From the NCBI GenBank assembly GCA_020438485.1, contig JAGQUM010000018.1, forward strand, positions 1 through 64,000: DNA of 64,000 bases, in the 5' to 3' direction. The notes beneath the pieces are model-generated. The model saw only the letters and a program-made list of their open reading frames with translations, ran no database searches and was not told the origin of the DNA. Source of the DNA: Thermoleophilia bacterium. GTDB lineage: Bacteria; Actinomycetota; Thermoleophilia; Miltoncostaeales; Miltoncostaeaceae. A program made the position numbers and the translations under genes. Shown one piece after another: positions 1-64,000 of this stretch (position 1 is the first letter of the stretch; the number at the start of each line of letters is the position of its first letter).

Positions 1-936
1 CACGGCCAGCGCCGCGCCGAGCGCCGTCGCCGCGAGGCCCGCTCCCGCAGCGAGCGCTGGAACGGTGGCCGCGAGCGCCGTTGCGACGTCCGCGGGTGCG
101 GCGTCACCGGTGCGTGTGGCGCGCGCGAGGTCGCCGAACCGCCGGGCGACGCGCCGGACGCGGTCGTCGAACCCGTCGCGCGGGCCGGCGTCGCCGCGCA
201 CGACCGCGGCCCCGCCACCGGTGTGACGGGTCGGGCCCCCCGGACGGCCGCCACCCCCGGGGAGGCCCGAGAGGCGCACGAAGCACGGGCGCCGGCCCAG
301 GTCGCTCAGGTCGGAGGCACGGCCGCCCGCGGCGCCTACGTAGGCGGCCGCGTCCAGAGCCGCCAGCCACCGCCGCGAGCCCGACGCGCCCGAGGCCCCC
401 CTCCGGGGCCACACCACCGCGACGCGCGCGTCGGCGAACCGCGCCGCGACGTCGACCAGGGTCGCCGCGGTGACGGTGTCCCCCGGGCCGATGACGCCCA
501 CGACGACGTCGTCGTGACGCCGCCGCGGCGCCTCGGGCCCGTGCGCCACGTCGTGCAGCAGCGCGAGGAGGCGGGCGGCGTCGTCACCGGCGCCGCGCGG
601 CCGGACGAGCCCGACGCGCGGGTTCGCCCGCCGGGTCACCGCGTCGATCACGTCCCGCCCGTCGGCCAGGTCCGCAACCAACACGGCCGTGAACGCCCGG
701 GGGAGCGCAAGGGCGGCGTCGACGGCCGCGTCCAGTCCTTTGACGCCGCGCGCGGCGACGACGATCACCCAGAACGGCGCCGGCCCGGTTGCGGCCGGCG
801 GGCGGGGCCGGCCCCCCCGCAGCGGGCGATGCCTGCCCCCCCGCAGCGCGACGCACACCCCGTGCAGCACCGGCACGGTGGCGATCAGGACCATGGCGAG
901 GAGCACGCCCAGGGAGGGCAGCGTCACCTGCGTCAT
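1..936 (-). CDS. Membrane-anchored protein with a degenerate GT2-like domain (partial, runs off the window)
   Basis: An open frame runs from ATG at 936 through the left window edge (312 codons, no stop). Residues about 7-25 form an N-terminal membrane anchor, and the last visible residues (AGAGLAATALGAALAV) begin another. Between them the strand/helix pattern resembles family-2 glycosyltransferases: FWVIVVAARG, later DDVVVGVIGPGDTV where active enzymes carry a DxD motif, then a WLAALDAAAYVG-like stretch and RGDAGPRDGFD. The metal-binding DxD is absent, so activity is doubtful. Two LRGG-type repeats (residues about 32-45) are encoded by C7 tracts. GC3 is very high in this frame. The GT2 assignment is inference; a non-enzymatic membrane protein is possible. 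Confidence 0.5.
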   Translation of the reverse strand, partial: MTQVTLPSLGVLLAMVLIATVPVLHGVCVALRGGRHRPLRGGRPRPPAATGPAPFWVIVVAARGVKGLDAAVDAALALPRAFTAVLVADLADGRDVIDAVTRRANPRVGLVRPRGAGDDAARLLALLHDVAHGPEAPRRRHDDVVVGVIGPGDTVTAATLVDVAARFADARVAVVWPRRGASGASGSRRWLAALDAAAYVGAAGGRASDLSDLGRRPCFVRLSGLPGGGGRPGGPTRHTGGGAAVVRGDAGPRDGFDDRVRRVARRFGDLARATRTGDAAPADVATALAATVPALAAGAGLAATALGAALAV

Positions 937-1107
937 GCCGCCGCCTGGCCCCGCGCGCGGTGATCGGACATCCGTGCCTCGCCTTCCGTGACCGAACTGG
1001 CACGGGAAACCTAGGAGAACCTCACAGCTCCCCGCACCACCTGTTCGTATGGTTCGTCACGCCCACACTCCCGGACCGTCGAGCCCGGGGACGCCCGCCC
1101 GGCCCGG

Positions 1108-1998
1108 TCACATGCCGAGGCGATCGAGCATCCCGTCGTCGTCGCGCCAGCGCCGGCGGACGCGCACGAACAGGTCGAGGTGGGTCTCGTACCCCCACGC
1201 CACCGTCAGGGCCCTCCGGGCCGCCGTGCCGATCTCGCGGATCATCGCGCCGCCCTTGCCCACCACGATGCCCTTCTGGGAGTCCGTCTCGACCAGGACG
1301 ACGGCCTCCACGCGCACGCCGCCGCCGCGAGACGCCGAGATGTCCTCGATCTGCACGGCGATCGAGTGCGGCACCTCGTCGCGAAGCCGCACCAGCGCCG
1401 CCTCCCGGATGAGCTCCGCCGCCACCTCCTCGGGCGTCTGGTCGGTGACCAGACCCCCCGGGAAGTACGCCGGCCCCTCGGGCAGTACCTCGGGAAGGCC
1501 CGCGCGAAGCGCGTCGAGCCCTTCGCCCGTGAGCGCACTGACGGGGTGCACGGCGCGGAAGTCCGGCACCAGGGACGCGCCCTGGGCGATGGCCCGGGCG
1601 ATCGCGCCGGGGTCTGAGGCGTCCGTCTTGTTGACGACCACGATCGCGGGGATGCCGGCGGCCCTGACACGCTCGGCGATGAAGCGGTCTCCCGCCCCCA
1701 CCGCCTCCTGCGCGTTCAGCATGACGATGGCCGCGTCGCAGTCGGCGAGGGTGTCATCGACCGTCGCCTGCATACGGCGCGTCAGGCCGTCCCGGGGCGT
1801 CTGGAACCCGGGGATATCCAGCAGCACCGCCTGCCAGCCGTCGCCGTGGACGGCCATCGCGATGCGCCGCCGGGTGGTCTGGGGGCGCGGCGATACGGCG
1901 GCGAGGTGGACACCGGACAGCGCATTGGCAAGCGTGGACTTGCCCACGTTGGGCCTTCCGGCCAGCGCCACCATGCCGCTGCGGTAGGCCCCGTTCAA
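1108..1998 (-). CDS. era: GTPase Era, ribosome maturation factor
   Basis: Era binds the 3' end of 16S rRNA and helps assemble the 30S subunit. The 296-residue protein has a full GTPase set: G1 GRPNVGKS (14-21), G2 around TTRRR, G3 DIPG (61-64) and G4 NKTD (123-126). A C-terminal KH domain carries GKGGAMIREIG. I chose the TTG start at 1998-1996 because the peptide it adds, NGAYRSG, matches the conserved FRSG-F/M-VAL lead-in to G1; starting at the ATG at 1974 would remove it. The TTG overlaps the TGA of the upstream gene (TTGA), so translation is probably coupled. It is the last gene of the operon. Confidence 0.96.
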   Translation of the reverse strand: MNGAYRSGMVALAGRPNVGKSTLANALSGVHLAAVSPRPQTTRRRIAMAVHGDGWQAVLLDIPGFQTPRDGLTRRMQATVDDTLADCDAAIVMLNAQEAVGAGDRFIAERVRAAGIPAIVVVNKTDASDPGAIARAIAQGASLVPDFRAVHPVSALTGEGLDALRAGLPEVLPEGPAYFPGGLVTDQTPEEVAAELIREAALVRLRDEVPHSIAVQIEDISASRGGGVRVEAVVLVETDSQKGIVVGKGGAMIREIGTAARRALTVAWGYETHLDLFVRVRRRWRDDDGMLDRLGM

Positions 1999-2792
1999 CC
2001 GAGAACCCGGAACACCAGGATGGTCACGAGGATACCCACGAGCGCCCCGCCCAGCACCTCGAACGCGGAGTGGATGCCCCCCTCCACGCGCGACTGGGCC
2101 ACGAGCATCGCCATCATGAACGCCAGCATCGACACGAGGACGGCGTGGCGCAGGGGGTCCGTGACGATGGTGATGGCCGTCCACGCCGAAAACGCGGCGG
2201 CGGCGTGCCCGGAGGGCCAGCCGCCGCGCAGCCATGTGCCGCTCTGCGTCAGGGCCTTCAGAGCGATGGCGGTGAGCGTCGTGAGGATGAGGGCCGCGAC
2301 GACCAGCAGCACGGGCGTGTCGCGGATGCCGTCGATGATGTCGCGCCGGGGCTGCGCCAGGTGGTCGTAGAACACGAGGTACGCGACGGCCAGGGCGTTC
2401 GTGGCGGCGACCAGCACGGCGCCGGCCGCGACATCCTTGGCCACCTTCACCAGCGGGTGGTAGTCGGTGACCACCGCGTCGATCGCGGCCTCGATGGCGG
2501 TGTTGACCATCTCCGCGATCATCACGAGCGCGATCGCGCAGAGCACCGCCAGCATCTCGAAGCGCGTGATGTTCACAACCAGGCCGGCGATGACGATGGC
2601 GAAGCCGGCGACCGCGTGCACCTGCATGTTGCGCTGCGTGCGCAGCGCGAACACGATCCCCTCGAACGCCCACTGGAACGACCACCGCAGCGACCCCTGG
2701 CGGGGCAGGGCCGCCGCCCGGCGCGAGCGGAAGAGCGGCAGGCCGCGCAGGCGCTCCCCCAGGCGGGGCCGCGGGGCGTCGTCGCCGCTCAC
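1995..2792 (-). CDS. Diacylglycerol/undecaprenol kinase fused to a PAP2 phosphatase domain
   Basis: A 265-residue integral membrane protein with two lipid-phosphate domains. Residues about 45-155 match the DgkA family (EMVNTAIEAAIDAVV and the later KDVAAGAVL), which phosphorylates diacylglycerol or undecaprenol. Residues about 160-265 match PAP2 phosphatases, with WPSGHAAAAFS and SRVEGGIHS-x-x-EV; the usual final Asp is Glu here. One protein may therefore interconvert lipid alcohol and phosphate, for example in undecaprenyl-phosphate recycling. GTG start 2792-2790 overlaps the ybeY stop (GTGA). dgkA between ybeY and era is a common order in Gram-positives; the fused phosphatase is less common. 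Confidence 0.88.
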   Translation of the reverse strand: MSGDDAPRPRLGERLRGLPLFRSRRAAALPRQGSLRWSFQWAFEGIVFALRTQRNMQVHAVAGFAIVIAGLVVNITRFEMLAVLCAIALVMIAEMVNTAIEAAIDAVVTDYHPLVKVAKDVAAGAVLVAATNALAVAYLVFYDHLAQPRRDIIDGIRDTPVLLVVAALILTTLTAIALKALTQSGTWLRGGWPSGHAAAAFSAWTAITIVTDPLRHAVLVSMLAFMMAMLVAQSRVEGGIHSAFEVLGGALVGILVTILVFRVLG

Positions 2793-3202
2793 GCGCCCTC
2801 CGCCGCCCCGCGCGCGTCCACCAGCACGTCCTGCAGGCGCAGCATCTCGCCCTCGTCGGTCTCGTGGTCGTACCCCAGCAGGTGCAGCAGGCCGTGGATC
2901 GCCAGCGTCTCGAGCGGCTCCTCGGCGCGGGACGGGCAGATCACGATGTCGCCCAGCTCGGGGGGCGGCCCGTCGTCGGGCCATCCGGCCAGCACGTCCG
3001 GCCCGTCGACGGGGAACGACAGGACGTCGGTGGGACCGTCCTTGCCGCGGTGCTCGCGGTTGATGGCGGCCATGCGGTCCGCGTCGACCACCATCAGCCC
3101 CACGCTGGCGCGGTCGACGCCCAGCCGCCCGCACACCCAGCGCACGACGTCCTCCAGAGGCCCCGCGACGTCCGCCGGCGCGTCGACCTCGACCTCGATC
3201 AC
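2789..3202 (-). CDS. ybeY: Endoribonuclease YbeY, 16S rRNA maturation
   Basis: A metal-dependent endonuclease acting in 16S rRNA 3'-end processing and 70S quality control. The 137-residue product carries the family signature HGLLHLLGYDH followed by ETDEGEM, which provides the three zinc-binding histidines, and the upstream RGKDGPTDVLSFP block. GTG start at 3202 overlaps the phoH stop by GTGA, and its own TGA overlaps the next GTG. Its place between phoH and era is the usual one. Confidence 0.95.
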   Translation of the reverse strand: MIEVEVDAPADVAGPLEDVVRWVCGRLGVDRASVGLMVVDADRMAAINREHRGKDGPTDVLSFPVDGPDVLAGWPDDGPPPELGDIVICPSRAEEPLETLAIHGLLHLLGYDHETDEGEMLRLQDVLVDARGAAEGA

Positions 3203-4146
3203 GCGGGGCCCGCGCCGTCGGACGCGGCGTACGCGTCGACGATGCTCTGCACCAGGCGGTGGCGCACGACGTCTCGTCGGTCGAGCATCTGGAACGAGAT
3301 GTCGTCCACCCCCTCCAGGATCTCCCGTACCTCCACCAGGCCCGACCGGTTGTCGCGCGGCAGGTCGACCTGCGTGATGTCGCCGGTCACGACCATCTTC
3401 GAGCCGAAGCCCAGCCGGGTCAGGAACATGCGCATCTGCTCGGGTGACGTGTTCTGAGCCTCGTCCAGGATGATGAAGCTGTCGTTGAGCGTCCGGCCGC
3501 GCATGAACGCCAGCGGCGCCACCTCGATGTGGCCGCGCTCGAAGAGGCTCTCGACCCGGTCGGCATCCAGCATGTCGTGCAGCGCGTCGAACAACGGCCG
3601 CAGGTACGGGTCGACCTTCGCGGCCAGGTCTCCGGGCAGGAAGCCCAGTTTCTCCCCCGCCTCCACGGCCGGGCGGGTGAGGATGATGCGGCCGACCTCG
3701 CGCCGGGTCAGCGCAGCCGTGGCGAGCGCGACGGCCAGGTACGTCTTGCCGGTGCCGGCCGGACCGATGCCGAACGTGATGGTGTGGTTGCGGATGGCAT
3801 CGACGTAGGCCTTCTGCCCCGCCGTGCGCGGCGTGATGATGCGCTGGCGGTTGCGCCAGATGAGGTCGTCCATCATGGACCCCACGGGCTGGTCGCTCTC
3901 GACGGCGCTGGTCAGCATGGCCACGCCACCGGGCCCGAGGGGCCGGCCGGCCTCCACCAGGCTGGACAGCTCGCCGATGGCGGACGCCGCCTGCTCGACG
4001 CGCGCGTCGTCGCCGTCGAGCGTCACCCGGTTGCCGCGCAAGGCGATCGACAGCTGGAGGCGCTCCTCGAGCTCGCACAGGACCTGGTCGTATTCCCCGG
4101 CCAACTCGACGGCCACCTCGTCGGCGACCTCGATCACGCGCTGCAT
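3199..4146 (-). CDS. phoH: PhoH-like ATPase
   Basis: A 315-residue PhoH/Ybez-type P-loop ATPase, cytoplasmic, thought to act with YbeY and Era in RNA metabolism. An N-terminal segment of about 100 residues, probably KH-like, precedes the ATPase domain, which has Walker A GPAGTGKT, Walker B FIILDEAQNT and VVTGDITQVDLP. ATG at 4146 is favoured over an upstream GTG because GAGGAA lies seven bases before it and the product begins MQRVIEVAD. It starts 13 bases after the HIT gene and overlaps ybeY (GTGA). Confidence 0.94.
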   Translation of the reverse strand: MQRVIEVADEVAVELAGEYDQVLCELEERLQLSIALRGNRVTLDGDDARVEQAASAIGELSSLVEAGRPLGPGGVAMLTSAVESDQPVGSMMDDLIWRNRQRIITPRTAGQKAYVDAIRNHTITFGIGPAGTGKTYLAVALATAALTRREVGRIILTRPAVEAGEKLGFLPGDLAAKVDPYLRPLFDALHDMLDADRVESLFERGHIEVAPLAFMRGRTLNDSFIILDEAQNTSPEQMRMFLTRLGFGSKMVVTGDITQVDLPRDNRSGLVEVREILEGVDDISFQMLDRRDVVRHRLVQSIVDAYAASDGAGPA

Positions 4147-4159
4147 ACGGTGCGGTTCC

Positions 4160-4504
4160 TCACATCGACTCGGACAGTGCCTGGCCCCCAAGGACGTGCC
4201 AGTGCAGATGAAACACGGACTGGCGGGCGTCCGGCCCGTGGTTGGTGACCACGCGGTACCCCCCAGCGTCCAGGCCCAACCGCGACGCCACGGCCGCGAT
4301 GAACACCGGCATCCGCGCCCGCGTGGCGTCGTTCAGGCTGGCGACGTCCGCGATGGAGGACACGTGCGCGCGGGGGATCACGAGCGCGTGCACGTCCGCG
4401 AGGTTCTCCAGTGGCCGGAACGCCATGAACAGGTCGTCCTCGTGGACCAGATCGGCGGGCAGCCCGCCCGCCGCGATGGTGCAGAACACGCAGTCGTCGC
4501 TCAT
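4160..4504 (-). CDS. HIT family nucleotide hydrolase (HINT-like)
   Basis: A 114-residue histidine-triad protein. The N-terminal DCVFCTIA block carries a CxxC typical of the zinc-containing HINT branch, and the C-terminal catalytic triad reads FHLHWHVLGG (HxHxH). Such proteins hydrolyse nucleoside phosphoramidates or AMP-lysine. The ATG at 4504 shares one base with the rsmE stop (TGATG), indicating coupled translation. Placement between rsmE and phoH is common in actinobacteria. The physiological substrate cannot be read from sequence. Confidence 0.94.
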   Translation of the reverse strand: MSDDCVFCTIAAGGLPADLVHEDDLFMAFRPLENLADVHALVIPRAHVSSIADVASLNDATRARMPVFIAAVASRLGLDAGGYRVVTNHGPDARQSVFHLHWHVLGGQALSESM

Positions 4505-5277
4505 CACGCCTCCGTCGCGTCGTGTGCCTGCGGGGATCGTGCCAGGTGGCCGCGTGCCGCGAGCGCCAGCGCCACCCCCACGAGCGCCGCGGTCTCGGCC
4601 CGCAGGATCCCCGCGCCGACCGTGCACACGTCCACGCCCGCGCGGCGCGCGCGTTCGACCTCGGCGCGCGAGAACCCCGCGTCGGGACCCACCAGCAGGC
4701 CCGTCGACGTGAGGCAACCGGCGTGGCGTGACAGAACGTCGTCCAGCGGACGGTCGCCGGACGGATCGAGCATCACCAGCTCCAGTGTCCCCGCACCGGC
4801 GATGGCGTCGTCGAGGCTCACCATGCCCTCCACGCGCGGCAGGTGCCCCTGCCCCGACTGGCGTGCCCCCGCCTCGGCCACACGCACCATCCGCTCGCGG
4901 CGGCGCCGCCACGCGTCCGGCTCGGGCACGCGCCGCGCCCGGTCCGTGGTCATCATCACGATGCGGGGGACGCCCAGCTCCGCGCACTTCTCCACCACGG
5001 TGTCGATGCGGTTCCACTCCGCGATGCCCTGGAACAGCACCACGGGGGCGGGCGCCGGTCCGGGCCGGGGCCCGGCCAGCAGGCGCACACGTGCCCCGTC
5101 GTCGACGGCCTCCACGACGGCGGGCCAGATGACGCCCTGCCCGTCGACGATCTCCAGCGGGTCGCCCGGCCGCCGCCGTACCACGCGGGTCAGGTGGTGG
5201 GCGTCTGACGGGGCCAGGGCGACGACGTCTCCGGGCGACGGCGCCCCCGCGACGAGGTAGCGGAACGTGTGCCTCAC
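4504..5277 (-). CDS. rsmE: 16S rRNA m3U1498 methyltransferase RsmE
   Basis: A SPOUT-superfamily methyltransferase modifying U1498 of 16S rRNA with S-adenosylmethionine. The 257-residue protein has an N-terminal PUA-like RNA-binding part (HHLTRVVRRRPGDPLEIVDG) and the C-terminal knot with LLVGPDAGFSRAEVE and the signature GILRAETAALV. GTG at 5277 overlaps the prmA stop (GTGA). Confidence 0.95.
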   Translation of the reverse strand: MRHTFRYLVAGAPSPGDVVALAPSDAHHLTRVVRRRPGDPLEIVDGQGVIWPAVVEAVDDGARVRLLAGPRPGPAPAPVVLFQGIAEWNRIDTVVEKCAELGVPRIVMMTTDRARRVPEPDAWRRRRERMVRVAEAGARQSGQGHLPRVEGMVSLDDAIAGAGTLELVMLDPSGDRPLDDVLSRHAGCLTSTGLLVGPDAGFSRAEVERARRAGVDVCTVGAGILRAETAALVGVALALAARGHLARSPQAHDATEA

Positions 5278-6092
5278 GGCGCCACCAGCAGCGCCGTCCA
5301 GTCGTCGGCGTCGCGCCGGTCGCGCACGCGCAGACCCAGGGCCGCCCACTCCCCGGCCACGGCGTCGGCCTCGGAGGGGCGCAGGCCGCTGAGCACCGCG
5401 GTGCGCGGCGGCCGGACGGCAAGGCGGCGAGCGAGGGTGGCCAGCAGGCCGGACGTGAGGTTGGCGGCCACCACGTCGGCCTCCGGCAGGGGGTCCGTCG
5501 CGATGTCGCGGCGCGCGACGGTGAGCGCCACGCCGTTGGCGCGCGCGTTCGCGAGCGTCGCGTCGACGCACAGCGGGTCGAAGTCGACGGCCGCAACCGG
5601 TTCGAACCCCAGCCGTCGGGCCGCGATGGCCAGCACGCCCGAGCCGCAGCCGATGTCGGCCAGCGCGCCCGGCTCGACGCCACACAGCAGCTCCAGGCAC
5701 CCCCTCGTGGTGGCGTGCTGGCCCGTGCCGAACGCCATGCCGGGGTCGATGACGACGTCCGCGAGGCCCGGGTCGGGCTCCACCCACGGCGGGCGTACCA
5801 TGAGGCGCCCGGCGACGCGTATGGGCCGGTGGAACGCCCGCAGCGCGTCGCGCCAGCCGTCCCCGGCGTCCTCGGACGCCACGCCGGCGACGCCTCCCAA
5901 GCGCCCAAGCCCGTCCGCGACGGCCGCGGCACGCGGCGCCGGCACCCAGAACACCAGCTCCGGCGCGCCCCCCGGGGCAGATCGCTCCTCGCAGCCGGAC
6001 TCCGCGATTCCCGTGGCCTGTACGAGGATCAACTCGACGTCGGCCCCCGGTGCGAGCGTGGCCGCGACTCGGACGAGGGGCGGATCGGTCAC
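5274..6092 (-). CDS. prmA: Ribosomal protein L11 methyltransferase PrmA
   Basis: Class I SAM methyltransferase that trimethylates ribosomal protein L11. The 272 residues include the family block DPGMAFGTGQHATT and SAM motif I ADIGCGSGVLAIAA, followed by VDFDPLCVDAT and VVAANLTSGLL, the NLxxxxL-type post-motif seen in PrmA. The GTG start at 6092 lies four bases after the dnaJ stop, so dnaJ-prmA-rsmE is one transcription unit. Confidence 0.94.
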   Translation of the reverse strand: MTDPPLVRVAATLAPGADVELILVQATGIAESGCEERSAPGGAPELVFWVPAPRAAAVADGLGRLGGVAGVASEDAGDGWRDALRAFHRPIRVAGRLMVRPPWVEPDPGLADVVIDPGMAFGTGQHATTRGCLELLCGVEPGALADIGCGSGVLAIAARRLGFEPVAAVDFDPLCVDATLANARANGVALTVARRDIATDPLPEADVVAANLTSGLLATLARRLAVRPPRTAVLSGLRPSEADAVAGEWAALGLRVRDRRDADDWTALLVAP

Positions 6093-6096
6093 CGGG

Positions 6097-7206
6097 TCAG
6101 CGGAACGCGTTCTTCAGGCGCCCGAAGAAGCCGGGCTCCTCGCTGTACGCCCGTTCGTCGACGAGCTCGGCCAGCCGCTCCACGGCGGCCCTGCCGTCGG
6201 CGCCCTGCACCTTGGGGATACGCACGTCGAACATCACCCGCTGGTCGCCGCGGCCGCGGCCCTGGAGCGCCGGGAAGCCCTTACCGCGCAGGATCACCTG
6301 GTCGCCGGACTGGGTGCCGGCGCGGACCTCGACGTGGGCCTCACCGTCGACGGTGGGGACCGTGATGCTGCCGCCGATCATGGCGTCCGTGGCGGGAATC
6401 GGGACGCGGGTCACGACGTCCAGCCCGTCGCGGCGGAAGCGCGGGTCGGCGGCGACCTCGACGTGGACGTACAGGTCGCCGGGCTGGGCCCCTTTCTCGC
6501 CCGCGTGGCCGCGCCCCACCAGGCGCACCTGCTGGCCGGATGCGATGCCCGCGGGGATCGTGACGTTGAGCGTGCGCTTCTCGGCCTTGCGCCCCAGGCC
6601 CTGGCAGTCCGGGCACGGGCTCGACGGCACCTGGCCGCGCCCGTGGCAGTCCGGGCAGACCGCGGTGCGCAGGAACTGACCGAACGGCCCGCGGGCCACC
6701 TGGCGCACCTGCCCCTGCCCCTGACACATGCCGCACCGCTGCAGCGTGGACCCCGGCGCGTTGCCGGTGGCCTCACACGCGGCGCATGGGGCGACGGCCT
6801 CGAACTCGACCGTCCGCTCCGTGCCCGTGGCGGACTCGGCGAACGTCACCTCCACCTGCACGGCGGCGTCCTGGCCGTGGGCGGCGCGCTGCTGGGCGCG
6901 CCCGAACATGTCGCCGCCGAAGAACGCGTCGAACAGGTCCTGGAACGAGCCGAAGTCCGCGAAGTCGGAGGCGCCCCTGCCACGCAGGCCGTCGTGGCCG
7001 TACGTGTCGTACAGCTCGCGCGACTCCGCGCTCGAGAGCACCTCGTACGCCTCCGCCACCTCCTTGAACTGCACCTCGGCGGCGGGGTCGGGGTTCACGT
7101 CGGGGTGAAGCTCCCGTGCGCGACGGCGGAACGCCTTCTTGATGGTGTCGTCGTCGGCGGAGCGCTCGACGCCGAGCACCTCGTAGTAGTCGCGCTTTTC
7201 GGCCAT
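6097..7206 (-). CDS. dnaJ: Chaperone DnaJ
   Basis: Hsp40 co-chaperone stimulating DnaK. The 369-residue product has a J domain (residues 5-70, HPD in ELHPDVNPD), a Gly/Phe-rich linker ([16 protein letters not shown]), four zinc-finger repeats ([32 protein letters not shown]) and a C-terminal substrate-binding domain. It heads the operon running to era. A TAGGAT hexamer at 7223-7218 (minus strand) lies 11 bases before the ATG and may be its own -10, consistent with its separation from hrcA. Confidence 0.97.
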
Positions 7207-7242
7207 GTGTGACCGGGATCCTACCAACGGACCCCCCGGGGG

Positions 7243-7268
7243 CCCGCGCGGCGGTGGGGCCGCGCGGG
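7243..7268 (-). terminator. Hairpin terminator after the secreted-protein gene
   Basis: A perfect 10-bp inverted repeat (CCCGCGCGGC / GCCGCGCGGG) with a 6-base loop begins 10 bases past the stop of the gene at 7278. There is no U tract, as is usual for terminators in very GC-rich genomes. It separates that gene from dnaJ. Confidence 0.55.
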
Positions 7269-7277
7269 CTGCGGTCC

Positions 7278-7655
7278 CTACCAGCGGTAGCTGGCCTCGC
7301 GCGACAGGAAGAACCCGTGGCCCGTGTGGCTGGAGCGACACGAGATGCCGCTGACCCGGCTGGTGCACGAGAACGTGGATGCGCGCCAGCGGTATCCGTA
7401 GCCCAGCGTCCACCCGCCGGGCAGAGACGATGACGTGAACCCGGTGCGGGCCCCGCCGAACGAGCGCAGCATCGCGTAGCGCCCGTTCGACGCCGACACG
7501 CAGCCGACGCCCTGGCCGGAGACGTACGCGCAGCGGATGTTGCCGGAGGGGGTCTGGAATGACGCCGTGTCGGCCGCCGTGGCGGGAGCGGCGGCGGCGG
7601 CGGCCGCGACGGTGGCCAGGGCGGCGGTGGCGGCGATGCGGCGGAGGGGGATCAT
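7278..7655 (-). CDS. Small secreted protein, DUF6636-like
   Basis: A 125-residue protein with a clear Sec signal peptide: basic MIPLRR, an Ala-rich hydrophobic stretch, and likely cleavage after APATA-A near residue 28. The mature part starts with [12 protein letters not shown] and ends [14 protein letters not shown], with four further spaced cysteines that could form disulfides. The TPSGNI-x-C opening and GHGF-LSRE ending resemble the uncharacterised actinobacterial DUF6636 family, recalled from memory. AAGGAG lies seven bases before the ATG. No function is known. It is flanked by hairpins on both sides, so it is probably transcribed alone. Confidence 0.8.
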
Positions 7656-7724
7656 CGGGGGCTCCTTGGGTGGCGGTGGGAACGCTCACCCGGTACGACG
7701 CCCACGCCGCCGGATCCGTCCACG

Positions 7725-7754
7725 CGGGCGGCGGGAATAGTCCCGGCCCGCCCG
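7725..7754 (-). terminator. Hairpin terminator after the glycogen synthase gene
   Basis: CGGGCGGCGGGA at 7725-7736 pairs with TCCCG plus CCGCCCG at 7741-7754 (12 bp, two-base bulge, 4-base loop), starting 16 bases past the stop at 7771 on the minus strand. No U tract. Confidence 0.5.
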
Positions 7755-7770
7755 TCGTCGGACCGGGGGG

Positions 7771-8961
7771 TCAGGCGACCGCCCGGTACACCCCCTGCAC
7801 CTGCGCGCCGATGGCGTCCCACGAGAAGTGCTCGACGGCCCGCCGCAGCCCCGCCCGGCCGTAGCGCCGTGCCCGCTCGGGGTCGCCGATGGCGTCGGTC
7901 AGCGCGGCGGCGAGGTCGGCGACGAACCTCTCCGGGTCCGTCGGGGTGCCGGTACCGTCCTGGGCCTGGTCGATGGGCACCAGCCAGCCCGTCTCGCCGG
8001 GCACCACCACCTCGGGGATGCCGCCCGTCGCGGTGCCGACCACGGCCGCCCCGCACGCCATGGCCTCCAGGTTCACGATCCCCAGGGGCTCATACACGGA
8101 CGGGCAGACGAACGCGGTGGCGAACGACAGCACCCGGCACAGCTGGTCGCGCGGCAGCACCCGTTCGATCCACACCACGCCGTCGCGCGTGGCCTGGAGC
8201 CGCCGCACGCCCTCCGCGACCTCCCCCATGATCTCGGGCGTGTCCGGGGCGCCGGCGCACAGCACCAGCTGTGCGGCCGGGGGAAGGTCCTCCGCGGCCC
8301 GCAGCAGGTACGGCAGCCCCTTCTGGCGGGTGATGCGTCCGACGAACACCACCGCGGGACGCCCCGGGTCGATGCCCAGCCCACGCACGGCGTCGGCGGC
8401 CGCGGGCGAGTCGTCGCGGGACCAGTCGCGGGTGTCGATGCCGTTGTGCACCACGTGGACGCGGTCCGGATCGAGGTCGGGGTACGCCCGCAGGATGTCG
8501 GCCCGCATTCCGCCGCTGACGGCGATGATCGCGGCGGCGCCATGGTACGCGGTGCGCTCGGCGAACGACGACAGACGGTACCCGCCGCCCAGCTGTTCGG
8601 CCTTCCAGGGCCGCAGCGGCTCCAGGCTGTGGGCGCTGATGACGTGCGGCATCCCGTGCAGCAGGCTGCTCAGGTGCCCCGCCATGTTGGCGTACCACGT
8701 GTGCGAGTGCACCACATCGGCGCCCGCCGTGTCGGCCGCCATCCTCAGGTCGACGCCCAGCGTCGACAGCGCGGCGTTCGCCCCCTTCAGCCGCTCGTCC
8801 TCCGCGTAGGCCGTGACGCCGGCCTCGTCGCGCGGCGCACCGAAGCAGCGCACCCGCACATCCATGTCGCGTCGCAGCACGCGGGCGAGCTCCGTGACGT
8901 GGACCCCGGCGCCGCCGTAGACCTCCGGCGGGTACTCCTTGGTGAGAATGTCCACCCTCAT
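7771..8961 (-). CDS. glgM: Actinobacterial-type glycogen synthase / maltose-1-phosphate synthase (GlgA/GlgM)
   Basis: A GT-B glycosyltransferase using ADP-glucose. In actinobacteria this clade (often labelled GlgA) makes maltose-1-phosphate from ADP-glucose and glucose-1-phosphate, feeding alpha-glucan synthesis. The 396 residues show the N-domain loop YPPEVYGGAGVHVTEL, a DVVHSHTWYAN segment, and the C-domain motif EPLGIVNLEAMACGAAVVGTATGGIPEVV cut here into EPLGIVNLEAMACG and GGIPEVV. ATG at 8961 is preceded by GGGAGA and gives the conserved MRVDILTKEYPPE start. It diverges from glgC, which makes its substrate. Whether it extends glycogen or makes maltose-1-phosphate is not decidable here. 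Confidence 0.9.
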   Translation of the reverse strand: MRVDILTKEYPPEVYGGAGVHVTELARVLRRDMDVRVRCFGAPRDEAGVTAYAEDERLKGANAALSTLGVDLRMAADTAGADVVHSHTWYANMAGHLSSLLHGMPHVISAHSLEPLRPWKAEQLGGGYRLSSFAERTAYHGAAAIIAVSGGMRADILRAYPDLDPDRVHVVHNGIDTRDWSRDDSPAAADAVRGLGIDPGRPAVVFVGRITRQKGLPYLLRAAEDLPPAAQLVLCAGAPDTPEIMGEVAEGVRRLQATRDGVVWIERVLPRDQLCRVLSFATAFVCPSVYEPLGIVNLEAMACGAAVVGTATGGIPEVVVPGETGWLVPIDQAQDGTGTPTDPERFVADLAAALTDAIGDPERARRYGRAGLRRAVEHFSWDAIGAQVQGVYRAVA

Positions 8962-9021
8962 GGGGTCTCCCGTCCTCGAAATCTGGCGCCCGTAAGGGTA
9001 TTCGGCGCGGTGCGGGACGAC

Positions 9022-9027
9022 TAGGCT
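9022..9027 (+). promoter_or_regulatory. -10 element of a probable leaderless glgC promoter
   Basis: TAGGCT (TANNNT) ends seven bases before the glgC ATG, and no Shine-Dalgarno sequence is visible, so transcription would begin at or next to the start codon. No clear -35 was seen. Confidence 0.45.
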
Positions 9028-9034
9028 GTGGGCG

Positions 9035-10273
9035 ATGCCACGCGTTCTCTCGATCGTCCTCGCCGGCGGCGAGGGCAAACGTTTGATGCCCCTCACGGCC
9101 GATCGCGCCAAGCCGGCGGTGCCGTTCGGGGGCAACTACCGGCTGATCGACTTCGCCCTGTCGAACGTCGTGAACTCCCGGTACCGGCAGGTCGTGGTGC
9201 TGACGCAGTACAAGTCGCACAGCCTCGACCGCCACGTCACCATCACGTGGCGCCTGTCGTCGATGCTCAACGACTACGTCATCCCCGTGCCCGCCCAGCA
9301 GCGCGTGGGCAAACGGTGGTTCCTCGGCTCGGCTGACGCCATCTTCCAGAGCCTCAACCTCGTGCGGGACGAGAGCCCCGACTACGTCGTCGTCGTCGGC
9401 GCCGACCACGTGTACCGCATGGACTTCTCGCAGATGGTGGCCGCGCACATCGAGTCGGGGGCGTCCGCGACGGTGGCCGCCATCCGCCAGCCCATCGATC
9501 TGGCCTCTCAGTTCGGGGTGATCGACGTGCATCCCGACGATCCCCGGCGCATCAGGGAGTTCCTGGAGAAGCCGTCCGAGCCGAACGGCCTGCCGGACGC
9601 CCCGCACGAGGTGCTGGCGTCGATGGGCAACTACGTGTTCACGGCCGACGCGCTCGTCGACGCCGTCACGGTGGACGCCGCCGACCCCGCGTCGTCGCAC
9701 GACATGGGCGGCGACATCGTGCCCTGGTTCGTGGAGCGCGGCGAGGCGTGCGCGTACGACTTCCGCGACAACACCGTCCCCGGCTCGACGGACCGCGACC
9801 GCGACTACTGGCGCGACGTGGGGACCATCGACTCGTACTACGACGCGCACATGGACCTCATCTCGGTCCACCCCGTCTTCAACCTCTACAACGAGCTCTG
9901 GCCGATCTTCACGAACACGTCGGCGTCGCTGCCACCGGCGAAGTTCATCCACTCCGACGAGGGTCGCGTCGGAACGGCCGTCAACTCCATGGTGTCGGCC
10001 GGCGCGGTCATCTCCGGTTCCTCCGTGGACCACAGCGTGGTGGCCCCCAACGTGCAGGTGCACTCGTGGGCGCAGGTGTCCGGCAGCGTCCTGATGCAGA
10101 ACGTCAGCATCGGCCGCGGTGCGCGGGTCCACCGGGCCATCATCGACAAGAACGTGGTCGTGCCCGAGGGCATGACCATCGGCGTCGACCGCGAACACGA
10201 CAAGGCCCGCGGGTTGTTCGTGACCGAGTCGGGCATCGTCGTGATCGGGAAGGACCAGGTCCTGACCGCGTAG
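9035..10273 (+). CDS. glgC: Glucose-1-phosphate adenylyltransferase GlgC
   Basis: Makes ADP-glucose from ATP and glucose-1-phosphate, the committed step of glycogen synthesis. The 412 residues begin with the nucleotidyltransferase signature [13 protein letters not shown], then [10 protein letters not shown][11 protein letters not shown], [13 protein letters not shown] and a C-terminal left-handed beta-helix of hexapeptide-like repeats ([20 protein letters not shown]) that carries allosteric sites in this family. Length is normal. Divergent from glgM with a 73-bp shared promoter region. Confidence 0.97.
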
Positions 10274-10819
10274 TCGCCCGAGGCGCCCTCTGTGGTGCCG
10301 GGCGCAGGCGGGCACGGCGATGCGCGGGGGACGTCGGGGACGCGAGCCCCGCGCGCGGCAGGGGAGGCGGCCCGGCCGAGTCCGACGCGTTCGGGGCCGT
10401 GCGCGCGTTGCCCGTGTTCTCCCGTGTGCCCGGGGGATACGTCGACCCCGCCTGGAGGAGGTGGCTCGGCTCCCGGGGCCGGGGTCGGGGTCGGGGCCCG
10501 ATCGTCGACATGGTTCGTGACGCGCAGGCGCGACGTGCCGATGATGCGGACGCTCCCGAACGCGCGGTGCATCACCTCCGGGCACACCTCGGACGCCGCG
10601 ATCCACGACCGCGACGGGGTGCGGGACCGCCCCACCCACGAGGGCATGACGGGGGTGCACAGAGCCGCCCGAGATCCGCGGCTTCCCCTGGTGGATCACG
10701 GCCGCGCCGGCCGACGGCCCCGCGTCGGAGGTGTCACCTCCCGAGGACACGGCGCCGAGCGCGGCCGGTCCTCACCACGCGGGGCCTTGCCTTCTGGGCG
10801 GAGGGCGCGCCCCCGGCGG
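10274..10819. other. Intergenic stretch between convergent glgC and acs, with a coding-like relic
   Basis: No intact gene is supported in these 546 bases. A weak hairpin (GCGCCC 10283-10288 / GGGCGC 10300-10305) follows glgC. On the minus strand, 10501-10690 has codon-like periodicity (nearly all third positions G or C, second positions mixed) in a frame reading SWVGRSRTPSRSWIAASEV. A neighbouring frame upstream reads AAVIHQGKPRISGGS. This looks like a frameshifted gene remnant, but I do not recognise a family. Confidence 0.4.
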
Positions 10820-12757
<1,938 letters not shown>

Positions 12758-12829
12758 TGGTGTTCCCCCTCGGTATCGCGTGCTGCGAGACGACCTCCGG
12801 GCGATTCTATGCCGCGTTTGTGCCGTTCG

Positions 12830-14092
12830 TCATGTCCGGCACCGCGTGGCCGACCACGCGGTGCCCGCCGCGGCGGCGGCGAGCGCCGCCGCGAACGCGT
12901 TGAGCAGCAGGAAGCTCGACACCGCCATCACCACCCCCGCGACCGCCCCGGCCGCGGCCGCCGTGACGCCCATCAGGAGGTCTCCGGCACCCTGCACCTG
13001 GGTCCGGTCCTCGGCCGGGGCCTCGCCCGCCAGGAGGCTCGCGGACGCGACAGTGACCAGCGACCAGCCCACCCCGAGCAGGAACAGGCCCGCGGCGATG
13101 CGGGGCGACGCGCCGCTGTGGGCTCCGCCCGCCAGCGCGGTGGACGCCATCAGCACCGCGGCACCCGCCACCATCACCCGCGCGGGCCCGATCCGGTCGG
13201 ACGCCACGCCCACGAGCGGCGAGAAGCCGAACATGCCCAGCACGTGGACGCTGATGGTGAGACCGATGATCCGCAGGTCGGCGCCCCCGTGCCGCATGTG
13301 CAGCGGCGTCATGACCATCACGGCCACCATCACCGCGTGGCCCAGCGCCATGGTCGCCATGGAGAGCCCCAGCGCCGGGCGCGCCGCCACCGCCGCCCGG
13401 ACGCGCGCCCACTGGGCCGACCGCGGCGCCGCCGCCGGTTCCCGGCCGGACGCCCGCGAGGCCAGAAGCAGGGGGTCGGGACGCAGGAACACCCACAGGA
13501 TGGCCAGCGACACCAGCATGGCGGCGAGGCCGAACAGGAACGGCCCCGCCAGGCGCGCGATGCCGAGCGCGCCCGCCGCGTCCGCGGTGGGTCCCGTGAA
13601 GCTGGGCCCGGCGACCGCGCCGATCGTCGTGGCCCACACGACCAGCGACAACGCGCGGCCCCGCACCTCGTTCCGGGCCAGGTCCACCGCCGTGTACCGC
13701 GCCAGGCCGTTCGCGGCCGTGGTGAAGCCCAGCAGGGCCGAGCCGGCCAGGAGCAGAGCGAACGAGCCGGCCACGGCGGCCAGCGCGCACGCCAGGCCGC
13801 CCGCGGCACCCACGGCGTAGCCGAGCGTGAGGCCCGGGCGGCGCCCCCGGCGGCCCATCAGATCGGCCAGCCAGTACGCGGCGACGGCGGACGCCAGCAC
13901 CTGCGTCGTCTGCGCAAGCCCCGCGAGGGCTTGCGAGCCCGTCAGGTCCTCGGCCAGCAGGGCCGCGGCGGCGATGCCCACGGTGATGCCGCTGCCCCCG
14001 AATCCCTGCGAGCCCATGAGCGTCGCCAGGGTGCGACGCTGGGCGGCGACGACCTCGGGTGAGGCCCGCCAGGCCTCAGGATCGGGCGTCAG
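12830..14092 (-). CDS. MFS transporter, 12-TM exporter-like
   Basis: A major-facilitator permease of about 420 residues with twelve hydrophobic segments. The loop 2-3 motif is LADLMGRRGRRPGLTLGYAVG; the second half has GVASDRIGPARVMV. Substrate unknown. Start: the frame has no ATG/GTG/TTG before ATG 14017, but that would remove the TPDPEAWRASPEVVAAQRRTL lead-in, of a kind usual in such permeases. CTG at 14092-14090 overlaps the upstream TGA (CTGA) like other couplings in this window and is my preferred start. With ATG 14017 the protein would be 395 residues. Confidence 0.85.
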   Translation of the reverse strand: MTPDPEAWRASPEVVAAQRRTLATLMGSQGFGGSGITVGIAAAALLAEDLTGSQALAGLAQTTQVLASAVAAYWLADLMGRRGRRPGLTLGYAVGAAGGLACALAAVAGSFALLLAGSALLGFTTAANGLARYTAVDLARNEVRGRALSLVVWATTIGAVAGPSFTGPTADAAGALGIARLAGPFLFGLAAMLVSLAILWVFLRPDPLLLASRASGREPAAAPRSAQWARVRAAVAARPALGLSMATMALGHAVMVAVMVMTPLHMRHGGADLRIIGLTISVHVLGMFGFSPLVGVASDRIGPARVMVAGAAVLMASTALAGGAHSGASPRIAAGLFLLGVGWSLVTVASASLLAGEAPAEDRTQVQGAGDLLMGVTAAAAGAVAGVVMAVSSFLLLNAFAAALAAAAAGTAWSATRCRT

Positions 14093-14745
14093 TCGTCGTC
14101 CTCGTCGACGTCGTCGTCCGGGTGGACCACCATGTTCTGCTGGTACTGGCCCACGATGCCGTGGGCGGCGTCCAGCGTGCCCTCGCTGAGGATCAGCCGG
14201 GCCAGGCTGCGCGCGTCGCGCGCCACGAGCTCCTCGACGCCGGCCTCCTCGACCCAGAACGGCGCGACGTCGGGGTCCTGGCGCAGGATCTCCACCGACT
14301 GGTGCCCGCAGTCCAGCGTGTACGTGGCGATGCCGTACTGCGCGCCCACGGGCACGTCGGGCCCGGTCGGCCGCCACGGCATGAGCGGCTGCGACCGCAC
14401 ACCACCCGGCTCGATGACCTCGGACGACAGATCGATGTCGCGCCACGTCAGGTCCACCGGCACACGCAGGTCGAACAACAGCTGCTCGGCGTCCTCCACC
14501 CGCTCGGACGCGCCGTCGATGACCGCCGCCAACCAGTGGGCCTCGGCGAACGACAGGCCCGTGAACAGGTCGGCGTCGTCCAGCATGGGCAGCAGCTGTG
14601 CCTCGGCCATGGTGGTGATGCCGACCGCGTACTCCTCGGGCCCGGCGGCGCCCGACTCGGTCTTGGCCAGCACCCGCACGGCGGCGCGCGGCTCGCCCCG
14701 CAGGGGCCGCCGCCACACCTCGATGATCTCGTACCTGTCGTCCAC
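14089..14745 (-). CDS. Conserved hypothetical protein, 218 residues
   Basis: I do not recognise a family. The product begins VDDRYEIIEVWRRPLRGE, has no signal peptide or membrane segment, and is rich in acidic residues, ending in the tail HPDDDVDEDDD. It contains two cysteine/histidine-bearing pieces (LDCGHQSVEIL, AHGIVGQYQQNM). It shares a CTGA overlap with the MFS gene, so the two are co-translated and may work together. GTG at 14745 is the most plausible start; its ribosome binding site is weak. GC3 supports real coding. Confidence 0.7.
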   Translation of the reverse strand: MDDRYEIIEVWRRPLRGEPRAAVRVLAKTESGAAGPEEYAVGITTMAEAQLLPMLDDADLFTGLSFAEAHWLAAVIDGASERVEDAEQLLFDLRVPVDLTWRDIDLSSEVIEPGGVRSQPLMPWRPTGPDVPVGAQYGIATYTLDCGHQSVEILRQDPDVAPFWVEEAGVEELVARDARSLARLILSEGTLDAAHGIVGQYQQNMVVHPDDDVDEDDD

Positions 14746-15272
14746 CGCTGAACCGCCCGCGTCGCTCGGGCCTCCGCGGGCCCGTGAGATGCGAAATCTA
14801 GCGTCGCCGGGCACCCACGGGCCGTTCCCGCCCGTCGGCGCCGCAGGGCCGGCATGCGGCAGTGCGCCGACCCCCCCCGGCAGCGGCCGCTCGACCGGAC
14901 CCCGGCGGTCGCGGCGCGGCCACGCGGTCAGCACACCCACCCGGGGCCGCCCCGCGGGCGGCGGCGATCGCCGGGACGCGGCGGGCGAGACGCGGGTCAC
15001 GGGCCTCAGGCCGTACCCGCGCGACGCCGGCGACGCCGCGACGGACCGCCGGGCCCCGTGGGGGACGAGGAGCACCCGGCCGCCGTGACGGCGGGCACCG
15101 CCGCAGGGCCCGCCGCTGCACGGCCGACGGCGGCGCGGTGAGGTCCTGCCCGGACGCCGTGGGATCCCCCGGGGCGGCCGCGGCCTGTGGATCGCGCCGT
15201 TCCGGCGACCGGGCGACCTCGCCGCATCCCGAGGCGCGAGGGAGTCGGCGCGCCGAGCGGTGATCGCGTTCC
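14746..15272. other. Intergenic region, no gene seen
   Basis: These 527 bases lie between the start of the 218-residue gene and the end of the transglutaminase gene, both on the minus strand. No frame shows convincing codon bias on either strand. A TAGATT hexamer at 14800-14795 (minus strand), 49 bases before the GTG at 14745, could be the -10 of the downstream pair; no -35 match is seen. I found no clear terminator. Confidence 0.4.
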
Positions 15273-16175
15273 CTACGCCGGCACCGGGTCGGGGACGCCC
15301 TCGTCGGCGGGTGCCATGTCGACGCTCACGTCGAGCTCGGACTTCTTGGAGTCGGTGAAGATCACGCCGCGTACCGGGGCGACGTCGCCGTAGTCGCGCC
15401 CCCACGCCACGGTGGCGTGCGACGTGTCGATCAGCCGGTCGTTCGTGGGGTCCGCGTACAGCCAGTCCCCGCCCGGGAGCCAGCAGCCCACCCAGGCGTG
15501 CGTGGCATCGGCGCCCACCAGGCGGGCCTTGCCCGGCGGGGGGGTCGTGGCGAGGTAGCCGCTGACGTACCGCGCCGCCAGCCCCATGGAGCGCAGCGCG
15601 GCGATCATGACGTGCGAGAAGTCCTGGCACACGCCCTTGCGGCGGACGAGCAACTCGCCCACGCCGGTGTTCACGGTCGTGACCCCCGGCGCGTACGTGA
15701 AGTCCGCGTGAACCCGGTGCATCAGGTCCAGCACGCATTCCCCCACCGGCCGGTGCGCCCCGAACGACGCGTCCGCGTACTCACGCGCCGCGTCCGGGAT
15801 CGCCACCCGGGGCGACGCGAACGTGAAGTCCAGCGCCCGCCACGCGTCCTCCACGTCCGCGCGCGACGCGGGGCGGGCGCGCTCCCAGGGCGTCGCGAAC
15901 GCCTCGGGGTCGACGTCCGGGGCGGCGACGTCGACCACGCTGGTGCCGGTGATCTCCAGCAGCCGGTGCGGGGTCGTGACGTGAAACACGGTCTTCGTGT
16001 TGCCGTACAGGTCGGTGTGGCGCGCCAGCGTGTCGGGCGAGGGGCCCACCGAGACCTCGTGCGCCGCGAGCTGCTGCCACGGCAGGTCGCGGGGGCGCAG
16101 GTGGAACTGGCCGAACGAGCCCGTCACGTCGTCGTCATACACGTAGCGCGTCGTGTGGACGATGCGGTACCTCAC
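15273..16175 (-). CDS. Transglutaminase-like cysteine protease-fold protein
   Basis: A 300-residue protein with an N-terminal bacterial transglutaminase-like beta domain (YRIVHTTRYVYDDDV, FHLRPRDLPWQ) and a papain-like core with an intact triad: C183 in RKGVCQDFSH, H226 in DATHAWVGCW and D242 in LYADPTNDRL. No signal peptide, so cytoplasmic. GTG at 16175 overlaps the stop of the ATP-grasp/alpha-E gene (GTGA), making it the third gene of the cluster. In related clusters this protein is predicted to cleave or transfer peptide amides; no substrate is established. Confidence 0.93.
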   Translation of the reverse strand: MRYRIVHTTRYVYDDDVTGSFGQFHLRPRDLPWQQLAAHEVSVGPSPDTLARHTDLYGNTKTVFHVTTPHRLLEITGTSVVDVAAPDVDPEAFATPWERARPASRADVEDAWRALDFTFASPRVAIPDAAREYADASFGAHRPVGECVLDLMHRVHADFTYAPGVTTVNTGVGELLVRRKGVCQDFSHVMIAALRSMGLAARYVSGYLATTPPPGKARLVGADATHAWVGCWLPGGDWLYADPTNDRLIDTSHATVAWGRDYGDVAPVRGVIFTDSKKSELDVSVDMAPADEGVPDPVPA

Positions 16176-18748
16176 TCGTCGGTCTCCCACGCGTCCGCGG
16201 CCATCACCCGCTGCGTGGGCGGCCGCTTGAGATACGTGGCCTCGATGGCGCCGCCGATGTCGTGCAGGGCGGACGCCAGCACGTCGAGCCACTCCTCGAG
16301 CGCGTCCCGGCCGCCGTCCTCGCCGAGCGCGGCCACCCGCTGGGGGTCCACGCCGGCCAGCATCTCCTGCGCCGCCTCCGCCAGCCGCACGGCGCGCGAG
16401 CCCTGGGACGCACCCGGCATCCGGGTGAGATCGCCGCCCAGCCGGCGCAGCTGGAACGCCACGGACCGGGGGTTCCGCTCGTCGAGCACCATCAGCTCCA
16501 CGACGGCCGTCACGGTGCGGCGCGCCGGGTAGCGGCGCCGGAACGTCACGATGGACTCGAGCGCCGTCATCACGGCGTCGATGAGCCCCTGCTCGGGGCT
16601 CACGCGCGGGCCGGCCAGGGTGGCCCGGATGAGGCGCACCGCCTGGATGGCGCGCTCGAGCGCCCGGCCGGCGTCCAGCATGTGCCAGGCGGGGTCGCGG
16701 ACCATGTTGTCTCCCACGACACCGGCCAGCGCGAGGAACGCCGTCAGCATCCGCTCGTTCGCCTCGATCAGCTGGGACGGCGTCACCGGGTCACCGATCG
16801 CCGGCAGGTTCTCCAGCGCCCGCTCGGCCGCCGACAGCACCAGCCACACGTCCTCGGAGAGCTGCTCGCGCACCTCCTGGGCCGACGACGTCGCCCGCGC
16901 CAGGGACTGCGCGATGGAGCCCGGCCGGAGCGGATCGCGCAGCAGCGCCAGCACCTCGTCGCGGAACGGCGCCGCGGGATCGAGCTGACCGGGGTACGCG
17001 CCGGTGACGTGTGTTATTGCCTCACGATAACGACGCGATGCCTCGGACCGCCAGCGGTCGCCGGCGCGGGCGGCGTCATCCATCACCACCGGCGCCGCCA
17101 GCAGCAGCCGGGCCAGCGACTCGCCCCGCTCCGCGTACCGGCCGATCCAGTGCATGTCGCTGAGCACGCGCGGAACCGCGGACTCGCCCCCGGACACGGA
17201 CGCGGCCAGCCGCAGGTCGGCCACCGGGTCGCGGGCGACGACGGGCGCGGCGTCGTCGCGCACCACCCAGACGTCCTTCGAGGATGCGCGCCCGGGGCTG
17301 GTGACGACCACGTCGCCGCGGTCGTCCTCGACGGCGCCCGACCGCGCGAGGCCGCCCTCCATGACCTGGAACGACGCGCCGTCGCGGACGCAGAACGCCC
17401 GCACGCTCAAGGTCCGGGCCACCACGCCACCCCCGTCGGCCGCCGGGGTGGTGGACAGCGGCAGTATCTCCTGCCCGACGTACCGCTGCGGGTTGTGGCG
17501 GATGCTGCGCGCCAGGCGGTCGCGCTGGGCCGCGGTGAGCCGGCCGCCGAGGATTCCCCTGCCCCCGCTTCGGCTCGTGGTGCGGATCACCAGCGAGTCG
17601 AGGTGGGCCAGCACGTGCGTGAGCGACGCCGCGTCGCCGCACCACCACGTCGCGACCGAGCCCAGCTTGAGGTTCTCGCCCAGCAGCTCCACGCACAGGC
17701 GGGGCAGGTATGGCAGCAGGGCGGGGTTCTCCAGGGCGCCGGAGCCGAGCGTGTTGACCACGCTGACGGTGCCGCGGCGCACGCAGTCCGTGAGGCCGGC
17801 GACACCCAGGCGTGACCCCGCCCGCAGCTCGAGCGGGTCGGCCCACTTGGAGTCGATGCGGCGCCACACGACATCGACCGGCTGCCGGCTGTCGATGGTG
17901 CGCATGAACACGCGCCCGTCGCGCACGGTGAGGTCGCTGCCCTGCACCAGCGGGAAGCCCAGCGTGGCCGCGAGCAGCGCCTGGTCGTACGCCGTCTCGG
18001 ACAGCGGCCCCGGGCTCAGGACGACGACGCGGGGGTCGGCGGCGGCCGCGGGGGCCGCGTCGGTCAGCGCCTGGCGCAGCGCGGCGAAGAAGGGCGACAG
18101 CCGCGCGATGGGTGTCGCGGAGCTCACGTCGGTGAGTACCCGGGCCGTGACGCGCCGGTTCATCAGCGCGTACCCGGCGCCGGACGGCGCCTGGGTGCGG
18201 TCGCTCATCACCACCCACGCGCCGGACGCGTCGCGTCCGAGGTCCACCGCGTGCACGAGCAGCTGGCTGGGGACGCCGCCGCCCACCAGGGGCCGCAGGT
18301 ACTCGGCGTGGTCGAGGATCGCCGCGGTGGGCAGCAGCCCCTCCGCCATGAGGGTCCGGGGGCCGTACACGTCGGCCAGGACCGCGTCGAGCAGGCGGGT
18401 GCGCTGGGCGATGCCGTCGGCCAGCGCCTGCCACTCGCGCGCGCCGAACACCGCGGGGATCGGGTCCAGGCGCCACGGAGACGGGGCGGCGAGGCGGTCG
18501 GGGACCCCGTCGCCGCGGGGCGGCGGGTCGTCCAGGATCGTGGGGCTCTGCTGCTCGACGATGGTCACGCCGTGGTCGTTCAGCAGGCGGGCGCCCTGGG
18601 CCTCGGCGCGGGCCAGCGCGCCGTTGCCGAGGTACTCGGCCATGGGCCCCGCCACCGCGTCCCAGCCCGGTCGCACAGCGCCGTCGGGCTCGCGCAGCTC
18701 GTCGTAGACGTCCCGGTGCGCGCCGCGGTACGCCGCGAGGTCGCTCAC
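16172..18748 (-). CDS. Circularly permuted ATP-grasp type 2 fused to an alpha-E domain
   Basis: An 858-residue fusion. Residues about 1-510 match the circularly permuted ATP-grasp family (DUF404/DUF407): EYLRPLVGGGVPSQLL, VVMSDRTQAPSGAGYALMNR, VVLSPGPLSETAYD, VWRRIDSKWADPLEL and TLGSGALENPALLPYLP, the likely ATP and metal sites. From about residue 524 (VLSDMHWIGRYAERGESLARLL) to the end is an alpha-E domain (DUF403), all-helical. In many genomes these are two adjacent genes. Family knowledge predicts ATP-dependent amide ligation of an amino acid or peptide; the product is unknown. GTG at 18748 overlaps the previous stop (GTGA). Confidence 0.93.
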   Translation of the reverse strand: MSDLAAYRGAHRDVYDELREPDGAVRPGWDAVAGPMAEYLGNGALARAEAQGARLLNDHGVTIVEQQSPTILDDPPPRGDGVPDRLAAPSPWRLDPIPAVFGAREWQALADGIAQRTRLLDAVLADVYGPRTLMAEGLLPTAAILDHAEYLRPLVGGGVPSQLLVHAVDLGRDASGAWVVMSDRTQAPSGAGYALMNRRVTARVLTDVSSATPIARLSPFFAALRQALTDAAPAAAADPRVVVLSPGPLSETAYDQALLAATLGFPLVQGSDLTVRDGRVFMRTIDSRQPVDVVWRRIDSKWADPLELRAGSRLGVAGLTDCVRRGTVSVVNTLGSGALENPALLPYLPRLCVELLGENLKLGSVATWWCGDAASLTHVLAHLDSLVIRTTSRSGGRGILGGRLTAAQRDRLARSIRHNPQRYVGQEILPLSTTPAADGGGVVARTLSVRAFCVRDGASFQVMEGGLARSGAVEDDRGDVVVTSPGRASSKDVWVVRDDAAPVVARDPVADLRLAASVSGGESAVPRVLSDMHWIGRYAERGESLARLLLAAPVVMDDAARAGDRWRSEASRRYREAITHVTGAYPGQLDPAAPFRDEVLALLRDPLRPGSIAQSLARATSSAQEVREQLSEDVWLVLSAAERALENLPAIGDPVTPSQLIEANERMLTAFLALAGVVGDNMVRDPAWHMLDAGRALERAIQAVRLIRATLAGPRVSPEQGLIDAVMTALESIVTFRRRYPARRTVTAVVELMVLDERNPRSVAFQLRRLGGDLTRMPGASQGSRAVRLAEAAQEMLAGVDPQRVAALGEDGGRDALEEWLDVLASALHDIGGAIEATYLKRPPTQRVMAADAWETDE

Positions 18749-21700
18749 CCGCGTCCCCAGCGCCGAGGGCGACGGTGGCGGAGGTCCAGCAGCAGGGGGA
18801 AGTCCTGGCTGCCGGCGCGCCTCCAGTGCATGCGTTCCTCGAGGGCCTCGACGTCGATGAGCCCCATCGTATGGCCCATCGCCTCGAAACGCCGGGAGCG
18901 GCGCGCCTCGGCCTCCACCGCGTTGACGGGCGGGTCGTCGTACGACCGCCCACCGGGATGGGACACGTGGTAGGTGGCGCCGCCCAGCGACAGGCGGCGG
19001 GCCCGGTCGACCACATCGAACCGCAGCGGCGCGTCGACCTCCGTGGTGGGGTGCAGCGACGAGTGGGGCTTCCAGGCCTTGTAGCGCACGCCGGCGACGT
19101 GCTCGCCGGGCGTGGCCGTGGGGGCCAGCGGCACCGGCTGGCCGTTGCACGTCACCAGGTGGCGGTCGGGGTCGAGGCCGCGGGTGAGCACCTGCAGGCG
19201 CTCAACCGACGAGTCGACGAACCGGGCCGTGCCACCCTCTGTGGCCTCCTCCCCCAGCACGTGCCAGGGCTCGATGGCCCAGCGCAGCTCCATCTCGACG
19301 TCGTCGACGCGCACGGTCCCCAGCCGGGGGAAGCGGAACTCAAGGAACGGGTCGAACCACGCCAGCTCCATCTCGAAGCCGTGGGCCCGTAGGTCCGCCA
19401 CCACGTCCGCCACGTCCGTCATGACGAAGTGCGGCAGCAGGAACCGTTCGTGCAGCGTGGTGCCCCACCGCACGAGGGGCGCGTTGTACGGCACCTCCGC
19501 GAACCGCGCGACGAGCGCCCGCACCAGCAGCGCCTGCACGAGACCCATGTCCGCGTGCGGGGGCATCTCGAAGCCCCGCAGCTCGAGCAGCCCCAGGCGC
19601 CTGCTGTTGGTGTCGGGGTCGTAGAGCTTGTCGATGCAGAACTCCGCGCGGTGCGTGTTGCCCGTGATGTCGGTGAGCAGTCCGCGCAGCGCGCGATCGG
19701 CGAGCCACGGACGGGGCCGGTCGCCGCCGAGGCGCTCGATCTCCGAGAACGCCACCTCCAGCTCGTACAACGCCTCGGGCCGTCCCTCGTCGACGCGGGG
19801 CGCCTGGCTGGTGGGGCCCACGAAGCGACCCGAGAACAGGTACGACAGCGAGGGGTGGTGCTGCCAGTACGTGATCATGCTGACCAGGAGGTCCGGGCGG
19901 AGCAGCATCGGGGAGCGCGAGGGCTCGGGCCCGCCCAGCGTGATGTGGTTACCGCCGCCGGTGCCGCTGTGGCGGCCGTCCACGCCGAACGTCTCCGTCC
20001 CCAGGCGCGCGAGCCGGGCGATGTCGTACAGGCGCCTCGTCTGGTCACGCAGCGAGGGCCAGTCGGCGGCGGGCGGCACGTTGACCTCGATGACGCCGGG
20101 GTCGGGCGTCACCGAGAACGTCCGCAGCCGGGGGTCCGGCGGGGGCCCGTAGCCCTCCAGCACCACCGGGACGCCGGCGGACTGCGCCACGCGCTCCACC
20201 AGCGCCAGCAGCTGCTGGAAGCGCTCGACCTCCTCCACAGGGGGCAGGAACACCCGCACGTGGCCCCCGCGGTCCTGGATCACCACCGACGTGCGGGTGG
20301 GCGCCTGGTCGATGTCCACCATGCGCGCCTGCACGGGCCCGACGCGGGTGGGAAGCGGGTCGCCCGCCACCAGGTACGGCACGTCCGCCGCCCCCTCGGG
20401 GTCCTTCCACGCGAGGGAGCGCAGCGGCAGCCGCTGGCCCGCCGGGGAGTCGCCGGGGATCAGCACCAGGCGCCCGCGGCGCAGCCGCCACAGTGGGCTG
20501 GCCCACGCGTTGTCGTCGCCCCACCAGCCGGGGCTCAGCGGGATCGCCCACGCCACCGGTTCCTCGGCGTCGTCGCGCTCGCGCGCGCCCACCGCGGACA
20601 CCTCGGGCTCCGCCGGGCGCGGCCCGGCGGGCCGGGCCAGGTCGTCGGCCAGCGACGCCAGGGCGTCCTCGACGCACGGCATGGCCTGCGACGCGGGCAG
20701 CCCGAGCGACTCCACGAGCGTGAGGGCCAGCCGCCGGGCCTCCGCGCGGGCATCCGGGCGGGGGTCGGCGCCGGGGTCGTCGAGCAGCCCAGGGTCGCCC
20801 CACAGAGCCTCGCCGTCGACGCGCCACGTCATGGCGATCTGCCAGCGCGGCAGGGACTCCCCCGGGTACCACTTGCCCTGGGAGTGCTGCACGACCCCAC
20901 CCGGCGCGAACTCCTCGAACAGCGCGTCGGCCAGCACACCGGCCCGCTCGCGCTTCTGCTCGCCGTCCGCCGCGGTCGTCCACTCGTCGGCCGTGAAGTC
21001 GTCGATCGACACGAAGGTGGGCTCGCCGCCCATCGTCAGCTCCACCCCGGCCCGGCTGAGGCGCGCGTCGACCACGTCGCCCAGCGCGTCCATGCGCCCG
21101 ACCTGCTCGGGCGTGTACGGCTTCGTGACCCGCGGGTCCTCGCGATAGCGCCGGACGACGTTGGAGAACGAGAACTCCACGTCGCACGGGCCGGTGGCGC
21201 CCGTGATGGGTGCCGATCCCACGGGGTGCGGCGTCGCGGCCAGCGGGATGTGCCCCTCCCCGGCGAACAGTGCCGACGTGGGATCCAGGCCGATCCACCC
21301 CGCGCCCGGCACGTACACCTCGGCCCACGCGTGCAGGTCGGTGAAGTCCTCCTCGGGGCCGCTGGGACCGTCCAGGCTGGGCACGTCGGACGCCAGCTGC
21401 ACGAGGTAGCCGGACACGAAGCGGGCCGCCAGCCCCAGCTCCCGCGCCGCGGCCACCAGTAGCCAGGCCGAGTCGCGGCACGAGCCGATCGCGCGCTGCA
21501 GGGTCTCGTCCGGCGTCTGGACGCCCACCTCCATCCGCACGCTGTACGCCACGTCGCGGTGCACCGCCGCGTTGAGCGCCACGAGGAAGTCCACGGTCCG
21601 CATGGGGTTCTCGGCCGTGGGCACGTCCAGGTCGCCCACCCAGGCGCCGAGCCGCGTCCCCCTGTCGCCCGCGTCGTCGGTCACGGGGCTGAGGTACGGC

Positions 21701-22044
21701 TCGAGGTCCGCCCGTTCCAGTGGCGTGTACGCGAACGGGAACTCCTCCGCGTACTCCTCCAGGAAGAAGTCGAACGGGTTGATGACCTCCATCTCGGCCA
21801 CCAGGCCCACCGTGACCTCCAGTTCCCGGGCGGGTTCTGGGAAGACGAGGCGCGCCACGAAGTTGCCGAACGCGTCCTGCTGCCAGTTGATGAAGTGGTC
21901 GGCCGGCACGACCGTCAGCGAGTACGCCTCGATGGGCGTGCGGCAGTGCGGCGCGGGACGCAGCCGGATCTGGTGCGGGTACAGCTTCACGGCACGGTCG
22001 AAGCGGTACGTCGTGCGGTGCTCGATCGCGACCTTGATCGCCAT
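18745..22044 (-). CDS. Large transglutaminase with DUF2126 domain
   Basis: A 1099-residue protein. Residues 1-160 are a transglutaminase N-like beta domain (IEHRTTYRFDRAVKLYPH), followed by a core with triad C189 (IGSCRDSAW), H238 (DLHAWAEVY) and D254 (GLDPTSAL). The remaining roughly 800 residues are DUF2126, with MGGEPTFVSIDDFT, QGKWYPGESLPRW, a Gly-rich SGTGGGNHITLGG and PRPWLADRALRGLLTDITGNTHRAEFC. ATG at 22044 is preceded by GGGAGGGGG. It is the promoter-proximal gene of the three, all joined by GTGA overlaps. The paired transglutaminases suggest processing at two steps; this is inference. Confidence 0.93.
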   Translation of the reverse strand: MAIKVAIEHRTTYRFDRAVKLYPHQIRLRPAPHCRTPIEAYSLTVVPADHFINWQQDAFGNFVARLVFPEPARELEVTVGLVAEMEVINPFDFFLEEYAEEFPFAYTPLERADLEPYLSPVTDDAGDRGTRLGAWVGDLDVPTAENPMRTVDFLVALNAAVHRDVAYSVRMEVGVQTPDETLQRAIGSCRDSAWLLVAAARELGLAARFVSGYLVQLASDVPSLDGPSGPEEDFTDLHAWAEVYVPGAGWIGLDPTSALFAGEGHIPLAATPHPVGSAPITGATGPCDVEFSFSNVVRRYREDPRVTKPYTPEQVGRMDALGDVVDARLSRAGVELTMGGEPTFVSIDDFTADEWTTAADGEQKRERAGVLADALFEEFAPGGVVQHSQGKWYPGESLPRWQIAMTWRVDGEALWGDPGLLDDPGADPRPDARAEARRLALTLVESLGLPASQAMPCVEDALASLADDLARPAGPRPAEPEVSAVGARERDDAEEPVAWAIPLSPGWWGDDNAWASPLWRLRRGRLVLIPGDSPAGQRLPLRSLAWKDPEGAADVPYLVAGDPLPTRVGPVQARMVDIDQAPTRTSVVIQDRGGHVRVFLPPVEEVERFQQLLALVERVAQSAGVPVVLEGYGPPPDPRLRTFSVTPDPGVIEVNVPPAADWPSLRDQTRRLYDIARLARLGTETFGVDGRHSGTGGGNHITLGGPEPSRSPMLLRPDLLVSMITYWQHHPSLSYLFSGRFVGPTSQAPRVDEGRPEALYELEVAFSEIERLGGDRPRPWLADRALRGLLTDITGNTHRAEFCIDKLYDPDTNSRRLGLLELRGFEMPPHADMGLVQALLVRALVARFAEVPYNAPLVRWGTTLHERFLLPHFVMTDVADVVADLRAHGFEMELAWFDPFLEFRFPRLGTVRVDDVEMELRWAIEPWHVLGEEATEGGTARFVDSSVERLQVLTRGLDPDRHLVTCNGQPVPLAPTATPGEHVAGVRYKAWKPHSSLHPTTEVDAPLRFDVVDRARRLSLGGATYHVSHPGGRSYDDPPVNAVEAEARRSRRFEAMGHTMGLIDVEALEERMHWRRAGSQDFPLLLDLRHRRPRRWGRG

Positions 22045-22234
22045 CCGGCCCCCTCCCATCGCCCCTGCGGTCCCCGGCAGACTGCCAGACGGCCCCCGCG
22101 GCCCGCATGGGCCCTGGGGCGGGGACCGCGGGCGCCGATGTGTCCCCCCGGAGCGACGGGATCCCCGCGCTCAAGAGCACACGAATGAATCCGATGGGTA
22201 GGACGACGGGTCCCACACCCCGTTCCCCACCCAC

Positions 22235-23842
22235 ATGGCCGGACGACTCCGATACCTCATCGCCCTCATGCTCGTGGCGGCTCAGGCCGTCACCGTGATG
22301 TCGGTCCTGCGCGTCACCGAGAGCCAGAACGAACACGCCGCCGAGGCCCGTGGCCGGGCCACCGCGCTGTCGTCGGTGCGCCGCGCCGTCTACCGGGTGA
22401 GCAACGAGGTGCGCCCCGCGGCCCGCGCGGCCCAGGTCATGGCGTGGGGGGTCACCCGCCACGGGGAGGGCGTCGCGCGTCCGGGCCCGACCGTCGACCG
22501 GGCGCTGATGCTGCTGGTCGGGAACCGGGAGGTCATCTCGCTCAGCGTCACCCGACCCGACGGGGCGTATGTGATGGTGCGCCGCCTGGCGGGGAACTCG
22601 CTGATGAGCACCGTGCGCGCCGCGAACGGCCGGGGCGTGCAGCAGGCCTACGACGGCCGGGGAAGGCCGGCGGGCCCGCCCGGCGGAGGGGCGATCGGCG
22701 TCGACATGCGCGACCAGGACTGGTACCGCCCGGCGCTGGCGCGCCGGGGCTTCGCCTGGTCACGCGCCAACGTCAGCCCGTTCCGTCGCTCCCCCGGTGT
22801 GACCGCCACGATCTCCGTCGGCCCCGCCGGGAACCGCACCGTCGTGGCGGCGCGCGTCCGCACCGCCGGGCTCGCACGCCTGCTCGCGAACGTCACTGAC
22901 TCCCCCAGCGGCTACGCGTTCGTCGCCGACGACGCCGACAGCATCGTCGCCGCACCGGGCCTCAGCGAGAGCGAGCTGATCGACGGAACCACGAGCACCG
23001 CCGCGGTGGCCCGCCTGGGCTCCGACTCCGAGAGCCGCGCGTGGGAGGCAACCAAGGTGGCGCTGGAGGAGGCGCTGCCGCCCACCAGCACGATCGGCGC
23101 CCGTCGCGTCGACGTCGGGGGCGAGGAGGCGTACGGCGCCGTCGCGCACCTCGACATGCGCCCGGGCTTCTGGACGATCGTCGTGCAGATCCCGGCGGCC
23201 GAGTTCGCCCCCGCGGGGGCGGGCCGGGACGCGTGGATCGTGGTCCTCATCACCACGCTGGCGGCCGTCGTGGTGGCCGGCGTCCTGCTGCACGCCACAC
23301 GCCCGCTGGAGGCGCTGCAGCGCCGCGCCGACGTGGATGCCCTCACCGGCATCGCGAACCGGGGCTCCCTGATGCGCCGTGGCCGGGAGATCGGGCGGGC
23401 GTCGGTGCACAGCGGCGTCCCGTACACCGTCGTCGCGTTCGACCTGGACGGCTTCAAGCCCGTCAACGACCGTTACGGACACGCCGCCGGCGACGAGATG
23501 CTGCGGGCGTTCGTCCGCCGCGTGGCCGGATGCGTGCGACCCGACGACGTGGTGGGCCGCACCGGCGGCGACGAGTTCGTGCTGGTGCTGCCGGGCACCA
23601 GCGGCGATGTCGCGCTCGACGTCGTGGACCGCGTGATGGCGCGCATCGACGGCGATCCCGTCACGCTGGACGGCGTCCACCACGTGCTGCGGGCCACGGC
23701 CGGCGTCGCGTGGGGGCTGGGCGAGTTCGAGCACGTGCTCGAGGACGCCGACGAGGCCCTCATCGCCGGGAAGGTCAGGGCCAAGGGCGCGGTGCACGTC
23801 GCGGGCGGCGCCCTGGGCGCCACGGGGCCGCGGCCCGTCTGA
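22235..23842 (+). CDS. Membrane-bound diguanylate cyclase with dCache-like sensor
   Basis: A 535-residue protein: TM helix at about 7-24, an extracytoplasmic sensor of about 300 residues resembling dCache (DMRDQDWYRPALARRGFAWS is the typical DxxWY core), TM at about 331-351 and a C-terminal GGDEF domain (365-520). The active site reads GGDEF, with an RPDD inhibitory site five residues before it, so the enzyme should make c-di-GMP and show product inhibition. No EAL or PilZ domain. ATG at 22235; divergent from the DUF2126 gene across 190 bp. The ligand cannot be named. Confidence 0.93.
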   Translation: MAGRLRYLIALMLVAAQAVTVMSVLRVTESQNEHAAEARGRATALSSVRRAVYRVSNEVRPAARAAQVMAWGVTRHGEGVARPGPTVDRALMLLVGNREVISLSVTRPDGAYVMVRRLAGNSLMSTVRAANGRGVQQAYDGRGRPAGPPGGGAIGVDMRDQDWYRPALARRGFAWSRANVSPFRRSPGVTATISVGPAGNRTVVAARVRTAGLARLLANVTDSPSGYAFVADDADSIVAAPGLSESELIDGTTSTAAVARLGSDSESRAWEATKVALEEALPPTSTIGARRVDVGGEEAYGAVAHLDMRPGFWTIVVQIPAAEFAPAGAGRDAWIVVLITTLAAVVVAGVLLHATRPLEALQRRADVDALTGIANRGSLMRRGREIGRASVHSGVPYTVVAFDLDGFKPVNDRYGHAAGDEMLRAFVRRVAGCVRPDDVVGRTGGDEFVLVLPGTSGDVALDVVDRVMARIDGDPVTLDGVHHVLRATAGVAWGLGEFEHVLEDADEALIAGKVRAKGAVHVAGGALGATGPRPV

Positions 23843-23874
23843 GCCGCGCAGCGGACGCACCCGGCGAGAACCCC

Positions 23875-23880
23875 TAGTGT
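23875..23880 (+). promoter_or_regulatory. -10 element of a probable leaderless nadE promoter
   Basis: TAGTGT (TANNNT) ends eight bases before the ATG at 23889, with no Shine-Dalgarno sequence. The hexamer overlaps an in-frame GTG at 23877 that I therefore reject as start. Confidence 0.45.
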
Positions 23881-23888
23881 TCGTCGCG

Positions 23889-25928
23889 ATGGACTTCGCC
23901 AGCGCCTACGCCCAGGGGTTCGCCCGCGTCGCCGCGTGCACGGTGCCCGTACGGGTGGCCGACCCGGACGCGAACGCCCGCGAGGTCGTCGCGCAGGCGC
24001 GCCGGATGGCGGCCGACCACGTGGCCGTGGCGGTGTTCCCGGAGCTCTGCCTCACCGGTTACGCGGTGGACGACCTGTTCCTGCAAGACGCCCTCCTCGA
24101 CGCCGCCGCACGCGCCGTCGACCACGTGCGCGCCGCCAGCGCCGAGCTGGGGACGGTGCTGGTGGTGGGCGCCCCGCTGGGCGTCGGCAACCGCCTGTTC
24201 AACTGCGCCGTGGTCATCCACCGCGGACGGGTGCTGGGCGTCGCCCCGAAGTCCTACGTGCCGACGTACCGGGAGTTCTACGAGCGCCGGCACTTCGCCC
24301 CGGGCGACGACGCGCGCGGTGGGCGGGCGCGCGTGGGCGCCGAGGACGTGCCGTTCGGGCCCGACCTCATCTTCGTGGCCGACGACGTGCCGGGCCTCGC
24401 GTTCCATGTGGAGGTCTGCGAGGACATGTGGGTGCCGGTCCCGCCGTCGGCCGAGGCCGCCCTGGCGGGGGCCGCGCTCCTCGTGAACCTCTCCGGGTCA
24501 CCGATCACGGTCACGAAGGCGCTCAACCGGCACGACCTGTGTCGCGCCGCGAGCGTGCGGTGCAGCGCCGCGTACGTGTATGCCGCCGCCGGACAGGGCG
24601 AGTCGACCACCGACCTGTCGTGGGACGGCCAGACCATGATCTGGGAGATGGGCGCGCTGCTGGCCGAGACCGAGCGCTTTCCCGACGGGCCCCGGGCCAG
24701 CGTCGCCGACGTCGACCTGGACGCCATCCGGCAGGAGCGCATGCGGCAGGGCACGTTCGACGACAACCGCCGCGCGCTGGGCGACCGCGCTGCCGCGTTT
24801 CGGCGCGTGGGTTTCACACTGGCCCCCCCGGGCGGGGACATCGGTCTGCGGCGGCCGCTCGATCGCTTCCCGTTCGTGCCCGACGACGCCGACCGGCTGG
24901 CCCTGGACTGCTACGAGGCCTACAACATCCAGGTCTCGGGGCTGGAGCAGCGGCTGCGCGCCATCGGCGCCCCGAAGATCGTGATCGGCGTCTCGGGTGG
25001 GCTGGACTCCACCCAGGCCCTCATCGTGGCCGCAAAGGCCCTGGACCGCCTGGGCCGGCCCCGCTCCGACATCCTCGCGTTCACCATGCCCGGGTTCGCG
25101 ACCAGCGACGCCACGCGGGCCCACGCCACCGCGTTGGCGACGTCGCTCGGCACGACGTTCGAGGAGATCGACATCCGCCCGCTGGCGACGCGGATGCTGA
25201 AGGACCTGGGACACCCGTCCGGTGACGGGGAGCCGGTGTACGACGTGACGTTCGAGAACGTCCAGGCGGGGTTGCGCACCGACGTCCTGTTCCGCGCCGC
25301 GAACCAGCGCGGCGGGATCGTCCTGGGCACCGGCGACCTGTCGGAGCTGGCGCTGGGATGGTGCACGTACGGCGTGGGCGACCACATGTCGCACTACGGC
25401 GTGAACGCCGGCGTCCCGAAGACCCTGATCCAGCACCTGATCCGTTGGGTCATCACCACGGCCCAGTTCGACGCCGACGTCGACGCCGTGCTGTCCGGCA
25501 TCCTGGGCACGGAGATCAGCCCGGAGCTGGTGCCCGCCGCCCCGGGCGAGGCGCCGCAGTCCACACAGGCCGCCGTGGGGCCCTACCCCCTGCAGGACTT
25601 CACGCTCTACCACGTAATACGCCACGGTTTCCGGCCCCGCCGCATCGCGTTCATGGCGTGGCACGCCTGGCGCGACGCGTCCGCCGGGCATTGGCCGCCC
25701 GGCATCCCCGACGCGGACCGGGTGGAGTACGACCTCGCCACGGTGCGCCGCTGGCTGGAGGTCTTCATCCGTCGTTTCTTCCAGAACCAGTTCAAGCGCA
25801 GCGCGCTGCCCAACGGGCCGAAGGTGGTCTCCGGGGGATCCCTGTCGCCGCGAGGAGACTGGCGGATGCCGGCCGACGCGTCCGCGGCCGCGTGGCTGGC
25901 CGACCTGGACGACGTCCCCGAGGCCTGA
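23889..25928 (+). CDS. nadE: Glutamine-dependent NAD+ synthetase
   Basis: Last step of NAD synthesis: deamido-NAD plus glutamine-derived ammonia and ATP. The 679-residue protein has an N-terminal nitrilase-type glutaminase with triad E52 (FPELCLTGY), K121 (VAPKSYVPTY) and C177 (HVEVCEDMW), and a C-terminal synthetase with P-loop GVSGGLDSTQAL and LVGTGD-type GTGDLSELALGW. Length and layout match the mycobacterial enzyme. The ATG at 23889 gives MDFASAYAQGFARVAACT, the conserved actinobacterial N-terminus. Confidence 0.97.
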   Translation: MDFASAYAQGFARVAACTVPVRVADPDANAREVVAQARRMAADHVAVAVFPELCLTGYAVDDLFLQDALLDAAARAVDHVRAASAELGTVLVVGAPLGVGNRLFNCAVVIHRGRVLGVAPKSYVPTYREFYERRHFAPGDDARGGRARVGAEDVPFGPDLIFVADDVPGLAFHVEVCEDMWVPVPPSAEAALAGAALLVNLSGSPITVTKALNRHDLCRAASVRCSAAYVYAAAGQGESTTDLSWDGQTMIWEMGALLAETERFPDGPRASVADVDLDAIRQERMRQGTFDDNRRALGDRAAAFRRVGFTLAPPGGDIGLRRPLDRFPFVPDDADRLALDCYEAYNIQVSGLEQRLRAIGAPKIVIGVSGGLDSTQALIVAAKALDRLGRPRSDILAFTMPGFATSDATRAHATALATSLGTTFEEIDIRPLATRMLKDLGHPSGDGEPVYDVTFENVQAGLRTDVLFRAANQRGGIVLGTGDLSELALGWCTYGVGDHMSHYGVNAGVPKTLIQHLIRWVITTAQFDADVDAVLSGILGTEISPELVPAAPGEAPQSTQAAVGPYPLQDFTLYHVIRHGFRPRRIAFMAWHAWRDASAGHWPPGIPDADRVEYDLATVRRWLEVFIRRFFQNQFKRSALPNGPKVVSGGSLSPRGDWRMPADASAAAWLADLDDVPEA

Positions 25929-25934
25929 CCCCGC

Positions 25935-26147
25935 TCAGCGCTCGCGGCGGCGTCCCACCCGTTGTCCGGGCTCGCACCACCCGATCACGCCCAGCGTGTG
26001 GAGGAAGGGCGCAGCCATGACTCCCGCGACCGCCGCCACGCCCCACCGCGGGTCCGCGTCGTACGGGACCCGGAACGCGGTCAGCAGCACCGCCCCGCCG
26101 GCCGGGGCGGCGGCGACGACCGCCACGAGCCATCCCCACTGCCTCAC
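25935..26147 (-). CDS. Small two-TM membrane protein, 70 residues
   Basis: Starts at GTG 26147 after an excellent ribosome binding site (GGGGGGAAGAGG). The product VRQWGWLVAVVAAAPAGG has one hydrophobic helix at residues 4-22 and another at about 35-55 (GVAAVAGVMAAPFLHTLGVIG), with a basic C-terminus ending VGRRRER, so both ends probably face the cytoplasm. No family recognised. It follows hrcA on the same strand, separated by an 11-bp hairpin, and converges on nadE with six bases between stops. Confidence 0.6.
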   Translation of the reverse strand: MRQWGWLVAVVAAAPAGGAVLLTAFRVPYDADPRWGVAAVAGVMAAPFLHTLGVIGWCEPGQRVGRRRER

Positions 26148-26170
26148 CCTCTTCCCCCCTGGCCGGGGCT

Positions 26171-26220
26171 CCTCCCCGTCCCGCCCAATCCCGCCCCCGG
26201 CCCTACCGCGGACGGGGAGG
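26171..26220 (-). terminator. Long-stem hairpin after hrcA
   Basis: CCTCCCCGTCC at 26171-26181 and GGACGGGGAGG at 26210-26220 form a perfect 11-bp stem with a 28-base GC-rich loop. On the minus strand it begins eight bases after the hrcA stop and ends 23 bases before the start of the small membrane protein. It may terminate or attenuate the lepA-hemW-hrcA transcript. Confidence 0.5.
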
Positions 26221-26227
26221 GCGGGCG

Positions 26228-27298
26228 TCACTCGTACACGTCCTCCAGGTAGCGGCTGAGCGCGGCGGCCGCGTCGCGGACGGTGGCCACGGCCAGCGGG
26301 TAGTCCATGCGCGTGGGCCCGAACAGCGACACGGTCCCCAGGTTGCGGCGCGGGACGCCGTAGTTCGCGGCCACCATCGCGAGCCCCTGCAGCTCGGGTT
26401 CGGGCAGCTCGCGGCCGATGCGCAGGTACACCTCGTGGCGCGTCAGCGCCCCGCGCAGCAGCGCCAGCAGTGCATAGCGTTCCTCCAGCCGCTCCATCAG
26501 CGCGTCGATCACGTCGACGTCGGTACGGTGGCCGCTCAGCAGCCGCGCGCGCCCCCCGACGAACAGCGCCTCGGCGGACGCCGTGTCGGGGTCCAGCAGG
26601 GCGGGTGCGATGGAGTCGACGAACGCCCGCTCGGTGACCGACAGCGATGGGTCCCGAAGGCGTCCCTCCAGTGTGCCCCCGCCCACGGGGTAGCCCTCGG
26701 CCCGCTCGTTGAGGAACGCGCGCGCCCAGTCGCACAGGCCCGGATCCACCGGCCGGGAGAACGTGTGGATACGCTTGCGGACGTCGCCCGTCGACGTGAT
26801 GACCACCACCATCACCGCTGTCGGCTGCAGCCGCAGCACCTCCACGTGCCGCACTGTCGCCGACGGGGCCGCGGGCGCGGTCACGACGCCCAGCAGCTCG
26901 GTGGCCCGCGAGATGTCGTCGGCGAGGCGCTGCAGCGCGTCCGTGACCTCGGCGCGCATCGCGCCCGGCTGGAGCGCGGCGCGCAGCGCGACCCCCGGCG
27001 AGGGCGCGGGCAGCGAGGGCAGCATCTCGTCCACGTAGTAGCGGTACCCCGCGTCGGTGGGGACCCGGCCCGCCGACGTGTGCGGATGGCGCAGGAACCC
27101 CCGGTCCTCCAGGCGGGCCAGTTCGTTGCGCACGGTGGACGGCGAGGCCGCGATCCCGCCGCTGCGGGCCAGGTGCTTGCTGGCCACCGGCTGGCCGGTG
27201 GCCACGAAACGCTCCACCACCGCGCGCAGGATGGTCTCCTGACGGGGCGAGAGCACCGCGTCGTCGCGGTGCGCGGCGTCGCCGGGCGTGCCGCTCAC
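26228..27298 (-). CDS. hrcA: Heat-inducible transcription repressor HrcA
   Basis: Repressor of class I heat-shock genes that binds CIRCE operators and is folded by GroEL. The 356 residues have an N-terminal winged helix (LSPRQETILRAVVERFVATGQPVASKHLA, here cited as LSPRQETILRAVV and QPVASKHL; then SPSTVRNELARLEDRGFLRHPHTSAGRVPT, cited by SPSTVRNELARLE and HTSAGRVPT) and the C-terminal GAF-like HrcA domain (YGVPRRNLGTVSLFGPTRMDY). GTG at 27298 overlaps the hemW stop (GTGA). Unusually, dnaJ does not follow it; no CIRCE repeat was found in this window. Confidence 0.96.
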   Translation of the reverse strand: MSGTPGDAAHRDDAVLSPRQETILRAVVERFVATGQPVASKHLARSGGIAASPSTVRNELARLEDRGFLRHPHTSAGRVPTDAGYRYYVDEMLPSLPAPSPGVALRAALQPGAMRAEVTDALQRLADDISRATELLGVVTAPAAPSATVRHVEVLRLQPTAVMVVVITSTGDVRKRIHTFSRPVDPGLCDWARAFLNERAEGYPVGGGTLEGRLRDPSLSVTERAFVDSIAPALLDPDTASAEALFVGGRARLLSGHRTDVDVIDALMERLEERYALLALLRGALTRHEVYLRIGRELPEPELQGLAMVAANYGVPRRNLGTVSLFGPTRMDYPLAVATVRDAAAALSRYLEDVYE

Positions 27299-28449
27299 GC
27301 GGCGAAGTCCATGAGACGCCCCGCGACGGCGTTCTGCACGAAGCGCGCGCGGTGCGTGAGCCGCACCCGGGCGCCGTCGCGCACCAGCATCCCCGCGTCC
27401 TCCAGGTCGTCCAGGGCCACCGGGTGGTCCGGGGGGCCGACCCGGGAGGTATCCACCCCGTCCGCCAGCCGCAGGCCCAGCATCCAGCGCTCCCGCCGCC
27501 GCGTATCGGCGTCGAGCGCCTCGACCGCGTGCGCGGGCTCCCGCCCCGCCCGGAGCGCGGCGACGTAGCGATCGACGCCGGGGGCGTTGCGGCGGCGCAG
27601 CCCGCCCGCGGTGCCGACGGCACCGACGCCCACCCCGACGTGGTCCGCCGCCGTCCAGTACGCCATGTTGTGGCGCGCCCGGTGCCCGGGCCGGGCGAAG
27701 TTCGCGGTCTCGTACCACTCGAAGCCGGCGGCCGTGAGGGCGTCGACGATCCGCTCGTACGCATCGGCCGCGTCGTCCTCGTCCGGGGGCGCCGCCCCCA
27801 TGCGCTCGAGGGCGGTCCCCGGCTTGATCTCGAGCTCGTACCACGACACGTGATCGACCCCCAGCGCCAGCGCGCGGGCGATGTCGCCCTCCAGATCGGC
27901 GGCGGTCTGGCCCGGCACGGCGAACAGCAGGTCGATGCCGACCGAGTCGAACCCCGCGCGCCGCGCGCAGCGGACGGCGGCCTCGACCTGTTCCGCGGTG
28001 GCGCGGCGCTCCAGGCGCTCGAGCACGCGCGGCCGGAACGACTGCGCCCCCAGCGACACGCGGGTCACGCCGGCGGCGCGCAGCGCGTCGAGCTGGGCGC
28101 CGTCCACGGTCTCGGGGTTGGCCTCGACCGTCACCTCCGCCGCCCGCGCCGTGCGGTCGGCCAGCGCCCGCAGCAACCGCGCGATGCGGCGCGGCCGCAT
28201 CAACGTAGGGGTGCCGCCACCCAGGTAGATGGTGTCCAAGACGCCGATCTCCGCGCAGCGCTGTTCCACTTCACAGATAACAGCCGCGATGTAGTCATCG
28301 CGGCGGTCGAGGCCTCCGGTCTCCACGACGAACGCGCAGTACCCGCACCGGTGGGCGCAGAACGGCAGGTGGACGTACAGGTGCCGGGCGGGCGCGGCGA
28401 CGGGCACATCGACGCCCCCGGGGGCCCCGGTGTGCGCGGGCGTCGTCAC
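27295..28449 (-). CDS. hemW: Radical SAM protein HemW (heme chaperone, formerly HemN-like)
   Basis: A 384-residue radical SAM protein. The 4Fe-4S motif is C31-x3-C35-x2-C38 in [12 protein letters not shown], followed by [30 protein letters not shown] and [14 protein letters not shown]-terminal HemN_C-like winged domain ends the protein. HemW members bind heme and hand it to apoproteins; they usually lack coproporphyrinogen oxidase activity. GTG at 28449 overlaps the lepA stop (GTGA) and its own TGA overlaps hrcA. Confidence 0.94.
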
Positions 28450-30263
28450 TTCTTGGCGCCGTCCTGGATGGTCAGCACCGAGAGGAACGCCTCCTGGGGA
28501 ACCTCGATGCGGCCCACCTGCTTCATCCGCTTCTTGCCCTCCTTCTGCTTCTCAAGGAGCTTGCGCTTTCGGCTGATGTCGCCGCCGTAGCACTTGGCGA
28601 GGACGTCCTTGCGGCGAGCCTTCACCGTCTCGCGGGCGATGATCTTGCCCCCGATGGCGGCCTGGATGGGCACCTCGAACATCTGGCGGGGGATGGTCTT
28701 CTGCAGGCGCTCCACAAGCGCCTTCCCGCGCGCGTACGCGAGGTCCTTGTGGACGATCATCGAGAGGGCGTCGACGGGGTCGCCGGCGAGCAGCACGTCC
28801 AGCTTCACCAGCGGGCTCTCGCGATATCCCACGAGGTCGTAGTCCAGCGACGCGTAGCCGCGTGTGCGGGACTTCAGCTGGTCGTAGAAGTCCATCACGA
28901 TCTCGGCCAGCGGCATGTCGTAGATGATCTGCTGGCGGTTCTCGATGGGTTCCATGGTCACGAACGTGCCGCGCCGCTCCTGGCACAGCTCCATGACCGC
29001 CCCGATGTGGTCCTTCGGCACCAGCACGGTGCAGCGCACGTACGGCTCGCGGATGACCTCGGTGCTGTTGGGCGCGGGCAGCTCGGCCGGGGAGTGGACC
29101 TCGACCTCGTCGCCGGACGTGGTGCGCACCTGGTACTCCACGTTGGGGGTGGTGGCGAGCAGCTCGAGGTTGTACTCGCGCTCGAGCCGTTCGCGGACGA
29201 TGTCCATGTGCAGCAGGCCCAGGAAGCCGCAGCGGAAGCCGAAGCCGAGCGCCTGGGAGGTCTCGGGCTCCCACACCAGCGACGCGTCGTTCAGCGACAG
29301 CTTCTCGAGCGCATCGCGCAGATCGGGATAGTCGTCGGCGTCCACGGGGAACAGGCCGCAGAACACCATCGGCTTCACGTCGCGATAGCCGGGAAGCGGC
29401 TCGGCGGCCCGGTTGTGGGCCAGCGTCAGCGTGTCGCCCACACGCAGGTCGCCCACCGCCTTGAGGCCCGTGACGATGTACCCGGTCTCGCCGGCGTCGA
29501 GGCGCTCCACCGGCACCATCCGCGGGCTCATGATGCCGATCTGGTCCGCAGGGATGGAGAGGCCCGTCTGCATGGCGTAGAGCTTGTCGCCGGAGCGGAT
29601 GCCGCCATCCACGATTCTCACGAACGCCACGACGCCGCGGTACTGGTCGTAGACCGAGTCGAAGATCAGTGCGCGCAACGGGGCGGCGGGCTCGCCCTCG
29701 GGCGGCGGGATGCGCGCGACGATCGCCTCGAGTACGTCGGCCACCCCCTCCCCCGTCTTGGCGGAGATGCGCAGCACGTTGTCGGGGTCGTCGCCGATGA
29801 GGTCGGCCACGGCGCGGCCGTGCAGCTCGGGGTCGGCCTGCGGCAGGTCGATCTTGTTCAGCACGGGGATGATCTCGAGGTCCGACTCGATCGCGAGGTA
29901 GACGTTGGCGAGCGTCTGGGCCTCGATTCCCTGCGAGGCGTCCACCACCAGCAGCGCGCCCTCGCACGCCGCGAGGCTGCGCGACACCTCGTAGCTGAAG
30001 TCCACGTGGCCCGGCGTGTCGATGAGGTTCAGCTGGTACGTCACGCCGTCGGACGCCGTGTAGTGGACCCGCACGGCCTGGGCCTTGATGGTGATGCCCC
30101 GCTCGCGCTCGAGGTCCATCGAGTCGAGGATCTGGTCGCGCATCTCCCGCTCGCTCACCGCACCCGTGATCTGGAGGATGCGGTCGGCCAGCGTCGACTT
30201 GCCGTGGTCGATGTGGGCGATGATGCAGAAGTTGCGGATCGTCTGTTCGGTCACGCCGTTCAT
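28446..30263 (-). CDS. lepA: Elongation factor 4 (LepA)
   Basis: Translational GTPase that back-translocates or rescues ribosomes. The 605 residues have G1 AHIDHGKST (16-24), G2 RERGITIK, G3 DTPGHVDF, G4 NKID and the LepA-specific C-terminal domain ([23 protein letters not shown], cited by [12 protein letters not shown]). ATG at 30263 overlaps the murJ stop (ATGA). Typical length. Confidence 0.98.
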
Positions 30264-31819
30264 CGTAGCGGGCGCCTCAACGCGGCCAGCGCGCGCAGTT
30301 CGGGCTGGCTCGTGGCGATCGCCGCCGACAGGTAGGCGACGGACCCGGCCACCAGTGCCAGCCCGACGCTCAGGACCTGCCCGACGATGCCGCGGCCCAG
30401 CGCGTCGTCGACGACGCGCCACGTCGTCCATGACAGCAGCGCCAGGCACAGCGCCCCCCCGGTGGACCACGCGAACCCGTCGACCATGTCGACGAACGAA
30501 ACACCCGGAACGTGGCGCTGCAGGGCGCGCAGCAGCAGCACGAACGTCACGAAGCTGGTGATGGACGTCGCCAGCGGGATGCCCGCCGTGCCGAGCGGAC
30601 CGTAGAACGCGGCGTCCAGCACGGCGTTGAGCGCCAGGCCGAGCGCCGAGATACGGGTGGGTTCCCAGGGCATCTGCAGGGAGAAGAACGCGCGGATGAC
30701 CAGGAGGCTGGCCCCGTTGAACACCAGCCCCAGCGTGAACGTGAACAGGGCGGCAGCGCTGAGCGACGTGGAGTCCGGCCCGAAGTTGCCGCGCTCGAAC
30801 ACCAGCCGCGTCACCGGCACGGCCAGCACCATCAGGAACGCCGAGGCGGGCAGCAGCATGAAGAAGATCTGCCGGACCCCTTGGGTGACGGTCTCGCCGA
30901 CGCCCCGCAGGTCCCCGCGGGACACCATCCGGGCGATCGCGGGGAACAGCACGGTGGAGATCGCGACGCTGAACACGCCCTGGGGCAGGATGTACAGGCG
31001 AAAGGCCGTGTCGATGGCGCGCACGGAGGCCTCGCTCACGTGCGTGGCGAACCACGTGTCGACCGCGGCGTTGACGTTGATCAGTCCCAAGCCGATGGTG
31101 ACCGGGAGCATCAGGACCAGCACCCGGCGCATGTGGGGCGTGAACCAGTCGAACGAGAACCCCAGCGAGCCGCGCAGGTGGATCCAGAGGTAGACCAGTT
31201 GGGCGATGGTGCCCAGCACGATGCCGAACGCGTAGATCTCGATGCGGTAGCTGGGTGGGAACGTGGGGGCGACGATGGCGAGCGCCGCGATGATCACCAC
31301 GTTCCACAGCACGGGCACGAAGCCGGTGGGGCCGAAGCTTCCCTGCATCTGCAGCACGGCCGAGACCAGGCCCGTGAGGGCCAGCAGCGGGACGATGGGG
31401 AACATGATCCGCGAGAGCTCCACGGTCTGCTGCTTGAGCTCCGGGCTGAGCCCCCCGGCGAACAGCGGCATGATCCACGGTGCCAGCACGATCACGATCA
31501 GGGTGAGCGCGCCCAGCCCCATGGTGACCAGGCCGACCATCGCCCCCAGGAGCGCCTGCGCGTCGCGCTTCCTGCCCTGTTCCATCAGGTGCGTGTAGAC
31601 GGGGATCAGCGCCGCCGAAAGGGCCGAATCGGCCACCAGGCTGCGCAGGATGTTGGGCACCTGGAACGCGATCACGAACGCGTTGATGGACCCCTGGGTG
31701 CCGAACATGGCCGCGGCCAGCATTTCGCGGATGAGACCCACGACCCGGCTGAACCCGGTCCACAGTGCGAACAGCGCGGTCGATCGGCCCGTCCGGCCGC
31801 CGCGGCCGTCCTTCGTCAC
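30260..31819 (-). CDS. murJ: Lipid II flippase MurJ
   Basis: Integral membrane MOP-superfamily transporter, 519 residues with about 14 hydrophobic segments, that flips lipid II during peptidoglycan synthesis. Typical blocks are [21 protein letters not shown] (cited by [13 protein letters not shown]), [24 protein letters not shown] (cited by [19 protein letters not shown]) and [11 protein letters not shown]. The GTG start at 31819 has no good ribosome binding site. First gene of the murJ-lepA-hemW-hrcA unit; divergent from rpsT. No fused pseudokinase domain as in mycobacteria. Confidence 0.95.
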
Positions 31820-31848
31820 GCGTTGCTGTGCAGCACCGACATCGGTGG

Positions 31849-31855
31849 TACCATA
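31849..31855. promoter_or_regulatory. Overlapping divergent -10 elements for rpsT and murJ
   Basis: TACCAT (plus strand, 31849-31854) and TATGGT (minus strand, 31855-31850) share one TACCATA heptamer midway between the two divergent starts. Both fit TANNNT. Simultaneous use in both directions would be mutually exclusive. No strong -35 on either side. Confidence 0.35.
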
Positions 31856-31890
31856 CGCGGCCGTTCGACGGACGAAAGGGACACGCCCCG

Positions 31891-32157
31891 GTGGCGAACA
31901 TCAAGCAGCAGAAGAAGCGCATCCTCATCTCGGAGCGCCAGCGCAACCGCAACCTGCGGTACCGCTCCACCATCAAGACTCTGTTCCGGCGCCTGGACGA
32001 GGCCGCCGCGGACGGCGCCGACGATGTCGCCGAGTGCGCCCGGGACCTGGAGCACCTCATCGACCGCGCGGCGGCCGAGGGCGTGATCCACAAGAACAAC
32101 GCGGCCCGCAAGAAGAGCCGCGTCGCGCGCATCGCCGCGTCGCAGCAGTCCGCGTAG
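31891..32157 (+). CDS. rpsT: 30S ribosomal protein S20
   Basis: An 88-residue basic helical protein that binds 16S rRNA. It begins with the conserved [17 protein letters not shown] and ends with [16 protein letters not shown]. The GTG start at 31891 follows AAAGGG by ten bases. Encoded opposite to its neighbours, between murJ and holA, as is common in actinobacteria. Confidence 0.97.
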
Positions 32158-32165
32158 ACGCCCTG

Positions 32166-32181
32166 CCCGCGTGGCCGCGGG
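32166..32181 (+). terminator. Short hairpin after rpsT
   Basis: CCCGCG / CGCGGG with a four-base TGGC loop, eight bases past the rpsT stop. No U tract; also readable from the convergent holA side. Confidence 0.4.
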
Positions 32182-32221
32182 GCGGCATCAGGCCGCTCCC
32201 GATCCCGCCCCGCAGCCCCGG

Positions 32222-33277
32222 TCAGACCGGCGTCCGGGCCCGCCGCAGCGCAAGAACGTCGCGGACGGCCCGCTCGAGGGCGAACCGCAGCCCATCATCC
32301 GGCGTGCGCCCAAGGCGTGCCTCGCTGCCCACGCGTAGGTCCAGTTCCAGGCGGGCCACGCGCACAAACGCCCGCCGGCCGAACCCCTCGGGCAGCTGGC
32401 GCGCCTGCTCCGCGGCTTTCTGGGCGGGGTACCCGCGCAGCCCCGTGGCGGCCGCCACGTCGTCCCCGTCGGCCGTGGCCGGGAGTTCCTGGACGACCGA
32501 GATGGCCTGGAAGTGGCGCATGAGCCCCGCCTGAACGACCTGGGGCGCGACGCGGTCGCCCCCGTGCGAGAGGTCGTGCAGCACCTCGAACGCCCGCGCT
32601 CCGTCGCCCGCCGACACCGCGTCGCTGAGTTCGTAGACCCGGGCCCCGGGGTGGGCGGGCACCATGGCATCCACCGCGTCCTTCCCGATGGTCTCGCCCC
32701 GTGCGTACGCCACGAGCTTGGCGGCCTCCTGGCTGAGCGCGACCGCGGCCGCGCTGAGCGCCGCCGCGTCACCGGCGTCCACCACGGCGCGCTCGGTGAT
32801 GCGGCGGGCCATCCCCCTGCCCAGCGTGCCGCCCTGTCGCTGGACCTCGTGCCCGACGTAGTCCTCCAGCCAGGCCCGGCGCTCACGCGGCTTGGCCTTC
32901 GCGGGGGGGCCCCAGTGCAGCGCCTGGCCGACTTTGGAGACCGCGTTCGCGAGACGCTGGGGCAGCGCACCCAGCGACACGAGTACCAGCACGGTCTGGG
33001 GGTTGGGGTCCTCCAGGTAGCCCACCAGGGCGTCGCCATCGGCCGCCTTGAGGTCGTCCGCGCCCTCCAGGACCACGGCCCTCGCGCCGCCGAACGACAG
33101 CGTCTGGCACGCCGCAATGACGTCGGCCACCGGCGTCTCGCCAGCGTCGAACCGGTCGGCGTCGCCGGCTCCCTCGGCGGCGACGCGGGCGACGAGCCGC
33201 CCCAGAGCCCGTTCGACCTTGGGGCGGTCCTCACCGGAGATCCCGTAGACGAGCTTGAGGGCGTCGGCCGGCGGCAT
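32222..33277 (-). CDS. holA: DNA polymerase III subunit delta
   Basis: Clamp-loader subunit, 351 residues. Features are an N-terminal [21 protein letters not shown], a central [15 protein letters not shown] and the C-terminal helical collar ([22 protein letters not shown], cited by [13 protein letters not shown]). The ATG at 33277 lies inside the 3' end of comEC (47-base overlap). TAGGAT six bases upstream suggests a leaderless transcript of its own. Confidence 0.92.
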
Positions 33278-34733
33278 GCCCGGATCCTACGCGGCGCGTG
33301 ACCCACAGCCCCGCGGCCAGCGCCGCGATGCCCACCGCGGGAGCGGGGCCGACGGCGGCCATCGGCACCGCGGACGCGCCGTCGGCGATCACGACGAGTA
33401 CCCGCGCCCCGCCCCCGGCCGCGGCCAGCAGCGGTGCCCCGGCGGCCGGCGCGAGGCACGCGACGAGCGCGCCGGCCAGACCGGTGACAAGGACGATCCC
33501 GGCGACCGGGACCGCCACCAGATTCGCCGCCAGGCCGACGAGCGAAACCTGTCCGAACAGCAGCGCCGACGCGGGCGCGGTCGCGAGCGTCGCCGCCGCC
33601 GTGATCGCCAGAGCGGTGGCCACCGGCGGGTGGATCCACTGCGCCCCGGCCCGGCGCAGCGGGGTGGCCAGGACGAGGATGCCCACGACGGCAGAGAACG
33701 ACAGGATGAGCCCGGGGTCGTCGAGCGACCGCGGCGACCAAGCGATCATGCCCCCGAAGGCGAGCAGCAGCGGGTACGCGCTGCGCGCGGGCCGTCCGGC
33801 GCCCATCGCCCACAGCGACAACAGGCCCACCACCGTCGCCCGCACGACCGACGCGCCCGGCTGGCACAGCAGCGCGTACGCCACCACGGCACCCGCCCCG
33901 GCGCCGATCGCCCATACCCGGCCCGCCCCGGCCGCCGTGAGGGCGCCCATCACGACGAGCCCCACCAGCGCCACGTTCTGTCCCGAGACCGCAAGCAGGT
34001 GCGCCGTGCCCGACGTCCGGAACGCGTCGCGCCGGGCCTCGCTGAGCCTCTCGTCGAAGCCGAGCGTGATGCCCGCGACCACGGCGCCGTCGTCACCCGA
34101 CACCCGCCGGTCGATCGAGCGCCGCATCGCCCGGGCGAGCGAGTCCCGGGCGCCGCGCCAGCCGCCGCGCCGGCCCACCACGTCCGCGCCGCGGACGCGC
34201 AGCGACGCCGCGATCCGGTTGCGCGCGACGTACCGTCGCCACCAGCCCGGTGCGTCGGGCCGGAACGGCGCGGCGAGCGTGCCGCTGAGCACCACGACGT
34301 CGCCGGGCGCGGGCGGCTCCCCGTCCGTTTGGCGGACGAGCACGCGGGCGCCCGCGGGCCACCCTGCCCCTGCCCGGGACAGCGTGGCGACGTACCGCCA
34401 GCCTGTCCGCGTCCGCGCGGGTGCCTGCTGTACCTCGGCCGGTTCCGCCGTCAGCCCGTTTCCGACGCCCACCCTGGCGGGTGCCGTCGCCGCGACCCGC
34501 ATCGACGCGACGGCGAGACCCGCCGCCGCCAGAAGCGCGACAACGGCGACGGAGGAGACCGCCGGCCGGGTGGCCCCGACGCACGCGAGCGCGGGCAGGG
34601 CGAGGGCCGCCGCGAGGGGCCAGGCGTCAGGCCACACCGCCCCCGCGGCGGCGCCCGCGGCCAGCCCGCCCGCGCACGCGTGGGGGGCGTGACGGGGGTG
34701 ACGCAGACGATCCAGAAGCCACGAGACGGACAT
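33231..34733 (-). CDS. comEC: ComEC/Rec2-like DNA uptake channel lacking the C-terminal metallo-beta-lactamase domain
   Basis: A 500-residue polytopic membrane protein: N-terminal TM helices and an OB-fold-like DUF4131 part (VLSGTLAAPFRPDAPGWWRRYVARNRIAA, cited by FRPDAPGWWRRYVARN), then the Competence domain with GITLGFDERLSEARRDAFRTSGTAHLLAVSGQNVAL (cited by FRTSGTAHLLAVSGQN). It stops after about 11 TM segments with a basic tail and lacks the lactamase-fold domain found in full-length (about 750-residue) ComEC. Start ATG 34733 is chosen over an upstream start because the N-terminus then reads MSVSWLLDRLRHP. Divergent from comEA. Confidence 0.9.
   Translation of the reverse strand: MSVSWLLDRLRHPRHAPHACAGGLAAGAAAGAVWPDAWPLAAALALPALACVGATRPAVSSVAVVALLAAAGLAVASMRVAATAPARVGVGNGLTAEPAEVQQAPARTRTGWRYVATLSRAGAGWPAGARVLVRQTDGEPPAPGDVVVLSGTLAAPFRPDAPGWWRRYVARNRIAASLRVRGADVVGRRGGWRGARDSLARAMRRSIDRRVSGDDGAVVAGITLGFDERLSEARRDAFRTSGTAHLLAVSGQNVALVGLVVMGALTAAGAGRVWAIGAGAGAVVAYALLCQPGASVVRATVVGLLSLWAMGAGRPARSAYPLLLAFGGMIAWSPRSLDDPGLILSFSAVVGILVLATPLRRAGAQWIHPPVATALAITAAATLATAPASALLFGQVSLVGLAANLVAVPVAGIVLVTGLAGALVACLAPAAGAPLLAAAGGGARVLVVIADGASAVPMAAVGPAPAVGIAALAAGLWVTRRVGSGHAAGRRPQARLRDLR
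33284..33289 (-). promoter_or_regulatory. -10 element of a probable leaderless holA promoter inside comEC
   Basis: TAGGAT on the minus strand (33289-33284) ends six bases before the holA ATG. It lies within the comEC reading frame. Confidence 0.4.
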
Positions 34734-34870
34734 GAGGGCAGCGTGGCGGCCAAGAGCGCGCGCCGGCGTGACGAAACGTGCCGGAGCGGGCACCGATCGG
34801 CGCCGGCGCGCGTGGCCGTCTCGGCGCACATCCGGCGCGAAGCGCGCGCGTTGCGTGACGCGGTTCGTTC

Positions 34871-34876
34871 TACCGT
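34871..34876 (+). promoter_or_regulatory. -10 element of a probable leaderless comEA promoter
   Basis: TACCGT ends seven bases before the ATG at 34884. A TTGCGT at 34851-34856 is -35-like but only 14 bases upstream. Confidence 0.45.
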
Positions 34877-34883
34877 CTCCCCC

Positions 34884-35459
34884 ATGTCGTGGATCTCCCG
34901 CCAGCGCGCCGTCTACATCGCGGCCGCCGTCGTGCTCATGCTTGTCGGCTGGCGCTGGTCGTTCGCCGGCGGCGCCCGGGACGGCGCGGAGGGAATCCAG
35001 GTGGAGGTCGCGACCTACGCGACGCCGCCCGCCGCGCCCGCGGCGTCAGGCGCGGTGGTCGTGCACGTCGTGGGCCGGGTGCGCCATCCGGGCGTGTACC
35101 GCCTGCGTGCGGGCGCGCGACTCCAGGCCGCGCTGCGGGCCGCCGGCGGCCCGCGGTCAGGCGCCGACCTGCAGTCCGTCAACCTCGCGGCGCCCGCGGT
35201 GGACGGCCAGCAGGTGGTGGTGCCCACCCGCGGCGACGCGACGGCGGCGGGCCCCGCCCAGGCCGACGGACCGGTCAGTCTCTCACGCGCGACGCCGGAA
35301 CAGCTTGAGGAACTTGACGGCATCGGGCCTGCGCTCGCCGCCCGCATCGTCGCGTGGCGCGAGGAGCACGGCCCGTTCGACAGCGTCGAGCGGCTGACGG
35401 ACGTGCCGGGCATCGGCGATGCGCGCCTGGAGGCACTGAGGGAGGCGGTGGTCCCGTGA
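34884..35459 (+). CDS. comEA: ComEA-like DNA-binding competence protein
   Basis: A 191-residue membrane-anchored DNA receptor. One TM helix at about 8-24 is followed by a SLBB domain (VVVHVVGRVRHPGVYRLRAGARL, cited by VHVVGRVRHPGVYRL) and a C-terminal helix-hairpin-helix pair (LSRATPEQLEELDGIGPALAARIV, cited by TPEQLEELDGIGPALAARI; FDSVERLTDVPGIGDARLE). Divergent from comEC, so the two uptake proteins share a control region. Ends three bases before the convergent leuS. Confidence 0.95.
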   Translation: MSWISRQRAVYIAAAVVLMLVGWRWSFAGGARDGAEGIQVEVATYATPPAAPAASGAVVVHVVGRVRHPGVYRLRAGARLQAALRAAGGPRSGADLQSVNLAAPAVDGQQVVVPTRGDATAAGPAQADGPVSLSRATPEQLEELDGIGPALAARIVAWREEHGPFDSVERLTDVPGIGDARLEALREAVVP

Positions 35460-35461
35460 GG

Positions 35462-37996
35462 CTACTTCACGACGAAGTTCACGAGGCGGCCGGGCACCAC
35501 CACCTCGCGCACCACCTGCTTGCCGTCCAGCGCGGCGGCGACCTTCGGCTCGACCCGCGCGGCGCCGAGCACGTCCGCGTCGGCGGCGCCCGCGTCAACG
35601 TCGACGCGCCCCCGCAGCTTGCCGTTGACCTGCACCACGATGGTGACGGTGTCGCGCACCAGCAGGGCCTCATGCGGACGGGGCCAGGCGACGGTCCACA
35701 GGTGCGGGCCGCCCAGCGCCTCCCACAGCTCGCTGGTGATGTGCGGGGCAAACGGGAACAGGACGGACACCGCGGTCTGCGCCGCGTAACGCACCACCCC
35801 CGCGGTGCCCTGTTCACGGGCGTCGTCGCCCTGCATCACCCGCGTCGCCAGGTTGACCAACTCCTGCACCGCCGAGATCGCCGTGTGGAACGAGAACCGC
35901 TCCGCGACGTCCTCGCTGACCTTCGCAATGGTGCTCTCGCACTTGCGCAGCAGTTCCGCCGCGTCACCGTCCAGGCCCTCGCGGCCCGGGCGCTCGATGA
36001 GGTCGCCGGGCACCGCCTGCGACGCATGACGCGCCAGCGCCCAGAGCCGGTCGAGGAACCGGCGGGCGCCGACGACGCCGCGGTCGCTCCACTCGATGTC
36101 GTCTGCGGCGGGGCCCATGAACAGCACGTAGAGCCGCAGCGTGTCGGCGCCGAACTGGCCGACGATCTCGTCGGGGGGCACCACGTTGCCCTTGCTCTTG
36201 CTCATCTTCGCGCCGTCGCGGTAGACCATCCCCTGCGTGAACAGGCGGGCGAACGGCTCACGAAAGCCGATGAGGCCGATGTCGTGCAGCACCTTGGTGA
36301 AAAAGCGCGCGTACAGCAGGTGCAGCACCGCGTGTTCCACGCCGCCGATGTACTGGTCGACGGGCAGCCAGTAGTCGACGACGTCGGTGTCGAACGCCGC
36401 GCGTTCGAGGTGGGGGGCGGTGTAGCGCAGGTAGTACCAGGACGAGTCGACGAACGTGTCCATGGTGTCGGTCTCGCGCCTCGCCGGGCCGCCGCAGCGC
36501 GGGCACACGGTGGAGACGAACTCCTCGCTACCCGCCAGCGGGCTCTGCCCCTTCGGGGCGTAGTCATCGACCTCGGGCAGGAGGACGGGCAACTGATCGT
36601 CCGGCACCGCGACGGTGCCGCAGTCCGGGCAGTGGACGATGGGGATGGGCGCGCCCCAGTACCGCTGCCGCGAGATCAGCCAGTCGCGAAGCCGGTATCC
36701 GACCGTCGCCTCTCCCGCACCGTGCGCCTGCAGCCACGAGGAGATGGTCGCCTTGGCCTGATCCACGGTCTGGCCGTCGAGGATGCCCGAGCCCGTCAGC
36801 AGGCCGTCCCCCACGTAGGCTTCGTCGAGTGGTGCGGAGGGGTCGTCACCCTCGGGGCAGATGACGCGGACCACCGGGAGGGCGTGGGCGCGGGCGAAGG
36901 CGAAGTCGCGCTCGTCGTGGCCCGGCACGGCCATCACCGCACCGGTGCCGTAGTCCATCAGCACGTAGTCCGCGACCCAGACGGGCAGCCGGGCGCCGTT
37001 GACGGGGTTGATGACCTCCCGTCCCGTGTACACACCGGTCTTGGGCTTGTCGGCGGCTCCCCGCTCGGCCGTGGTCGAACGCGCAGCCGCCCGCACGTAC
37101 TCCGTGACGTCGCGCTCGCGGTCGGTGCCGGTAACGAGTGCGGCAACCAGGGGGTGCTCCGGCGCCAGCAGGAAGAACGTCGCCCCGAACAGCGTGTCGG
37201 GCCGGGTCGTGAACACCGGGATCTCGTGCGCACCGTCCTCGGTGCGAAAGATCACCCGGGCGCCCTCGGAACGGCCGATCCAGTTGCGCTGCATCGACAG
37301 CACCCGGGCGGGCCAGTCGGTGAGCAGGTCCATGTCGTCCAGCAGCGCGTCCGCGTAGTCGGTGATGCGCAGGAACCACTGGGTGAGCTGGCGGACATCC
37401 ACCTCGCTGCCGCAGCGCTCGCAGCGGCCGTCGACCACCTGCTCGTTCGCCAGCACCGTCATGTCCGTGGGGCACCAGTTGACGGGCGCCTCCCGCCGTT
37501 CCGCCAGGCCGCGCTCGAACATGCGCAGGAACAGCCACTGCGTCCACCGGTAGTACTCCGGGTCGGCCGTGGAGATCTCAGTGTCCCAGTCGATCGCGAA
37601 CCCGAGACGCTTGAGCTGGGTGCGGATGCCGGCGATGTTGCGCGCCGTCACCACCGCGGGTGGCTCCCCTGTGCGGATCGCCGCATTCTCGGCCGGCAGC
37701 CCGAACGCGTCGTAGCCCATGGGGTGGAACACCTCCGCGCCGTTGCGGCGGCGGAAGTGCGCGATGACGTCGCCCATCGTGTAGTTCTTGACGTGCCCCA
37801 TGTGGATGTCGCCGCTGGGGTACGGCAGCATCTCGAGCACGTAGGCCTTGTCGCGGTCCGGCAGCGACATGGACTCGCCGTCGCGCGAGAGGACGCCGGA
37901 CGAGAACGCGCGCTCGGCATCCCAGACGGCCTGCCAGCGGGGCTCGACCCTGTCCGGGTCGTACCGTTCGGGCAGAATGGGTCGGTCCTCAGGCAT
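35462..37996 (-). CDS. leuS: Leucyl-tRNA synthetase
   Basis: Class I synthetase of 844 residues. HIGH-type motif PYPSGDIHMGH, zinc-binding pair around CERCGSEVD and CPDCGTVAVPDD / CPRCGG, CP1 editing domain, KMSKS as AKMSKSKGNVVPPDEI and the C-terminal KLRGRVDVDAGA domain. ATG at 37996 gives MPEDRPILPERYDPDRVEPRWQ, the conserved entry. A perfect TATACT lies nine bases upstream. Confidence 0.98.
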   Translation of the reverse strand: MPEDRPILPERYDPDRVEPRWQAVWDAERAFSSGVLSRDGESMSLPDRDKAYVLEMLPYPSGDIHMGHVKNYTMGDVIAHFRRRNGAEVFHPMGYDAFGLPAENAAIRTGEPPAVVTARNIAGIRTQLKRLGFAIDWDTEISTADPEYYRWTQWLFLRMFERGLAERREAPVNWCPTDMTVLANEQVVDGRCERCGSEVDVRQLTQWFLRITDYADALLDDMDLLTDWPARVLSMQRNWIGRSEGARVIFRTEDGAHEIPVFTTRPDTLFGATFFLLAPEHPLVAALVTGTDRERDVTEYVRAAARSTTAERGAADKPKTGVYTGREVINPVNGARLPVWVADYVLMDYGTGAVMAVPGHDERDFAFARAHALPVVRVICPEGDDPSAPLDEAYVGDGLLTGSGILDGQTVDQAKATISSWLQAHGAGEATVGYRLRDWLISRQRYWGAPIPIVHCPDCGTVAVPDDQLPVLLPEVDDYAPKGQSPLAGSEEFVSTVCPRCGGPARRETDTMDTFVDSSWYYLRYTAPHLERAAFDTDVVDYWLPVDQYIGGVEHAVLHLLYARFFTKVLHDIGLIGFREPFARLFTQGMVYRDGAKMSKSKGNVVPPDEIVGQFGADTLRLYVLFMGPAADDIEWSDRGVVGARRFLDRLWALARHASQAVPGDLIERPGREGLDGDAAELLRKCESTIAKVSEDVAERFSFHTAISAVQELVNLATRVMQGDDAREQGTAGVVRYAAQTAVSVLFPFAPHITSELWEALGGPHLWTVAWPRPHEALLVRDTVTIVVQVNGKLRGRVDVDAGAADADVLGAARVEPKVAAALDGKQVVREVVVPGRLVNFVVK

Positions 37997-38005
37997 CGGC
38001 CGCCG

Positions 38006-38011
38006 AGTATA
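38006..38011 (-). promoter_or_regulatory. -10 element of leuS
   Basis: TATACT on the minus strand, nine bases before the leuS ATG, which would give a leaderless or nearly leaderless mRNA. The GNAT start at 38037 on the other strand is only 40 bases from the leuS start. Confidence 0.5.
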
Positions 38012-38036
38012 GCCAGGCTCCCCCCACCCTCCCCGA

Positions 38037-38468
38037 GTGACCGCCCCCCGCCCCGACGCCACCATCCGCCCGTACGACGCCGCCCGCGACTTCGCGGCCG
38101 TCACCGAGTTGTACCGGGCCAACGGGTGGAGCCACGCCAACGATCCGGCCCGGCTGCGCACGGCGATCGAGCACTCGTCGTACGCGGTCGTCGCCGAGTC
38201 GCGTGGCGAACTGGTCGGGTTCGCCAGGACGCTGTCCGACGAGGCGTTCGCCGTCTACATCGCCGACATCCTGGTGGCGCCCCCCTGGCAGGGTCACGGA
38301 ATCGGCAGGAGGATCACCCAGGCCCTGCTGGATCACTACCCGATCGAGCGCCTTCACCACCAGGTTCTGGTGGCCGAGCCCGGGGCGGAGGGTTTCTATC
38401 GGCGGCTCGGGATGAAGCCCGTGAGCCAGTTCGGCCTGACGGCGTTCATCCGCACGCGCCGGGCGTAG
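38037..38468 (+). CDS. GNAT family N-acetyltransferase
   Basis: A 143-residue GNAT. The order is N-terminal ATIRPYDAARDFAAVTELYRANGW, acetyl-CoA-binding motif A IADILVAPPWQGHGIGRRITQALL (cited by VAPPWQGHGIGRRI) and a C-terminal FYRRLGMKPVSQFGLTAFIR. The R/Q-x-x-G-x-G/I loop is intact. Substrate unknown. GTG start at 38037; divergent from leuS, convergent with the fapA-like gene. Confidence 0.92.
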   Translation: MTAPRPDATIRPYDAARDFAAVTELYRANGWSHANDPARLRTAIEHSSYAVVAESRGELVGFARTLSDEAFAVYIADILVAPPWQGHGIGRRITQALLDHYPIERLHHQVLVAEPGAEGFYRRLGMKPVSQFGLTAFIRTRRA

Positions 38469-38487
38469 GCGGCGCCGGCGCGCCGGG

Positions 38488-40230
38488 TCAGCCGCCGATC
38501 ACCCTACCGGTCTCGTCGACGCCGACGGTCAACCCGGTACGGTCCTGGGCGAGCACGATCTCCACGCCCGCGATCTCGATGCGGACGCCGGCGTGAGCGC
38601 GGGTGGCCACCAGCCGGTCACGCGTGGCGGTCGGCCCGGTGAGGTCCACGACGGTCCGGGTCGCCCCGGCCCCGATCTCCCCGGCCCGGACGACGCCGCC
38701 GACGGTCGTGGTGCCCCCCCGGATGGTGCTGCGCCCGCCGGAGCACGTGAGGTCGCCGCTCACCGTCACCTCGGACGTGAGCACGCCCTGGCCGGTGATC
38801 TCCAGGTCCCCGACGCACGAGAGCGTGGACGTGAGGACGTAGCTGAGCTGGGACGACGGATGCTCGTCCCCGCCGGGAGGCGACGCGACAGCGGCCTCCA
38901 GGCGGTCGAGGGCGGCCGCGAACCCGGCGGCGTCGACGTCGGCGAACCGCTCGGCGCCGTGGATGAGGCCCGCGATCACCATCGCGTCGGCCACAAGGGC
39001 CTCCGTGGACCTGTCGGCAAGGCGGGCGGCCCCCTCGGCGGCCTCGGCCAGCGCGTCGCAGACCTCGGGAGTGCGCTGCCGGGCGACACCGGGGATCACC
39101 GAGGCGAACGCGGCGTCCAGCCCCCTCTGCACCGCCAGGCTGTGGACGGCCGCGGCGTCCGAGGCGAGCCCACGCAGGGCGGGCAGGGCATCGGCGATGC
39201 ACCGGGTCAGGGACTCCCATGCCGCGGCCCGAGTGCCGGCGACCATGTCGGAGTGAAGGCAGGGTCCGCGCACGATGAGGGCGCCCCCCGCACGCAGCGC
39301 CGCGCGCGCGGCGCCGCCCGAGATCTCCACGGAGCCGGTGGCCTCGACACGTCGGTGCTCCCCGACGCCCCCGGTCACGACCAGAGACCCCAGAACCTCC
39401 ACGTCACCGGTCTCCACACCCACGTCACCCGCCAGCGTGAGGTGCGACGCGACCGCCACCGCCTCTTCGTCGTACACGGGGCGCCCGGCCACGGTGGAGT
39501 ACACGCGCACGGTGCCGTCGGACCCGGTGTGGGCGACGGTCCCGGCGCCGGCCACGAGGGCGGGATCCAGCGGTGCCCGCGCGGGCACCGCGTTGCCGCG
39601 TACGCTCTCGCCGTCGGCACCGGGCGCCGCGGGTGTCTTCGTCGCCAGCAGGGTGCCCGCGGGCACCGTGAACAGGGGGTCCCCCGCGCACGCGTCCCGC
39701 TGGTCGTGGGTCAGGACGGCGTCGACCGGTTCACCGGGCGGCGTTCCCCGGGCGACCACCACGCTCGTGCCGTACGGCTCCGCGATGAGGCGCCCGATCT
39801 CCCGCATCAGCACCCCCCGGGTAACCCCGTGGCCGGACAGCGCGTGGGAGATCTCCGAGGGGGCGGGAGCATCCGGCTCGGGATGCCCGTCGACCTCGCG
39901 CCACACGGTGAGGCCCGAGGTGGGCTCCTGGTCAACCATCCGGTGCCTCGTGCCGGGGCGGGACCGGACCGTGACGACGGCCTCCAGGTCGCGCTCGCCC
40001 AGCTCCACGTCCACCAGATTCGCGGCGGGCTCGTCGCCGAGCTCCACGACGACCTCCTCTGTGCCGTGGAGCTCGCACCGCTCGTGAACCACGACACCGT
40101 TGACGCTCAAGCGCACCCCGTCGCCAAGAACCACCAGGCACGGCGCGCCCTCGCCCGTCGCCGGCTCCACGTGCAGGACGCCGCCGCGGATCGCGACGGT
40201 GCAGGGGGTGCCGTCGGTCACGTCACTCAT
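38488..40230 (-). CDS. FapA-type (DUF342) beta-helix protein
   Basis: A 580-residue cytoplasmic protein of the flagellar-assembly-protein-A-like family (DUF342). An N-terminal domain (SGHGVTRGVLMREIGRLIAEPYG) is followed by the right-handed beta-helix core with runs such as VEVLGSLVVTGGV, IRGGTTTVGGVVRAGEIGAG, and the central ARAALRAGGALIVRGPCLHSDM (cited by RAGGALIVRGPCL). Role unclear: related proteins link to polar organelles, chemotaxis and motility. ATG at 40230 after GGAAG. Its neighbours include a chemotaxis receptor, which fits that theme. Confidence 0.85.
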   Translation of the reverse strand: MSDVTDGTPCTVAIRGGVLHVEPATGEGAPCLVVLGDGVRLSVNGVVVHERCELHGTEEVVVELGDEPAANLVDVELGERDLEAVVTVRSRPGTRHRMVDQEPTSGLTVWREVDGHPEPDAPAPSEISHALSGHGVTRGVLMREIGRLIAEPYGTSVVVARGTPPGEPVDAVLTHDQRDACAGDPLFTVPAGTLLATKTPAAPGADGESVRGNAVPARAPLDPALVAGAGTVAHTGSDGTVRVYSTVAGRPVYDEEAVAVASHLTLAGDVGVETGDVEVLGSLVVTGGVGEHRRVEATGSVEISGGAARAALRAGGALIVRGPCLHSDMVAGTRAAAWESLTRCIADALPALRGLASDAAAVHSLAVQRGLDAAFASVIPGVARQRTPEVCDALAEAAEGAARLADRSTEALVADAMVIAGLIHGAERFADVDAAGFAAALDRLEAAVASPPGGDEHPSSQLSYVLTSTLSCVGDLEITGQGVLTSEVTVSGDLTCSGGRSTIRGGTTTVGGVVRAGEIGAGATRTVVDLTGPTATRDRLVATRAHAGVRIEIAGVEIVLAQDRTGLTVGVDETGRVIGG

Positions 40231-40309
40231 GTCACTTCCATCGGCACCCCACGCGCGGAAACGGAGGGTTCGGGCCGGTCGCGGTGGCCCGCCGGCCGTG
40301 GGTCGGCGC

Positions 40310-40315
40310 TACGCT
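40310..40315 (+). promoter_or_regulatory. -10 element for the amphi-Trp gene
   Basis: TACGCT fits TANNNT and lies 41 bases before the GTG at 40357, allowing a leader that includes the GGAGG ribosome binding site. Confidence 0.35.
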
Positions 40316-40356
40316 GCGGATCGACCGAGAACCCGTGCCACCTGGCGGAGGCCGAC

Positions 40357-40587
40357 GTGAGCCAGCATGTGTTCGACATGAAGGAAGCGGCGACGCGCAA
40401 CGTCATCGCCAACCAGCTCCACGACCTCGCGAACCAGTTCGCAGCTGGCCGCATCGATCTGGCGTACGACGAATGGGCCGCGCCGGTCGACGTCCAGGAG
40501 CCCGTGAACGTGGTGCTCGACTTCACACGCAACCGCCACCACGCCTCGATGGTGATCGACCTGCGCTGGGCGACGGCGGCGCACTAG
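40357..40587 (+). CDS. Amphi-Trp domain protein, 76 residues
   Basis: Starts at GTG 40357 six bases after GGAGG. The product reads SQHVFDMKEAATRNVIANQ, then LANQFAAGRIDLAYDEWAAPV, PVNVVLDFTRN and ends MVIDLRWATAAH. The pattern, short helix with KEAA then beta strands closing on an I-x-LRW tryptophan, is that of the small amphi-Trp domain family. No enzyme activity is known. No signal peptide. Converges on the chemotaxis receptor with a shared terminator. Confidence 0.82.
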   Translation: MSQHVFDMKEAATRNVIANQLHDLANQFAAGRIDLAYDEWAAPVDVQEPVNVVLDFTRNRHHASMVIDLRWATAAH

Positions 40588-40610
40588 GCCGCCTCCCCGG
40601 GGGCGGCCTA
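40585..40610. terminator. Bidirectional hairpin built from two stop codons
   Basis: TAGGCCGCC (40585-40593) and GGCGGCCTA (40602-40610) form a perfect 9-bp stem with an 8-base loop. The first three bases are the stop codon of the amphi-Trp gene; the last three, read on the minus strand, are the stop codon of the chemotaxis receptor. It should terminate both convergent transcripts. Confidence 0.7.
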
Positions 40611-42212
40611 CCGCACCCGGAAGAGCGACGTGAGGGCGCTCATCCCCGCGGTCGCCTCGGCGAGGGACTCGGCCGCGTCCACCACCGATCGACCCGACGC
40701 GCTGCACTCGTCCGACGACCCCCGGACGATCTGGGCGGCCTCGCGCGCCGCCGAGGCGAGCCGCGCGGACTGGTCGGTGGCGTGGCCGACGGCGGACGCA
40801 TCCTGGCTGAGGCGGTGCGCCTCACCGCTGATCTGGGCGATCTCGCCCGAGTGGTTCACCAGCGTGCGGCGCAGCTCGTCGAACGCGTCGCGGGCGGCCT
40901 CCGCGTCGGCCAGGCTGCGTTCCACCGACGCGGTGCCGCCCCGCATGGCGTGGGCCGCGCGCCGCGTGCGCCCCTGAAGGTCGTTGACCAGCCCGCGGAT
41001 CTCGTCGGCGGCGCCCGTGGCCTGCTCGGCCAGCGCCCCCACCTCGTCGGCGACGACCATGAAACCCCGCCCGTGGTCGCCGGCGCGGGCGCCCTCGATG
41101 GCCGCGTTCAGCGCCAAGAGGTTCGTCTGGCGGGCGATCGCCGTGATGGCGTCGACAATGCTGCCGATGCGCTCACCCTGCTCGGTGAGCGCGCCGACCT
41201 GCTCGGCGGTGGCGGTCACCGCTTCGCGCAGTTCGGCGATGGCCGACGACGCCTGAGCGACGTGGCGGCCGCCCGCGTCGGCCGTGCCCACGGCCATCTC
41301 AATGCCGGCCTGGGCCTGCTGCGCCTGGGCGGCGGCGCCGTGGAGCCCCTCCACCAGCCGGCCGACGGCAGCCGCGGCGTCCTCGGCCTGCCGGGTCTGC
41401 TCATCGGCGCCGTCCAGCGCCCCGCCCGCGGCCGCCGCCACCTCCGCGAGCGAGCGGGTGGATTCCTGGGTGGCGCTCAGCATGGCGCGCGCGGTCTCAC
41501 CCGCGGCCGCCGAGATGGTGGCGCCCTGCTCGATGACCTTCTGCAGGCCCAGGACCACCTTGTTGAACTCGAAGCCGAGCTGCCCCAGTTCGTCGCGGCC
41601 CGCGCCGTCCACCGTGGCGGTGAGGTCGCCGCTCATGACCGCGCGCGCGGCCTCGTGGAACCGGGTGATGGGCTCGCTGACGCGCCGCCAGTTCCAGACG
41701 GCCAGGACCGCCGCCACGACAGCCCCGGCGCCGAAGGCCTCGATCCCCTCCGCCGGGCCGGCCGTGACGCCGGCGACCAGCGCCGGAGCGGCGGCCGCGG
41801 CGGCCAGGGACGCCGCGATACGCACCCGCAGGCTGCCCCTCGGGACGATCTGGCCCACGCGCAGCACGGCGTAGTGCTCACCGGCGACCCGCACAGGCAC
41901 GATGGCCTCGCGGATCACCTCGCCCGTGTTGCGCTCGTACTGCTGGACCTTCTCCTCGCGCACCGCGGCCGCCGCGGAGCTGACGGGGTCGCCGTACACC
42001 CGCCCCTCGCGCAGCTTGTTCGTGTGAACGTGGGTGCGCCCCTCCGGCGACATCAGGACGATGTACTCCAGGTCCTGGGTCAGCCGCGTGCCGAACTCGC
42101 GGGAGAGCTCCGCGAGCACGTCCGCGTGCCCGGTCGCGCCCTCCAGGGCGGACTCGGTGCGGCCCGCCAGTTCCTGGGCCAGCGCGAGGGGATTGCGGGG
42201 ACGCAGGGCCAT
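40608..42212 (-). CDS. Methyl-accepting chemotaxis protein
   Basis: A 534-residue receptor. After an N-terminal region with a cache-like block ([22 protein letters not shown], cited by [16 protein letters not shown]) and only one evident TM stretch around residues 138-175, there is a HAMP-like [22 protein letters not shown] and the signalling hairpin [29 protein letters not shown] (cited by [19 protein letters not shown] and [12 protein letters not shown]). It should drive CheA. The missing first TM means its sensor may be cytoplasmic. ATG 42212 after GGAGG. Confidence 0.92.
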
Positions 42213-42388
42213 CGGGAGAGCCTCCGGAGGATGTCGGGCGGGTGACGCGTTCGGGCGTCCCCCTGGATGTCGACTCCGCCCCCGGGACGCTTGATACCCA
42301 TGCAACAAACTCGAGCGGGGGTAATCTGCACCGCAGGCCGGCCTCCCGCCCCCGGGGCGGGAGCGGCGAGGATGACGAGGAGGTGCCC

Positions 42389-42577
42389 ATGGCGGCGGTC
42401 ATGCCGCGCGACGCGCACGGGCGGGGCCGGACGGGGCCGAGGGTGCGGGGGGACGGACGACCGCCGATCGGCGTCGTGCCTGTCGTGCGCCCGGCCGCGA
42501 CCGACGCGGCCCGCCGCTCGACGTCCCGTCCCCGGTCCACCGGTCCCGGCGACCCGCGGGACGGGGACGCACGATGA
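42389..42577 (+). CDS. Possible 62-residue basic protein upstream of the DNA ligase
   Basis: GAGGAGGT lies directly before ATG 42389, and the TGA at 42575 overlaps the ligase ATG (ATGA), the coupling used elsewhere here. The product [16 protein letters not shown] is rich in Arg, Pro and Gly, with no TM or motif. A TAATCT hexamer at 42322-42327 could be the operon's -10. The composition is low in complexity, so this may instead be a translated leader that couples ribosome entry to the ligase. Confidence 0.45.
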
Positions 42578-43545
42578 CGTCGTCCCCCCTCCCCCGTCCC
42601 CTCGCGCCGCAGCTGGCCCGGAAGGCCGACGCCGCACCGACCGGTGCGTCGTGGGCGTACGAGCCGAAGCTCGACGGCTTTCGCGCCATCGCGTTCGTCG
42701 ACGGCGAGACGGCGGTGATCCAGTCGCGCGGCGGTAAGGACCTGACGCGCTACTTCCCCGAGGTGACGTTCCCCGCGGGCCGCTACGTGCTAGACGGCGA
42801 GTTGCTGATCGACGCCGAGTCCGGGGCGGCCCAGAGTGAGGACTTCGGGGCACTCAGCCAGCGCATCCACCCGGCCGCGTCGCGCATCGCGCGCCTGGCC
42901 GCCGAGACGCCCGCGCGGTTCGCGGCGTTCGATCTGCTTGCCGAGGGGGGCGAGCCGCTGCTGGAGCGCCCGTTCCGGGCACGCCGGGCCGCGCTGGAGC
43001 GCCTGGCCGGCGGATGGGACGGGGGCCACCCCGTTAGCGTGCTGGACCAGACGCTCGACCCCGCGGCCGCGGCCGCGTGGCTGACCGGATCGTCCGAGGG
43101 GCTGGTCGCGAAGGATCTCGATGCCCCGTACCTGCCCGGCGAGCGGCGCGGCACGGTAAAGGTGAAGCGCCGCCGGACGGCGGACTGCGTCGTGGCCGGG
43201 TACCGGGAGGGAAAGGCTGCGGGAACCGTCGGGTCGCTGATGCTGGGGCTGTATGACGCTGACGGTCATCTGCGCCTCGTCGGCCACACGTCGGGCCTGT
43301 CGGCCGCGGAGAAGCGTCGCCTGGTAACGAAGCTCGCGCCCCTGGCGACCGGGGTGACGGGTGCGTCGGACACCCGCTGGCGGGCCGGAGAGGAGCGCGC
43401 CTGGGTCACGCTGCGCCCGGAGGCGGTTGTCGAGATCACGTACGACCAGGTGTCCGACGGAAGGATCCGCCACGGTTCGCGCCTCGTGCGCTGGCGTGAT
43501 GACAAGGCGCCGCGCGAATGCACCACGGACCAACTCGACGACTGA
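42574..43545 (+). CDS. ATP-dependent DNA ligase (LigC/LigD-ligase type)
   Basis: A 323-residue stand-alone ligase. Motif I has the adenylated Lys in YEPKLDGFRA (K32); motif III YVLDGELL; motif IIIa FAAFDLL; motif IV EGLVAKDL; motif V TVKVKRRRTADCVV. The C-terminal OB-fold ends in IRHGSRLVRWRDDKAP. It resembles the LigC ligase and the LigD ligase module. It lies 1.1 kb from a LigD-type polymerase on the other strand, but no Ku gene is present in this window, so its use in end joining is inference; base excision repair is an alternative. Confidence 0.93.
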   Translation: MTSSPLPRPLAPQLARKADAAPTGASWAYEPKLDGFRAIAFVDGETAVIQSRGGKDLTRYFPEVTFPAGRYVLDGELLIDAESGAAQSEDFGALSQRIHPAASRIARLAAETPARFAAFDLLAEGGEPLLERPFRARRAALERLAGGWDGGHPVSVLDQTLDPAAAAAWLTGSSEGLVAKDLDAPYLPGERRGTVKVKRRRTADCVVAGYREGKAAGTVGSLMLGLYDADGHLRLVGHTSGLSAAEKRRLVTKLAPLATGVTGASDTRWRAGEERAWVTLRPEAVVEITYDQVSDGRIRHGSRLVRWRDDKAPRECTTDQLDD

Positions 43546-43560
43546 CCCGCGGGACCCTCG

Positions 43561-43584
43561 CGCCCGGCGGCCGCGCACCGGGCG
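43561..43584. terminator. Bidirectional hairpin between ligase and alcohol dehydrogenase
   Basis: CGCCCGG (43561-43567) pairs with CCGGGCG (43578-43584) with a 10-base loop, between two convergent genes. It lies 15 bases past the ligase stop and 15 bases past the dehydrogenase stop. Confidence 0.55.
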
Positions 43585-43599
43585 GCGGGTCGGCGGCCG

Positions 43600-44547
43600 C
43601 TACTCGTAGATCGCCACCAGCCGACCCCTCACGTCGCCCCGCCGCAGGCGCTCCAGCCCGTCGGGGATCTCATCGAACGTGATCTCGGTCAGGGCCGGGA
43701 CGAGCTCACCCCTGGACATGAGCTCGTAGAGCGCCGAGATGTCCTCGGGCGTCCCGCCGTTCGACCCGATGTAGGTGACCTTGCGGAGGATCATGGCCTT
43801 GGTCGAGATCGTGGCCTCCAGCGTGCCCATGCCGACCTGGACCACGCGCCCGCCCAGCTTCACGGTTTCGATCGCGTCGGCCGTCGTGACGCCGAAGCCC
43901 GCGAAGTCCACGATGACGTCGAACTCCACATCGCCGAAGTCCCTGATCGACTTCATGACGCCCTTCGCACCGATCTGGTCCGCCAGCGGCCACGCCTTCT
44001 CGTTGACCTCGGCGACGTAGACGTCCGCCCCGGCCAGGACTGCCACCCGCGCACCGACCTGCCCCAGGCCACCCAGGCCGATGATGCCCACCGCGTCGCC
44101 CGGCGTGACCTGACCGTTGGAGATGACCGCGTGGTACGACGTCATGCCCGCGTCGGTGGCCGCGGCACCAAGCGCGAAGCCGAGCCCGTCGGGGATCCTG
44201 ACGAGCGCCTCGGCGCCGATCGCCAGCACCGGGCCGAACCCGCCGTCGGAGCTGAACCCGGGCGCACCCGCCGCCGTCGTCGGGCACACGCCGACGCGGT
44301 CGCCGACGCCCCAGCCCGTGACGCCCTCCCCGACCGCGCGGATCGCGCCGGCCACCTCGTGCCCCATCGTGATCGGCGCGTACATCAGGGTCTCGCGCCA
44401 CCCGTCGTCATGCAGCACGCCGACGTCCGTGTGGCAGAGCCCCGCCGCCTTGACGTCGATGGTCACCTGCCCCGGCCCGGGCTCGGGCATCGGAACCTCG
44501 TTGAGCACGAGGGGCTGGTGCGTGCCGGTGAACTGCCATGAGCGCAC
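43600..44547 (-). CDS. MDR-family alcohol dehydrogenase lacking the structural zinc cysteines
   Basis: A 315-residue medium-chain dehydrogenase/reductase. Catalytic zinc ligands are visible: Cys in AGLCHTDVGV and His-Glu in TMGHEVAG; the NAD(P) motif is GIIGLGGLGQVGARVAVLAG, cited by IGLGGLGQVG. The loop that normally has four structural-zinc cysteines has only CPTTAAGAPGFSSDGG, and the protein is about 25 residues shorter than typical class I enzymes. Substrate unknown. GTG at 44547 follows GGGAG by six bases. Confidence 0.9.
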   Translation of the reverse strand: MRSWQFTGTHQPLVLNEVPMPEPGPGQVTIDVKAAGLCHTDVGVLHDDGWRETLMYAPITMGHEVAGAIRAVGEGVTGWGVGDRVGVCPTTAAGAPGFSSDGGFGPVLAIGAEALVRIPDGLGFALGAAATDAGMTSYHAVISNGQVTPGDAVGIIGLGGLGQVGARVAVLAGADVYVAEVNEKAWPLADQIGAKGVMKSIRDFGDVEFDVIVDFAGFGVTTADAIETVKLGGRVVQVGMGTLEATISTKAMILRKVTYIGSNGGTPEDISALYELMSRGELVPALTEITFDEIPDGLERLRRGDVRGRLVAIYE

Positions 44548-44646
44548 TGATGACTCCCGTTGTGAGGGGCGGCACCACGTCGTCGGCGCCGCCCGCCGGT
44601 TGCGGTGGCAAACGTACCGCGGCGGGAGGCGCCCCGCCGACGTCTC

Positions 44647-45678
44647 CTACGACGCGCCCCGGGGCGGACGTCGCCTCGCCCGGCTGGGCTGCACGCGGGT
44701 CGGCTCACCGGCCTGCTTGCGGAAGTGGGGCGGCCACGGCGCGTCGGGGATGCCGGCCTCCGCGTCGCGGCGGGCCATGTCGAGCAGGGGCCCGATGCCG
44801 TACGCCGCGTCGTCGATGGACGCATGCGGGTCACCCTCGGCCAACAGCCCCGGCGCGGTCCGGATCGTGAACTCGCCGAGCTCGCACGCCGGGACGTGGT
44901 CCCACGAAAGCGGCATCGACACCCAGGCACCCGGCACGGGCCGCACGCTGGCGACCGACGCGACCGTGCGGTCGCGGGCGTTCTGGTTGTAGTCGATGAA
45001 CACGCCCCGGCGTTCCTCCTTCCACCACCTCGCGGTGGCCACGCCGGGCTCCCGCCGCTCTACCTCCCGGGCCAGCGCGACCGCCGCGCGCCGCACGTCG
45101 TCGAAGCCGTACTCGGGCACGATCCGCGCGTACACGTGGATCCCGCGGGACCCGGACGTCTTGGGGAAGCTCTGCAGGCCGCACTCGCCGAGGACGTCGC
45201 GCACGACCAGCGCGACACGGCGGACGTCGTCCCACATCGCGCCCGGCGACGGGTCCAGGTCCACGCGCAGCTCGTCCGGGTGGTCCAGGTCGGCCCGCCG
45301 CACCGGCCACGGGTTGAAGTCGATGACCCCGAGGTTGTTGGCCCACGCCAGGTGCGCGGGCTCCGTGCACACCAGCTCCGTCGCGGTGCGCCCGCTGGGG
45401 AACGTCACGACGGCCTTCTGGAGCCAGTCGGGCGCCGTCGCGGGCAGGCGCTTCTGAAAGAACGATTCCCCCGCGATGCCGTCGACCCAGCGCTTCAGGG
45501 TCGTGGGACGCTCGCGCAGGCCCCGCAGCGCGACCTCGGCGACCGCCTGGTAGTACCGCACGACGTCGAGCTTCGTGACGGCCGGCGCGCCGTCGTGCGG
45601 CGGGAAGTAGACCTTGGACGGGCTCGAGACGCGCACCTCGCGCCCGCCCGCGTCGATGACGGTCTCCTCACGGCCCAC
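44647..45678 (-). CDS. LigD-type DNA polymerase/primase domain protein
   Basis: A 343-residue stand-alone archaeo-eukaryotic primase-like polymerase of the LigD PolDom class. The catalytic acidic pair is in LRVDLDPSPGAMWDD; nucleotide-binding parts are KTSGSRGIHVYARI and RRGVFIDYNQNARDRTVASV, cited by FIDYNQNARDRT; the N-terminal VSSPSKVYFP and EFNP-like VIDFNPWPVR are family hallmarks. It normally fills gaps in bacterial end joining. Here it is separate from the ligase at 42574. GTG at 45678 has GAGG ten bases upstream. Confidence 0.93.
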   Translation of the reverse strand: MGREETVIDAGGREVRVSSPSKVYFPPHDGAPAVTKLDVVRYYQAVAEVALRGLRERPTTLKRWVDGIAGESFFQKRLPATAPDWLQKAVVTFPSGRTATELVCTEPAHLAWANNLGVIDFNPWPVRRADLDHPDELRVDLDPSPGAMWDDVRRVALVVRDVLGECGLQSFPKTSGSRGIHVYARIVPEYGFDDVRRAAVALAREVERREPGVATARWWKEERRGVFIDYNQNARDRTVASVASVRPVPGAWVSMPLSWDHVPACELGEFTIRTAPGLLAEGDPHASIDDAAYGIGPLLDMARRDAEAGIPDAPWPPHFRKQAGEPTRVQPSRARRRPPRGAS

Positions 45679-45740
45679 GCGTCAAGCCTCGCACGGACGG
45701 CCGCCGGATGTAACAGGCGACTTCGGCGGCTCGGGGCTTG

Positions 45741-45758
45741 ACCGACCAACCGGTCGGT
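45741..45758 (+). promoter_or_regulatory. TetR-type operator overlapping the tetR promoter
   Basis: ACCGACC (45741-45747) and GGTCGGT (45752-45758) form a perfect 7-bp inverted repeat with a four-base spacer. A TTGACC -35 candidate at 45738-45743 overlaps its left arm, and a weak -10 candidate (TTTAGC, 45761-45766) follows. Binding would block the promoter of tetR-mmpL. Confidence 0.6.
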
Positions 45759-45773
45759 TGTTTAGCTCGGCCC

Positions 45774-46376
45774 GTGACGACCTCCACGACCGAACGGGGC
45801 GAGCAGACCCGCGCCCGCATCATCGAGCGCGCGCGGGGTCTGTTCGCCAGCCGGGGGTACCGGGGCACGTCGATGGCGGACATCCTCGCCGCCACGGGCC
45901 TCACGAAGGGCGGCTTCTACTTCCACTTCGCGTCCAAGGCCGACCTCGCCGAGGCCGTGTTGGACGAGACGAAGGGGATGATTGAGGCCCGCATCCTGGC
46001 TTCCGCCGGCCGCGGGCGGGCCCTCGACGACCTGGAGGCTGTCGCGCGCGGCGCGTTCGCCGTCTGCCTCGACCCCGCCCTGGTGGCGTCGCGCCGGCTC
46101 ACCGATGAGCTGTTCGCGTCGTGTGACGAGGGCCGGCGCGAGATCCACGCCGTGCGCTGGGCCCGGATCGTGGAGGACCTCGTCGCGCGCGCCCAGCGCG
46201 AGGGGGACGTCGACCCGTCGATCGATGCCCGCGCGGCGTCCGTCATCATCGTCTCGGCCTACTTCGGGTTGATGGACGTGCTGCCCGCCCTCGGCGACCC
46301 GCCCGACGCGTTCCTGCCCGCATATCTGAACATGGCGTTCCGCGTGCTGGGCCTGCCCGGGGACGGCGTGCGTTGA
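45774..46376 (+). CDS. TetR family transcriptional regulator
   Basis: A 200-residue TetR regulator. The HTH spans residues about 10-55: QTRARIIERARGLFASRGYRGTSMADILAATGLTKGGFYFHF, cited by GTSMADILAATGLTKGGFYFHF in parts (TSMADILAAT, KGGFYFHFASKADL). The C-terminal ligand-binding domain is divergent. GTG at 45774 is chosen because the operator lies just upstream; starting farther upstream would put the operator inside the gene. The mmpL gene follows 43 bases later, so self-repression and control of the transporter are likely. Confidence 0.92.
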   Translation: MTTSTTERGEQTRARIIERARGLFASRGYRGTSMADILAATGLTKGGFYFHFASKADLAEAVLDETKGMIEARILASAGRGRALDDLEAVARGAFAVCLDPALVASRRLTDELFASCDEGRREIHAVRWARIVEDLVARAQREGDVDPSIDARAASVIIVSAYFGLMDVLPALGDPPDAFLPAYLNMAFRVLGLPGDGVR

Positions 46377-46419
46377 CCGCCGTCACCCCCCGCACCGCCA
46401 CCGCCTCGAGGAGACACAC

Positions 46420-48627
46420 GTGCCCGCTTTGACCCCCCGCCGACTGGCCTTCGCGTCGTCGCGCCACCCCCGCCGCGTGCTGGCGCTCTGGGGCATCGTC
46501 CTGGTGGCGTGCATCGGCGTCATCGCGACACTGCTGCCCAGCGCCACCACCACGCAGGCCGAGTTCCGCGGCACGCCCGAGGGCATGCGCGGGCACGACC
46601 TGATGAAGGACCGCCTCGGCGTCGAGGAGCCCATCACGGAGTCGATCGTGATCCGCAACGACGGCGCGTCGGTGCGCGAGGCCGGCGTGCGCAAGGCCGC
46701 CGCGCGGCTCACCGCCGACCTGCGGGCGCTTGAGCCCGGCGAGGTGTCACGCGTCGTCAGCCCGTTCGACCCGGGCGGCCCGCCGACCCTCATCAGCCGC
46801 GATGGCACGGCCGCCGTGATCTCGGTGATCATGGCCGGCGACGACGACGCCGCGTACGACAACGTGCCGGACGTCCTGCGCATCGCCCGTGCGGCGGAGG
46901 CGACTCCGGGCGTCACGGCCGACGTGGCGGGTACGGCGTCCGCGGCCCGCACCAGCTCCTCGCAGGCCGAGGAGGACCTGACGCGCGGCGAGCTGATGGT
47001 GGGCCTGCCGGTGGCCCTGATCGTGCTGCTGCTGGTGTTCCGGGCGGTCGGGGCCCTGCTGCTGCCGCTCGTGGTGGCGTTCGCGTCCGTGATCGTGTCG
47101 CTGGCGCTGACCGGCCTCGCGGGCCAGATCTCCCCCCTGTCGTTCTTCATCACGAACATGATCACGACGATGGGCCTCGCCGTGGGCATCGACTACGCAC
47201 TGTTCGTCGTGTCCCGGTACCGCGAGGAGCGCGCGGCAGGCAGGCCCGTGCGCGCGGCGGTGGACGTGGCCAGCGCCACGAGCGGCCGCGCCGTGGGCTT
47301 CTCGGGCCTCGCCGTCGTCGTCGCGCTCGTGGGTCTCCTGATCGTGCCCACCAGCATCTTCCTGTCGCTGGCGCTGGGGGCGATCTTCGCGGTGGTCGTG
47401 GCCGTCGCCGCGTCGATGACGCTGCTGCCGGCCACGCTGACGCTGATGGGCGACCGCATCGAGTGGATGGGCCTGCCGCGCAGGCGCGGCGCCGACGCCG
47501 CCCATGGGCGGGGCTTCGCGAGGGTCGCCGACGCCGTCATGCGCCGACCCGTGCTGGCCGTCGTGGCCGCCACCGCCGTGATGCTGGCCGCCGCGTCGCC
47601 CGTGCTGGGCATCCGCACCGGCATGAACGGCATCGAGTCCCTGCCGGCGGACAGCGGCCCGCGCCAGGCGTATCAGGTGCTGGCATCCGACTTCGGGGCG
47701 GGCAGCGGCGGCCCCGTGATCGTGACGCTGACCGGCGACGTGACCACGCCCGAGGCGAGGAAGGCGATCGGCGACCTCACGGCGGCCGTGGGCCGCATCC
47801 CGGACGTGGGGCCCGCGACGGCGACGCCCACCCCATCCGCCGGCATCGCGCTGGTGGAGGCGTCGCTGAGGGTGGCGCCCACGTCGTCCCGCGCGATCGA
47901 CGTGGTGCGCGAGTTGCGGGACACGATCATCCCGGCAAACATCGCGGGCTCGGGCCTCCAGAGCGCCGTGACGGGCGAGAGCGCCCTTCACACGGACTTC
48001 ATCGACATCACCGACCGCTACCTGCCCATCGTGGTGGGCATCGTCCTGGTGCTGTCGTTCCTGGTGCTCCTGGTCGCGTTCCGGTCCATCGTCGTGCCGG
48101 TCAAGGCCATCCTGATGAACCTGCTGAGCGTCGGCGCCGCGTACGGGCTGCTGGTGCTCGTGTTCCAGCACGGCGTGGGCGCGGACCTGCTGGGATTCCA
48201 GCAGGTGGACAAGGTCGAGGCCTGGGTGCCGCTGTTCCTGTTCGCGGTGCTGTTCGGCCTCTCCATGGACTACCACGTGTTCCTGCTGAGCCGGATCCGC
48301 GAGGAGTACGAGCGCACCGGCGACACGCCCACCGCCGTGCGCAACGGCATCGCGTCGAGCGCCCGCCTCATCACCGGCGCGGCGCTGATCATGGTGGCGG
48401 TGTTCGGCGGTTTCGCGCTGGGCAAGCTCGTCATGTTCCAGCAGATGGGATTCGGGCTGGCCGTCGCGGTGTTCCTCGACGCGTTCGTGATCCGCACCGT
48501 GCTGGTGCCCGGCGCCATGCGGCTACTCGGCACGCGCAACTGGTACCTCCCGTCGTGGCTGCAGTTCCTGCCCCACGTGGACGTGGAGGGGACCGTGTCG
48601 CGGGTGGGAGGGACCGTCACGCGCTGA
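46420..48627 (+). CDS. MMPL-family RND transporter
   Basis: A 735-residue RND-superfamily membrane transporter with twelve TM segments in two MMPL repeats. Proton-relay residues appear in TM4 (GLAVGIDYALFVVSRYREE, cited by GLAVGIDYALFVVSR) and TM10 (LFGLSMDYHVFLLSRIREE, cited by GLSMDYHVFLLSRI). A periplasmic loop follows TM1 and TM7. MMPL proteins export lipids or drugs; which one cannot be told. GTG at 46420 after GAGGAG. In an operon with the TetR regulator. Confidence 0.94.
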   Translation: MPALTPRRLAFASSRHPRRVLALWGIVLVACIGVIATLLPSATTTQAEFRGTPEGMRGHDLMKDRLGVEEPITESIVIRNDGASVREAGVRKAAARLTADLRALEPGEVSRVVSPFDPGGPPTLISRDGTAAVISVIMAGDDDAAYDNVPDVLRIARAAEATPGVTADVAGTASAARTSSSQAEEDLTRGELMVGLPVALIVLLLVFRAVGALLLPLVVAFASVIVSLALTGLAGQISPLSFFITNMITTMGLAVGIDYALFVVSRYREERAAGRPVRAAVDVASATSGRAVGFSGLAVVVALVGLLIVPTSIFLSLALGAIFAVVVAVAASMTLLPATLTLMGDRIEWMGLPRRRGADAAHGRGFARVADAVMRRPVLAVVAATAVMLAAASPVLGIRTGMNGIESLPADSGPRQAYQVLASDFGAGSGGPVIVTLTGDVTTPEARKAIGDLTAAVGRIPDVGPATATPTPSAGIALVEASLRVAPTSSRAIDVVRELRDTIIPANIAGSGLQSAVTGESALHTDFIDITDRYLPIVVGIVLVLSFLVLLVAFRSIVVPVKAILMNLLSVGAAYGLLVLVFQHGVGADLLGFQQVDKVEAWVPLFLFAVLFGLSMDYHVFLLSRIREEYERTGDTPTAVRNGIASSARLITGAALIMVAVFGGFALGKLVMFQQMGFGLAVAVFLDAFVIRTVLVPGAMRLLGTRNWYLPSWLQFLPHVDVEGTVSRVGGTVTR

Positions 48628-48900
48628 GGCGCGCGGGGCCGGCCGCCCCCGGGATACGCGGGCGGCGCATCGGCATGTGGTGGGTCGCCACGCCCCGCAC
48701 CACGGCGCGTCGGCGCCCGACCTCGCGAAAGCCGCGGCGCGCGAAGAACCCCGGCGGGTTCGCAGGCGCGCGTCCCGCCGGGCCGTGCCGCGCCACGCCG
48801 CCCGCGTCGGGATGCCGCCGATCAGCGCGCCGCCGCACCGCCCCCGTGTGGCCAGGGTGGACGAACGGGGTGGTTCACGGCGAGCGCGTCGGCCGCCGCG
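48617..48900 (-). pseudogene. Frameshifted GNAT acetyltransferase remnant
   Basis: Reading the minus strand across frames recovers a GNAT tail: FVHPGHT, then after a frame change GRCGGALIGGI (acetyl-CoA loop) and ARRDARLRT, then after a second change NPPGFFARRGFREVGRR (the classic FYxRxGF-x-E region) and MRRPRIPG to a stop at 48617. Each piece is collinear and GC3-rich. The N-terminal half is not found. The end overlaps the mmpL 3' end by about ten bases. I read this as a decayed gene. Confidence 0.55.
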
Positions 48901-48916
48901 TGCCCCCGGAAGACGA

Positions 48917-48943
48917 GAAAGGCCCCGCGCCGCAGGGCCTTTC
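48917..48943 (-). terminator. Terminator after tRNA-Ala
   Basis: GAAAGGCCC (48917-48925) and GGGCCTTTC (48935-48943) make a perfect 9-bp stem with a 9-base loop, seven bases past the tRNA 3' end on the minus strand, followed by TCGTCTTCC. Confidence 0.75.
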
Positions 48944-48949
48944 GTGAGG

Positions 48950-49022
48950 TGGAGGATGACGGGATCGAACCGACGACCTTCGCGCTGCCAGCGCGACGCT
49001 CTCCCAGCTGAGCTAATCCCCC
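48950..49022 (-). tRNA. tRNA-Ala (anticodon GGC)
   Basis: A 73-base cloverleaf on the minus strand. Acceptor GGGGGAT pairs with ATCCTCC; D arm GCTC/GAGC; anticodon stem TCGCG/CGCGA around loop CTGGCAG, anticodon GGC at 48989-48987; T loop TTCGATC. Discriminator base is A and CCA is not encoded (the next bases are CCT). No intron. Confidence 0.96.
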
Positions 49023-49139
49023 GGGTCCACCGATTATAGGTCACGCGCACCCCCGTGCAAGCGGCCGGGGGCGCCGTCACCGGCGGCGGCAAGGGGGATT
49101 TCGGCGGCCCGGGGGGCGGTCTTGAACGCCGGGGCCCCG

Positions 49140-49892
49140 TCAGCGCATGAAGTACGCGATGGCGACGCACACGGAGATCACGACGACGGCGCCGCGCAGC
49201 ACCTGCGGGTCGACGCCGCGCACCCACCTGCCGGCCACCCACGCGCCCACCATGGCGCCGACAGCCATGACGGGCACCACCACCCACTCCACGTGCCCGG
49301 AGAAGAACAGGAAGACGGCGGCCGCGAGGTTGGCCACCGCCGAGGTCAGCTGCTTCAGCGCGTTGATGCGGATGAGGTTGTCGGGCACCACGAGGCTGTA
49401 GAGCGCGAGCAGGATGATCCCGAGGCCGGCGCCGAAGAACCCGCCGTAGACGGACCCCACGAACGCCGCGATGCCCGTGGCCACCAGGTGTCCCGTCGTC
49501 GGCTGATCGCCGTGCGCAGCGACGCGGTCCTTCACCCATCGCTTCATCCAGGGGTCCGCGCCGATCAGCACTGCCGCGGCCAGGATCAGCCACGGCACCA
49601 GGGACGAGAACAGCTTCTCCCCGGTCACCAGCAGCAGCGCCCCGCCCGCGATGCCGCCCAGCAGCGCGGGGAGGGCGACCACCATCGCCCGCCGCTTCTG
49701 CCCCTGGAGGTCGTACCGCTGGGCCGCCGTGCCGCTGATGTAGCCGGGCGACAACGCGACGGTGTTCGTGACGTTGGCGGGCAGCGCGGGCACACCGACG
49801 GCCAGGAGCGCCGGGAACGTCAGCAGCGAGCCGCCGCCCGCCAGCGCGTTGACGCCGCCGCCGGCCAGGGCGGACGCGCCCAGCAGCGCCAT
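49140..49892 (-). CDS. TauE/SafE-family sulfite/organosulfonate permease
   Basis: An integral membrane protein of about 250 residues with eight hydrophobic segments. The family's two half-motifs appear as NALAGGGSLLTFPALLAVGVP (cited by NALAGGGSLLTFPALL) plus NVTNTVALSPGY and, in the second half, GSVYGGFFGAGLGIILLALY. Members export sulfite or organic anions; substrate undetermined. The start is uncertain: ATG 49892 is used, but ribosome binding is weak and a CTG 21 bases earlier is possible. The nearest upstream gene is rsfS, whose stop is 34 bases away. Confidence 0.88.
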   Translation of the reverse strand: MALLGASALAGGGVNALAGGGSLLTFPALLAVGVPALPANVTNTVALSPGYISGTAAQRYDLQGQKRRAMVVALPALLGGIAGGALLLVTGEKLFSSLVPWLILAAAVLIGADPWMKRWVKDRVAAHGDQPTTGHLVATGIAAFVGSVYGGFFGAGLGIILLALYSLVVPDNLIRINALKQLTSAVANLAAAVFLFFSGHVEWVVVPVMAVGAMVGAWVAGRWVRGVDPQVLRGAVVVISVCVAIAYFMR

Positions 49893-49926
49893 CTCGGGAA
49901 TGGAGTAGCTCAGCGTGCCCGGACCG

Positions 49927-50346
49927 CTAGGACGACGACGCGGCGGCGCGCTCGACGCCCTCGCCGTCGCCGAACGCGCGCTGCGGGGCCTCGCGCCACA
50001 GCCGGTCGAGCCGGTAGAAGTCGCGCGCCTGCGGCGTGAAGACATGGACCACGGCGTCGAGATAGTCGAGCAACACCCATTCGCCCTCGCGCTCGCCCTC
50101 GGCGCGGCGCGGCATGATGCGATGGTCCTCCTTCAGGACCCGGCGGATCTCGTCGCTGATCGCCTTGGTCTGACGGGGCGTGTTGCCGGTGCAGACCACC
50201 ATGTAGTCGGTGTAGTCCACGAGGCCACGCAGGTCGACGATGACGATGTCGGTGGCCTTCTTGTCGGCGGCGGCCTCAGCCATGAGCTGGGCCAGGTCGG
50301 TGGAGGTCGCGCCTGCTCCTTCGGGACGGTGACGTGCTGTCACCAC
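49927..50346 (-). CDS. rsfS: Ribosomal silencing factor RsfS
   Basis: RsfS binds L14 and stops 50S-30S joining when nutrients are short. The product of about 139 residues has the core KKATDIVIVDLRGLVDYTDYMVVCTGNT (cited by DIVIVDLRGLVDYTDYMVV), RQTKAISDEIRR and GEWVLLDYLDAVVHVFTPQARDFYRLDRLW (cited by WVLLDYLDAVVHVFTP). GTG codons at 50346 and 50343 are both possible; TACCCT just upstream (50354-50349) suggests a short or absent leader. nadD is 253 bases upstream; that gap holds no supported gene. Confidence 0.93.
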   Translation of the reverse strand: MVTARHRPEGAGATSTDLAQLMAEAAADKKATDIVIVDLRGLVDYTDYMVVCTGNTPRQTKAISDEIRRVLKEDHRIMPRRAEGEREGEWVLLDYLDAVVHVFTPQARDFYRLDRLWREAPQRAFGDGEGVERAAASSS

Positions 50347-50599
50347 CGAGGGTAAGGCATGGCCCGGTCGGCCCGCAACCGGACGGGTGGGCGGGATTCG
50401 CCCCCTCCGGCCTGCCGGCGGACGCGACGGGGATGGCCCGCCTTCGCCGCCGTGGAGCGGGCGGGGGGGGTGCGGGCGCGCGATCCACCCCGGCGACGCC
50501 CGGGCGCGGCGCGTCGTCGTGCCCGCCGGGGGGCGCTCACGCGACGGCCATCGTGGAGGACGCGGACGATGCGTTCTTGGCCGGCGCCGACCCCGGGGT

Positions 50600-51217
50600 C
50601 TACGGGCGACCCGCGTCTGCCGGCGCGTCCCCGTTGCGGCGCCGCAGAAGGGCCTCCACCGCCGGAGTGACGAGGTAGCGCACCGGGCCGCCCTCGGCCA
50701 AGCGCTCTCGGATCATGGTGGACGACACCTGCACGACGGGGGTCTCAAGCACGTCGACCCTGCCGGGGGCCACGTCGCGAGCCACGGACGCGATCCAGTC
50801 CGGGCCGTGGGCGTCGCGCGGCATCACCGCCAGCCGGGCGAGCCGCAGGATCTCGCCGGGGTCGCGCCAGCGCGGCAGCGTGGGCAGTCGGTCGGCGCCC
50901 ATCATGAACCACAGCTCGGCACCGGGGTTCCTGGCCGCGATCGCGCGCAGCGTGTCGACGGTGTACGACGGGCCGTCGCGGCGCACCTCGACGTCGCTGG
51001 CGCTGAGGCCCGGGTGGTCCTCCACGGCCGCCTCCACCATCGCCAGCCGGTCGGCGGCGGGGAACGCCGGCGCCTTCTTGTCGGTGGGCACGCCGGTGGG
51101 CACCAGCAGCACCTCGTCCAGGTGGAAGCGCCACCAGGCCTCCTGGGCCACCACCAGGTGCCCGATGTGGGGCGGGTCGAACGCCCCGCCCAGGATGCCG
51201 ATGCGCCGGCCGGCCAC
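50600..51217 (-). CDS. nadD: Nicotinate-nucleotide adenylyltransferase
   Basis: Makes deamido-NAD from NaMN and ATP, the substrate of the NadE encoded at 23889. The 205 residues have the nucleotidyltransferase motif GILGGAFDPPHIGHL and VSSTMIRERLAEGG (the ISST-x-IR signature). GTG 51217 is one base after the proB stop, with GGAGGG six bases before it, inside proB. Confidence 0.96.
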   Translation of the reverse strand: MAGRRIGILGGAFDPPHIGHLVVAQEAWWRFHLDEVLLVPTGVPTDKKAPAFPAADRLAMVEAAVEDHPGLSASDVEVRRDGPSYTVDTLRAIAARNPGAELWFMMGADRLPTLPRWRDPGEILRLARLAVMPRDAHGPDWIASVARDVAPGRVDVLETPVVQVSSTMIRERLAEGGPVRYLVTPAVEALLRRRNGDAPADAGRP

Positions 51218-51218
51218 G

Positions 51219-52319
51219 CTAGCCCTCCACCAGCACGAACCGGTCGCGGTGGATGACCTCGGCGGGCAGCATCAGCCCGCGCGCGGCGATCGCCGCCGAG
51301 CTGAGTCCCCTCACGGCGTCCACGTCGGCGCGCGACATGGCGGCGATGCCCTTGCCCACGGGCTCCCCCGACGCGCCCACCACGTCCACCGCGTCGCCGA
51401 CGGTGAACGCCCCCGACGCGCCCGTGACCCCCACGGCCAGCAGCGAGCGCCCCTTCACGCGCAGCGCGCGCGCAGCGCCGTCGTCGACCGCGACACGGCC
51501 CCGCGACGGCTTGGCGTGGCGCAGCCACAGCTTGAACGCGGGCTCCCGCTGGGCGCGGGGCCGGAAGCGGGTGCCCACGCTGCCGCCGTGGGTGACCGTG
51601 GACACCACGTCCGGGTCGGAGCCCGACGCCACGACCGTCGTGATGCCGGCGCCCACGGCCATGGCGGCGGCGCCGATCTTGGATGACACCCCGCCGCGCC
51701 CCAGAGCCGAGCCGCCCCCCAGGGGGGCCAGCGCGACGCCCTCAGGGCCGACGTCGGAGCGCACGTCGCCCAGCAGGACGGGGCTGCCGTCGTCGCCCAC
51801 GCCGTACAGCCCGTCCCGGTCGGTCATGAGCACCAGCCACGTCGCGCCCAGCAGCACGGCCACCTGGGCCGCCAGCACGTCGTTGTCGCCGAACGTCACC
51901 TCGTCCGTCGCCGTGGTGTCGTTCTCGTTCACCACGGGCACGGCGCCCAGCTCGACCAGGCGGGTCAGCGTGGTGCGCGCGTTGAGGTACGTCGCCCTGC
52001 CGGCGATGTCATCGGAGGTCAGCAGGACCTGCGCCGGCGTGATGCCGTGGCGGGCGAACGCCTCCTGGTAGTGGCGGAACAGGATGCCCTGACCGACGGC
52101 CGACGCCGCCTGCAGGTCCTCCAGGGCCGTGGGCCGGGCCGGGAACCCCAACGGCGCGAAGCCGCACGCGATGGCGCCGCTCGACACGAGCACGGGGCGG
52201 TGCCCGAGGCGTGCGACGCGTGCCAGGTCCGCCACCCTCATCTCGAGCACGTCCAGCCGCACCCGCCCCGCACCGTCCACCAGCGTGGACGATCCCACCT
52301 TCGCGACGACGACGCTCAC
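51219..52319 (-). CDS. proB: Glutamate 5-kinase
   Basis: First step of proline synthesis. The 366 residues contain the amino-acid kinase domain (VAKVGSSTL, LVSSGAIACG, VNENDTTATDE, LLMTDRDGLY as LVLMTDRDGLY) and a C-terminal PUA domain (DDGAARALRVKGRSLLAVGV, cited by GAARALRVKGRSLL). GTG 52319 overlaps the obg stop (GTGA). proA does not follow, in contrast to many relatives. Confidence 0.96.
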   Translation of the reverse strand: MSVVVAKVGSSTLVDGAGRVRLDVLEMRVADLARVARLGHRPVLVSSGAIACGFAPLGFPARPTALEDLQAASAVGQGILFRHYQEAFARHGITPAQVLLTSDDIAGRATYLNARTTLTRLVELGAVPVVNENDTTATDEVTFGDNDVLAAQVAVLLGATWLVLMTDRDGLYGVGDDGSPVLLGDVRSDVGPEGVALAPLGGGSALGRGGVSSKIGAAAMAVGAGITTVVASGSDPDVVSTVTHGGSVGTRFRPRAQREPAFKLWLRHAKPSRGRVAVDDGAARALRVKGRSLLAVGVTGASGAFTVGDAVDVVGASGEPVGKGIAAMSRADVDAVRGLSSAAIAARGLMLPAEVIHRDRFVLVEG

Positions 52320-53260
52320 GTGACGCCCGGGGCGGCCAGGAACCCGGTCACCGCGTCCCGGAGGTCGTCCACGCCGGCGTCCAGCACGATCTCCACGGCC
52401 CGGTCGGCCCAGCTCGGTGCGTTATCAGGGTCGGAGAACGTCGCGACCACCCATTCGGTGGCGTCGTCGCGACGGAACGGGGCGATCCCCTGCCGCACGC
52501 GCGCGATACGGTCGCCCGCCGGCTCGGGATCCTCCTCGCTGACGCAGTGGAGGATCAGTCTCGCGTTCTCGACCTGCGCGAGGTGCGCGCGGGGCCGGGG
52601 GGTGCCGTCCTCGGCCAGCCCGGGGACGTCCGCGACCAGGTACAGGTTGGCGTAGTCGTCCGTGAGGGGCCCGAACGCGGGCTCGCGCGTGGAGTGCGGG
52701 TAGGGGGCGACGGTGGCGGCGGCCCCGGTCAGCGCGTGCAGCAGCGCGCTCTTGCCCGCGTTCGGCAGGCCCACGATCACTGCGTCGACGGGCGAGATGA
52801 ACTCCAGCGTCAGCCACGCCGCCTCGCCGGGCATGCCGGGCACTGTCTCGCGCGGCGTGCGGTGCGTGGACGACTTGAACGCCCGATTGCCCACGCCGCC
52901 CTCGCCGCCGCGGGCCACGAGCACCCTGTCACCCGCGTCGTTGAGGCGCGCGATCACCTCGTCGTCGCGCAGCACGCGGGTGCCGGGTGGAACCGGGACC
53001 TCCAGGTCGGCGCCCGCCTTTCCGTGCTTGCCCCGTCCCTCCCCCGGCATGCCGGGGCGCGCCTTGTGGTGCACGGCGTGGCGGAACAGCGACAGGTCGA
53101 CATGATCGTCGTCGGCCACGAGCAGCACATCGCCGCCCCGGCCGCCGTTGCCGCCGTCGGGGCCGCCCTTCGGGATGTACTTCTCGCGGCGGAACGACAG
53201 GCAGCCGCCGCCGCCGTGGCCGCCCTCCACGTGAATCCGCGCGGTGTCGGTGAAGGGCAT
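52316..53260 (-). CDS. obg: Obg-family GTPase with a degenerate G4 motif and no OCT domain
   Basis: A 314-residue Obg. The glycine-rich Obg domain (1-156) is intact: HVEGGHGGGGCLSFRREKYIPKGGPDGGNGG, cited by GGHGGGGCLSFRREKY and GGPDGGNGGRGGD. The G domain has G1 GLPNAGKS (164-171), switch T in YPHSTREPAFG and G3 DVPG (211-214). Where Obg proteins carry V-x-NKxD, this one reads VVATFSDPD (271-279), and the protein ends at GVDDLRDAVTGFL soon after, without the C-terminal OCT domain; G5 is also unclear. Obg helps 50S assembly. Guanine specificity is therefore doubtful. Confidence 0.9.
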   Translation of the reverse strand: MPFTDTARIHVEGGHGGGGCLSFRREKYIPKGGPDGGNGGRGGDVLLVADDDHVDLSLFRHAVHHKARPGMPGEGRGKHGKAGADLEVPVPPGTRVLRDDEVIARLNDAGDRVLVARGGEGGVGNRAFKSSTHRTPRETVPGMPGEAAWLTLEFISPVDAVIVGLPNAGKSALLHALTGAAATVAPYPHSTREPAFGPLTDDYANLYLVADVPGLAEDGTPRPRAHLAQVENARLILHCVSEEDPEPAGDRIARVRQGIAPFRRDDATEWVVATFSDPDNAPSWADRAVEIVLDAGVDDLRDAVTGFLAAPGVT

Positions 53261-53287
53261 CGGCGTGACCGCCCGGCCCCGCGGGCG

Positions 53288-53554
53288 CTAGGCCGCGCCG
53301 GCCTCCACCGGGTGCACGAAGATGCGCCGCCCCTTGCGGCCGTTCGTGAACTCCACCCGGCCGCTGACCGTCGCGAAGATGGTGTAGTCGCGCCCCATGC
53401 CGGCGCCGTCGCCGGGGTGGAACTCGCTGCCGCGCTGGCGGACGATGATCGATCCCGCGGGCACGAGTTGCCCCGAGAACACCTTCACGCCGAGGCGCTT
53501 CGCCGCGGAATCGCGACCGTTGCGGCTGGAACCGCCACCCTTCTTGTGAGCCAT
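53288..53554 (-). CDS. rpmA: 50S ribosomal protein L27
   Basis: An 88-residue ribosomal protein near the peptidyl-transferase centre. It starts [20 protein letters not shown], with [23 protein letters not shown] (cited by [19 protein letters not shown]). No N-terminal extension of the type cleaved in Firmicutes. ATG after GGGGGA. Confidence 0.98.
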
Positions 53555-53566
53555 ATCGTCGTCCCC

Positions 53567-53866
53567 CTAGCCCGCGATGCTCTCGACGCTGACCCGCGAC
53601 AGGCGCGAGCGGTGCCCGCGGCGCTTGCGGATCTTCTTCTTGGCCTTGTACGTCGCCGCGATGAGCTTGGGGCCCAGCACGTGCTCCTCGACCTTCAGCG
53701 TCACGGTGCCGCCGCCGGTGATGTCGCCGCCGGCCTCACCGACCATCAGCGTGGTGGGCTTCAGCGTCTTGCCCTCGTCCTCGCCCAGCCGGTCGACGAG
53801 AAGCGTCTCGCCCGCCTTGACGCGGTACTGCTTGCCCCCGAGGGCGATTACGGCGTAGTCCGGCAC
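53567..53866 (-). CDS. rplU: 50S ribosomal protein L21
   Basis: A 99-residue early-assembly 50S protein, starting PDYAVIALGGKQYRVKAGE and ending KKKIRKRRGHRSRLSRVSV. GTG at 53866 is preceded by GGGAG; an upstream in-frame start would add about 35 residues unlike L21. Followed 12 bases later by rpmA. Confidence 0.96.
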   Translation of the reverse strand: MPDYAVIALGGKQYRVKAGETLLVDRLGEDEGKTLKPTTLMVGEAGGDITGGGTVTLKVEEHVLGPKLIAATYKAKKKIRKRRGHRSRLSRVSVESIAG

Positions 53867-53943
53867 CTTCGACTCCCACGACACATTGGATATCCGGCGT
53901 CGCGGCGGGCACAGCCCGACGGCGTTCTGCGACGCGACGCCGA

Positions 53944-53949
53944 ACACTA
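53944..53949 (-). promoter_or_regulatory. Possible -10 element for rplU-rpmA-obg-proB-nadD
   Basis: TAGTGT on the minus strand (53949-53944) would give a leader of about 70 bases before the rplU start. No convincing -35. Confidence 0.3.
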
Positions 53950-53992
53950 CCACGCGCGGGCCCATGCTCACAGCCCCCGCGCGTCCCCCCGG

Positions 53993-55441
53993 TCAGGCCC
54001 CCGTCTTCACCTTCACCTCGTCGTCGGCCAGGGTCGGATCCGGCTCCGTGGCCACCCTCTTGCCGGTGAACTGCTCGACGATCTCCAGGCGCGCCCGGCC
54101 GTCCTCGTTCAGCATCGCGGCAGTGCGCGGGCTGACGCGGACGTGGACCGTGTCGGCCGCCATGCCCTTGACCGCCTTCGCGATGCCCCGCGAGGCTTCG
54201 ATGACCACCGTCTCGTCGGACGGGATGTAGCCCGTGGTCTCGCACTCCGGGCACAGCTCGGACATCACCTCGCGCGGGCCGTCCGAGATGTTCTGGCGCG
54301 TCATCTCCACCAGCCCCAGCGGGGAGATGTCCACCACGAACGTGCGGGTGCGATCCTTCTCGAGCTCGGCGTCCAGCGCGGCCTTGACGGCCTTGCGGTT
54401 CTTGTCGTCGCTCATGTCGATGAAGTCGATGATCACGATGCCGCCGATGTCGCGCAGCCGCAGCTGGCGCACCACCTCGACGGCCGCCTCGAGGTTGGTC
54501 TTCGTGACCGTGTCCTCGAGGCGGGACCCCCCGCGCCCCACGTTGCGGCCCGAGTTGACGTCGATGACCGTCATGGCCTCGGTGTCGTCGATGACCAGGT
54601 ACCCGCCCGACGGCAGCGGCGCGCGACGCGCGAGCGTGGAGCGGATGGCTTTCTCGGCCCCGTACGTCTCGAGCAGCGGCTTGTCGCCGTCGTGCAGGCG
54701 CACGCGGTCGGCCATGCCGGGGGACGTGCGTCGCAGGAACGTCACGATGCGCTCGTGCTGAACGGGCTCGTCCACGATGACCTCGTCGACGTGGCCGTGC
54801 AGCAGGTCGCGGATGACGCGCAGGGACGCGTCCATCTCGCTGTAGAGCAGCGACGGCGACTTGACCTTCTCGGCGCGCTGGGAGAGCGCCCCCCACAGGC
54901 GCCGCAGCGCCGTGTAGTCGCGGGCGATGTCGTCGGCCGACGCCCCCACCGCGGCGGTGCGCACGATGAGGCCACCCTCGAGGGGCAGCGCGCCGCAGAT
55001 TCGGCGCAGGCGGCGGCGCTCGTCGTCGAGCAGTTTGCGGCTGACGCCGACGCCGTCGCCGTACGGGACGTACACGACGAACCGCCCGGCCAGGGAGAGT
55101 TGCATGGTGAGGCGGCAGCCCTTCGTGCCCATCGGGTCCTTGGTCGCCTGGACCAGGATCTCGTCGCCCTTCTTGATGAGGTCGGCGATCTGCCTCTTGT
55201 GCTTGGGCACGCCCATCGCGACGATCTCGTCGACGTGGAGGAAGCCGCTCTTCTCGAGGCCGACGTCGATGAACGCCGCCTCCATGCCGGCCAGCACGTT
55301 GCCGACCTTGCCCTTCCAGACGTGGCCGACGACGGACCGCTGCCCGCGCCTTTCGATGTGTACCTCCGCCGTGCGGCCGTCCTCCACGAGGGCCACCCGC
55401 GTCTCCCACGGGTCGACGGAGACCAGGATCTTGGTGTTCAG
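53993..55441 (-). CDS. rng: Ribonuclease E/G family endoribonuclease
   Basis: A 482-residue RNase G-type core. S1 RNA-binding part (GHVWKGKVGNVLAGMEAAFIDVGLEKSGFLH, cited by AAFIDVGLEKSGFLH), RNase-H-like and catalytic part with Asp in MTVIDVNSGRN and IVIIDFIDM, and the zinc link CPECETTG. The CTG at 55441-55439 is the only start that keeps NTKILVSVDPWETRVAL, the conserved opening, and has AGGAGG just upstream; it overlaps the previous stop as CTGA. A non-ATG, non-GTG start is unusual. Confidence 0.94.
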   Translation of the reverse strand: MNTKILVSVDPWETRVALVEDGRTAEVHIERRGQRSVVGHVWKGKVGNVLAGMEAAFIDVGLEKSGFLHVDEIVAMGVPKHKRQIADLIKKGDEILVQATKDPMGTKGCRLTMQLSLAGRFVVYVPYGDGVGVSRKLLDDERRRLRRICGALPLEGGLIVRTAAVGASADDIARDYTALRRLWGALSQRAEKVKSPSLLYSEMDASLRVIRDLLHGHVDEVIVDEPVQHERIVTFLRRTSPGMADRVRLHDGDKPLLETYGAEKAIRSTLARRAPLPSGGYLVIDDTEAMTVIDVNSGRNVGRGGSRLEDTVTKTNLEAAVEVVRQLRLRDIGGIVIIDFIDMSDDKNRKAVKAALDAELEKDRTRTFVVDISPLGLVEMTRQNISDGPREVMSELCPECETTGYIPSDETVVIEASRGIAKAVKGMAADTVHVRVSPRTAAMLNEDGRARLEIVEQFTGKRVATEPDPTLADDEVKVKTGA

Positions 55442-56289
55442 CTCTCCTCCTCGGAGGCTTCGGGATGATCGGGTGAGCGGCGGAGGCGGGTCGCGACGAA
55501 CCCCACGAGGTGCGTCGCGCCGAACGCGACGCCCGCGCGGATGACGGGCCTCCAGCCGGGCAGCGCGGCGGTGAGCCCGCGTGCGGTCTGCCTCCATACG
55601 GGTGCCGCGAGGGCGACGCCGACCGCCTCCCCCGCCTGAATCCCCTGCGGCTGTTCGCCGGCGAGATTGCCCACGTCGGCCGCCATGCGGGCCTGCAGGC
55701 CGGTGAGCACCGACGAGGACGCGCGGGATCCGGACAACAGCGTGACGACCGCGGCGCGGACGGCGCCCCGGTTCACGATGCCCTGGGTGGCGCTCTCGCG
55801 CAGCGGCGCGCTGGTGCGCGCCGCTGCGACAGCACGCATGCCAAGCCGCCGGATGACGGCCTCGCGCAGGTCCTCGGCGCCGGCGTCGTCCAGGAACTCC
55901 AACGGGAACGCCACGCCGACGCCCAGGTCGGGCTCGGCCCGCAGCGCCTCGACGGCCGCCCGCCGCTCCGTGGCGGTGCCGACGACGGCCACCAGCACGT
56001 CGCCGCCGGCGCGTCGCTGGTCGGCGAGGCGTTCGGCCACGGATGCGAGGTCGGCGCGGGGCGTGAGCGCACACACGATGAGGTCGTCGTCGATGGGGGC
56101 GCGAACGGGCTGACCGAGGGCCGCGGAGACCGCCGCGGTGGCGTCGCGGTCGCCCGCATCCATCACGCTGACGCTGGCGCCCTGCGCGGCCCCGCGGGCG
56201 GACATGACCACGGCGAGCCCGAGCGGCTTGCCGCGCGACACGCCGGCCTTCACGCCGCGGCGGGCGAGCGACGGGGGCGGCTTGGCCAT
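55438..56289 (-). CDS. Uncharacterised protein, DUF697-like
   Basis: A 283-residue protein between rodA and rng. An N-terminal alpha/beta part has VVMSARGAAQGASVSVMDAG and LVAVVGTATERRAAVEALR; the C-terminal half has hydrophobic, Ala-rich helices ending in GVAFGATHLVGFVATRLRRS and resembles the DUF697 family in overall layout. No P-loop or other GTPase motif is visible. ATG 56289 shares one base with the rodA stop (TGATG). It may belong to the elongasome operon; a function is not established. Confidence 0.65.
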   Translation of the reverse strand: MAKPPPSLARRGVKAGVSRGKPLGLAVVMSARGAAQGASVSVMDAGDRDATAAVSAALGQPVRAPIDDDLIVCALTPRADLASVAERLADQRRAGGDVLVAVVGTATERRAAVEALRAEPDLGVGVAFPLEFLDDAGAEDLREAVIRRLGMRAVAAARTSAPLRESATQGIVNRGAVRAAVVTLLSGSRASSSVLTGLQARMAADVGNLAGEQPQGIQAGEAVGVALAAPVWRQTARGLTAALPGWRPVIRAGVAFGATHLVGFVATRLRRSPDHPEASEEES

Positions 56290-57461
56290 CAGATATTCAC
56301 CCGGCGGCGGCCGATGGCGATCAGCAGGCCGATCGCCGCGAAGTTGGTGAGTGTGTGGCTGCCGCCGTAGCTCAGGAACGGCAGCGGAATTCCGGTAACG
56401 GGCATCACGCCGATGTTCATGCCGATGTTGACGAACACCTGAAAGATAAACATCGCGGCGACCGCGTCCGCGACGACCTGCTCGAACTGGGTGGGTGCGC
56501 GCGCCGAGATCCGCAGGGCCCGCCACACCACGATGCCGAACAGGATAATCACGACGGCGGACCCGATGAACCCGAACATCTCGCCGACCACGCTGAAGAT
56601 GAAGTCGGTGTGGTGCTCCGGGATGAACGCCCGGGTCGACTGGGTGGCCCCGTCGGCCCCCTTGCCCGTGGCGCCGCCCGCACCGATGCCGATCTTGGCC
56701 TGCGTGATCTGCAGGCGCGTGTCGGAGTCCACCGAGTCCGGGTTGAACAGCACGGTGATGCGGGCCGCCTGATAGTCCTTCAGCACGGGCAGGCCGATGG
56801 CCGGCAGCACGCCCACGACCAGCACTACCAGCGCCACGAGCGAGCCCCCCATCACGGCGAAGTGCTGCCAGGGCGTGAGGATCATGACCAGCACGCCCAG
56901 GTAGATCGCCCAGTACACCAGCGACGTGCCCAGGTCCGGCTGCATGAACACGACGAGCGCGGGGACGGCCGTCACCAGCCCCAGGAAGGCGGTGAGCCGC
57001 CACGGTTCCATCTCGCCCATGCGCTCCACGGCGAGCCCCGAGAGGATGAGGACCATCAGGACCTTGCCGAACTCGGACGGCTGCAGGCCGAACGGCCCGA
57101 CGTCGATCCAGCGCACCGACCCGTTGACCGAGCCGCCGATGGCGAACACCACGGCGAGCGCGCCGAGCAGCGCACCCAGCAGCACCCAGGGCACGCTCTG
57201 CAGCCACTCGGGGTTGATGGACGCGACGACCGCGAACACCACCACGCCGGCGACGACGAACATCAACTGCCGATCGAAGTAGTACGTCGGCTGGCTGCGG
57301 ACGTCGGTTTTCGTGCCCTCGCGAATCACGTACAGGCCCCAGGCGCTGAGCCCCGCGACCACCAGCATCAGCAGCCAGTCGAGCCCGGCCACCATCTCGC
57401 GGGCCCGGTCGGCGACGGGCGTGTGTTCGGAGGCGCGGCGGCTCTGGGTGAGGATGCTCAT
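56289..57461 (-). CDS. rodA: RodA/FtsW family peptidoglycan polymerase
   Basis: A SEDS glycosyltransferase, 390 residues and ten TM segments. Family blocks are SVNGSVRWIDVGPFGLQPSEFGKVLMV (cited by GSVRWIDVGPFGLQPSE), FMQPDLGTSLVYWAI, PEHHTDFIFSVVGEMFGF and TGIPLPFLSYGGSH. ATG 57461 is five bases from the mrdA stop; the two partner proteins are co-transcribed. Confidence 0.96.
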   Translation of the reverse strand: MSILTQSRRASEHTPVADRAREMVAGLDWLLMLVVAGLSAWGLYVIREGTKTDVRSQPTYYFDRQLMFVVAGVVVFAVVASINPEWLQSVPWVLLGALLGALAVVFAIGGSVNGSVRWIDVGPFGLQPSEFGKVLMVLILSGLAVERMGEMEPWRLTAFLGLVTAVPALVVFMQPDLGTSLVYWAIYLGVLVMILTPWQHFAVMGGSLVALVVLVVGVLPAIGLPVLKDYQAARITVLFNPDSVDSDTRLQITQAKIGIGAGGATGKGADGATQSTRAFIPEHHTDFIFSVVGEMFGFIGSAVVIILFGIVVWRALRISARAPTQFEQVVADAVAAMFIFQVFVNIGMNIGVMPVTGIPLPFLSYGGSHTLTNFAAIGLLIAIGRRRVNI

Positions 57462-57465
57462 GGGA

Positions 57466-59418
57466 TCAGTCGGCCTTGCGGGGCGTGCCGCACAGGCCGG
57501 GGTCGAACTTCGTGGGCCCGTACGCCGCTATGACGTTGCAGACTGCCGGAGCGGCCGCCGTCGCGCCCGTGCCGCCGTACTCCACCATCACGGCCACGAC
57601 GATCCGCGGACGGTCGGCGGGCGCGTAGCCGACGAACCACGAATGCGAGATGCCGACCTTGTTGGTCTGCGCCGTGCCGGTCTTGCCGGCGATGACGGGG
57701 CCACCCGATGCGGCCACCGGGCCGAACACCGACGTGGCCGTGCCGTTCGCGCCCGTGGTGACGAGCTTCAGCCCGTCGTGGAGGACGTTCATCGTGGAGG
57801 GCTTGATCCCGATCGGCTGCGGCGGGTGGGCACCGGCAAGCTGGCGCACCAGGCTGCCGGCGGGGGTCTGGACGCGCTCACCCAGCGTAGGGGTCACCAG
57901 CTTGCCGCCGTTCGCGATGGCGGCGAACGCCACGGCCATCTGCAGCGGCGTCACCTGCACGTCGCCCTGGCCCATCGCCATGTTGATGTTGTCACCGGGC
58001 TGCCAGTTGTTCGTGCGGCCGTCGCCGTAGTCGTACGTCTTCTTCCACGCGACGTCAGGGATCCGCGCCGCTCCCTCGCCGGGCAGGTCGATGCCCGTGG
58101 GGCGGCCCAGGCCGTACTTCTCGGCCCACCGCTGCTGCAGCTGCGTGCCCGTCCGGTCGTAGTAGTGCCAGTACTGGTTGCCGAGGAGCGCGAAGATCGT
58201 GTTGCTCGACCATTCCAGGGCGCCGGGCATGCTCAGCTCGCCCTGGTTCTCCTTGTCGAAGTTGCAGATCTCGATGTCGTACAGCGGCACGCACTGGCCG
58301 GAGTGCATCACGGTGCCGGGCGTCAGCCCCACCGGCGGCCTGCTGCCCGGCACGGGGAGCGGGGTCTCCAGCGCCCCGGTCAGCGTGATCGGCTTGAACG
58401 TGGAGCCCGGCGGGTAGCCGCCCTGCATGAACCGCGAATACGTGGGGTTGCCCGCGTCCTTGCGGTAGTAGGCCCTGATCCGCTTCATCCGGCCGCGCAC
58501 GAAGTCCTCGGGGTCGTAGGTCGGGTACGAGGCCATGCCCAGCACCTCGCCCGTCTCGGGGTCCAGCGCGACGCCCGCGGCGCCCGTCGCCTGGTAGTTC
58601 GTGGCGACCCGTTCCCGCAACTGATCCTGCAGCGCCCTCTGGACCCTCATGTCGAGCGACACCACCAGCGTGTTGCCCGGCGTGGGCGACACCGTCTCGT
58701 ACACGCCGCCGCCGACGGGGCGGCCCGTGGCGTCCACCTCGACGGTCTCGCGTCCCTTGGTGCCCTTCAGGTAGCTCTCGTATTCCTGCTCCAGGCCGGC
58801 CTTGCCGACGATCTCGTTACCGACATAGCCCTGCTGCTTGTAGCGCTCGGCGTCGTCGGCGTTGATCGACCCCGTGAAACCCAGCACGTGCGCCGCGTAC
58901 TCGCCCATCGGGTACGTGCGCACGTACCCGCGCTGCAGCGACACGCCCGGGAAGTCGCCCTGGCGCTCGGCGAACGCCGCCCGCAACGCCAGCGGCACGT
59001 CCTTGGCGAGGATCACGGCGTCGTACGGGGTGTCCTGCTCCGCGATCGCGAGGTCCTTGAGCATGGGGCGCGGAGGCTTCCCCAGCACCTGCGCAAGTGA
59101 CCGGATGACGCTCTGGCGGCGCGGGTTGCGCAGGTCGAGAGGCCGGGCCACCAGGTTCCACCCCTGGCGCACCGTGGCGAGCACGTCGCCGTTGCGATCC
59201 ACGATCGTGCCGCGCTGAGCGGGCAGGTCGATGACGCGGATGCGGTTCTGGTCGGCCTGGTTCGCGTACGCCTGGCCTCCGATGACCTGCAGGAACCACA
59301 GGCGCGTCACGAGGATCCCCAGCAGCACGACGGCCGCCACACCCAGCGCCGCGATGCGCATGGCGCTGGCGGGGGTCAGCGGCCCGCGGCCCGACGCGGA
59401 CGGCCGTCGGCCCGTCAC
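57466..59418 (-). CDS. mrdA: Penicillin-binding protein 2
   Basis: Class B transpeptidase, 650 residues, single N-terminal TM anchor at about 20-40. The dimerisation part starts with LPAQRGTIVDRNGDVLA; the transpeptidase has PPGSTFKPITL (Ser-x-x-Lys), EWSSNTIFALL (SxN) and VIAGKTGTAQTNK (KTG). It partners RodA and MreCD in lateral wall synthesis. GTG 59418 overlaps the mreD stop (GTGA). Confidence 0.97.
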   Translation of the reverse strand: MTGRRPSASGRGPLTPASAMRIAALGVAAVVLLGILVTRLWFLQVIGGQAYANQADQNRIRVIDLPAQRGTIVDRNGDVLATVRQGWNLVARPLDLRNPRRQSVIRSLAQVLGKPPRPMLKDLAIAEQDTPYDAVILAKDVPLALRAAFAERQGDFPGVSLQRGYVRTYPMGEYAAHVLGFTGSINADDAERYKQQGYVGNEIVGKAGLEQEYESYLKGTKGRETVEVDATGRPVGGGVYETVSPTPGNTLVVSLDMRVQRALQDQLRERVATNYQATGAAGVALDPETGEVLGMASYPTYDPEDFVRGRMKRIRAYYRKDAGNPTYSRFMQGGYPPGSTFKPITLTGALETPLPVPGSRPPVGLTPGTVMHSGQCVPLYDIEICNFDKENQGELSMPGALEWSSNTIFALLGNQYWHYYDRTGTQLQQRWAEKYGLGRPTGIDLPGEGAARIPDVAWKKTYDYGDGRTNNWQPGDNINMAMGQGDVQVTPLQMAVAFAAIANGGKLVTPTLGERVQTPAGSLVRQLAGAHPPQPIGIKPSTMNVLHDGLKLVTTGANGTATSVFGPVAASGGPVIAGKTGTAQTNKVGISHSWFVGYAPADRPRIVVAVMVEYGGTGATAAAPAVCNVIAAYGPTKFDPGLCGTPRKAD

Positions 59419-59999
59419 AGCCGCAGCCCCGGCTCGTAGTTGCGGGGCGCGTCCAGCAGGCGGCGCGCCGCCAGGGCCACCAGCGGGTACAGCAGCACGG
59501 TCAGCGCCAGCGTCGGCATCAGCACCCGCTGCACGAACTCCGCGGCCAGCAGCGTGCGCCCGTCGGCCACCTGCAGGGCCGCGTACCCCACCTGCACTGC
59601 CACGGCGGCGCCTGCGGTCATCACGACGCCGGGCAGCACGCCGTGCGACTCCGGGGCCTCGCAGTAGCGCCCGCAGAACCAGCCGACCACCAGGTACAGC
59701 AGGGCGTAGGCCCCCAGCGTATCCACGGGCGAGGTGAGCTCCATGAGCAGGCCGCCGGCGAAGCCGGCGACGGCGCCCGCGAGGCGCCCTCGCATGAGGG
59801 CGACGCACACCACCACCGCGGCCAGGACATCGGGCGTGCCGTCGGCCAGGCGCATGTAGACGAGCACGGACACCTGGGCGAGCGCGGCGACCACGACCAG
59901 CGCCGCGACGCGGCCCAGGCGAGGCCGGTCGGCGGGCGGCGCCGGAGCGGCGGAGTCGCCCGGGCCTACGACGATGATCGGGGGCGGCTCGGTGCTCAC
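59415..59999 (-). CDS. mreD: Rod-shape protein MreD
   Basis: A 194-residue membrane protein with about five TM helices (VAALVVVAALAQVSVLVYM, RLAGAVAGFAGGLLMELTSPVDTLGAYALLYLVVGW, cited by GFAGGLLMELTSP and TLGAYALLYLVVG). GTG 59999 overlaps mreC (GTGA) and the gene overlaps mrdA (GTGA). It has a longer N-terminal cytoplasmic leader (EPPPIIVVGPGD) than many MreD. Confidence 0.92.
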   Translation of the reverse strand: MSTEPPPIIVVGPGDSAAPAPPADRPRLGRVAALVVVAALAQVSVLVYMRLADGTPDVLAAVVVCVALMRGRLAGAVAGFAGGLLMELTSPVDTLGAYALLYLVVGWFCGRYCEAPESHGVLPGVVMTAGAAVAVQVGYAALQVADGRTLLAAEFVQRVLMPTLALTVLLYPLVALAARRLLDAPRNYEPGLRL

Positions 60000-60910
60000 G
60001 GGTACGCCGCCCGCTCGCGCGCCCGGTCGGTGCGGGGCGCCAGCACCACGACGTACGTCAGCGGCTGGGGGCGCACGAACGGTGTCAGCTGGACGGTCCA
60101 CTCGGCGTCGGTCTCCTCGGCGCCCGCGCCACTGACCCACCCCACCGGGATGCCCGCCGGATACAGGGATTGCAGGCCCGTCCCGGACCCGCGGCCCGCC
60201 GTGTACGCGATGTCGTTGGCCTCCACCTGGGCACGCCTGGGAATGCCGGTGACCTCCATCTCGCCGACCACCGTCGGCTGCGCCAGGCCGAACACCCCGG
60301 CGCCGGCGCCGGCGCGCGACGGCAGCAGCGTGACACCAACGGCCATGGAGCCGTCACTGATGAACGTCACGGTGCTGTAGTGCGACGACGCACGGGTGAT
60401 GACGCCCGCGAGGGCCGCATCGACCTGCTCACCGGAGGCCAGCACCGGGGAGCCCACCACCACGCCGTCGGCGGTGCCCACGTTGAGGTCGGCGCGGTCG
60501 TACCACGCCGACGGCGACGCGTTGATGATCATGGCGGGACGCTCGGTGTAATCGCGCCGCCAGTCGTCGGCCTCCTTCTTGATCCACCCGTCGATGCCCT
60601 TGAGCTGCTCCAGCGTGGCCGCCTGCTGCTGACGGAACTGCCCCTCGGCGATCTGGGTGCGCAGCGCCTGGTTCTCCTTCTCGAACCTCGCGGCGCGCTC
60701 GCGCGCGTCGGACACGTCGCGCAGCCACGACCACCCGTCTCGCAGCGGCTTCACGGCTTTGGACGTGATGCCCTGGAACGGCGCCATGATGCCGCCCACG
60801 CCTCGCTGCAGCGCGTGCAGCGGGCCGCCTGCCCCCTCCGCGGCGAACGCCGTGAACAGCAGCACGCACAGGAGGGCGAGCCCGGCGGTGATGGCCCGCC
60901 TGGTCGCCAC
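59996..60910 (-). CDS. mreC: Rod-shape protein MreC
   Basis: A 304-residue bitopic protein: TM at about 8-24, a coiled coil (AARFEKENQALRTQIAEGQF and onwards to about residue 110) and the C-terminal beta-barrel part (WYDRADLNVGTADGVVVGSPVLA, cited by NVGTADGVVVGSPVLA). GTG 60910 has a weak ribosome binding site; an in-frame CTG at 60949 is an alternative start. 117 bases follow mreB's stop. Confidence 0.93.
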   Translation of the reverse strand: MATRRAITAGLALLCVLLFTAFAAEGAGGPLHALQRGVGGIMAPFQGITSKAVKPLRDGWSWLRDVSDARERAARFEKENQALRTQIAEGQFRQQQAATLEQLKGIDGWIKKEADDWRRDYTERPAMIINASPSAWYDRADLNVGTADGVVVGSPVLASGEQVDAALAGVITRASSHYSTVTFISDGSMAVGVTLLPSRAGAGAGVFGLAQPTVVGEMEVTGIPRRAQVEANDIAYTAGRGSGTGLQSLYPAGIPVGWVSGAGAEETDAEWTVQLTPFVRPQPLTYVVVLAPRTDRARERAAYP

Positions 60911-61027
60911 CTTGCGGCGGCCGAGGGGTGTGTCGGGCTGGGTGGCCAGAGAACCTCGCTTGATCGTGCGCTGGAACGGGCCGGCGTTCGCGCCGGTGGA
61001 TTCCGATCGCGCCCGCCGCGGGCCGCG

Positions 61028-62128
<1,101 letters not shown>

Positions 62129-62204
62129 TCACGGTATCCGCTGGCACCGCGATTCTCCACTCATGCGGGGGGTTCGCTACCATGACGTCTTGACTTCGAC
62201 GCCC

Positions 62205-62408
62205 ATGTTTGCGGATGACAACAGTTCTTCCCGTCGTGCAATGCGGCGTGCAAGAACGGAGGAGCGGGCCCGCGAGCAGCGGCGAGCAGAGATCCTCGAC
62301 ACGCTGCGGCGGCTGAAGGAGGACGCGGGCGACCCCGCCGCCCAGGCGGCGGCCGAGCGCAGGGCCCGCCGCCAGGACGTGCTGGACCGCTACCCGCCGC
62401 TGTATTAG
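62205..62408 (+). CDS. Small charged coiled-coil protein, 67 residues
   Basis: Starts at ATG 62205 (MFADDNSSSRRAMRRART), with a TACCAT hexamer at 62178-62183 as a possible -10. The chain is one long Arg/Glu-rich helix (EERAREQRRAEILDTLRRLK) and ends DVLDRYPPLY. Codon bias is normal. It has no known family. It faces maf on the opposite strand; the two stops interlock (TAG 62406-62408 and TAA 62407-62405). Confidence 0.5.
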   Translation: MFADDNSSSRRAMRRARTEERAREQRRAEILDTLRRLKEDAGDPAAQAAAERRARRQDVLDRYPPLY

Positions 62409-63022
62409 CCCGCCGCGGCGGGCGACCACGGTGCGATGCCGGCCCGCTCGAGCAGCTTCCCCGTGGCGGCCATGGGGAGGCCCACGACGGCCGTGTAGTC
62501 GCCGCGGATGCCGTCCACCAGCACGCACCCGTACCCCTGGATGGCGTATCCGCCGGCCTTGCCCTGCCACTCGCCCGTCGCGACGTACCACTCGGCCAGG
62601 TCGGGGCTGACCCACCGCATCGAGACCTCGACGGTCTCCATCTGCTCCCACTCCCGGCCGTCGTCGCGCAGCACCACGACGCCGCTGAGCACCTCGTGCG
62701 TGCGCCCCGCCAGGGCGTGGACCATGCGCAGGGCTGCGGCCTCGTCGGGGGGTTGCCCCAGCGTGACGCCGTCGAGCGCGACCTCGGTGTCGCACCCCAG
62801 CACCACGCCCCCGGCCGGCACGCCCGCGCGAGCCGCGACCTCGCGCGCCTTGCCCCGCGCGTTGTCCATCACGCGCCCGTGCGGGTCCGGCCCGGGCCCG
62901 GCCTCCTCGAAGCGGGAGACCTCGACACGGAACGGAACCCCCAGGCGCCCCAGCAGTTCGCTGCGCCGGGGCGACGCGGAGGCCAGCAGGATGCGGGGCG
63001 CATCCCCGCCCGGGGGCGCCAC
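62405..63022 (-). CDS. maf: Maf-family nucleotide pyrophosphatase
   Basis: A 205-residue house-cleaning nucleotide pyrophosphatase. Opening RILLASASPRRSELLGRLGV, catalytic Asp in VVLGCDTEVALDG, and GKAGGYAIQGYGCVLVDGIRGDYTAVVGLPM (cited by GKAGGYAIQGYG and GDYTAVVGLP). GTG 63022 follows the ndk stop by 12 bases. Confidence 0.95.
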   Translation of the reverse strand: MAPPGGDAPRILLASASPRRSELLGRLGVPFRVEVSRFEEAGPGPDPHGRVMDNARGKAREVAARAGVPAGGVVLGCDTEVALDGVTLGQPPDEAAALRMVHALAGRTHEVLSGVVVLRDDGREWEQMETVEVSMRWVSPDLAEWYVATGEWQGKAGGYAIQGYGCVLVDGIRGDYTAVVGLPMAATGKLLERAGIAPWSPAAAG

Positions 63023-63034
63023 GGTGGGGCCCGG

Positions 63035-63448
63035 CTAGCTCAGCTCGGGGAAGTGCAGGCCCAGCTCGCGGACGCCCGATTCGGGGCTGTCGGAGCCGTG
63101 AATGATGTTCTCGCCCACCTCGAGCGCGTAGTCGCCGCGGATGGTGCCCGGGGCGGAGTCCAGCGGGTTCGTGGCGCCCATCATGGTGCGCAGCGCCGCG
63201 ACCGCCCCGTCGGGGCCCTCGACGGCCATCATCACGACGGGACCCGACGTGATGAACTGCACCAGCTCGCCGAAGAACGGCCGCTCCCGGTGCTCGCCGT
63301 AGTGCTCCTCGGCGGCCTCGCGGGTCATCACCGTCTTCTTCAGACCGACGATCTCAAGGCCACGGCGCTCGATGCGGGAGACGATCTCCCCGGTCAGCCC
63401 CTTGGCGACGCCGTCGGGCTTGACCATGACGAAAGAGCGCTCGCTCAA
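63035..63448 (-). CDS. ndk: Nucleoside diphosphate kinase
   Basis: A 137-residue phosphotransferase keeping NTP pools balanced. [17 protein letters not shown] opening and the catalytic His in [12 protein letters not shown]. The TTG start at 63448 overlaps the TGA of the upstream gene (TTGA); no ATG or GTG lies nearby that keeps the conserved [11 protein letters not shown]. Confidence 0.96.
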
Positions 63449-64000
63449 CTGGATGCCTCCGGATCGGGTCGGACGTTGCGGCGCATGCGCCGGATGGTGG
63501 TGCGGGGGTCGGCGTCGTCGGATTCGGCGCGGGCGGGCGCGGACGACGAGGACGCCGCGGTGGCCTCGGACGACGGCCGTCGCGACGAGCGCACGCCGGG
63601 CGTGGACGAGTCGATGGGGTTGGCGCCGCGACGCAGCCGGTACTCGAGCTCGGTGAGGCGGATCTCGAGGTCCTGGAGTTCCTCGCGGGTGGCGACGCCG
63701 GCGTCGCGCAGCGCGGCCTTCGTCGCGGCACCCGAGCCGGGCGTCTCGCGGCCAAGGATGCGGCCGACGATCTCCTGCCCCTCGTGGTCGCCGATGTCGC
63801 CGAGGCGCCGTTCGAGCGCGATGAGCTCCAGCTCGCGCTCGCGGGCGTCCAGCAGGTACTCGGGCGGGCGCACCACCAGGTAGATCAGCGTGCCGAGGAA
63901 CGGCAGCAGCAGCGACAGTGCGGTGGCGAAGATCACGAAGCCGCCGTTGTCGGTGCGACGGCGCGCGTCCTGGTACGTCCACCAGACCAGCGCGAGCCAG
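63445..64000 (-). CDS. Membrane protein with two N-terminal TM segments and a coiled coil (5' truncated)
   Basis: The frame runs in from beyond the right edge; 184 codons plus a stop are visible. It reads [16 protein letters not shown], then a hydrophobic segment [21 protein letters not shown] and [23 protein letters not shown], the last coiled. The layout of two TM helices with a WTYxDARRR link resembles PLDc_N-type small membrane proteins. The C-terminus is Ser/Ala-rich and disordered. Its stop overlaps the ndk TTG. A GTG at 63936 would drop the first TM helix, so I do not use it. Confidence 0.65.

Follow-up and report, generated by a model that had tools for sequence, protein, structure and literature searches.

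A lineage-wide Obg variant with eroded G4 and G5 motifs in the Miltoncostaeaceae

Introduction

Wherever bacteria have been tested for it, Obg has proved essential, and its reliance on GTP, GDP, and ppGpp is regarded as the link between growth and the assembly of ribosomes. The DNA analyzed here, a 64,000-nucleotide stretch of a Thermoleophilia draft genome (the window), encodes an Obg in which the guanine-recognizing G4 motif NKxD is missing. Is this protein the only Obg of the cell, and, if so, what has become of its nucleotide specificity?

Results

The obg locus

The obg (cgtA) gene occupies positions 52316..53260 of the minus strand, stop codon included, as an unbroken reading frame that starts with ATG and encodes a remodelled Obg of 314 aa without an OCT domain. 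The rplU-rpmA-obg operon proposed in the initial annotation was borne out: rpmA (bL27; 53288..53554) and rplU (bL21; 53567..53971, the coordinates being those of the ORF as listed, whose true start is probably internal) lie upstream on the same strand, and proB (51219..52319, minus strand) follows, its start sharing 4 nt (GTGA) with the obg stop, with nadD and rsfS after it. The order rng-rplU-rpmA-obg-proB-nadD-rsfS was kept in the family loci examined. A genome of the same genus encodes an Obg 79% identical to this one, also with TFSD at G4. Comparison of the two genes gave a dN/dS of 0.24 overall, the Obg domain evolving more slowly (0.17) than the G domain (0.30); the gene is under purifying selection.

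Domains, motifs, and predicted structure

All features below lie on the minus strand. The N-terminal glycine-rich Obg domain (GTP1_OBG; residues 5-154, 52799..53248), conserved and ribosome-facing, was detected by PF01018 at 170.8 bits (cut-off 27; E 5e-51 to 2e-50). As first described, G1, the switch Thr, and G3 are also recognizable, and in all three the protein agrees with Obg/CgtA: the P-loop GLPNAGKS (residues 164-171, 52748..52771) includes G164, P166, N167, G169, and K170, invariant in the family; Thr191 of switch I (52688..52690) occurs in 38 of 39 family rows; and the G3 motif DVPG (211-214) opens a shortened switch II (residues 211-235, 52556..52630).

The G4 region departs from this agreement. 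The initial annotation had read ATFSDPD instead of NKxD, and the letters are right and NKxD is absent; however, Asp277 is still aligned and the main change is from Lys to Phe, so that calling the motif wholly missing would overstate the case. The protein has neither NKxD nor S/TKxD: the degenerate G4, Thr-Phe-Ser-Asp (274-277, 52430..52441), keeps the Asp, and the Lys is gone. It is followed by a G4-G5 spacer of 12 residues (278-289, 52394..52429), compared with at least 21 in other Obgs, from which helix alpha-4 is missing, and by a degenerate G5, VEIVLDAG (289-296, 52373..52396), in place of (V)SAxTGxG, the 'SA' being lost (V-E-I-V at 289-292). The alpha-4 deletion and a switch II shorter by 3 residues had both been overlooked at first. 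The C-terminal end lies 37 residues past the G4 Asp, in line with the earlier estimate of about 35, and the absence of OCT noted then also stood, a PF09269 (OCT) scan giving no match in this protein or in the family members scanned; of the four class relatives scanned, three carry OCT. OCT is optional, many Obgs, such as that of E. coli, being without it, and its absence by itself is unremarkable.

The MMR_HSR1 profile followed the G domain only as far as residue 253, and the NCBIfam equivalog cut-offs were missed (TIGR02729, 250.9 versus 280.25 bits; NF008956, 254.6 versus 300). With TIGR02729, class relatives reached 375-405 bits and the scanned family members about 250. The GTP1/OBG signature, which we take to be D[LIVM]PG[LIVM](2)[DEY][GN]AxxGxG, was present in 0 of 38 family rows and in 104 of 114 other Obgs.

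An AF2 model of the protein (pLDDT 88.5, from an alignment with few family members and without ligand) placed TFSD at the end of strand 5, with alpha-4 absent ahead of a short strand 6 and alpha-5. The best Foldseek matches were T. thermophilus Obg, E. coli ObgE (free and on the pre-50S), and human GTPBP5, including ribosome-bound forms. Orthology with Obg is supported by the single copy, the rplU-rpmA-obg position, and the closest structures, which are those of Obg.

A single Obg in each genome

The lineage is the Miltoncostaeaceae of the class Thermoleophilia, since the first 5 kb of two small contigs in one family genome (G019) were 100% identical to the Miltoncostaea oceani plasmids NZ_CP064357.1 and NZ_CP064358.1; the window belongs to another genus of the family than Miltoncostaea. 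The family set comprised 42 genomes in 12 genera, the whole order as sampled. In the open-access literature, we found no paper connecting Miltoncostaea with Obg.

A PF01018 (GTP1_OBG) profile search of the window's genome, a 91-contig draft of 95% completeness, and of the family found no second Obg: the window's genome has a single locus, and the 40 family genomes that gave a match have one full locus apiece, the other two being fragmented drafts. One Obg each was found in the single-contig 99%-complete and 100%-complete family genomes. A second, normal Obg elsewhere, as the initial annotation had suggested, was rejected on this count, and a hidden normal Obg in the family is very unlikely, because each genome with a match, near-complete relatives included, has one full locus. 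An artefact, whether an assembly error or a pseudogene with a normal Obg in the unassembled 5%, might be suspected from the state of the draft; yet the same form recurs in the same-genus genome and in relatives that are single-contig or complete and have one Obg apiece, and the ORFs are intact. The relatives' intact single Obgs and the dN/dS of 0.24 already refute this explanation, to which we attach next to no credence.

This set included irregular records. An extra PF01018 fragment in G031, at a sub-threshold 20 bits, is not an Obg, and in the Obg of G009 (L005:1352-2245) some 10 residues of the Obg domain are missing after FRREKY, through deletion or an assembly effect.

Family-wide remodelling of the G domain

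Alignment of 38 family Obgs with 114 other, ordinary Obgs revealed a remodelled G domain common to 38/38 of the former and 0/114 of the latter. Switch II, counted from G3 to strand 4, has 25 residues in all 38 family proteins versus 28 in all 114 others, and within it all family members carry Arg222 (52595-52597) and Gln229 (52574-52576), at positions occupied by Leu (113/114) and His (114/114) in the other set. Between G4 and G5, the family has a spacer of 9-13 residues. Lys170, D211, P213, and G214 were invariant in the 38 family rows, and Thr191 was present in all but one. The family Obgs are monophyletic, on a stem of 1.01 changes per site. Among 397 genomes of the phylum, only family members reached 1e-70, a threshold that ordinary Obgs do not reach, so that the search speaks only to close copies, of which none turned up outside the family. 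A record cut at a contig end (L034) reads GLPNSGTT at the P-loop, without the Lys, which is likely a sequence error.

The class relatives carry NKxD or SKxD at G4, plus one row each with TKxD and NRxD. The change in the window's gene could have been put down to sequencing error had relatives shown NKxD at the same locus, as initially considered, but no family member examined has NKxD.

Repeated erosion of G4 and G5

The G4 Lys was found in 17/38 family rows versus 113/114 others, and the G4 Asp in 30/38 versus 114/114. Family G4 words with Asp are TKCD (genus g12), TRAD/TRSD, THAD, TFSD, TFGD, TSAD, and CAAD; those without are TFTE, THVR, TSAQ, TGCR, MGCP, TGCP, and TGSA. The Obg of Miltoncostaea oceani reads TRAD. 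On a tree built without the G4/G5 columns, in which several deep family forks are unresolved and L116 forms a long branch, at least four losses of the Asp were counted within the family, and one common origin of the rows without it was rejected (AU p 1.5e-6). The G5 'SA' persists mainly in g12 and a second genus, g7.

To judge from these sequences, the pattern is one of relaxed constraint on the base-binding pocket with the phosphate site kept, and not of gene decay, because the P-loop and DxPG do not vary and selection is purifying while G4 and G5 erode. The suggestion in the initial annotation that this Obg uses another nucleotide or none becomes more likely given the family-wide erosion of both motifs.

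The protein might still be GTP-specific through a TxxD-type G4, with Asp277 contacting guanine N1/N2, Thr standing in for Asn, and Phe275 packing on the base in place of Lys. The Asp aligns exactly and is retained in 30 of the 38 rows, including all 17 TKCD rows; S or T occupies the first G4 position in 19/114 ordinary Obgs; N/TKxD is an accepted form of G4, 43% of guanine complexes are without NKxD, and solved complexes commonly show guanine bound without it, often through Asp or Glu (PMC11594714). The G4 of mouse GBPs reads TLRD, and GBPs employ T(L/V)RD (PMC2387175). Strict GTP use of this kind is a serious rival for the window's own genus, but it leaves unexplained the repeated replacement of Asp by P, R, A, Q, or E and the loss of the G5 Ser-Ala and of alpha-4 in the same family, and we consider it somewhat unlikely.

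Guanine recognition in TRAFAC proteins depends chiefly on the G4 Asp; SpoIVA, where both the Lys and the Asp have been lost and G5 contains SxE, is an ATPase, and putting back its Asp alone did not alter its activities significantly (PMC7952092). A scan of the family rows for a SpoIVA-type SxE paired with Asp loss found no clean case: the window's protein has lost Lys, kept Asp, and has no SxE, and other genera have either lost Asp without SxE or have SAE together with Asp. Obgs of g12 (e.g., L014 and L021) carry SAE at G5, an SxE word of the type favouring ATP in SpoIVA, alongside TKCD at G4.

Related proteins elsewhere in the genome

Three causes outside obg were rejected. YchF, whose usual G4 form is NxxE (PMC8779481), is present on contig C49 with NVDE, as in other bacteria, and does not replace Obg; the window's protein scored only 24.3 bits with TIGR00092 (YchF/OLA1; cut-off 279.2) and has no NxxE at G4. 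A genome-wide drift of G4 was dismissed, since Era (NKTD), HflX (NKID), and Der (NKWD; first domain NKCE), named by motif and context and not by family scan, are ordinary. Loss of ppGpp signalling cannot be the driver, because RelA_SpoT was found in 27/27 good genomes.

The YchF proteins of the family fall into two TIGR00092 grades: those of g1, g3, and one of the two G028 copies (G028:C116, L177, and G028:C90) score about 400-435 bits and the rest about 275-340, a split suggestive of replacement or transfer. G010 (96% complete) gave no YchF match, and on G009:C55 the match is broken across two frames. In a FeoB-like GTPase (L131, G000:C18), the likely G4 is ALTMED, with Thr instead of the usual Asn.

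Discussion

The first observation is confirmed and extended: this is a lineage-wide Obg variant and not a new kind of protein. The single copy, the purifying selection, the common remodelling, the repeated Asp loss, and the retention of the P-loop and G3 are observed; from them we infer that this sole Obg of the cell is functional, that it still depends on Mg-NTP and acts in 50S assembly, and that its recognition of the base has weakened, a reading that we hold to be probable, if not strongly so. The N-terminal domain, which would reach into the peptidyl-transferase centre, is kept, as are G1, the switch I Thr, and G3, and NTP loading and Obg-like work on the 50S are most likely retained because the Obg domain and the recognition of phosphate and Mg are. 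The loss of OCT need not have cost function, since ObgE deprived of its C-terminal domain continues to bind the 50S and to dissociate 70S, and it is the N-terminal domain that makes the PTC contacts (PMC4028186). In the last ancestor shared by all Miltoncostaeaceae, OCT would have been lost, alpha-4 deleted, and switch II shortened with its new Arg and Gln; selection on base recognition may then have weakened, with erosion of the Lys in G4 and of Ser-Ala in G5 and several losses of the G4 Asp. A looser choice of nucleotide would have been tolerated, GTP still being possible in the Asp-keeping genera, including the window's own, and ATP or any NTP in the Asp-less ones.

The E. coli ObgE G4 mutations N283I and D286Y abolished nucleotide binding (PMC6982127), and by analogy Asp-less family members could bind no nucleotide and, in those genera, serve as a nucleotide-free scaffold. 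On another reading, the protein could be a pseudo-GTPase for which nucleotide is dispensable, a fixed 50S scaffold acting through the Obg domain with a purely structural G domain. The lower dN/dS of the Obg domain, the loss of alpha-4, the changed switch II, and the decay of G4 and G5 fit such a scaffold, as do the ObgE mutations; yet GxPNxGK[ST] and DxPG are invariant, and the switch Thr nearly so, across 12 genera, which would be needless without nucleotide, and we think it quite improbable. A stronger form of the weakened-recognition reading, that the Miltoncostaeaceae gave up the near-universal Obg GTP switch, so that their sole Obg runs on ATP or any NTP and leaves GTP/ppGpp unread with Rel/SpoT still present, is offered tentatively, as a possibility more doubtful than not.

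Among known proteins, the closest is Obg/CgtA/ObgE (TIGR02729, NF008956; PF01018 plus MMR_HSR1), shared features being domain order, neighbourhood, single copy, P-loop, switch Thr, DxPG, and fold; the family protein differs in falling under the equivalog cut-offs, in lacking NKxD, SA, alpha-4, and OCT, and in a switch II 3 residues shorter with Arg222/Gln229. YchF/OLA1, the Obg-like ATPase, is a TRAFAC relative of Obg with an altered G4 (NxxE) and non-guanine specificity, but it has a coiled coil and TGS and no Obg domain, and this genome has a separate YchF with canonical NVDE. SpoIVA, a Firmicutes sporulation ATPase derived from an Era-like GTPase, resembles the family in loss of the G4 Lys and Asp, a changed G5, kept G1-G3, and a poorly constrained Asp position; it is another protein with another function in another lineage, and its SxE in G5 is absent here, with SAE in most of g12. 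Mitochondrial GTPBP5 and GTPBP10 belong to the Obg family and act at the large-subunit PTC, and GTPBP5 is among the top structural matches, at identities of 21-31% for the pair in structural alignments.

One genus of the family, Miltoncostaea, is in culture, and the members with TKCD, TRAD, TFSD, TSAQ, TGCP, and TFTE supply a natural series that is ready to use. With this as the only Obg of its members and with at least four losses of the G4 Asp, the family permits a direct test of the need for guanine recognition in Obg.
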